IMG/VR virus record: IMGVR_UViG_3300034050_000128
Span: 1 to 21,624 of that record
Length of the DNA: 21,624 bases
Source of the DNA: a virus
Direction: 5' to 3' (one strand)
Shown: positions 1 to 21,624 of the stretch, piece by piece
Position numbering within the stretch: position 1 is the first letter of the stretch
Layout of the letters: each line of letters starts with the position of its first letter
Position numbers and translations under genes: made by a program
Notes under the pieces: model-generated
Databases searched by the model: none
What the model was told of the DNA's origin: nothing
The model's input: only the letters and a program-made list of their open reading frames with translations

Positions 1-1
1 G

Positions 2-628
2 CTGGTGTCGAATGCCATCGACACCCTGCGCCGGGATGATGAAATCCTGAAGCAGAACTACCAGTACGCCATGTCTCAGGGCAACTTCTCGGCTGCCGCT
101 GACATCCAGCAGGAGATGTCTGGCAATGCCGCCAAGCTTCTGCAGCTGAGCAACGGCCTTGAAGCCATGAAGGCCCGCCCAAAGCAGCCTGAGCCGGTCC
201 AAACGTCTTCCGACCCGGTGGAAGCCTTCGCCGCACAGCTTTCGCCCAAGTCCGCAGACTGGGTCCGCAAGCACCCGGAGTACGTCAAGGACAGCAAGCT
301 GAACCGCAAGATGATCGCGGCCCATGAGCTTGCCATGGCGGACGGCATCCGGGTCGACAGCGAGGATTACTTCGCTGCCATCGAAGAGACGCTGAAAATC
401 AAGCCAGCGGCCCCCCAGACGGAAACCACGGATGAGTACGCCGCCAAGGTCACCCAGCGCCGCGATGCCGCGCCTGCGGCTGCACCGGTCTCTCGGGGTG
501 GTAACAGCCGCACCAACGTCGTCAGGCTCTCTGCAGCTGAGCGCGAGATGGCAGACATGATGGGCATGAAGCCTGAGGATTACGCCAAGAACAAAATGGC
601 GCTGCAAAAAGAAGGGAAGCTTAACTGA
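2..628 (+). CDS. Scaffold/capsid-assembly-like protein, 5' partial
   Basis: The reading frame is open to the left edge, so the GTG at position 5 is probably internal and the gene is truncated. The visible 207 residues begin with a charged, Ala/Gln-rich stretch (about 1-58) that looks like a coiled coil. A conserved block follows at about 79-94 (LSPKSADWVRKHPEYV), then an acidic helical segment and a Pro/Ala-rich linker before a basic C-terminus. From memory, the block 'LSPxxxxWxRxHPE' plus 'K(M/V)IAAH' is common in phage proteins encoded just upstream of capsid genes and usually called scaffold or capsid-assembly proteins. Placement two genes and one transcription unit upstream of the capsid gene agrees. 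The next gene starts in a TGATG overlap with this stop. The phage-protein identity is fairly sure; the scaffolding role is inferred. Confidence 0.7.
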   Translation: MVSNAIDTLRRDDEILKQNYQYAMSQGNFSAAADIQQEMSGNAAKLLQLSNGLEAMKARPKQPEPVQTSSDPVEAFAAQLSPKSADWVRKHPEYVKDSKLNRKMIAAHELAMADGIRVDSEDYFAAIEETLKIKPAAPQTETTDEYAAKVTQRRDAAPAAAPVSRGGNSRTNVVRLSAAEREMADMMGMKPEDYAKNKMALQKEGKLN

Positions 629-1176
629 TGTCCGAAGCTGATTTCACCCCCGTGAGCAAGGCTGTGCGTCCCTCCATGCGCCCTACCGATCCCGTCACCA
701 CGAAGACAGAGGAGAGCCCTGTGGAGCGCGCTGCACGTCGTTCTGCAGAACTCCGTGGCCATGCCGATGTCGATGAAGGCAACGACGAGTACTTCGTCGA
801 GCCCGGCGTCATCCCCACAGGCTGGTCGTACGAGTGGAAAATGAAGACCGTTCTGGGTGCCGAAGACCCGGCCCATCAGGTCGCTCTCGCCCGCAAGGGC
901 TGGGAATACGTCCCGGTGTCCCGCCATCCTGAAATGATGCCCATCGGCCACAAAGGCAACGAGATCACCCGCAAGGGCATGGTCCTGATGGAGCGCCCGC
1001 TGGAGATCACCGAAGAGGTTCGCGCTGCTGAGCTTCGTCGTGCCCGTCTGCAGGTCCGCGCCAAGGAAGAGCAGCTGTCCTCGACGCCTCAGGGCCAGTT
1101 CGAGCGCAGCAACAAGGGCAACGATCTGGTCAAAGTGAAAAAGGGCTACGAAGCCATCGCCATTCCTGACGAATGA
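628..1176 (+). CDS. Conserved phage protein of unknown function, head gene cluster
   Basis: A 182-residue protein that starts in a TGATG overlap with the scaffold-like gene, so it is probably translationally coupled. Residues 1-55 are low-complexity and probably disordered. The core (about 60-125) carries aromatic and His/Pro motifs such as YEWKMKTVLG, EDPAHQVAL and RHPEMMP. The C-terminal third is a charged helix (127-150). I recognise the 'W-(K/R)-TVLG-EDP ... GW-PV-RHPEMMP' pattern from hypothetical proteins next to capsid genes in many environmental phages, but I know no assigned function. It could be a minor head or scaffold-associated protein. No signal peptide or membrane segment is visible. 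Confidence 0.75.
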   Translation: MSEADFTPVSKAVRPSMRPTDPVTTKTEESPVERAARRSAELRGHADVDEGNDEYFVEPGVIPTGWSYEWKMKTVLGAEDPAHQVALARKGWEYVPVSRHPEMMPIGHKGNEITRKGMVLMERPLEITEEVRAAELRRARLQVRAKEEQLSSTPQGQFERSNKGNDLVKVKKGYEAIAIPDE

Positions 1177-1367
1177 TCCGGATAGTCCGCATCTACAACT
1201 ACATAGAGCGCTTGCGCCGGGCGATCCGGCGTGAGGGCACCCCAGCAATCCAAGAGGCTTGGGAAAAGCTGGAGCCGCACGTCTCAATCTTCCTCAACGC
1301 GGATTTACCGGATGGACCTTCAAGAAAGAATGGCTCAGACGACGAAGGGTCAGGTTACTTGGGCTGA
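1173..1367 (+). CDS. Small hypothetical protein
   Basis: A 64-residue ORF whose ATG overlaps the stop of the preceding gene in an ATGA arrangement, the main reason to accept it. The first 35 residues are basic and probably helical (IVRIYNYIERLRRAIRREG); the last 25 are acidic and Gly/Ser-rich. No family is recognised. Its 3' end overlaps the next small gene by about 38 bases in another frame, so one of the two could have a different extent. Function unknown. Confidence 0.5.
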   Translation: MIRIVRIYNYIERLRRAIRREGTPAIQEAWEKLEPHVSIFLNADLPDGPSRKNGSDDEGSGYLG

Positions 1368-1545
1368 CCCGTCAAAGGGCATGAAATGTACGGTGTGCAC
1401 CCACCTTCAGGTCGCACCGCCCAGCGATCTGGGGGCAAACAAGATGCTGAAGAACCGGTGCGCTCTGGTGAAGCTCCACACGAAGAAGAAGGGCGTGCTG
1501 TTCAACGGCAAAACAGCCATTGCATGCTCGATGTTCTCGATGTAG
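1330..1545 (+). CDS. Small four-cysteine protein, possible zinc-binding
   Basis: A 71-residue basic protein from the ATG at 1330. An in-frame ATG at 1312 would add six residues, and neither start has a strong Shine-Dalgarno sequence. Cysteines lie at 20, 23, 44 and 66, the first two as a CxxC pair (KCTVCTH), which suggests a small zinc ribbon or knuckle. The C-terminal half is rich in Lys. No family is recognised with confidence. It is the last gene before the strong terminator at 1567-1590, so it ends the upstream unit. Coding is supported by the tight packing and the terminator placed 21 bases after the stop. Function unknown. Confidence 0.6.
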   Translation: MAQTTKGQVTWADPSKGMKCTVCTHLQVAPPSDLGANKMLKNRCALVKLHTKKKGVLFNGKTAIACSMFSM

Positions 1546-1566
1546 AAAATACATCCTCGAACTACA

Positions 1567-1590
1567 GGGGTGCTTCGGCACCCTTTTTTT
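1567..1590 (+). terminator. Rho-independent terminator
   Basis: A perfect 6-bp GC-rich stem (GGGTGC at 1568-1573, GCACCC at 1578-1583) closes a TTCG tetraloop and is followed immediately by seven T residues (1584-1590). One further G-T pair can extend the stem. It lies 21 bases downstream of a stop codon and upstream of the capsid operon. It is the only clear intrinsic terminator I found in the window. Confidence 0.93.
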
Positions 1591-1597
1591 CGTACTC

Positions 1598-1625
1598 TTT
1601 ACTAACAACCAAAATGGTGTAGACT
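1598..1625 (+). promoter_or_regulatory. Candidate promoter for the decoration/capsid operon
   Basis: TTTACT at 1598-1603 and TAGACT at 1620-1625 are separated by 16 bases. Each matches four of six positions of the sigma-70 hexamers. It sits between the intrinsic terminator and the leader of the highly expressed head genes, where a new transcript would be needed. A related arrangement, TTTACT then seven bases then AAAA, recurs at 3260. The match is modest, so this is a candidate only. Confidence 0.4.
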
Positions 1626-1634
1626 GCAGGAATT

Positions 1635-1651
1635 CTCCCCTCGGTGGGGAG
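1635..1651 (+). promoter_or_regulatory. Leader hairpin in the 5' UTR of the head operon
   Basis: A perfect 6-bp stem (CTCCCC at 1635-1640, GGGGAG at 1646-1651) with a 5-base loop and no following T run, so it is not a terminator. It would lie near the 5' end of a transcript from the candidate promoter. It may protect the mRNA from 5' decay, as stable leader hairpins do for other phage capsid mRNAs. The role is inferred. Confidence 0.5.
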
Positions 1652-1696
1652 TTAACCTTCCCCGGTTCTACAGTCGCCCCGGCGCGCGATGATGGA

Positions 1697-1711
1697 CCTC
1701 CTGAAAAGGAG
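1697..1711 (+). promoter_or_regulatory. Hairpin covering the ribosome-binding site of the decoration gene
   Basis: CTCCT (1698-1702) pairs perfectly with AGGAG (1707-1711) across a GAAA tetraloop, a GNRA type known to be stable. AGGAG is the Shine-Dalgarno sequence for the ATG at 1721, with a 9-base spacer. The anti-SD arm comes directly before the SD, so the site can be masked in the RNA. Whether it regulates translation or is tolerated because ribosomes melt it easily cannot be told from sequence. Confidence 0.5.
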
Positions 1712-1720
1712 AACCCCGTT

Positions 1721-2302
1721 ATGGCGAACACAAACGCGCCTTTCGGTTTCCGGCAATACAGCGGCACTGGATCGGCCCCGACCTATGAACAGGTTGCCGT
1801 CCGCGTCGCTTACAATGCCTCCGCCATCTACTACGGCGACCCCGTCCTCCCCGATGCCAACGGCTTCGTCGTCGTCGGCGCTCCCGGCACCACCCAGATC
1901 GCTGGCATCTTCCAAGGCTGCAAGTACCTGTCGGTGTCGCAGAAGCGTACCGTCTGGTCGAACTACTGGCCCGGCTCCGATGTTGCTTCGAACCAAGTGG
2001 TCGAAGGCTACATCATCAACGATCCGAACGCCAAGTTCGTCGTCCAGACCGGTGCGACCGGCGCGACCAATGCCGACATCAACGCGAACGTGAACTTCGT
2101 GATTGGCACCGGCAACGCAGCCACCGGCATCTCCGGAGCTTCGGTCGACATCACGACTGCTGCCGTGACGGCAACCCTGCCGTTCCGCGTCCTCAGCCTT
2201 GACACCGATCCCCCCGGCACACCGGGCACTGACGCAGGGGCTTACAACTACGTCATCGTGTCCTTCAACAACGTCAGCACCAAGCAGCTGACCGGCATCT
2301 GA
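1721..2302 (+). CDS. Probable head decoration / structural protein
   Basis: A 193-residue protein from the ATG at 1721, preceded by AGGAG. The frame extends further upstream but crosses the terminator and leader, so the longer start is rejected. The protein is rich in Ala, Gly, Thr, Val and Asn with few charges and looks beta-rich, as capsid-decorating proteins often do. The N-terminus MANTNAPFGFRQYSG resembles proteins encoded immediately upstream of major capsid genes in alphaproteobacterial phages. It is the first gene of the new transcription unit, and the capsid gene follows after 12 bases. A decoration or cement role is inferred from position and composition. A minor tail or tube protein is less likely. 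Confidence 0.65.
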   Translation: MANTNAPFGFRQYSGTGSAPTYEQVAVRVAYNASAIYYGDPVLPDANGFVVVGAPGTTQIAGIFQGCKYLSVSQKRTVWSNYWPGSDVASNQVVEGYIINDPNAKFVVQTGATGATNADINANVNFVIGTGNAATGISGASVDITTAAVTATLPFRVLSLDTDPPGTPGTDAGAYNYVIVSFNNVSTKQLTGI

Positions 2303-2314
2303 GGAGCATGAACA

Positions 2315-3226
2315 ATGGCTGTTAACCTTTCTGCCATCAAAGACCTTCTGCTCCCCGGCCTCCGTGGTGTTGAAGGCAAGTACGAGATGATCCCGTCTCA
2401 GTACGACAAAATCTTCACGAAGCACAATTCGAAGATGGCTCTCGAGCGTACCGCCGAGATGCGCTTCCTCGGCTATGCTCAGCTGAAGACCGAAGGCGGC
2501 CAGACCGCGTTCGACAACAACGCCGGTGAGCGCTTCATCTACAACCAAGAGCACACCGAAATCGGCCTCGGCTACGCGATCACCCGCAAAGCCGTCGACG
2601 ACAACCTCTACAAAACACAGTTCGCCCCGTCGAACCTTGGCCTGATCGAAAGCTTTCAGCAGACCAAGGAAATCTACGGTGCGAACATCCTGAACACCGC
2701 GACGACCTACAACGGCGCAATCGGTGGTGATGGCGTGGCGCTCTGCTCCACCGCTCACCCCATCGATGGTGGCACCGTTGCGAACCGCCCGACCACGGAC
2801 GTTGAACTGAACGAGAGCACCCTGCTGAACGGCATGATCTCGATCCGGACCAACTTCCGCGATCAGGCCGGTCTGAAGGTGTTCGCACGTGGTCGTAAGC
2901 TGGTCGTCCCGCCCCAACTGGAGCCGGTCGCGATCCGCCTGACGAAGACCGAACTGCGCCCCGGCACTGCCGACAACGACGTCAACGCGATCATGTCGAC
3001 CGCTGGCGGCCTGCCGGAAGGCTACATGGTCAACGACTTCCTGACCTCGGCTGGTGCTTGGTTCCTGCTGACGAACATCGACGGCCTCTCCTACATGGAG
3101 CGCGTCAAGTTTGAAACAGACATGCAGGTGGACTTTGTCACGGATAACCTGCTGGTCAAGGGCTATGAACGGTATAGTTTTGGATATTATAATTTCAGGT
3201 CCATCTTTGGGTCGTTCCCAACCTGA
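2315..3226 (+). CDS. Major capsid protein
   Basis: A 303-residue protein with a strong start: GAGGAG overlaps the previous stop, with an 8-base spacer to the ATG. Typical major-head-protein blocks are visible: acidic, helical N-terminal third, LCSTAHP at 143-149, GLKVFARGRKLVVPPQL at 186-202, RVKFETDMQVDF at 263-274 and ERYSFG at 285-290. From memory these blocks occur in HK97-fold coat proteins of roughly this length, some annotated as Mu gpT-like. It forms the icosahedral shell with the decoration-like gene before it. Oddity: from codon 284 (position 3164) codon use changes abruptly to A/T-ending codons (TAT, AGT, TTT, AAT) and the protein departs from the usual C-terminal wording, right next to an inserted nuclease gene. 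Confidence 0.92.
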   Translation: MAVNLSAIKDLLLPGLRGVEGKYEMIPSQYDKIFTKHNSKMALERTAEMRFLGYAQLKTEGGQTAFDNNAGERFIYNQEHTEIGLGYAITRKAVDDNLYKTQFAPSNLGLIESFQQTKEIYGANILNTATTYNGAIGGDGVALCSTAHPIDGGTVANRPTTDVELNESTLLNGMISIRTNFRDQAGLKVFARGRKLVVPPQLEPVAIRLTKTELRPGTADNDVNAIMSTAGGLPEGYMVNDFLTSAGAWFLLTNIDGLSYMERVKFETDMQVDFVTDNLLVKGYERYSFGYYNFRSIFGSFPT

Positions 3227-3259
3227 TATCGTTCAATAAAAATGGCGTAACCCTTGGTA

Positions 3260-3286
3260 TTTACTTCCGGCTAAAACGATGACAAT
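3260..3286 (+). promoter_or_regulatory. Weak candidate promoter ahead of the nuclease gene
   Basis: TTTACT (3260-3265) is followed after 15 bases by GACAAT (3281-3286), each four of six against the sigma-70 hexamers. The 84-base gap is A+T-rich compared with its surroundings. The same stretch contains overlapping inverted repeats: ACGAT (3276-3280) can pair with ATCGT (3287-3291), and AACGAT (3275-3280) with ATCGTT (3228-3233) just after the capsid stop. Free-standing homing endonucleases often carry their own signals, but the match is weak. Confidence 0.28.
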
Positions 3287-3310
3287 ATCGTCTAAAGCAG
3301 GGAGAAGACC

Positions 3311-3964
3311 ATGGGTTACGCCGAACACGTTTCAGTAGACAGGATGAAAGAGGTTCTGTCGTACGATCCAGACACCGGGGAGTTCCGGTGGAAAACCAGC
3401 ACATCAAAAAAGTTCAAAAGCGGTCAGCTTGCCGGATCGGCCAAGCGCACCAGCCAATCAGCATCCCGACATGTTTATGTCCGAGTTGATGGCAAAGATA
3501 TCACCGCTTCTAGGGCTGCTTGGGTGCTTCATTTTGGAGAATGGCCTGCTTCAAGGCTTGGGTTCAAGAATGGGGACCGAGGCGACATCAGGATTGAAAA
3601 CATCTATGAGATGAACAGCCTCAACGAAGAATACTCCGACAAGGCTGATTACCTTAGGAAGCATCGCAATAAGTTCGGAAAGGTCTGGAAGGACACGCAC
3701 CTCAAGAGAAATTTTGGAATTTCACTTTCCGAATACTCTAAGATGGCAGCCGACCATGACCACAAGTGCGCCATCTGCGGAGAGCCTGAAAAGCAGGAGC
3801 GTGGCGGCAAAGTGAAGGCGCTGTCTGTCGATCACAACCACACCACCGGCGCTGTCCGGGGCCTGCTTTGCTCGGACTGCAATACCGGACTGGGGAAGCT
3901 CAGGGACAGCCAGACGCTCCTGCACGCCGCGATTGCCTACTTGGACAGACATGTGGTAAAGTAG
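3311..3964 (+). CDS. Homing-type nuclease: degenerate HNH half fused to endonuclease VII-like half
   Basis: A 217-residue protein behind GGGAGA. Residues about 15-100 resemble phage HNH proteins (YDPDTGEFRWK at 18-28, then RAAWVLHFGEWP), but the catalytic His of the usual 'DHxNGD' is absent: the sequence reads GFKNGD near 84-89, so this half may only bind DNA. Residues about 130-215 match recombination endonuclease VII (T4 gp49 type). It has zinc pairs C153/C156 and C187/C190, the catalytic-type D174-H175-N176-H177, and CNTGLG after the last Cys. The gene is A+T-richer than its neighbours and follows the capsid stop by 84 bases, typical of a free-standing homing endonuclease. A role as a Holliday-junction resolvase in DNA packaging is the alternative. 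Confidence 0.87.
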   Translation: MGYAEHVSVDRMKEVLSYDPDTGEFRWKTSTSKKFKSGQLAGSAKRTSQSASRHVYVRVDGKDITASRAAWVLHFGEWPASRLGFKNGDRGDIRIENIYEMNSLNEEYSDKADYLRKHRNKFGKVWKDTHLKRNFGISLSEYSKMAADHDHKCAICGEPEKQERGGKVKALSVDHNHTTGAVRGLLCSDCNTGLGKLRDSQTLLHAAIAYLDRHVVK

Positions 3965-3966
3965 CC

Positions 3967-4015
3967 ATGATGGATTGGACCGCACAGCGGACCGGCACAG
4001 ACCAATCCACATCAT
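3967..4015 (+). promoter_or_regulatory. Branched hairpin between the nuclease gene and the next structural gene
   Basis: A perfect 8-bp stem, TGGATTGG (3971-3978) with CCAATCCA (4002-4009), is extended by ATGA (3967-3970) with TCAT (4012-4015) across a 2-base bulge. Inside it a second stem, CCGC (3980-3983) with GCGG (3987-3990), closes a 3-base loop. No T run follows. It starts two bases after the nuclease stop and ends before the AAAGGAG of the gene at 4034. It might stop readthrough from the nuclease gene, process the mRNA or mark an insertion boundary. The role is unknown. Confidence 0.5.
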
Positions 4016-4033
4016 TGTGCAAAGGAGCCTACT

Positions 4034-4489
4034 ATGGGCAAGACTACCTTCACGGGCCCGATCCGGGCTGGAAACATCCTCAACACTTCTGGCACGACCC
4101 TCGGCAAAGACGTCAAGAACGTCGGCTCTGTTCTCATGATCCAGACCTTCCCGATCACGCAGGCTGGCACCGCAACGGCTCTGGCTACTCAGATCGTGCT
4201 GCCCGCTAACAGCCACATCGTGAACATCCAGATGCTCAACACGGTGGCGTGGACTGGTGCTGCCCAGACCCTGAGCGTTGGCATCTCCGCAACGGCCAAC
4301 GAGCTCTGCGCGCTGACGGCTCAACCGCTCGGCTTGGTGTCCATGGTTCCCGGCGCAGACGCAACGCGCGCTGGCCTGTGGGATGACACTGGCACCACGG
4401 ATGACCGCATCTTCGTCCTGTCGGCCAACACGGGCTCGGGCGTTGGTACGATCACCGTACGTTACATCCAAGCTCACGACCTTGCGTGA
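4034..4489 (+). CDS. Phage structural-type protein, function unknown
   Basis: A 151-residue protein with a good AAAGGAG site 7 bases before the ATG. It is rich in Thr, Ala, Gly, Ile and Val with few charges, and reads as a beta-rich surface or decoration protein (for example TATALATQIVLPANSHIVNIQ, then SVGISATANELC, then VGTITVRYIQAHDL at the end). In phages, small proteins of this look after the capsid gene are often head decoration, head-fibre or spike-associated proteins. The stop overlaps the next gene's ATG (TGATG). I do not recognise the family with confidence. No signal peptide or membrane segment is seen. Confidence 0.65.
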   Translation: MGKTTFTGPIRAGNILNTSGTTLGKDVKNVGSVLMIQTFPITQAGTATALATQIVLPANSHIVNIQMLNTVAWTGAAQTLSVGISATANELCALTAQPLGLVSMVPGADATRAGLWDDTGTTDDRIFVLSANTGSGVGTITVRYIQAHDLA

Positions 4490-4677
4490 TGGACAAGAGC
4501 ATCCGGGTGGGTCCGAAAAAGCCCAGCATGTCGGTCAAGACCAGCGTGGCTACCGGCAAGCCCTCGCCGACGGAGAACGTCAGCGCGCATCAGACGAGTG
4601 GATGCCGCACGGTGACCGGTGGTCAGGGTGTGCACGGCATGCCACTGATGTCTGCGGCAGCCGCCAAAGTGAAGTGA
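4489..4677 (+). CDS. Small basic phage protein
   Basis: A 62-residue protein starting at the ATG in a TGATG overlap with the previous gene; a GTG three bases earlier is possible but unnecessary. It is rich in Ser, Lys, Thr and Gly, has one Cys, and is probably largely disordered (KPSMSVKTSVATGKPSP). No family is recognised. Coupling to the upstream structural gene and the GC-rich hairpin just after its stop support it as a real gene. It lies between head genes and the spike module, so a minor virion protein is possible. Function unknown. Confidence 0.55.
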   Translation: MDKSIRVGPKKPSMSVKTSVATGKPSPTENVSAHQTSGCRTVTGGQGVHGMPLMSAAAAKVK

Positions 4678-4681
4678 TAAG

Positions 4682-4698
4682 GGGGGCCACTGGCCCCC
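4682..4698 (+). other. GC-rich hairpin before the spike genes
   Basis: A perfect 7-bp stem (GGGGGCC at 4682-4688, GGCCCCC at 4692-4698) closes a 3-base loop, four bases after the preceding stop. The following bases (TCCAACCTT) are not a T tract, so efficient intrinsic termination is unlikely. It may act as a partial terminator or mRNA stabiliser between the head genes and the spike module. Confidence 0.5.
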
Positions 4699-4720
4699 TC
4701 CAACCTTCTGGAGATTTAAG

Positions 4721-4978
4721 ATGACCGCACCATATCTTACGGCAGATGCAACCGTTTCTGCCCGACGCGCAGCTGCCGTTGTGCCGAGCGACGCCACGCT
4801 TCTTCCCGATCCGACCCGTGGCCTGTACATCGGCAGCACTGGGAACGTGCGGGTCGACATGGTAAGCGGTGGGACAGTGACGTTCGCTGCGGTTCCGGCA
4901 GGCGTTTTGCTTCCAATTCAGGTCGAACGCGTCTACGCTACCGGGACCACTGCGACGAGCATTATCGCCCTTTACTGA
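4721..4978 (+). CDS. Spike base protein, RCAP_rcc01079-like
   Basis: An 85-residue protein behind TGGAG. The pattern matches the spike base family named after RCAP_rcc01079 of the Rhodobacter capsulatus gene transfer agent: an N-terminal helical part, then DPTRGLYIGSTGNVRVDM, then TVTFAAVPAGVLLPIQ and the ending VYATGTTATSIIALY. In RcGTA this protein sits on the capsid vertex and carries the head-spike fibre. Here two large genes with spike-fibre-like domains follow directly, the same base-then-fibre order as RcGTA. The family call is fairly confident from the 'LYxGxxGxxRV ... VPAGxxLP ... ATGTTATxIxAL' wording. Location on the head rather than elsewhere in this virion is inferred. Confidence 0.8.
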   Translation: MTAPYLTADATVSARRAAAVVPSDATLLPDPTRGLYIGSTGNVRVDMVSGGTVTFAAVPAGVLLPIQVERVYATGTTATSIIALY

Positions 4979-4988
4979 GGTACTGACC

Positions 4989-7247
4989 ATGTTTGTGGGG
5001 ATCAATCTCGGCATCAACCTGCGTAGCAGTGTCTCGTTCTCCCCATCTTCCCTCTTCGCCGCAGGAGAGCCCGGCGTATGGTTTGATCCTTCGGATGTCG
5101 CGAACCTGTCGTGGTTGGTCAACCTCCTCCAGTGGACGCAAGAGTTTGACAATGCCGTTTGGACGAAGAACATAGGAGGCATTGGCGGCACGCCGGTTGT
5201 GACGGCAAATGCCGGTGTTGCCCCTGACAGCACGTCAACAGCTGACCGCATACAGTTCACCCTAAACGGTGGAACAAGCACGGCTGACGTTTCGGACGTC
5301 AGACAGCTTTTTCTTTCTACCGCAGCGCCGTGTACTTTTTCCTTTTGGATAAAGTCGTTCGACGGATCGTCTAGCTATCAGATGCTTGTCCGCGATGGCA
5401 ACGGCTTCGTAAATCCAATAACCGTTACTGGAAGCTGGCAAAGGTACGCCGTTAGTTCGACTTTCGCTGTGCCAAATGGAACCTGTGGTTTTGGCATTAG
5501 GGGTGGGCAAGGCACTGTAAACAGCAACACGGCGGACGTGCTCGTCTGGGGCGCACAAGTCGAACTCGGCTCCGTAGCCACCACCTACCAGCCCATCACT
5601 ACAGTGGCCGCTGGCACCGATGCGCGCTTCCCGAATGCCACGCTGTACAGGGACACTGCGGGTACTAGCCCCGTGACGACCCCCGGCCAGACCGTGGCCC
5701 TGATGCTGGATAAGTCGCGGGGGCTGGCGCTGGGTAGCGAGTTGGTGACGACCGCATCCGGTGTTGTTACCACGGGAAGTTATACTCCGGGCGTTAGTGT
5801 GGTCGCAGGGAAAACGTACCTTTTTTCTTACACGATATCTGCAAACGTAGGAACCATGAGCGCTTCATGGCGCGTATTTTTCGCTGGTGGTCAACTTTAT
5901 GCTCCGAGCGTAAACATTGGTTTCAACGGCTCTGTGACTGCACGAGTTACGGCGCTTTCATCTGGCACCCTTACCCTAAGCCCAGACAGCGCTGGAACTA
6001 ACTTTTCCATCTCTAACGTATCTATCCGCGAACTCCCCGGCAACCACGCCACCCAAGCGACCCCGGCCAGCATGCCGACCTATGGCATCGTCCCGCGTGG
6101 TGGTAGGCGGAATATTTTGACCTTCTCGGAGCAGTTCGACAATGCCGCTTGGTCAAAGCTAAACGCAACCATCACTGCAAACAGTTCGGTTGCGCCAGAT
6201 GGAACTTCAACAGCCGACCTTGTATCGTCGACCGGCGGAGAGACGAGGGTTGGCCTGAACCCCGGCGTAGTGTTGCCAAGCACAACCTATACCGCAAGCA
6301 TGTTTGGGAAATACGCCAACGCCAACGGGAGATACCTGTGGTTTAGAGATTTTTTCTCTGGACGGGATGTTGGTTTCGACCTGCAAACCGGTGTTGTTAC
6401 CCAAGTGGCGTCCGGCATGACTGCCAGCGTAGTCCCTGCAGGTGAGGGGTTTTTCCGCTGCATAGTTAGCTGGACGACCCCCGCGACTGCGGTTGTGGCA
6501 AACCAGCAGTTTTGGGTGCTTTCGGCCTCTGGCACTAACCCATCTACCGGCCTCGCTGGCGGCCAGTTTTACCTCTGGGGCGCTCAAATCGAACAATCCA
6601 CCACCGCCACGTCCTACCAGCGGGTCGGGACTGAGTACGACGTCACGCAGGCCGGTGTTCCGTCGATGAGCTACATTCAGTTCAACGGCATCAACAACTC
6701 GATGGCGACTGGTACGATTACCCCCGGAACTGACAAGGTTCAGGTGTTTGCGGGGGTGCGGAAGCTCGCAAACGGCAACAACTCTTGCATCGTTGAATTG
6801 TCGGCAGTCGCGTCTTCCAATAACGGGGCATTCTACATTCTCACTGGAAGGAATGTTTCAGGCCCCGCTCCCGCTTATACTGCTTTGTCCAGAGGTACTG
6901 CATTTGTATCGCTCGACACGGCGGACTTGTACGATGCGCCGATAAGCAACCTCTTGACGCTTCTTAGCGACATCAGCGGCGACACCGCCAAACTGCGCGC
7001 AAACGGCACCCAAGTAGCCCAATCAACCGGCGACCAAGGCACCGGTAACTACCTTGCCTATCCGCTGTACGTCGGCTCCCGTGCGGGCTCCAGCCTCTAC
7101 TTCAACGGTCAGCTCTACAGCCTTATTGACCGCTTCGGGCCTAACCTCCCATCCAACACGATCACCAGCACTGAGGCGTGGGTTGCCGGGAAGACCGGGT
7201 TCTACCCGCCGATCATCACTGGTGTGCCCACGATAGGAGTAAGCTAA
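4989..7247 (+). CDS. Large multi-domain spike/fibre protein (first of two)
   Basis: A 752-residue protein, start supported by GAGG and the 10-base gap after the spike base gene. Rough layout: the opening of a module 'EPGVWFDPSD' (27-36); a phage head-spike-fibre-like domain (43-203, from WTQEFDNAVW to WGAQVELGS); the rest of the interrupted module (ATLYRDTAG to LMLDKS, 217-243); a beta-sandwich carbohydrate-binding-like domain ending NVSIREL (248-349); GNHATQATPASMPTYGIVP (351-369); a second spike-fibre-like domain (374-546, EQFDNAAW to WGAQIEQS); and a LamG-like beta domain (560-717, with ISGD and LYFNGQLY). The last 15 residues (PPIITGVPTIGVS) resemble the first strand of a bacterial Ig-like domain whose remainder starts the next gene. 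Likely role: glycan binding by head spikes. Tail attachment is the alternative. Confidence 0.8.
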   Translation: MFVGINLGINLRSSVSFSPSSLFAAGEPGVWFDPSDVANLSWLVNLLQWTQEFDNAVWTKNIGGIGGTPVVTANAGVAPDSTSTADRIQFTLNGGTSTADVSDVRQLFLSTAAPCTFSFWIKSFDGSSSYQMLVRDGNGFVNPITVTGSWQRYAVSSTFAVPNGTCGFGIRGGQGTVNSNTADVLVWGAQVELGSVATTYQPITTVAAGTDARFPNATLYRDTAGTSPVTTPGQTVALMLDKSRGLALGSELVTTASGVVTTGSYTPGVSVVAGKTYLFSYTISANVGTMSASWRVFFAGGQLYAPSVNIGFNGSVTARVTALSSGTLTLSPDSAGTNFSISNVSIRELPGNHATQATPASMPTYGIVPRGGRRNILTFSEQFDNAAWSKLNATITANSSVAPDGTSTADLVSSTGGETRVGLNPGVVLPSTTYTASMFGKYANANGRYLWFRDFFSGRDVGFDLQTGVVTQVASGMTASVVPAGEGFFRCIVSWTTPATAVVANQQFWVLSASGTNPSTGLAGGQFYLWGAQIEQSTTATSYQRVGTEYDVTQAGVPSMSYIQFNGINNSMATGTITPGTDKVQVFAGVRKLANGNNSCIVELSAVASSNNGAFYILTGRNVSGPAPAYTALSRGTAFVSLDTADLYDAPISNLLTLLSDISGDTAKLRANGTQVAQSTGDQGTGNYLAYPLYVGSRAGSSLYFNGQLYSLIDRFGPNLPSNTITSTEAWVAGKTGFYPPIITGVPTIGVS
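6074..6094 (+). repeat. 21-bp identity shared by the two spike-fibre genes
   Basis: A 21-base stretch is identical at 8088-8108 in the next gene. It encodes PTYGIVP in both and is followed by near-identical sequence for GGRRNI. It lies at the border between the 'NHA(T/V)QATPAS' segment and the following spike-fibre-like domain. Longer protein-level similarity between the genes surrounds it, so it is either conserved homology or a seam where domains have recombined. Confidence 0.75.
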
Positions 7248-7248
7248 T

Positions 7249-9186
7249 ATGGCTGTGTACGTTTCCGACCTCCTCACGGCCATCCCAGCGCCCGTGGATG
7301 TGGCTCCGGCGTCCACGACCACATGGCAGTGGCTGCGCTCGTCCACGACGCTCTCTGGGGCCACAGGCGGCACGTACACCGTTACAGATGCGGACCTCGG
7401 ATCGGCGCTGGCCGTCATCCAGACTGAGACGAACTTCCTTGGGTCGGCCTCGGCCACCAGCGCCAACACCGACGTCGTGCAGCCGTTCGATCCCAACGCC
7501 CTCTTCCGCTACTCCGAACCCGGCGTCTGGTTCGATCCGAATGACATTGGGACGTTGTACAAGGGAACCACGGGGCTGAACCCAGTCACCGCCCCCGGCG
7601 ACACTGTCAGCCTGATGCTGGACAAGTCGAAGGGCGGACCGGGCCCCGAATTGGTGGCGAACGGTAACTTCAGTAACCCTGTTACAACAGGGTGGGTGGC
7701 TGGCGGGAGCCCCCCTGCAACGCTGAGCGTTGTCCTTGAGGAGTTGAACATCAATACTGCAGCTGGGGTGAACTTTCCCGGCGCAAGCTACGCCTTCACC
7801 ACAATAGTTGGCCAGACGTACAGGGTGACACTGACGGCCCGGACAAACACTATAAACGCATCCTCTGTATACATCAGGGATATTGGCGGGAACTACGTTA
7901 CAAACCAGCCCAGCATCGGGACATCCAACACATCGTACGACTTTGTTTTCGTGGCTAGGCAGACAAGCTCAAACATATACATTTTTGAGTTCATTGGGTC
8001 CGCCGGAACGGGAACGATTTTTGCTGACAACATCAGCGTGCGTCAGCTGATCGGCAACCACGCCGTACAGGCCACTCCAGCCAGCCAGCCGACCTATGGC
8101 ATCGTCCCCGCAGGCGGCAGGCGGAATATTCTGCTTGAAAGCCAGCAGTTCGGCACACCGTCTTGGAGTACGGGGGCCGTGGTTATTTCTCCAGATAGCC
8201 AAATAGCTCCAGATGGAACTATGACCGCCGACACTGCAACCTACGCAGGGCAGTTCAACTCGATCAATCAGAGCGTGACGTTGGCCGCGAACACCTACAC
8301 GCTGTCTTACTGGCTCAAGGCTGGCACGGGCACAAACCCCTTGTTCTTTGGGTTTTTCAACGGGAGTTGGAACACGGGGCCATCAGCCACACCTACTTCA
8401 AGCTGGGTTCGCCACTCTTACACGTTCACCTCTGCCCTTGCTGTAACGCAAATTCTGATAGCCCAAGACAGAGCCGCCTCCGGCTTCGGTTCGGCATACA
8501 TCTGGGGTGCACAGCTAGAGCAATCTACCCTCATGACCGACTACCAGCGCGTCACCACAGAGTACGACGTCACAGAAGCTGGTGTCCCGTCCTTGGGCTA
8601 CCTCCAGTTCAACGGCGTGAGCAACTCGATGGCGACGGGTACGATCACGCCGGGCATCGACAAGGCTCAGGTGTTTGCGGGCGTGCGGAAAATTGTTGAT
8701 GTTCCACCGGGGATGATTTCAGAGTTCGGCCCAAATGTGAACTTCAACAATGGGGCTTTTGCCTTCCTTTATGGCGACGCGGCGGGCAGGTTGTGGTCGT
8801 TCGTCCCAAAGGGAACCGTTATAGGCCCGGTCGGCATTTCCGTTGCAGCGCCAAACACAGCCGTTTTGACCGGGACTGCAGACATCTCTGGCGATCTAAC
8901 CGTCATTCGGAGGAACGGTGTGGTTGGCGCAACCTCAAGCGCGGACCTCGGAACCGGAAACTTCCTCGCCTATCCGCTCTATATTGGTGCCCGCAACGGG
9001 GCGGATGTCTACCTCAACGGCCAACTCTTCCCGCTGATCGTGCGCTTTGGATCGAACTTGACCGCAGCGCGCATCACGTCCACTGAAAACTGGATGGCAT
9101 CGCAGACGCCGCTGCAGTGGACTGTTGGCGCGGGCTTCTGGAATGACGCCTACCCGTGGTCAGATATCTCCGCTTGGAGAGACTAA
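7249..9186 (+). CDS. Large multi-domain spike/fibre protein (second of two)
   Basis: A 645-residue paralogue of the previous gene. Its ATG comes one base after the previous stop (TAATATG), and AGGAG at 7235-7239, inside the previous gene, gives a 9-base spacer. Layout: Ig-like domain (1-75, WQWLRS, GATGGTYTVTDADLG, SASATS) that seems to lack its first strand; 'EPGVWFDPNDIGTLYKG ... LMLDKS' (90-127), here uninterrupted; a carbohydrate-binding-like domain (133-266, ELVANGNFSNPVTTGW to NISVRQL); NHAVQATPASQPTYGIVP (270-287); a spike-fibre-like domain (291-434, to WGAQLEQS); a LamG-like domain (447-600); and a Trp-rich tail (615-645). Probably an alternative or partner spike fibre for receptor or capsule glycans. 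Its stop overlaps a 17-codon ORF (TAATG). Confidence 0.8.
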   Translation: MAVYVSDLLTAIPAPVDVAPASTTTWQWLRSSTTLSGATGGTYTVTDADLGSALAVIQTETNFLGSASATSANTDVVQPFDPNALFRYSEPGVWFDPNDIGTLYKGTTGLNPVTAPGDTVSLMLDKSKGGPGPELVANGNFSNPVTTGWVAGGSPPATLSVVLEELNINTAAGVNFPGASYAFTTIVGQTYRVTLTARTNTINASSVYIRDIGGNYVTNQPSIGTSNTSYDFVFVARQTSSNIYIFEFIGSAGTGTIFADNISVRQLIGNHAVQATPASQPTYGIVPAGGRRNILLESQQFGTPSWSTGAVVISPDSQIAPDGTMTADTATYAGQFNSINQSVTLAANTYTLSYWLKAGTGTNPLFFGFFNGSWNTGPSATPTSSWVRHSYTFTSALAVTQILIAQDRAASGFGSAYIWGAQLEQSTLMTDYQRVTTEYDVTEAGVPSLGYLQFNGVSNSMATGTITPGIDKAQVFAGVRKIVDVPPGMISEFGPNVNFNNGAFAFLYGDAAGRLWSFVPKGTVIGPVGISVAAPNTAVLTGTADISGDLTVIRRNGVVGATSSADLGTGNFLAYPLYIGARNGADVYLNGQLFPLIVRFGSNLTAARITSTENWMASQTPLQWTVGAGFWNDAYPWSDISAWRD

Positions 9187-9239
9187 TGGCCAAAACTATG
9201 CTAACACTGAAACGTGAAACGACGAGGTGCACACCATGA
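9186..9239 (+). CDS. Possible 17-residue micro-ORF bridging two fibre genes
   Basis: The ORF reads MAKTMLTLKRETTRCTP. Its ATG overlaps the stop of the second spike gene (TAATG) and its stop overlaps the ATG of the tail fibre (ATGA), and it fills the whole 49-base gap. Exact overlap at both ends is the same coupling style used elsewhere in this genome. It could be a true micro-protein, a coupling device that hands ribosomes to the tail-fibre gene, or chance. Its own start has no clear Shine-Dalgarno sequence, while GACGAGG for the tail fibre lies within it. No homologue is recognised. Confidence 0.35.
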   Translation: MAKTMLTLKRETTRCTP

Positions 9240-11749
9240 CTACTTTCGCAGACGGAGAAAGCGGCCTTAGTGTCCGCACCAAGATCAACGCTGTCCTGCA
9301 GCACATGGACGGCACGGCTGGAACTCTCGTCGTCAACGAGGCTGGCGCGGACGTCGATTTCCGCGTCGAAAGCGATACCGATGCAAACGCCATCTACATG
9401 GATGGTGCGACCGGGAACGTGGGGCTGGGGACGGGGACGCCGAACAAAACCGGCTTCACCAAAGCTTTGACGCTGAACACAACTGGAAACTTCGGCCTAG
9501 AGTTTACCAGAAACGAAGTTCTGCAGACCACGCTCCGTCAGGAGGCCAGCGGAGAATTCCAGATCGCTAACGGGGTTTCTCAACCCATACATATTTCTAC
9601 CGGCGGGTTTATTTATGCAAGCGCGGGCGGCGCTGAGCGCATGCGGATTACCACAGCCGGTATCGCCCTGATCGGCACCAACACCGCGTCCGGTGCGAAC
9701 CTGCTGCAGGTCAACAGCGATGCCACGATCAATGGCCTGACGGTGGGTCGGGGCGCTGGAGGCGTTTCCAGCAATACCGCTGTTGGTTCATCGGCTCTCC
9801 TTAGCAATACGACAGGAGCCAGCAATACCGCTATTGGCATAAACGCCCTCCGCACCAACTCCACCGGCAGCGATAACACCGCTACAGGTCTGAACGCACT
9901 TTACTTCGCCACTGGAAGCAATAACACCGCTAATGGCACCGGGGCGTTGACGAACAACACCACCGGCGCAAATAACACCGCATTCGGCCAGACCGCCCTT
10001 ACCGGGAACACCACCGGGAACTCCAACATTGCCATCGGCCAGTCGGCTGGCTCCGCACTCACGACCGGCTTTGGAAATACGATCATCGGCTCCATCGCCG
10101 GTACAGCTGGCCTCGCCAACACCGTCATCATTGCAGCTGGTCCCAACGAGCGCATGCGGATCGACGCCAGCGGGAACATGGGACTTGGCACCGCTACCCC
10201 AGAAAACAAACTGGATGTCCGTGGCTCAATTCAGGCAAAATCGTCCAACGATGTTATGCTGATGGGTGCTCTTGGCACGGGAGTTTCCTTTCTTCAGAGC
10301 TACGGCGCTTCACTTGCCGCAATCCCCATGGCGTTCTACACGGGCACCGCTGAAAAGATGCGGCTGGATGCTAGTGGGAACTTGGGCCTCGGGACGACCA
10401 CGATACCCGGAGGGGCAAGGATGGCGGTGGCCGGTGGGGGCATCTCTCTGACCACAAATGCCACATATCTGTATTCCACAACCGCAGCCGGTACTGGGAT
10501 CAGGATGCTTGGCATAAACTCTGGTGATGTGGCTTACATTGGCCCCATCGACAGCGGCCCCAATTCCATGATCCTGAACGCTTCTCCGTCCTCCACGTTC
10601 TCTTATTTCTATACTGGCGGCACGGAAAAAATGCGTTTGGACGGCAGCGGGCGTCTCCTGATCGGCACCACCACCGCATCCGGCAACAACCTGCTGCAGG
10701 TCACTAGCGATGCGCTGATCAACGGCATCACGGTTGGTAAAGGCTTGGGGTCTGTTGCAAACAACACCGCCGTTGGCTCCCTTGCTCTTGCCTTCAACAC
10801 CACTGGTGACGGCAATACCGCCCTTGGCGTGTCCGCTTTGCAGAGCAACGGCGGTGGCTCCAGCAACGTTGCACTTGGAAGAAGCACTCTGCTTAACAAC
10901 AGCACCGGAGGAAGTAACGTAGCCATTGGGGTGAACGCAGGTTCAGCCCTCACCACCGGCAGCAACAACACGATCATCGGTTCCATTACAGGCACAGCTG
11001 GCCTCGCCAACACCATCATCCTCGGCGCTGGGACCACGGAGCGGCTGCGGATCAATGACTTGGGCAACATGGGGATCAACACAACCAACCCCACAGCAAG
11101 GCTCGATATTTACGACGGAAACATCAATCTCCGTGCTCCCAGCTACGCAACCACTGCGCGGATTGGTTTTGGAAACCCTGCGCGGAATGACGATGCAGCG
11201 TTCATCCAATATGTGGGGAACGGCAACTTCACTGGCTACATAGCGTTTGGAACGAACGCCGTGGCCGCCAGCGTTGCTGCCACCGAGAAAATGAGGATTG
11301 ACCCTGACGGGAACTTGGGGATCGGGACGACTTCTCCGGGTTACAAGCTGGACCTGACGTCAGGGGCGGGCACTTCCATCGCGCGGTTTGCGGGACCGGC
11401 GAACGGTCTTGTTGATGTGACGGACGGGACCGGTACTTTCCGGGTTCAAATGCTGAGCAACGTGCCATTTGTCGGAACGTTCTCAAACCACTCTCTCGTC
11501 CTTACCACCAACAACACCGAGCGCGTTCGGATCGACACCGCCGGGAACGTTGGCGTTGGCACGGCATCCCCCAACGCGGCGTCCATCATAGACGCCCAGA
11601 GCACCACGAAGGGCGTGCGCTTCCCGAACATGACAACGACCCAGAAGAACGCTATAGCCAACGTGGCGGGGAACGTTATCTTTGACACCACGCTGGGCAA
11701 GCTCTGCGTAAACACCGGCTCAGGCTGGCAGACCATCACATCAGCATAA
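9236..11749 (+). CDS. Long repeat-rich tail fibre / receptor-binding protein
   Basis: An 837-residue protein from the ATG at 9236 (GACGAGG upstream); a GTG nine bases earlier is less likely. The N-terminus GESGLSVRTKINAVL resembles virion-attachment ends of phage fibres. The body alternates 'E(K/R)MRxDxxGNxGxGTxTP' turns with two blocks of 17-residue repeats of the type NTAhG-x2-AL-x2-NTTG-x2, expected to form a trimeric beta-helix. The C-terminus (ASIIDAQSTTKGVRFPNMTT, then a final Trp motif) is a common fibre-tip ending. No S74 peptidase chaperone dyad is seen. A module is duplicated internally (9668-10189 and 10658-11080). Function: host recognition or virion appendage, with the fold inferred from repeats. 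A head fibre is possible because the gene follows the spike module. Confidence 0.87.
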   Translation: MTTFADGESGLSVRTKINAVLQHMDGTAGTLVVNEAGADVDFRVESDTDANAIYMDGATGNVGLGTGTPNKTGFTKALTLNTTGNFGLEFTRNEVLQTTLRQEASGEFQIANGVSQPIHISTGGFIYASAGGAERMRITTAGIALIGTNTASGANLLQVNSDATINGLTVGRGAGGVSSNTAVGSSALLSNTTGASNTAIGINALRTNSTGSDNTATGLNALYFATGSNNTANGTGALTNNTTGANNTAFGQTALTGNTTGNSNIAIGQSAGSALTTGFGNTIIGSIAGTAGLANTVIIAAGPNERMRIDASGNMGLGTATPENKLDVRGSIQAKSSNDVMLMGALGTGVSFLQSYGASLAAIPMAFYTGTAEKMRLDASGNLGLGTTTIPGGARMAVAGGGISLTTNATYLYSTTAAGTGIRMLGINSGDVAYIGPIDSGPNSMILNASPSSTFSYFYTGGTEKMRLDGSGRLLIGTTTASGNNLLQVTSDALINGITVGKGLGSVANNTAVGSLALAFNTTGDGNTALGVSALQSNGGGSSNVALGRSTLLNNSTGGSNVAIGVNAGSALTTGSNNTIIGSITGTAGLANTIILGAGTTERLRINDLGNMGINTTNPTARLDIYDGNINLRAPSYATTARIGFGNPARNDDAAFIQYVGNGNFTGYIAFGTNAVAASVAATEKMRIDPDGNLGIGTTSPGYKLDLTSGAGTSIARFAGPANGLVDVTDGTGTFRVQMLSNVPFVGTFSNHSLVLTTNNTERVRIDTAGNVGVGTASPNAASIIDAQSTTKGVRFPNMTTTQKNAIANVAGNVIFDTTLGKLCVNTGSGWQTITSA
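9668..10189 (+). repeat. Internal duplication in the tail fibre gene, copy 1
   Basis: Copy 1 of a module that recurs at 10658-11080. It opens with LIGTNTASGANLLQV, continues with six 17-residue (51-base) repeats (one of 16) starting NTA or NIA, and ends GTAGLANT ... MRIDASGNMGLG. The copies share many exact runs, including 21 bases encoding TAGLANT. Confidence 0.85.
10658..11080 (+). repeat. Internal duplication in the tail fibre gene, copy 2
   Basis: Copy 2 of the module at 9668-10189. It opens LIGTTTASGNNLLQV and carries four 17-residue repeats instead of six before the same GTAGLANT segment. It is 99 bases shorter, so the difference keeps the frame and equals about two repeat units. Confidence 0.85.
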
Positions 11750-11761
11750 AGGAGGATCAAC

Positions 11762-11974
11762 ATGGCCGAGAAAAAAACACAGACCATCACGATCAACGAC
11801 ATCGACTACACCGAAGACCAGCTGACAGACGAGCAGAAGCTCATGATCAACCATGTCGCCGATCTGGATCGCAAGCTGGCTTCGACCCGGTTCAATTTGG
11901 ATCAGCTGCAGGTTGGCCGTGATGCCTTCATGAACATGCTGACGAACTCGCTGAAAAAGGAAACGGAAGAATGA
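11762..11974 (+). CDS. DUF6447-like small phage protein
   Basis: A 70-residue acidic protein with a near-consensus AAGGAGG site before the ATG. The pattern (TITINDIDYTEDQLTDEQK, then a helix with LDRKLASTRFNLDQLQ and a Lys/Glu tail) matches small phage proteins annotated as DUF6447, from memory. These are mostly helical and are found next to tail-fibre genes, but I know no assigned function. The ATGA overlap with the next gene makes them a pair. The strong ribosome site suggests high expression, as for a virion-assembly factor or chaperone. That role is inference. Confidence 0.72.
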   Translation: MAEKKTQTITINDIDYTEDQLTDEQKLMINHVADLDRKLASTRFNLDQLQVGRDAFMNMLTNSLKKETEE

Positions 11975-12276
11975 TCACTTGGACAATCTCGCAGCTTGAT
12001 CGTCACGCAGATGATGGTGGCGTCATCGTTGCCCACTGGCAGGCCACCTCCGTCGACGGCGAGTACAGCGCGTCTATCTATGGCACCGCCAGCTTCTCTC
12101 CGGACCCGGATGCACCGGGCTTCATCCCCTACGATGAACTGACCGAAGACGAGGTTCTGGGCTGGGTCTGGAATGATGGTGTCGACAAGGATGCCACGGA
12201 AGCCGCTCTGGATGCCCAGATCGAAGCTCTGATCAACCCGACCACGCTGACAGGCGTGCCGTGGGTGACTGCATGA
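11971..12276 (+). CDS. DUF7936-like phage protein
   Basis: A 101-residue acidic protein starting in an ATGA overlap. The N-terminus MITWTISQLDRHADDGGV followed by AHWQATSVDGEYSASIYG, and later DELTEDEVLGWVW with EAALDAQIE and a TGVPW ending, matches a widespread phage family I recall as DUF7936, found near fibre and fibre-chaperone genes. No function is established to my knowledge. The first half looks like a small beta-sheet, the second like two helices. Position between the tail fibre and connector genes suggests a virion or fibre-assembly role. Confidence 0.75.
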   Translation: MITWTISQLDRHADDGGVIVAHWQATSVDGEYSASIYGTASFSPDPDAPGFIPYDELTEDEVLGWVWNDGVDKDATEAALDAQIEALINPTTLTGVPWVTA

Positions 12277-12644
12277 AGGTCACGGCTGCAGCCCCTGAAG
12301 ACTTGGTTGCAGACAGCAACCAGCTTGCGATGGTCCTGTCCTCCGGTCCAGCCGACGCCTACACCTATGTCGGCCTGAACTGGGTGGATGGGGACGGCAA
12401 TCTCTATGCCGCTGCGTCTTGGGAGACGACGGAGGCGTGGGTGGAGTTCGCCATGCAGCCACTGGTGCGCCCGGCGTGGGACACTGACGACATCATCGAC
12501 ATGGATGCCGCCCAGCGTGCGCAAGACGCACTGGTCTACAGCACCGTGGCCATCCCGGCGACGCCCACGGCACTCACAGCCATCGGTGGGCCCGACGGCC
12601 TCGCGGCTCTGGCCATGATGGGATTGGGCCCTGTCGATGCCTAA
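12273..12644 (+). CDS. Hypothetical phage protein
   Basis: A 123-residue acidic, Ala-rich protein. I chose the ATG at 12273, which overlaps the previous stop (ATGA); a GTG 12 bases earlier is in frame but less attractive. The middle part has aromatic residues (YTYVGLNWVDGDGNLYAAASWETTEAW) that suggest a compact beta domain, and the C-terminus is Ala/Gly-rich and hydrophobic. No family is recognised. It is cotranscribed with the two preceding genes and overlaps the next by 8 bases, so a part in the same accessory structural set is likely. Confidence 0.6.
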   Translation: MKVTAAAPEDLVADSNQLAMVLSSGPADAYTYVGLNWVDGDGNLYAAASWETTEAWVEFAMQPLVRPAWDTDDIIDMDAAQRAQDALVYSTVAIPATPTALTAIGGPDGLAALAMMGLGPVDA

Positions 12645-12888
12645 GACACCCGCATGGACCCGATCTGAAGGACAGGATGCGAGCGGCGGGCTGAACGCCA
12701 AGGGCAGGGCGTCTGCCAAGGCGCAGGGCATGAACCTGAAGCCGCCAGCGCCCAATCCCAAGACGGAGAAGGACGCTGGCCGCAAGAAGTCGTTTTGCTC
12801 GCGTATGAGTGGGATGCCGGGACCGATGAAAGATGATAAGGGTAAGCCTACCAGAAAAGCCCTGTCTCTCCGAAAGTGGGATTGCTGA
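12637..12888 (+). CDS. DUF6321-like basic phage protein
   Basis: An 83-residue very basic protein overlapping the previous gene by 8 bases. The sequence GLNAKGRASAKAQGMNLKPP, then RKKSFCSRMSGM and the ending TRKALSLRKWDC, follows the pattern of the family I know as DUF6321 (G-L-x-A-K-G-R ... S-F-C-x-R-M-x-G-M ... K-A-L-R-K-W-x-C), common in phages of aquatic bacteria. Two conserved Cys are present (in SFCSRM and at the very C-terminus). No function is known to me. High charge suggests nucleic-acid binding or an internal head protein; both are guesses. Confidence 0.75.
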   Translation: MPKTPAWTRSEGQDASGGLNAKGRASAKAQGMNLKPPAPNPKTEKDAGRKKSFCSRMSGMPGPMKDDKGKPTRKALSLRKWDC

Positions 12889-12891
12889 TCC

Positions 12892-13572
12892 ATGACAACC
12901 AGTGGCACCTACGACTTCAACCCGAGTTTGGGCGAGATCACGATCTACGCCTACATGAACATCGGCATTCGCCCGACCTCCATCGTGCAAGAGCACATGG
13001 AGAGCGCACGGATGGCGATGAATTTTATGTTGTCGCGTTGGTCGAACGAGGGTGTAAATTTGTGGGCAGTTGACCTCATAGAGACGCCATTGGTGCAGGG
13101 TCAAGCCACCTACAACGTCGATCCCACCACCGTGATGATCCTCGACGCCTACATCCGCACAAACAACGTCGACAGGCCGATCATGCCGGTCAGCCGGACG
13201 GAATATGCATCGTACTCTACAAAGAGCACGCAGGGTTTTCCGACCGTCTTCTGGTTTGATCGGCTGACCGCGCCGACCGTCACTCTCTGGCCGGTGCCAG
13301 CCGATACCGGCGCGCAGACCCTCCGCTACTACCGGGTCCGGCGCATCCAAGACGCCAACCTTGCCAACGGGCAGAACGTCGAAATCCCGTACAGGTGGCT
13401 TGAAGCACTGGCAGACGGCCTGACCTACCGGTTGGCGCGCATCTGGAACCCGCAGATCGCCGTGGCCCTGAAGGGTCAGGCAGATGAGAGCTACAACGTC
13501 GCCGCGTTCCAAGACGTCGAGAACGTCAACACCTTCATCTCCCCGATGATCGGGTCTTATTTCCGGAACTGA
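12892..13572 (+). CDS. Head-tail connector/adaptor-like protein
   Basis: A 226-residue protein starting 3 bases after the previous stop. The N-terminus (TYDFNPSLGEITIYAYMNIG) and the helix with EHMESARMAMNFMLSRWSNEGVNLW are typical of a conserved phage family encoded among head-tail joining genes. A beta-rich middle with TVFWFDRL and VTLWPVPADTG follows, then a long helix (YRWLEALADGLTYRLARIW) and a C-terminal FISPMIG. From memory these resemble podovirus adaptor or tail-tubular proteins that form a ring below the portal. A second adaptor-like gene lies at 16976, so the window would supply two successive connector rings. Exact role inferred. Confidence 0.68.
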   Translation: MTTSGTYDFNPSLGEITIYAYMNIGIRPTSIVQEHMESARMAMNFMLSRWSNEGVNLWAVDLIETPLVQGQATYNVDPTTVMILDAYIRTNNVDRPIMPVSRTEYASYSTKSTQGFPTVFWFDRLTAPTVTLWPVPADTGAQTLRYYRVRRIQDANLANGQNVEIPYRWLEALADGLTYRLARIWNPQIAVALKGQADESYNVAAFQDVENVNTFISPMIGSYFRN

Positions 13573-13575
13573 CCT

Positions 13576-14316
13576 ATGTTTTATGTCTATGAGCACTGGA
13601 GGCCCGACCGAGACGAGTGCTTCTACGTCGGCAAAGGCATGGGCGGACGCGCAAACAAGATGCGCGACAGGAACCTGCACCACAGGGCTATCGTGAAGAA
13701 GCTGTCTGCCTTGGGCATGGCGGTGGAAGTCCGCATGGTCGCAACTGGTCTGGACGAAGAAACCGCTTTCGAGATTGAGGTGGAGCGCATCGCTTTTTGG
13801 CGTGCAGCTGGCATCGATCTGGCCAACAAGACCAACGGCGGCGATGGCGTGAGCGGGCTTCCCGCTTACAATAGAAAGCCAGTAATTTCTCTTGAAACAG
13901 GTGAAATATTCGAAAGCGCATCTGCAGCGGGAAGAAGATTTAACATTCTAGGAAGCAGCGTGGCTGAAGCGTGCTCAGGTAGGTCGGAAGCCGCCAGCGG
14001 TCTTAGATTTGCCTACATTTGCTCCCCGCACTTGGCAAAAGACCCGGTGGAGCAGGCGAGGAAGAGAAAAAAGTCAACCTCTAACAGCACAAACACCGTA
14101 ATAGAGAACGGCAGAGACAGGATAGGTAGGTCTGCAGCTGGCCCAGCCTCTGCTTCTAGGATGGTTGTGTGTGTTGACACTGGTGACGTCTTCCCGTCAG
14201 CAAGCGCAGCAGCGAAGCACTTCGATGTGTGCAAAAGTTCCTTGATTGAGCTATGTTTGGGAAAAAATGGACGCCGCAGGGTTGGCGGACTTGTCTTTAA
14301 GTATGGAGACACCTGA
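13576..14316 (+). CDS. GIY-YIG homing endonuclease with two NUMOD1-like modules
   Basis: A 246-residue protein. The nuclease domain is at residues 1-93: FYVYEH (3-8) stands for the GIY strand, FYVGKG (16-21) for YIG, R25 fits the catalytic Arg, E68 or E70 in FEIEVERIAFW the metal-binding Glu, and KTNGGDG (85-91) the conserved Asn region. Two similar DNA-binding-like modules follow, 101-148 (PVISLETGEIFESASAAGRRF) and 195-243 (CVDTGDVFPSASAAAKHF), each a short beta piece plus helix-turn-helix, joined by a basic, Ser-rich linker. Such free-standing genes spread between phages by cutting unoccupied sites. Codon use turns A/T-richer after about 13860, so the two halves may differ in origin. The stop overlaps the next ATG (TGATG). 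Confidence 0.88.
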   Translation: MFYVYEHWRPDRDECFYVGKGMGGRANKMRDRNLHHRAIVKKLSALGMAVEVRMVATGLDEETAFEIEVERIAFWRAAGIDLANKTNGGDGVSGLPAYNRKPVISLETGEIFESASAAGRRFNILGSSVAEACSGRSEAASGLRFAYICSPHLAKDPVEQARKRKKSTSNSTNTVIENGRDRIGRSAAGPASASRMVVCVDTGDVFPSASAAAKHFDVCKSSLIELCLGKNGRRRVGGLVFKYGDT

Positions 14317-14816
14317 TGGGATATGCATCCAAGGCTGGTAGGGCTAGAACAAACCCCTCGTCTCCCGCTGCCCATGCGATCTGCGACCGCTGTGGTGGCA
14401 GGTTTAACCACGTCGATCTGTCGTTCCAGTACGACTGGGCTGGCGCTGCGATGATCAAGAAGAGCATTCTCGTCTGCCGCACGTGCATGGACCGGGCCCA
14501 GCCGCAGCTTCGCTCCATCGTACTGCCTGCCGATCCGCCGCCAATCATGAACCCACGGCCCGAGAACTACGCCAACCTGTCGACGGACTTCCGGGTCACC
14601 TCTGGGCTGAACACGGTCAACTTCAAGACTGGCATCCCCGTGCCGGGTGGCGACTTCCGGATCACCGAGAACGACAACAACCGCGTCACCCAGCAGACTG
14701 GTTTTGCTGACGGAAGCTTGAACGAGCGGCCCGGAACCGATCCCAACGCACCCGGTGACAGCGACCCCGGTTTGCCTTATGGTAACACAACAGTTCCAGA
14801 GACAGGGCCGATCTGA
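14316..14816 (+). CDS. Four-cysteine zinc-finger-like phage protein
   Basis: A 166-residue protein in a TGATG overlap with the homing endonuclease gene. Its first 60 residues hold two CxxC knuckles, C23/C26 (ICDRCGGRF) and C54/C57 (VCRTCMD), around an FQYDWAGA segment, a likely single zinc site. The central part IVLPADPPPIMNPRPENY is well known to me from phage hypothetical proteins beginning MGYASK-GRA. The C-terminal half is polar and disordered with DFRITENDNNR. The next gene starts in a TGATG overlap. Function unknown; position between connector and fibre genes suggests a minor virion or assembly role. Confidence 0.72.
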   Translation: MGYASKAGRARTNPSSPAAHAICDRCGGRFNHVDLSFQYDWAGAAMIKKSILVCRTCMDRAQPQLRSIVLPADPPPIMNPRPENYANLSTDFRVTSGLNTVNFKTGIPVPGGDFRITENDNNRVTQQTGFADGSLNERPGTDPNAPGDSDPGLPYGNTTVPETGPI

Positions 14817-15550
14817 TGGCGAACGTACAAATCCCGAACCTGCCCGCCGTTGCCGCCCTTGCCGGACCGGAGCTTTTCGAGGGCGTTCAGGCTGGAGTGT
14901 CGGTCAAGATCAGCTTGGCGCAGATCATCGCCGCATCTGCCGCAGGTCTCCCCACCGCGCTTCCCATCCCGATCACGGCAGGTGGAACTGGTGCCGATAC
15001 AGACGCCGGTGCCCGTGCGAACCTTGGCCTCGGGACCATCGCCATCCAGAACTCCAGTGCCGTTGCCATCAGCGGCGGCAGCCTCAACGCGACGTCTGTG
15101 GGTGGCATCACCCCGTCGTCTGGGGCCTTCACCTCCGTCACCACGCCAGCCGTGACAAGCACCGGGGCGATCACCGTCTCGACCAATGGTGCCGTCAAAC
15201 AGACCTACAATACCGACAATGTCATTCTTTCGGCTCAGGGCGATCCGACCGTTCTCAACGGATCGACGACCCTTACTGCGGCGCAGATCGCCACGGGTAT
15301 CATTCAATACACCGGCGCTTCCAATACATTGACGCTCCCGCTTGGGACGGCACTGGACACGTATTATTCTGCAAATGTTGACATGGCCTTCGACTTTTCA
15401 ATCATTCACACCGGCTCTGGGAACGTAACCATTGGCGTCAACACTGGTGTGACCAGTATCGGCTCCTTGGCGACGTCAAACGGAAACTCCTCCCGCTGGA
15501 GACTTCGCAGGACCGGCATTGCAACTTGGATCATTTACCGCATTTCTTGA
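14816..15550 (+). CDS. Phage fibre / appendage protein
   Basis: A 244-residue protein starting in a TGATG overlap. The N-terminus MANVQIPNLPAVAAL with ELFEGVQAG and VKISLAQI is an attachment domain often seen in phage fibre proteins. It is followed by the GGTGADTDAGARANLGLGTIA motif typical of tail-fibre repeats, then a Ser/Thr/Gly-rich beta region (ISGGSLNATSVGG, SGAFTSVT) and a C-terminal beta domain (NTLTLPLGTALD, then SRWRLRRTG). Likely a short fibre or an adaptor carrying a larger fibre. It is followed by the lysis genes. Confidence 0.75.
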   Translation: MANVQIPNLPAVAALAGPELFEGVQAGVSVKISLAQIIAASAAGLPTALPIPITAGGTGADTDAGARANLGLGTIAIQNSSAVAISGGSLNATSVGGITPSSGAFTSVTTPAVTSTGAITVSTNGAVKQTYNTDNVILSAQGDPTVLNGSTTLTAAQIATGIIQYTGASNTLTLPLGTALDTYYSANVDMAFDFSIIHTGSGNVTIGVNTGVTSIGSLATSNGNSSRWRLRRTGIATWIIYRIS

Positions 15551-15588
15551 TGTTTGGGGATGTTCCGGAACAATCTCGGAGCTTTGTG

Positions 15589-15996
15589 ATGGAGAAGAAG
15601 AGGTTGAAGGACGTACTTGCAGACCACGCCAAGGATTGGACAACCTTGGCACTGGCGGGTCTTGGAATATCTTTTTCCCCATATGAATGGGTCGGTGGCA
15701 TCTTCCTTGCCATCGCCGGTGCCACGTTTGCCATGCGGTCGGAGCCCGAGCAGGACCAGCGGGAACTCTGGCTGGTGATACTGGGCGCGTTCCTTGCTTC
15801 GCACCTTGCCGGTATAGTCTCGCACCGAATGTTTCCGGGCTTCCCGGTGCAGGTTGCGATGTTTGCGGCGGGGTTCTTCTCCAGACGGTTGACACGCTTT
15901 GCCCTTCGCTTCGCTGGAATGCTTGAGAGCAAGAGCGACAAAATTGCAGATAAGGTGATCGACACCTTCATTCCGGGGAAAGACGACGATGAGTGA
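15589..15996 (+). CDS. Holin-like membrane protein
   Basis: A 135-residue protein from the ATG at 15589, supported by GGAG with a 7-base spacer. An upstream in-frame ATG at 15550 overlaps the previous stop and would add 13 residues. Hydrophobic segments lie at about 17-48 (TTLALAGLGISF, then WVGGIFLAIAGATFAM), 59-78 (LWLVILGAFLASHLAGIV) and 84-98 (VQVAMFAAGFF), with charged ends (KDVLADHAKDW, and GKDDDE at the C-terminus). Place directly before the endolysin, with an 8-base overlap, makes holin the best call. No family signature is recognised. Two start sites 39 bases apart are reminiscent of dual-start holin/antiholin genes but prove nothing. Confidence 0.72.
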   Translation: MEKKRLKDVLADHAKDWTTLALAGLGISFSPYEWVGGIFLAIAGATFAMRSEPEQDQRELWLVILGAFLASHLAGIVSHRMFPGFPVQVAMFAAGFFSRRLTRFALRFAGMLESKSDKIADKVIDTFIPGKDDDE

Positions 15997-16480
15997 TCTC
16001 CCGTGGATGGTAGAAGCCAAGAAGGTCATGGGCCTTCACGAAGACAGAGATCGCGCTGTCTTGGCCAAGTGGCTGAAGAGCGACGGCAAGACGCTAGGAG
16101 ACCCGTCCAAGCTGCCATGGTGCGGCGACTTCGTGGACACCGCCATCGAGCTTGCGCTTCCTGACGAACCGCGCCCCGGAAAGCTGGGCGAGAACCCCTA
16201 CTGGGCGCTGAACTGGCTGCTGTTCGGCAAGGCCTGCAACCCCGCGTACGGTGCTGTGGTAGCGTTTGAGCGCCCCGGTGGCGGCCATGTCGGCTTTTTG
16301 GTGGGACAGGACGAGAAGCGGTTCTACGTCCTTGGGGGCAATCAGGGCGACACCGTCAGCGTCACGCCAATCGACAGGGGTCGCGCTCGTGGATACCGCT
16401 GGCCCACAACCTACAAGGGACGTCCCGGCGACCTTCCGCAAATGAAGAGCGCCACGGCGTCGTCCAAAAACGAAGCATGA
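15989..16480 (+). CDS. Endolysin, TIGR02594-type cysteine peptidase/amidase
   Basis: A 163-residue protein that overlaps the holin gene by 8 bases. The order of motifs is that of TIGR02594 (CHAP/NlpC-P60-like) proteins: LPWCGDFVDTAIE with nucleophile C45, then GAVVAFERPGGGHVGFLVG with H100, and YVLGGNQGDTVSV with N118 as the third polar residue. It probably cuts peptide or amide bonds in peptidoglycan. There is no signal peptide, so release would depend on the upstream holin. The C-terminus is polar. The spanin genes follow immediately, with an ATGA overlap at 16477. Confidence 0.88.
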   Translation: MSDLPWMVEAKKVMGLHEDRDRAVLAKWLKSDGKTLGDPSKLPWCGDFVDTAIELALPDEPRPGKLGENPYWALNWLLFGKACNPAYGAVVAFERPGGGHVGFLVGQDEKRFYVLGGNQGDTVSVTPIDRGRARGYRWPTTYKGRPGDLPQMKSATASSKNEA

Positions 16481-16773
16481 TGCGGCACTGGTTTCTGATC
16501 GCAGCCCTGATCGGGGTGATACTTTCAGGCACCATTGGGTACGGTCTGGGGGTCAGAATTGAAACAGGTCGGGCTGCAGTGTCGCTGGCGAAAGCTCAGA
16601 AAGATGCTTTTCGTGCTGCAGAGATCGCCAGTGAGGCAGAAGAGAAACGGCTCAACGCGGAATTCCAGCGTGCCCAAGCAATGATCCAGCTGGAGGATGA
16701 GGCAAATGCGGATGTCGGTGCCAATCTTGTCTGCCTTGGTGCTGACAGCGTCATGCGCCTCAAGAAGCGTTGA
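16477..16773 (+). CDS. Rz: Inner-membrane spanin (Rz-like)
   Basis: A 98-residue protein (97 if the second ATG at 16480 is used) starting in an overlap with the endolysin stop. One N-terminal transmembrane segment (about 5-25, FLIAALIGVILSGTIGYGLG) is followed by a charged coiled coil (about 30-75, rich in Ala, Glu, Lys and Arg) that would cross the periplasm. This is the classic Rz layout, and an overlapping lipoprotein gene in another frame follows. Its partner is the product at 16697. It would fuse inner and outer membranes at the last step of lysis in a Gram-negative host. The name is by architecture, not by sequence identity to lambda Rz. Confidence 0.82.
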   Translation: MMRHWFLIAALIGVILSGTIGYGLGVRIETGRAAVSLAKAQKDAFRAAEIASEAEEKRLNAEFQRAQAMIQLEDEANADVGANLVCLGADSVMRLKKR

Positions 16774-16951
16774 ACCCATCCCGATACTGCCGCCGCCCAG
16801 CCTCACAGCCCCCTGCGCACCGCCCGTCAGCTTGCCAGAGGGAGCCATGACGCAGGCAGAGGTGGAGAAGGCGTGGGGGCGCGACAGGTCAGCCCTGAGG
16901 ACGTGCGCTGAGCGGCATCAGGCACTCGCCAGCTGGCCACAATTGGGATAG
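16697..16951 (+). CDS. Rz1: Outer-membrane spanin lipoprotein (Rz1-like), overlapping Rz
   Basis: Up to 84 residues, starting in a different frame inside the Rz-like gene and running 178 bases past its end. The N-terminus is a short lipoprotein signal (MSVPILSALVLTASC when started at 16712), with lipobox TASC and Cys20 in the longest form. Starts at 16697, 16706 and 16712 are all possible. A Pro-rich stretch follows (PIPILPPPSLTAPCAPP), typical of Rz1 proteins, then a helical C-terminus. The lipid would anchor it in the outer membrane, where it binds the inner spanin. The partial embedding of the gene matches the known 'overlapping' spanin class. Confidence 0.82.
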   Translation: MRQMRMSVPILSALVLTASCASRSVEPIPILPPPSLTAPCAPPVSLPEGAMTQAEVEKAWGRDRSALRTCAERHQALASWPQLG

Positions 16952-16975
16952 GATGCCGCAAAACGAGGTGATGCC

Positions 16976-17725
16976 GTGGCCGGACTGACCTATACGACCT
17001 ACCTGAACCAGATCGCCCAGATGGCGGTGGTCGCTGTCGATGACGTGAACTTCTTGGAGATCGCGCCGTCCATGATCGATTACGCCGAGCTTCGCATCTA
17101 CCGCGATCTCGATCTGATGTTCACCTCCACGTCGATCCATGGTCCCACCATCGGTCTGGCAGCTGGCAACCGGAACCTCACCTTCCCCATGACGCTGCCA
17201 GACAACAGCGGCTCCATCGTGGTGACAGAGCAGCTGAACCTGATCCTGCCGGTTGGGGTCAACAACCCGGACGATCCGACTGCGTCCCGCGTGCAGCTGC
17301 TCCCGACCACCAAGGAGTTTCTGGACGCGGTGTACGGGTCGAACGCCTCTGGCAACCGTGGGCAGCCGAAGTACTTTGCGCCGTTCAACGAGAACCTGTT
17401 CTTCGTCGGGCCCGTCCCTGACGCTGCGTACAGCGTGGAAGTGGTGGCGACATATCGACCCAACACCCTGTCGGCAGCCAACACCCCGACGTTTATCAGC
17501 CAGTACCTGCCCGATCTCTTCATCATGGCATCGATGATCTACATCTCCGCGTACCAGCGGAACTTTGGCCGCCAGTCGGATGACCCTCAGATGGCACAGA
17601 GCTACGAGGGGCAGTACAAGGCCCTCCTCAGCGGCGCTGCGGTCGAGGAAGCCCGCAAGAAGTTCGAAGGACCGGGCTGGACGTCGCAGTCCCCAGCACC
17701 GGTCGCCTCGCCGACAAGGGGATAA
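16976..17725 (+). CDS. Phage adaptor / tail tubular A-like protein
   Basis: A 249-residue protein with a GTG start; GAGG lies 7 bases before it and no good ATG is near. The N-terminal helices (LNQIAQM, then MIDYAELRIYRDLDL at 33-47) lead into beta segments (NRNLTFPMTLP), QPKYFAPFNENLFFVGPVPDAAYSVEVV and a C-terminal helix (YEGQYKALLSGAAVEEARKKF). This order is that of phage adaptor proteins related to T7 gp11, which form a ring between portal and nozzle in short-tailed phages. The next gene, four bases downstream, encodes a nozzle-like protein, which supports the call. The family is remembered, not searched. Confidence 0.8.
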   Translation: MAGLTYTTYLNQIAQMAVVAVDDVNFLEIAPSMIDYAELRIYRDLDLMFTSTSIHGPTIGLAAGNRNLTFPMTLPDNSGSIVVTEQLNLILPVGVNNPDDPTASRVQLLPTTKEFLDAVYGSNASGNRGQPKYFAPFNENLFFVGPVPDAAYSVEVVATYRPNTLSAANTPTFISQYLPDLFIMASMIYISAYQRNFGRQSDDPQMAQSYEGQYKALLSGAAVEEARKKFEGPGWTSQSPAPVASPTRG

Positions 17726-17728
17726 GAC

Positions 17729-20020
17729 ATGCCGCACGCGTCACTGAAGCTGATCCCCGGCGTCGATCAGAACCGTACCCCCGCGCTGAACGAAGCTGCG
17801 ATCTCCGAAAGCAACCTGATCAGGTTCGTGCCAGATCGGAATGGCACAGCCCTGCCGCAGAAGCTGGGTGGATGGACGAAGTTCCTGTCACAGCCCCTCA
17901 CCGCCACAGTCAGGGCGCTGCACGCTTGGGCCGACACGAACAGCAACTCTTTCTTGGCCATGGGCGCTGAGAACGGTGTTTTTACCAGCGAAAGTGCCGG
18001 GTCCGCGCTCAACCGGTCGCCGCAATACTACACCGCGAACATAACGCCGAGCTTCGATACCGTAAGCGGATCGGCAATCGTGAAGGTCAACGACGCGGCG
18101 TCATTCGTGACATCGTACGACGCAATCTTCCTTGTGACCCCGATCAGTGTGGATGGCCTCATCCTGTCCGGCTTCTACAAGACGACAGCGTTCAACAGCG
18201 GTGCCTATGAGATCACCTCCACCAACATCCTTGGCGCAATCGTTCCCGCCACCTCGACGGTCACCGGTGGCGGCACTGTCCCAGAGTTCGACACAAACTC
18301 CGGAGACATCAACGTCGTCGTCACGCTGAACAACCACGGGTATGCAGCCGGTGCAAACTTTGCTGTCCTGATACCGACGACCGTTGGCGGCGTGACGCTC
18401 TACGGCAACTACATCATTCAGGACACCCCGGCACCGACCGCCAACACGTTCGTCATTGCCGCGCCATACGCTGCCACCTCGACGGCATCCGCCTTCATGA
18501 ATGGCGGCAAGGCACAGATCATCTACTACACCGGCCAGCAGGCTGTCCCGCCACCCGTCGGCTTCGGTGACGGTCTCTATGGTCTGGGCGACTTCGGCAC
18601 CGGCGTTTCCTTCACCGGTGGCCGCCAGTACGTCCCATCTGCGATTACCATGGTGGGGACCACCGCGACCGCCACCATCCCAGCCAACGTCTACGTCACG
18701 CCGGGATCGGTCATCACCATCGCTGGCACCACCCCGTCCGGGTACAATGGCTCTTGGGTGGTGACGTCGGCGGTTGCCGGAAGCGTCAGCAGCACCTTCA
18801 CATTCTCCCTTCCTTCAACACTTGGCCCGCAGACCGTCGCCGGGACGCTGAAGGTGAACCGCTGGGGCTTTGCCGGGACGACGGACTGGTCCCTCGACAA
18901 CTGGGGCGAATACCTCGTGGCCTGCCCACACATGGGCTCGATCTTCTACTGGAACACCGCCAGTGGGTCGGATCACTGCGACATCATGCCGAACGCGCCG
19001 CTTGTGAACGAAGGCATGTTCATTTCGATGCCGGAGCGGCAAGTCATCGCCTACGGGTCGACCTTCAACGGTATCCAAGACCCGCTTCTGGTCCGCTGGT
19101 GCGACGTGGGGAACTTCTCCAGCTGGGTGGGCACTGTCACCAATCAGGCTGGCTCGTACCGCATCCCGAAGGGTTCAATGATCGTGGGCGGCCTGCAGGG
19201 GCCCCAGCAGAGCTTGTTGTGGACCGACATTGCCCTGTGGTCGATGCAATACATCAGCCAGCCGTTCATCTACTCCTTCAACGAGATTGGCACCGGCTGC
19301 GGTCTGGTGGGACGCAAGGCTGCCGCCACCATGTCTGGGGTCGTCTACTGGATGTCCCAGAGCCAGTTCTTCCGTTTGTCTGGTGGGGGCCCCGAACCCA
19401 TCCAGTGCCCGATCTGGGACGTGATCTTCCAAGACATCGACACCGCCTACTGGCAGAACGTCCGGTGCGCGCCGAACAGCCGCTTCGGTGAGGTGTCTTG
19501 GTATTATCCCACGACTGGCTCTGGCGGCGTTCCGACAAAGTACGTAAAGTACAACACGCTCACCAACCAGTGGGACTTTGGGACGCTGGCCCGCACGGCT
19601 TGGATCGACCAAAGCGTCTTCGGGCCGCCGATTGGGGCTGGTGACAACCTGTTCATCTACCAGCATGAAACATCTACGGATGCCGACGGCGTGGCGATGA
19701 ATTCCAGCTTCAAGACTGGCTACTTTGCTCTGGCAGATGGCGACGAAAAGACGTTTCTCGACCAGCTGTGGCCAGACATGAAGTGGGGCTACTACAACGG
19801 TGTCCCTAGCGCGGACGTCTCGATCACGTTCTACACCACTGATTACCCCGGCCTGCCGCCCACGGTTCACGGGCCGTATCTGGTGACGCAGTCTTCGGAC
19901 TATATCACCCCAAGGATCAGGGCCCGACTGATCGCCATCGAAATCTCCAGCAATGACGTTGGCTCCTTCTGGCGACTTGGGAACATCCGGTATCGCGTCC
20001 AACAAGATGGGAAGTTCTGA
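17729..20020 (+). CDS. Large tail nozzle-like / tail tubular B-like protein
   Basis: A 763-residue protein starting 3 bases after the adaptor stop. The N-terminus LKLIPGVDQNRTPALNEAAIS with NLIRFVPDRNG and KLGGWTKF is the opening of podovirus tail-tube/nozzle proteins. The body has repeated beta-propeller-like strands (LGDFGTG, DWSLDNWGEYLVACPHMGSI, LLVRWCDVGNFSSW, FIYSFNEIGTGCG) and two inserted Ig-like stretches (about 175-255 and 300-370). The ending FWRLGNIRYRVQQDGKF is highly typical. It probably forms the tail nozzle below the adaptor ring, a role like T7 gp12. The stop shares its last base with the next ATG. Confidence 0.8.
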   Translation: MPHASLKLIPGVDQNRTPALNEAAISESNLIRFVPDRNGTALPQKLGGWTKFLSQPLTATVRALHAWADTNSNSFLAMGAENGVFTSESAGSALNRSPQYYTANITPSFDTVSGSAIVKVNDAASFVTSYDAIFLVTPISVDGLILSGFYKTTAFNSGAYEITSTNILGAIVPATSTVTGGGTVPEFDTNSGDINVVVTLNNHGYAAGANFAVLIPTTVGGVTLYGNYIIQDTPAPTANTFVIAAPYAATSTASAFMNGGKAQIIYYTGQQAVPPPVGFGDGLYGLGDFGTGVSFTGGRQYVPSAITMVGTTATATIPANVYVTPGSVITIAGTTPSGYNGSWVVTSAVAGSVSSTFTFSLPSTLGPQTVAGTLKVNRWGFAGTTDWSLDNWGEYLVACPHMGSIFYWNTASGSDHCDIMPNAPLVNEGMFISMPERQVIAYGSTFNGIQDPLLVRWCDVGNFSSWVGTVTNQAGSYRIPKGSMIVGGLQGPQQSLLWTDIALWSMQYISQPFIYSFNEIGTGCGLVGRKAAATMSGVVYWMSQSQFFRLSGGGPEPIQCPIWDVIFQDIDTAYWQNVRCAPNSRFGEVSWYYPTTGSGGVPTKYVKYNTLTNQWDFGTLARTAWIDQSVFGPPIGAGDNLFIYQHETSTDADGVAMNSSFKTGYFALADGDEKTFLDQLWPDMKWGYYNGVPSADVSITFYTTDYPGLPPTVHGPYLVTQSSDYITPRIRARLIAIEISSNDVGSFWRLGNIRYRVQQDGKF

Positions 20021-20361
20021 TGTCTTCGATTTCCGACATCCTCACAGCCACAAAGAACATCGTCACCGCGATCAACGGTCTGGGTCAGACGTATCTTCAG
20101 GTCTCGGGGACGAAGTCCCTCAAGGAAATCAGCGCCGCAACAGTTGTTCAGGTGGGGCAGGGCAGGCTGGTAAGGGTCATTGTGACGACAGCTGGAAGCG
20201 CTGCCGGGTCGATCTATGACGCTTCTGTTTCGTCTGCTACATCGTCGAAAATCTTCGTGATTGCCAACACGCTTGGGGTGACGGAGGTTAGCGTCCCTGT
20301 TGACAATGGAATTGTGGTCGCGCCCGGAACCGGGCAGGTCGTCACCGTCAGCTATTCGTGA
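20020..20361 (+). CDS. Small beta-rich phage protein, conserved
   Basis: A 113-residue protein starting in a TGATG overlap with the nozzle gene. An N-terminal helix (ISDILTATKNIVTAINGL) precedes a beta domain with SAATVVQVGQGRLVRVIVTTAG, then IFVIANTLGVTEVSVPVDNGIVVAPGTGQVVTVSYS. I recognise this wording from short proteins in many phages, where it occurs alone or as a domain of head or fibre proteins, but I know no established function. A virion surface or nozzle-associated role is plausible. Gene placement between nozzle and internal protein genes supports a structural part. Confidence 0.72.
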   Translation: MSSISDILTATKNIVTAINGLGQTYLQVSGTKSLKEISAATVVQVGQGRLVRVIVTTAGSAAGSIYDASVSSATSSKIFVIANTLGVTEVSVPVDNGIVVAPGTGQVVTVSYS

Positions 20362-20368
20362 GGTCACC

Positions 20369-21085
20369 ATGAACGACACTGTTATCAGCAATGCGGTTGG
20401 CCTAGCGCGCGGCGGCAACGCAAAAGCCAAGACCCACAAAGGCGCGATCCACAGCAGCGTGGCGGGTCGGACAGACCATCTGCCCATGCACGTGGCGTCC
20501 GGGTCGTACGTGATCCCAGCCGACATCATCTCCGCCATGGGCGAGGGCAACTCCATGGCTGGGTTCAAGGTGGCGAAGAACATCTTCTCAGCCCCCGGCC
20601 CCTATGGGCAGTCCACAGACAGCCTTCCGTACGGTGCAAGCGGCATGCCATATGGCGTCCCGTCTCCGAAGAGGGCGGCTGGTGGCGCTGCGCCGAATGT
20701 CGGGTACGAACTCCTGAAGAAAGTGGCCTTCAGCGGCAGCGGCAATGGCACTTCACTCGCCGCCCCGGCCCCGGCTGCGGCAAAGCCCTCTCTTAGCGGC
20801 ATAATGGGTGGAGGCTCACGCCCGCAGGCGCAGGCACCAGCTGGCAAGACCGAACTGAACGATATGTACACCCCGTACAGCCAGAGCTACGCCGCCGGTG
20901 GTGCTACGGACGCCGTGCCCATCGTGGCCGCCGGTGGTGAGTACGTGATCCCACCGGAAGACGTGATGCACCTCGGTAGCGGGGACATCGACCATGGTCA
21001 TAAAATTCTTGATGTCTTCGTGAAGAAAATGAGAGAAAAGACCATCAAGACCCTGCAAGGGCTGCCGGGTCCAAAAAAGGATTAG
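20369..21085 (+). CDS. Conserved phage protein with an internal duplication
   Basis: A 238-residue protein from the ATG at 20369 (GTGAGG upstream). The frame is open upstream to 20300, but that overlaps the previous gene, so the long form is rejected. It holds two copies of one motif: 33-72 (AGRTDHLPMHVASGSYVIP, then GEGNSMAGFKVAKNIF) and 178-219 (GGATDAVPIVAAGGEYVIP, then GSGDIDHGHKILDVFVKKM). They are separated by a Gly/Ala/Pro-rich, probably flexible stretch, and the C-terminus is basic (KTIKTLQGLPGPKK). The pattern is common in short-tailed phages of Gram-negative bacteria upstream of ejection proteins. Function unknown. An internal head or assembly protein is possible. Confidence 0.75.
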   Translation: MNDTVISNAVGLARGGNAKAKTHKGAIHSSVAGRTDHLPMHVASGSYVIPADIISAMGEGNSMAGFKVAKNIFSAPGPYGQSTDSLPYGASGMPYGVPSPKRAAGGAAPNVGYELLKKVAFSGSGNGTSLAAPAPAAAKPSLSGIMGGGSRPQAQAPAGKTELNDMYTPYSQSYAAGGATDAVPIVAAGGEYVIPPEDVMHLGSGDIDHGHKILDVFVKKMREKTIKTLQGLPGPKKD

Positions 21086-21089
21086 CATT

Positions 21090-21572
21090 ATGGAAGTCGA
21101 AGTTCGGACCGGCGTCGTCGAAGATTTTGACGAGGTCATGCGCCTCGCCATCGAGGCAACGCAGGAGAATGCCCTCACCTCTCCGGACATGGGTAAGCTT
21201 GCATCACCGATCTACGGCGTCCTGAGCAAGCAAATTCCCGGCATCATCGGGGTCATCGGCCCGGTCGGTGGCAGCCTTGAGGGGGCGATCCTGCTGAACA
21301 TCGGAGAGATGTGGTACAGCAAAGAGCAGATCATCGAGGAAAAGGCTATTTTTGTTGACCCGGAGTTCCGATCCGCAAAAGGTGGTCGGGCCCGCAAGCT
21401 TGCGGAGTTCGCCAAGCAGGTCTCCAATGAGCTTCAGATGCCACTTTCCATCGGGGTTCTGTCCAGCAGCCGTACAGCTGCTAAGATGCGCCTTTATGAG
21501 CGTGTATTTGGTGAACCGTCGGGTGTGTACTTCCTGTACGGAGCAAAAACTGGTATGACTGGCAAAACCTGA
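21090..21572 (+). CDS. GNAT-family acetyltransferase
   Basis: A 160-residue protein. The fold order fits GNAT: an N-terminal strand-helix (EVEVRTGVVEDFDEVMRLAIEA), strands with EGAILLNIGEMWYS and KAIFVDPEFR, then the acetyl-CoA loop region SAKGGRARKLAEFAKQ (a variant of R/Q-x-x-G-x-G/A), and a last helix with SRTAAKMRLYERVFG. GNAT genes of this type are common among late genes of phages, between tail and ejection genes. The substrate is unknown and could be a protein, an antibiotic-like small molecule or a host factor. The next gene begins 13 bases after its stop. Confidence 0.82.
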   Translation: MEVEVRTGVVEDFDEVMRLAIEATQENALTSPDMGKLASPIYGVLSKQIPGIIGVIGPVGGSLEGAILLNIGEMWYSKEQIIEEKAIFVDPEFRSAKGGRARKLAEFAKQVSNELQMPLSIGVLSSSRTAAKMRLYERVFGEPSGVYFLYGAKTGMTGKT

Positions 21573-21585
21573 ATGGGGAACGGCT

Positions 21586-21624
21586 GTGGGTAAGAAAACT
21601 TCAACGACCACTTCTCAGGTTCAA
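21586..21624 (+). CDS. Start of a further virion gene, 3' partial
   Basis: Thirteen codons from a GTG at 21586 to the window edge (MGKKTSTTTSQVQ), in an open frame, with GGGGAA eight to thirteen bases upstream. The Lys- and Thr/Ser-rich opening is like the start of phage DNA-ejection or internal virion proteins I recall from this position, downstream of nozzle and GNAT genes. That identity is a guess from 13 residues. Confidence 0.5.
   Translation, partial: MGKKTSTTTSQVQ

Follow-up and report, generated by a model that had tools for sequence, protein, structure and literature searches.

The RcGTA head spike is built from a base protein, Rcc01079, and a fibre, Rcc01080, with one fibre chain of 325 aa per spike. 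The fibre peptide IALGLGLGL plugs into five base subunits (PMC7296036), and the head fibres bind the host capsule (PMC10218006). In the T5-like phages DT57C/DT571-2, the lateral tail fibre is made of two proteins, LtfA and LtfB, where T5 has a single one. Only LtfA carries an anchor to the virion, and LtfB depends on LtfA for its attachment (PMC4728585). In SPP1 gp17.1*, a whole FN3 (Ig-like) domain is added by frameshift (PMC8718954). A search of open papers returned no described phage fibre pair that is divided inside one Ig domain. In chaperone-usher pili, an Ig-like domain without strand G is completed by an N-terminal extension that the next subunit contributes.

The locus described here resembles the RcGTA head spike in having a base gene followed by an anchored fibre gene of the NF048003 family, and differs from it in a second, anchorless fibre gene and in one Ig-like domain shared between the two. 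Like the DT57C-type fibre, it distributes over two proteins what can be one; LtfA/LtfB form a tail fibre, however, and a split shared Ig domain is not described in the accessible part of that source (PMC4728585). As with gp17.1*, an Ig-like domain lies at the boundary of a phage structural gene (PMC8718954), but here the domain itself is cut and a start codon stands at the cut. Structure models suggest that, as in the pili, an incomplete Ig domain would gain a strand from another subunit. Unlike in the pili, the strands in question are A/A', and they are predicted to come from the C-terminus of the subunit that precedes. The annotated genes of the window include neither a chaperone nor an usher gene.

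Head-spike genes of the window

The window, i.e. the whole stretch of DNA that was analysed, is a viral fragment of 21,624 bases (IMGVR_UViG_3300034050_000128, positions 1-21,624). All features of the fibre locus given below lie on the + strand. The gene for the head-spike base protein (4721-4978; Rcc01079 family, NF048002), the putative fibre anchor, scored above the curated NCBIfam cut-off (E 8.4e-26). Gene A (4989-7247, 752 aa) lies 3' of it and matches NF048003 GTA_spike_fiber above the cut-off (E 2.5e-52); it is followed by gene B (7249-9186, 645 aa), which matches the same family, also above the cut-off (E 2.7e-22). A is the candidate proximal and B the candidate distal, anchorless fibre. 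The two are paralogues with 41% identity over 556 aa, which suggests that a tandem duplication, in addition to the splitting of the linking Ig domain, probably gave rise to the pair.

The base gene was present in 23 loci, including the window, locus L098 and Rhodovulum pRSMBB, and wherever the following gene was listed, a fibre gene came directly next. Because the base gene precedes them and both carry NF048003, genes A and B are, on profile and gene-order evidence, capsid head-spike fibre genes of the RcGTA type. A preliminary description of this DNA had labelled them spike genes; the label holds in that they encode spikes, which belong to the capsid head and not to the tail.

The N-terminus of gene A, MFVGINLGINL (4989-5024; V-x-I-x-L-x-I-x-L), has an alternating-hydrophobic score of 5, equal to that of the RcGTA peptide. 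Scores of 4 or 5 were obtained for 17 of 18 A-type N-termini and a score of 1 for the starts of all five B genes (window and four relatives). Since the anchor peptide occurs in A and is absent from B, the A product should be able to attach to the base, while the B product apparently cannot.

The C-terminal end of gene B (9104-9186) is Trp-rich, QWTVGAGFWNDAYPWSDISAWRD, and a similar end is found on a fibre gene of locus L040; in both cases the next gene is seemingly another fibre. Elsewhere in the window, an HNH / endonuclease VII gene (3311-3964; Pfam PF02945, E 2.6e-23) separates the major capsid gene from the structural gene that comes next and is likely of the mobile homing type. A GIY-YIG endonuclease-like gene (13576-14316), with weak NUMOD1 and I-TevI DNA-binding matches and inserted 3' of a structural gene, is likely a second homing endonuclease.

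Division of an Ig-like domain at the junction

Gene A ends with GFYPPIITGVPTIGVS and the stop codon TAA (7245-7247). The ATG of gene B follows at 7249-7251, so that the junction reads TAATATG (7245-7251): stop, one base, start. The B product begins MAVYVSDLLTAIPAPV...TTWQWLRSS (the start is also given as MAVYVSDLLTAIPAPVDVAPASTTTWQWLRSS). The C-terminal tail of A, PPIITGVPTIGVS (7206-7244), corresponds to Ig strands A and A', while the N-terminus of B (7249-7482) corresponds to the remainder of the domain, from strand B to strand G; these assignments come from the profile and structure models described below. A putative ribosome-binding site, AGGAG (7235-7239), lies within the codons of strand A', 9 nt from the ATG. 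These details, including the +1 relation of the two frames and a B frame that is open upstream only to 7243, had been read correctly in the preliminary description.

The same cut in other uncultured viruses

The same arrangement was found in L006 (IMGVR_UViG_3300024346_004637), L095 (3300043436_000264), L098 (3300045135_000900) and L104 (3300044675_000943), giving five split loci with the window, all of them metagenomic. In the four relatives the cut is at the identical residue, and stop and start overlap by 1 nt in TRATG (TGATG or TAATG). Across the relatives the first gene ends with the motif P-[IV]-I-[ST]-G-x-P-T-[IV]-G-V-S and the second starts with M-[AS]-[VL]-Y, followed by [LI]-L-T-A-T ... 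WQW. A sixth contig, L105, whose edge lies within the same B-type start, is consistent with the cut. The earlier claim that two genes are divided inside one Ig-like domain is thus borne out by recurrence of the cut, with which profile and structure models agree.

Across the split contigs the B N-terminus is 47-62% identical to the L006 copy. The gene neighbourhoods differ (MCP-base-A-B, terminase-A-B, A-B-portal, and MCP-base-fibre-fibre-B), and this variability indicates that the A-B pair travels as a module. In L098 the first partner has the same tail, on a body that is only distantly similar to the rest (31% over 125 aa, tail included). Gene A of L006 contains an in-frame stop (L006:3587-3589) beyond which homology resumes, possibly a sequencing error.

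Among 48 distinct fibre-gene ends the tail was found in three (window A, L006 and L095), and exactly these three precede a partial Ig domain. The co-occurrence (3/3 vs 0/45) has a probability of 1 in 17,296 by chance. Substitutions in the tails of the five loci are predominantly synonymous (pN 0.07-0.29 vs pS 0.31-0.77); the last Ser, for example, is constant while its codon varies between AGC, AGT, TCG and TCC. In a tree of the Ig domains the five split copies cluster together (support 92/95), as they do in 90% of bootstrap trees, which points to a single split, retained since.

Searches with a broad tail-plus-TRATG pattern returned 17 stretches, made up of the four known loci and unrelated sequences; in the latter the following frame held no Ig domain. 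Locus L099 was rejected as a chance match to the pattern. An initial, stricter tail pattern gave no matches because it was too strict, a short-peptide scan with the first 84 aa of B found no relatives, and a scan of genome contigs for which the fused peptide served as query yielded nothing but distant Ig repeats of Nocardioides.

Unsplit homologues and profile comparisons

Homologues with a continuous Ig domain exist, as expected if, as previously suggested, one fibre has been divided in mid-domain. L114 encodes one chain in which an anchor-like start (MALGLKIGL) is followed by a body, the same Ig domain and a C-terminal domain. In L106 a head-spike fibre (NF048003, E 6e-51) continues directly into the complete Ig domain, and a continuous relative of it occurs in the fibre of Rhodovulum pRSMBB, whose gene adjoins a base gene. 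Continuous copies or repeats are also found in L107, L109, L112 and L115. When aligned, the loop reads ITGVPTI-SGT-LYEGNTLTAT in its continuous form and ITGVPTI-GVS / MA-LYVSDLLTAT in its split form.

An HMM built from unsplit Ig domains only placed the A tail at positions 1-9 and B at positions 15-88. Joining the tail to B raised the score in all five loci, by only 3-9 bits per tail. In comparisons with 200 shuffled tails, the fusion scored higher every time in the window and 199 times for the other four loci together. At the Pfam gathering score neither the fused peptide nor B alone gave a match, and the unsplit relatives match Ig_3 / IG_AIR9 below the cut-off. When the fused peptide was scanned with Pfam and PHROG profiles, the matches stopped short of the tail.

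Structure models

For modelling, the two pieces were fused by reading TAAT as one step (Asn), a device that implies no frameshift. The AlphaFold model of the joined 100 residues reached a pLDDT of 93.6 and a pTM of 0.84 and placed gene A strands at YPPII and TIG (residues 3-7 and 12-14), whereas B alone gave a pLDDT of 86.5 and a pTM of 0.74, without the A/A' strands, with strand G lost and with a pLDDT of 60 at the C-terminal end; both models were calculated from alignments of only 20-21 rows. Foldseek matched the joined model to Ig domains (best E 1.0e-3, prob 1.00), and B alone also matched Ig folds. The joined pieces are thus predicted to form a two-sheet Ig sandwich. Given the moderate confidence of its model and its Ig matches, B alone might also fold unaided.

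The comparison of B alone with the fusion, which had been proposed as a check, yielded no complete Ig fold for B alone. Neither of the outcomes that would have spoken against the division, i.e. a lack of fused homologues or a complete Ig fold in B alone, was found.

Translation of the junction

The sequence GGAG is found in all five loci, 7 nt 5' of the ATG in four of them and 9 nt in the window. Together with the overlapping or abutting stop and start codons, this conservation fits the working ribosome site that had been proposed. Within strand A', the codons for Gly-Val make up GGAG, and the Gly codon is GGA in 5/5 loci, although GGA accounts for 9-19% of Gly codons (product of the usages, 4e-5). 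The invariant GGA, the Ser kept across different codons and pN below pS indicate a double constraint on these nucleotides, from the protein that they encode and from the ribosome site that they form. A 1-nt overlap is characteristic of termination-reinitiation and is over-represented in genes that encode heteromeric subunits (PMC10666635). With its short overlap or abutting stop and start and its Shine-Dalgarno sequence, the A-B junction fits a translationally coupled gene pair.

Discussion

We consider it probable that A and B are two chains made by coupled translation, that the terminal strand of A completes the Ig domain of B and thereby attaches B to the capsid via A, and that the arrangement goes back to a single ancestral split. 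The A product would be anchored in the base pentamer through its N-terminal peptide. Ribosomes ending A would reinitiate on B, so that the chains would be made side by side, and the terminal A strand would complete the otherwise incomplete Ig domain of B in a donor-strand-like, non-covalent manner. B, attached to the capsid via A, would extend the fibre with further sugar-binding-like domains. The split would have arisen once from a continuous domain and been kept by selection while fibre bodies and gene neighbourhoods changed. The main argument for a meeting of the two parts in the virion is that tail and partial domain, each incomplete alone, are jointly conserved. As the head fibres of RcGTA bind the capsule, a fibre lengthened to two chains would bring in a second adhesin.

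If the junction were instead a relic of gene fission, the proteins would be separate and the Ig pieces would not bind; the Ig domain of B would fold alone or be a loose linker, and the A tail would be passive. The pLDDT and the Ig matches of B alone are compatible with this account, but we regard it as unlikely, since the tail has been kept in five loci despite synonymous turnover and strictly co-occurs with the partial Ig domain, and since B, being without a base anchor, would need another attachment. Alternatively, the A strand could complete the Ig domain between neighbouring spikes or that of free B, resulting in a cross-link or a decoy and not in a linear fibre. The same sequence evidence would apply, and an RcGTA head bears eleven spikes, with a single fibre on each base pentamer (PMC7296036); the coupling of the genes and their 1:1 complementary ends nevertheless favour a pair made together, and such an arrangement appears very unlikely.

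A programmed frameshift, giving an A-B fusion with a continuous Ig domain in some copies as in SPP1 gp17.1*, would have a precedent in the Ig-like extensions known to arise in this way in phages (PMC8718954), and the Shine-Dalgarno sequence of the window lies 2 nt 5' of AGC TAA. Yet the frame relation from A to B is +1 in the window and +2 in the other four loci, no slippery heptamer X XXY YYZ occurs in the last 20 codons of the A genes, and the downstream RNA fold, as a possible stimulator, was not consistently more stable than shuffled sequences (z -1.3 to +1.5). These observations argue against frameshifting, as does the ATG retained exactly at the cut in 5/5 loci, and we judge it highly improbable. 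That a sequencing or assembly error split one gene could be suspected of a metagenomic contig, given also the suspicious internal stop elsewhere in gene A of L006. The probability of this is virtually nil; the same cut, ATG and GGAG recur in five independent contigs with two frame relations, which refutes it. The A/B split is confirmed as real, more than chance and not a sequencing error.

Donation of a first strand at gene boundaries might, although we regard this as rather unlikely, be a general way of building multi-chain head fibres in these phages. L098 has a third fibre gene, at whose junction, TAATATGG, another kind of beta domain may be cut behind its first strand. Each chain would then end with the first beta strand of the first domain of the next chain, and anchorless adhesin genes would thereby be swappable or stackable. 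Besides the A-B junction, a fibre-fibre junction was noted in L098 (5118-5260, GTGTAATATGGCTGG), where one gene ends ...PSLSLTFDGASTSFTDSGMVV and the next starts MAGINRTTGKATDLITFSRAS; by eye these resemble the first strand and the remainder of another beta domain.

If the two-chain fibre is correct, its Ig domain would be a natural, genetically encoded split-Ig coupler on a virus capsid appendage, and a possible peptide/domain pair for protein coupling in the laboratory. The co-translational assembly of coupled genes would become directly testable. The coding sequence would double as beta strand and ribosome-binding site, and the arrangement would account for the attachment of a second adhesin, itself without an anchor, to a spike with only one anchoring site.
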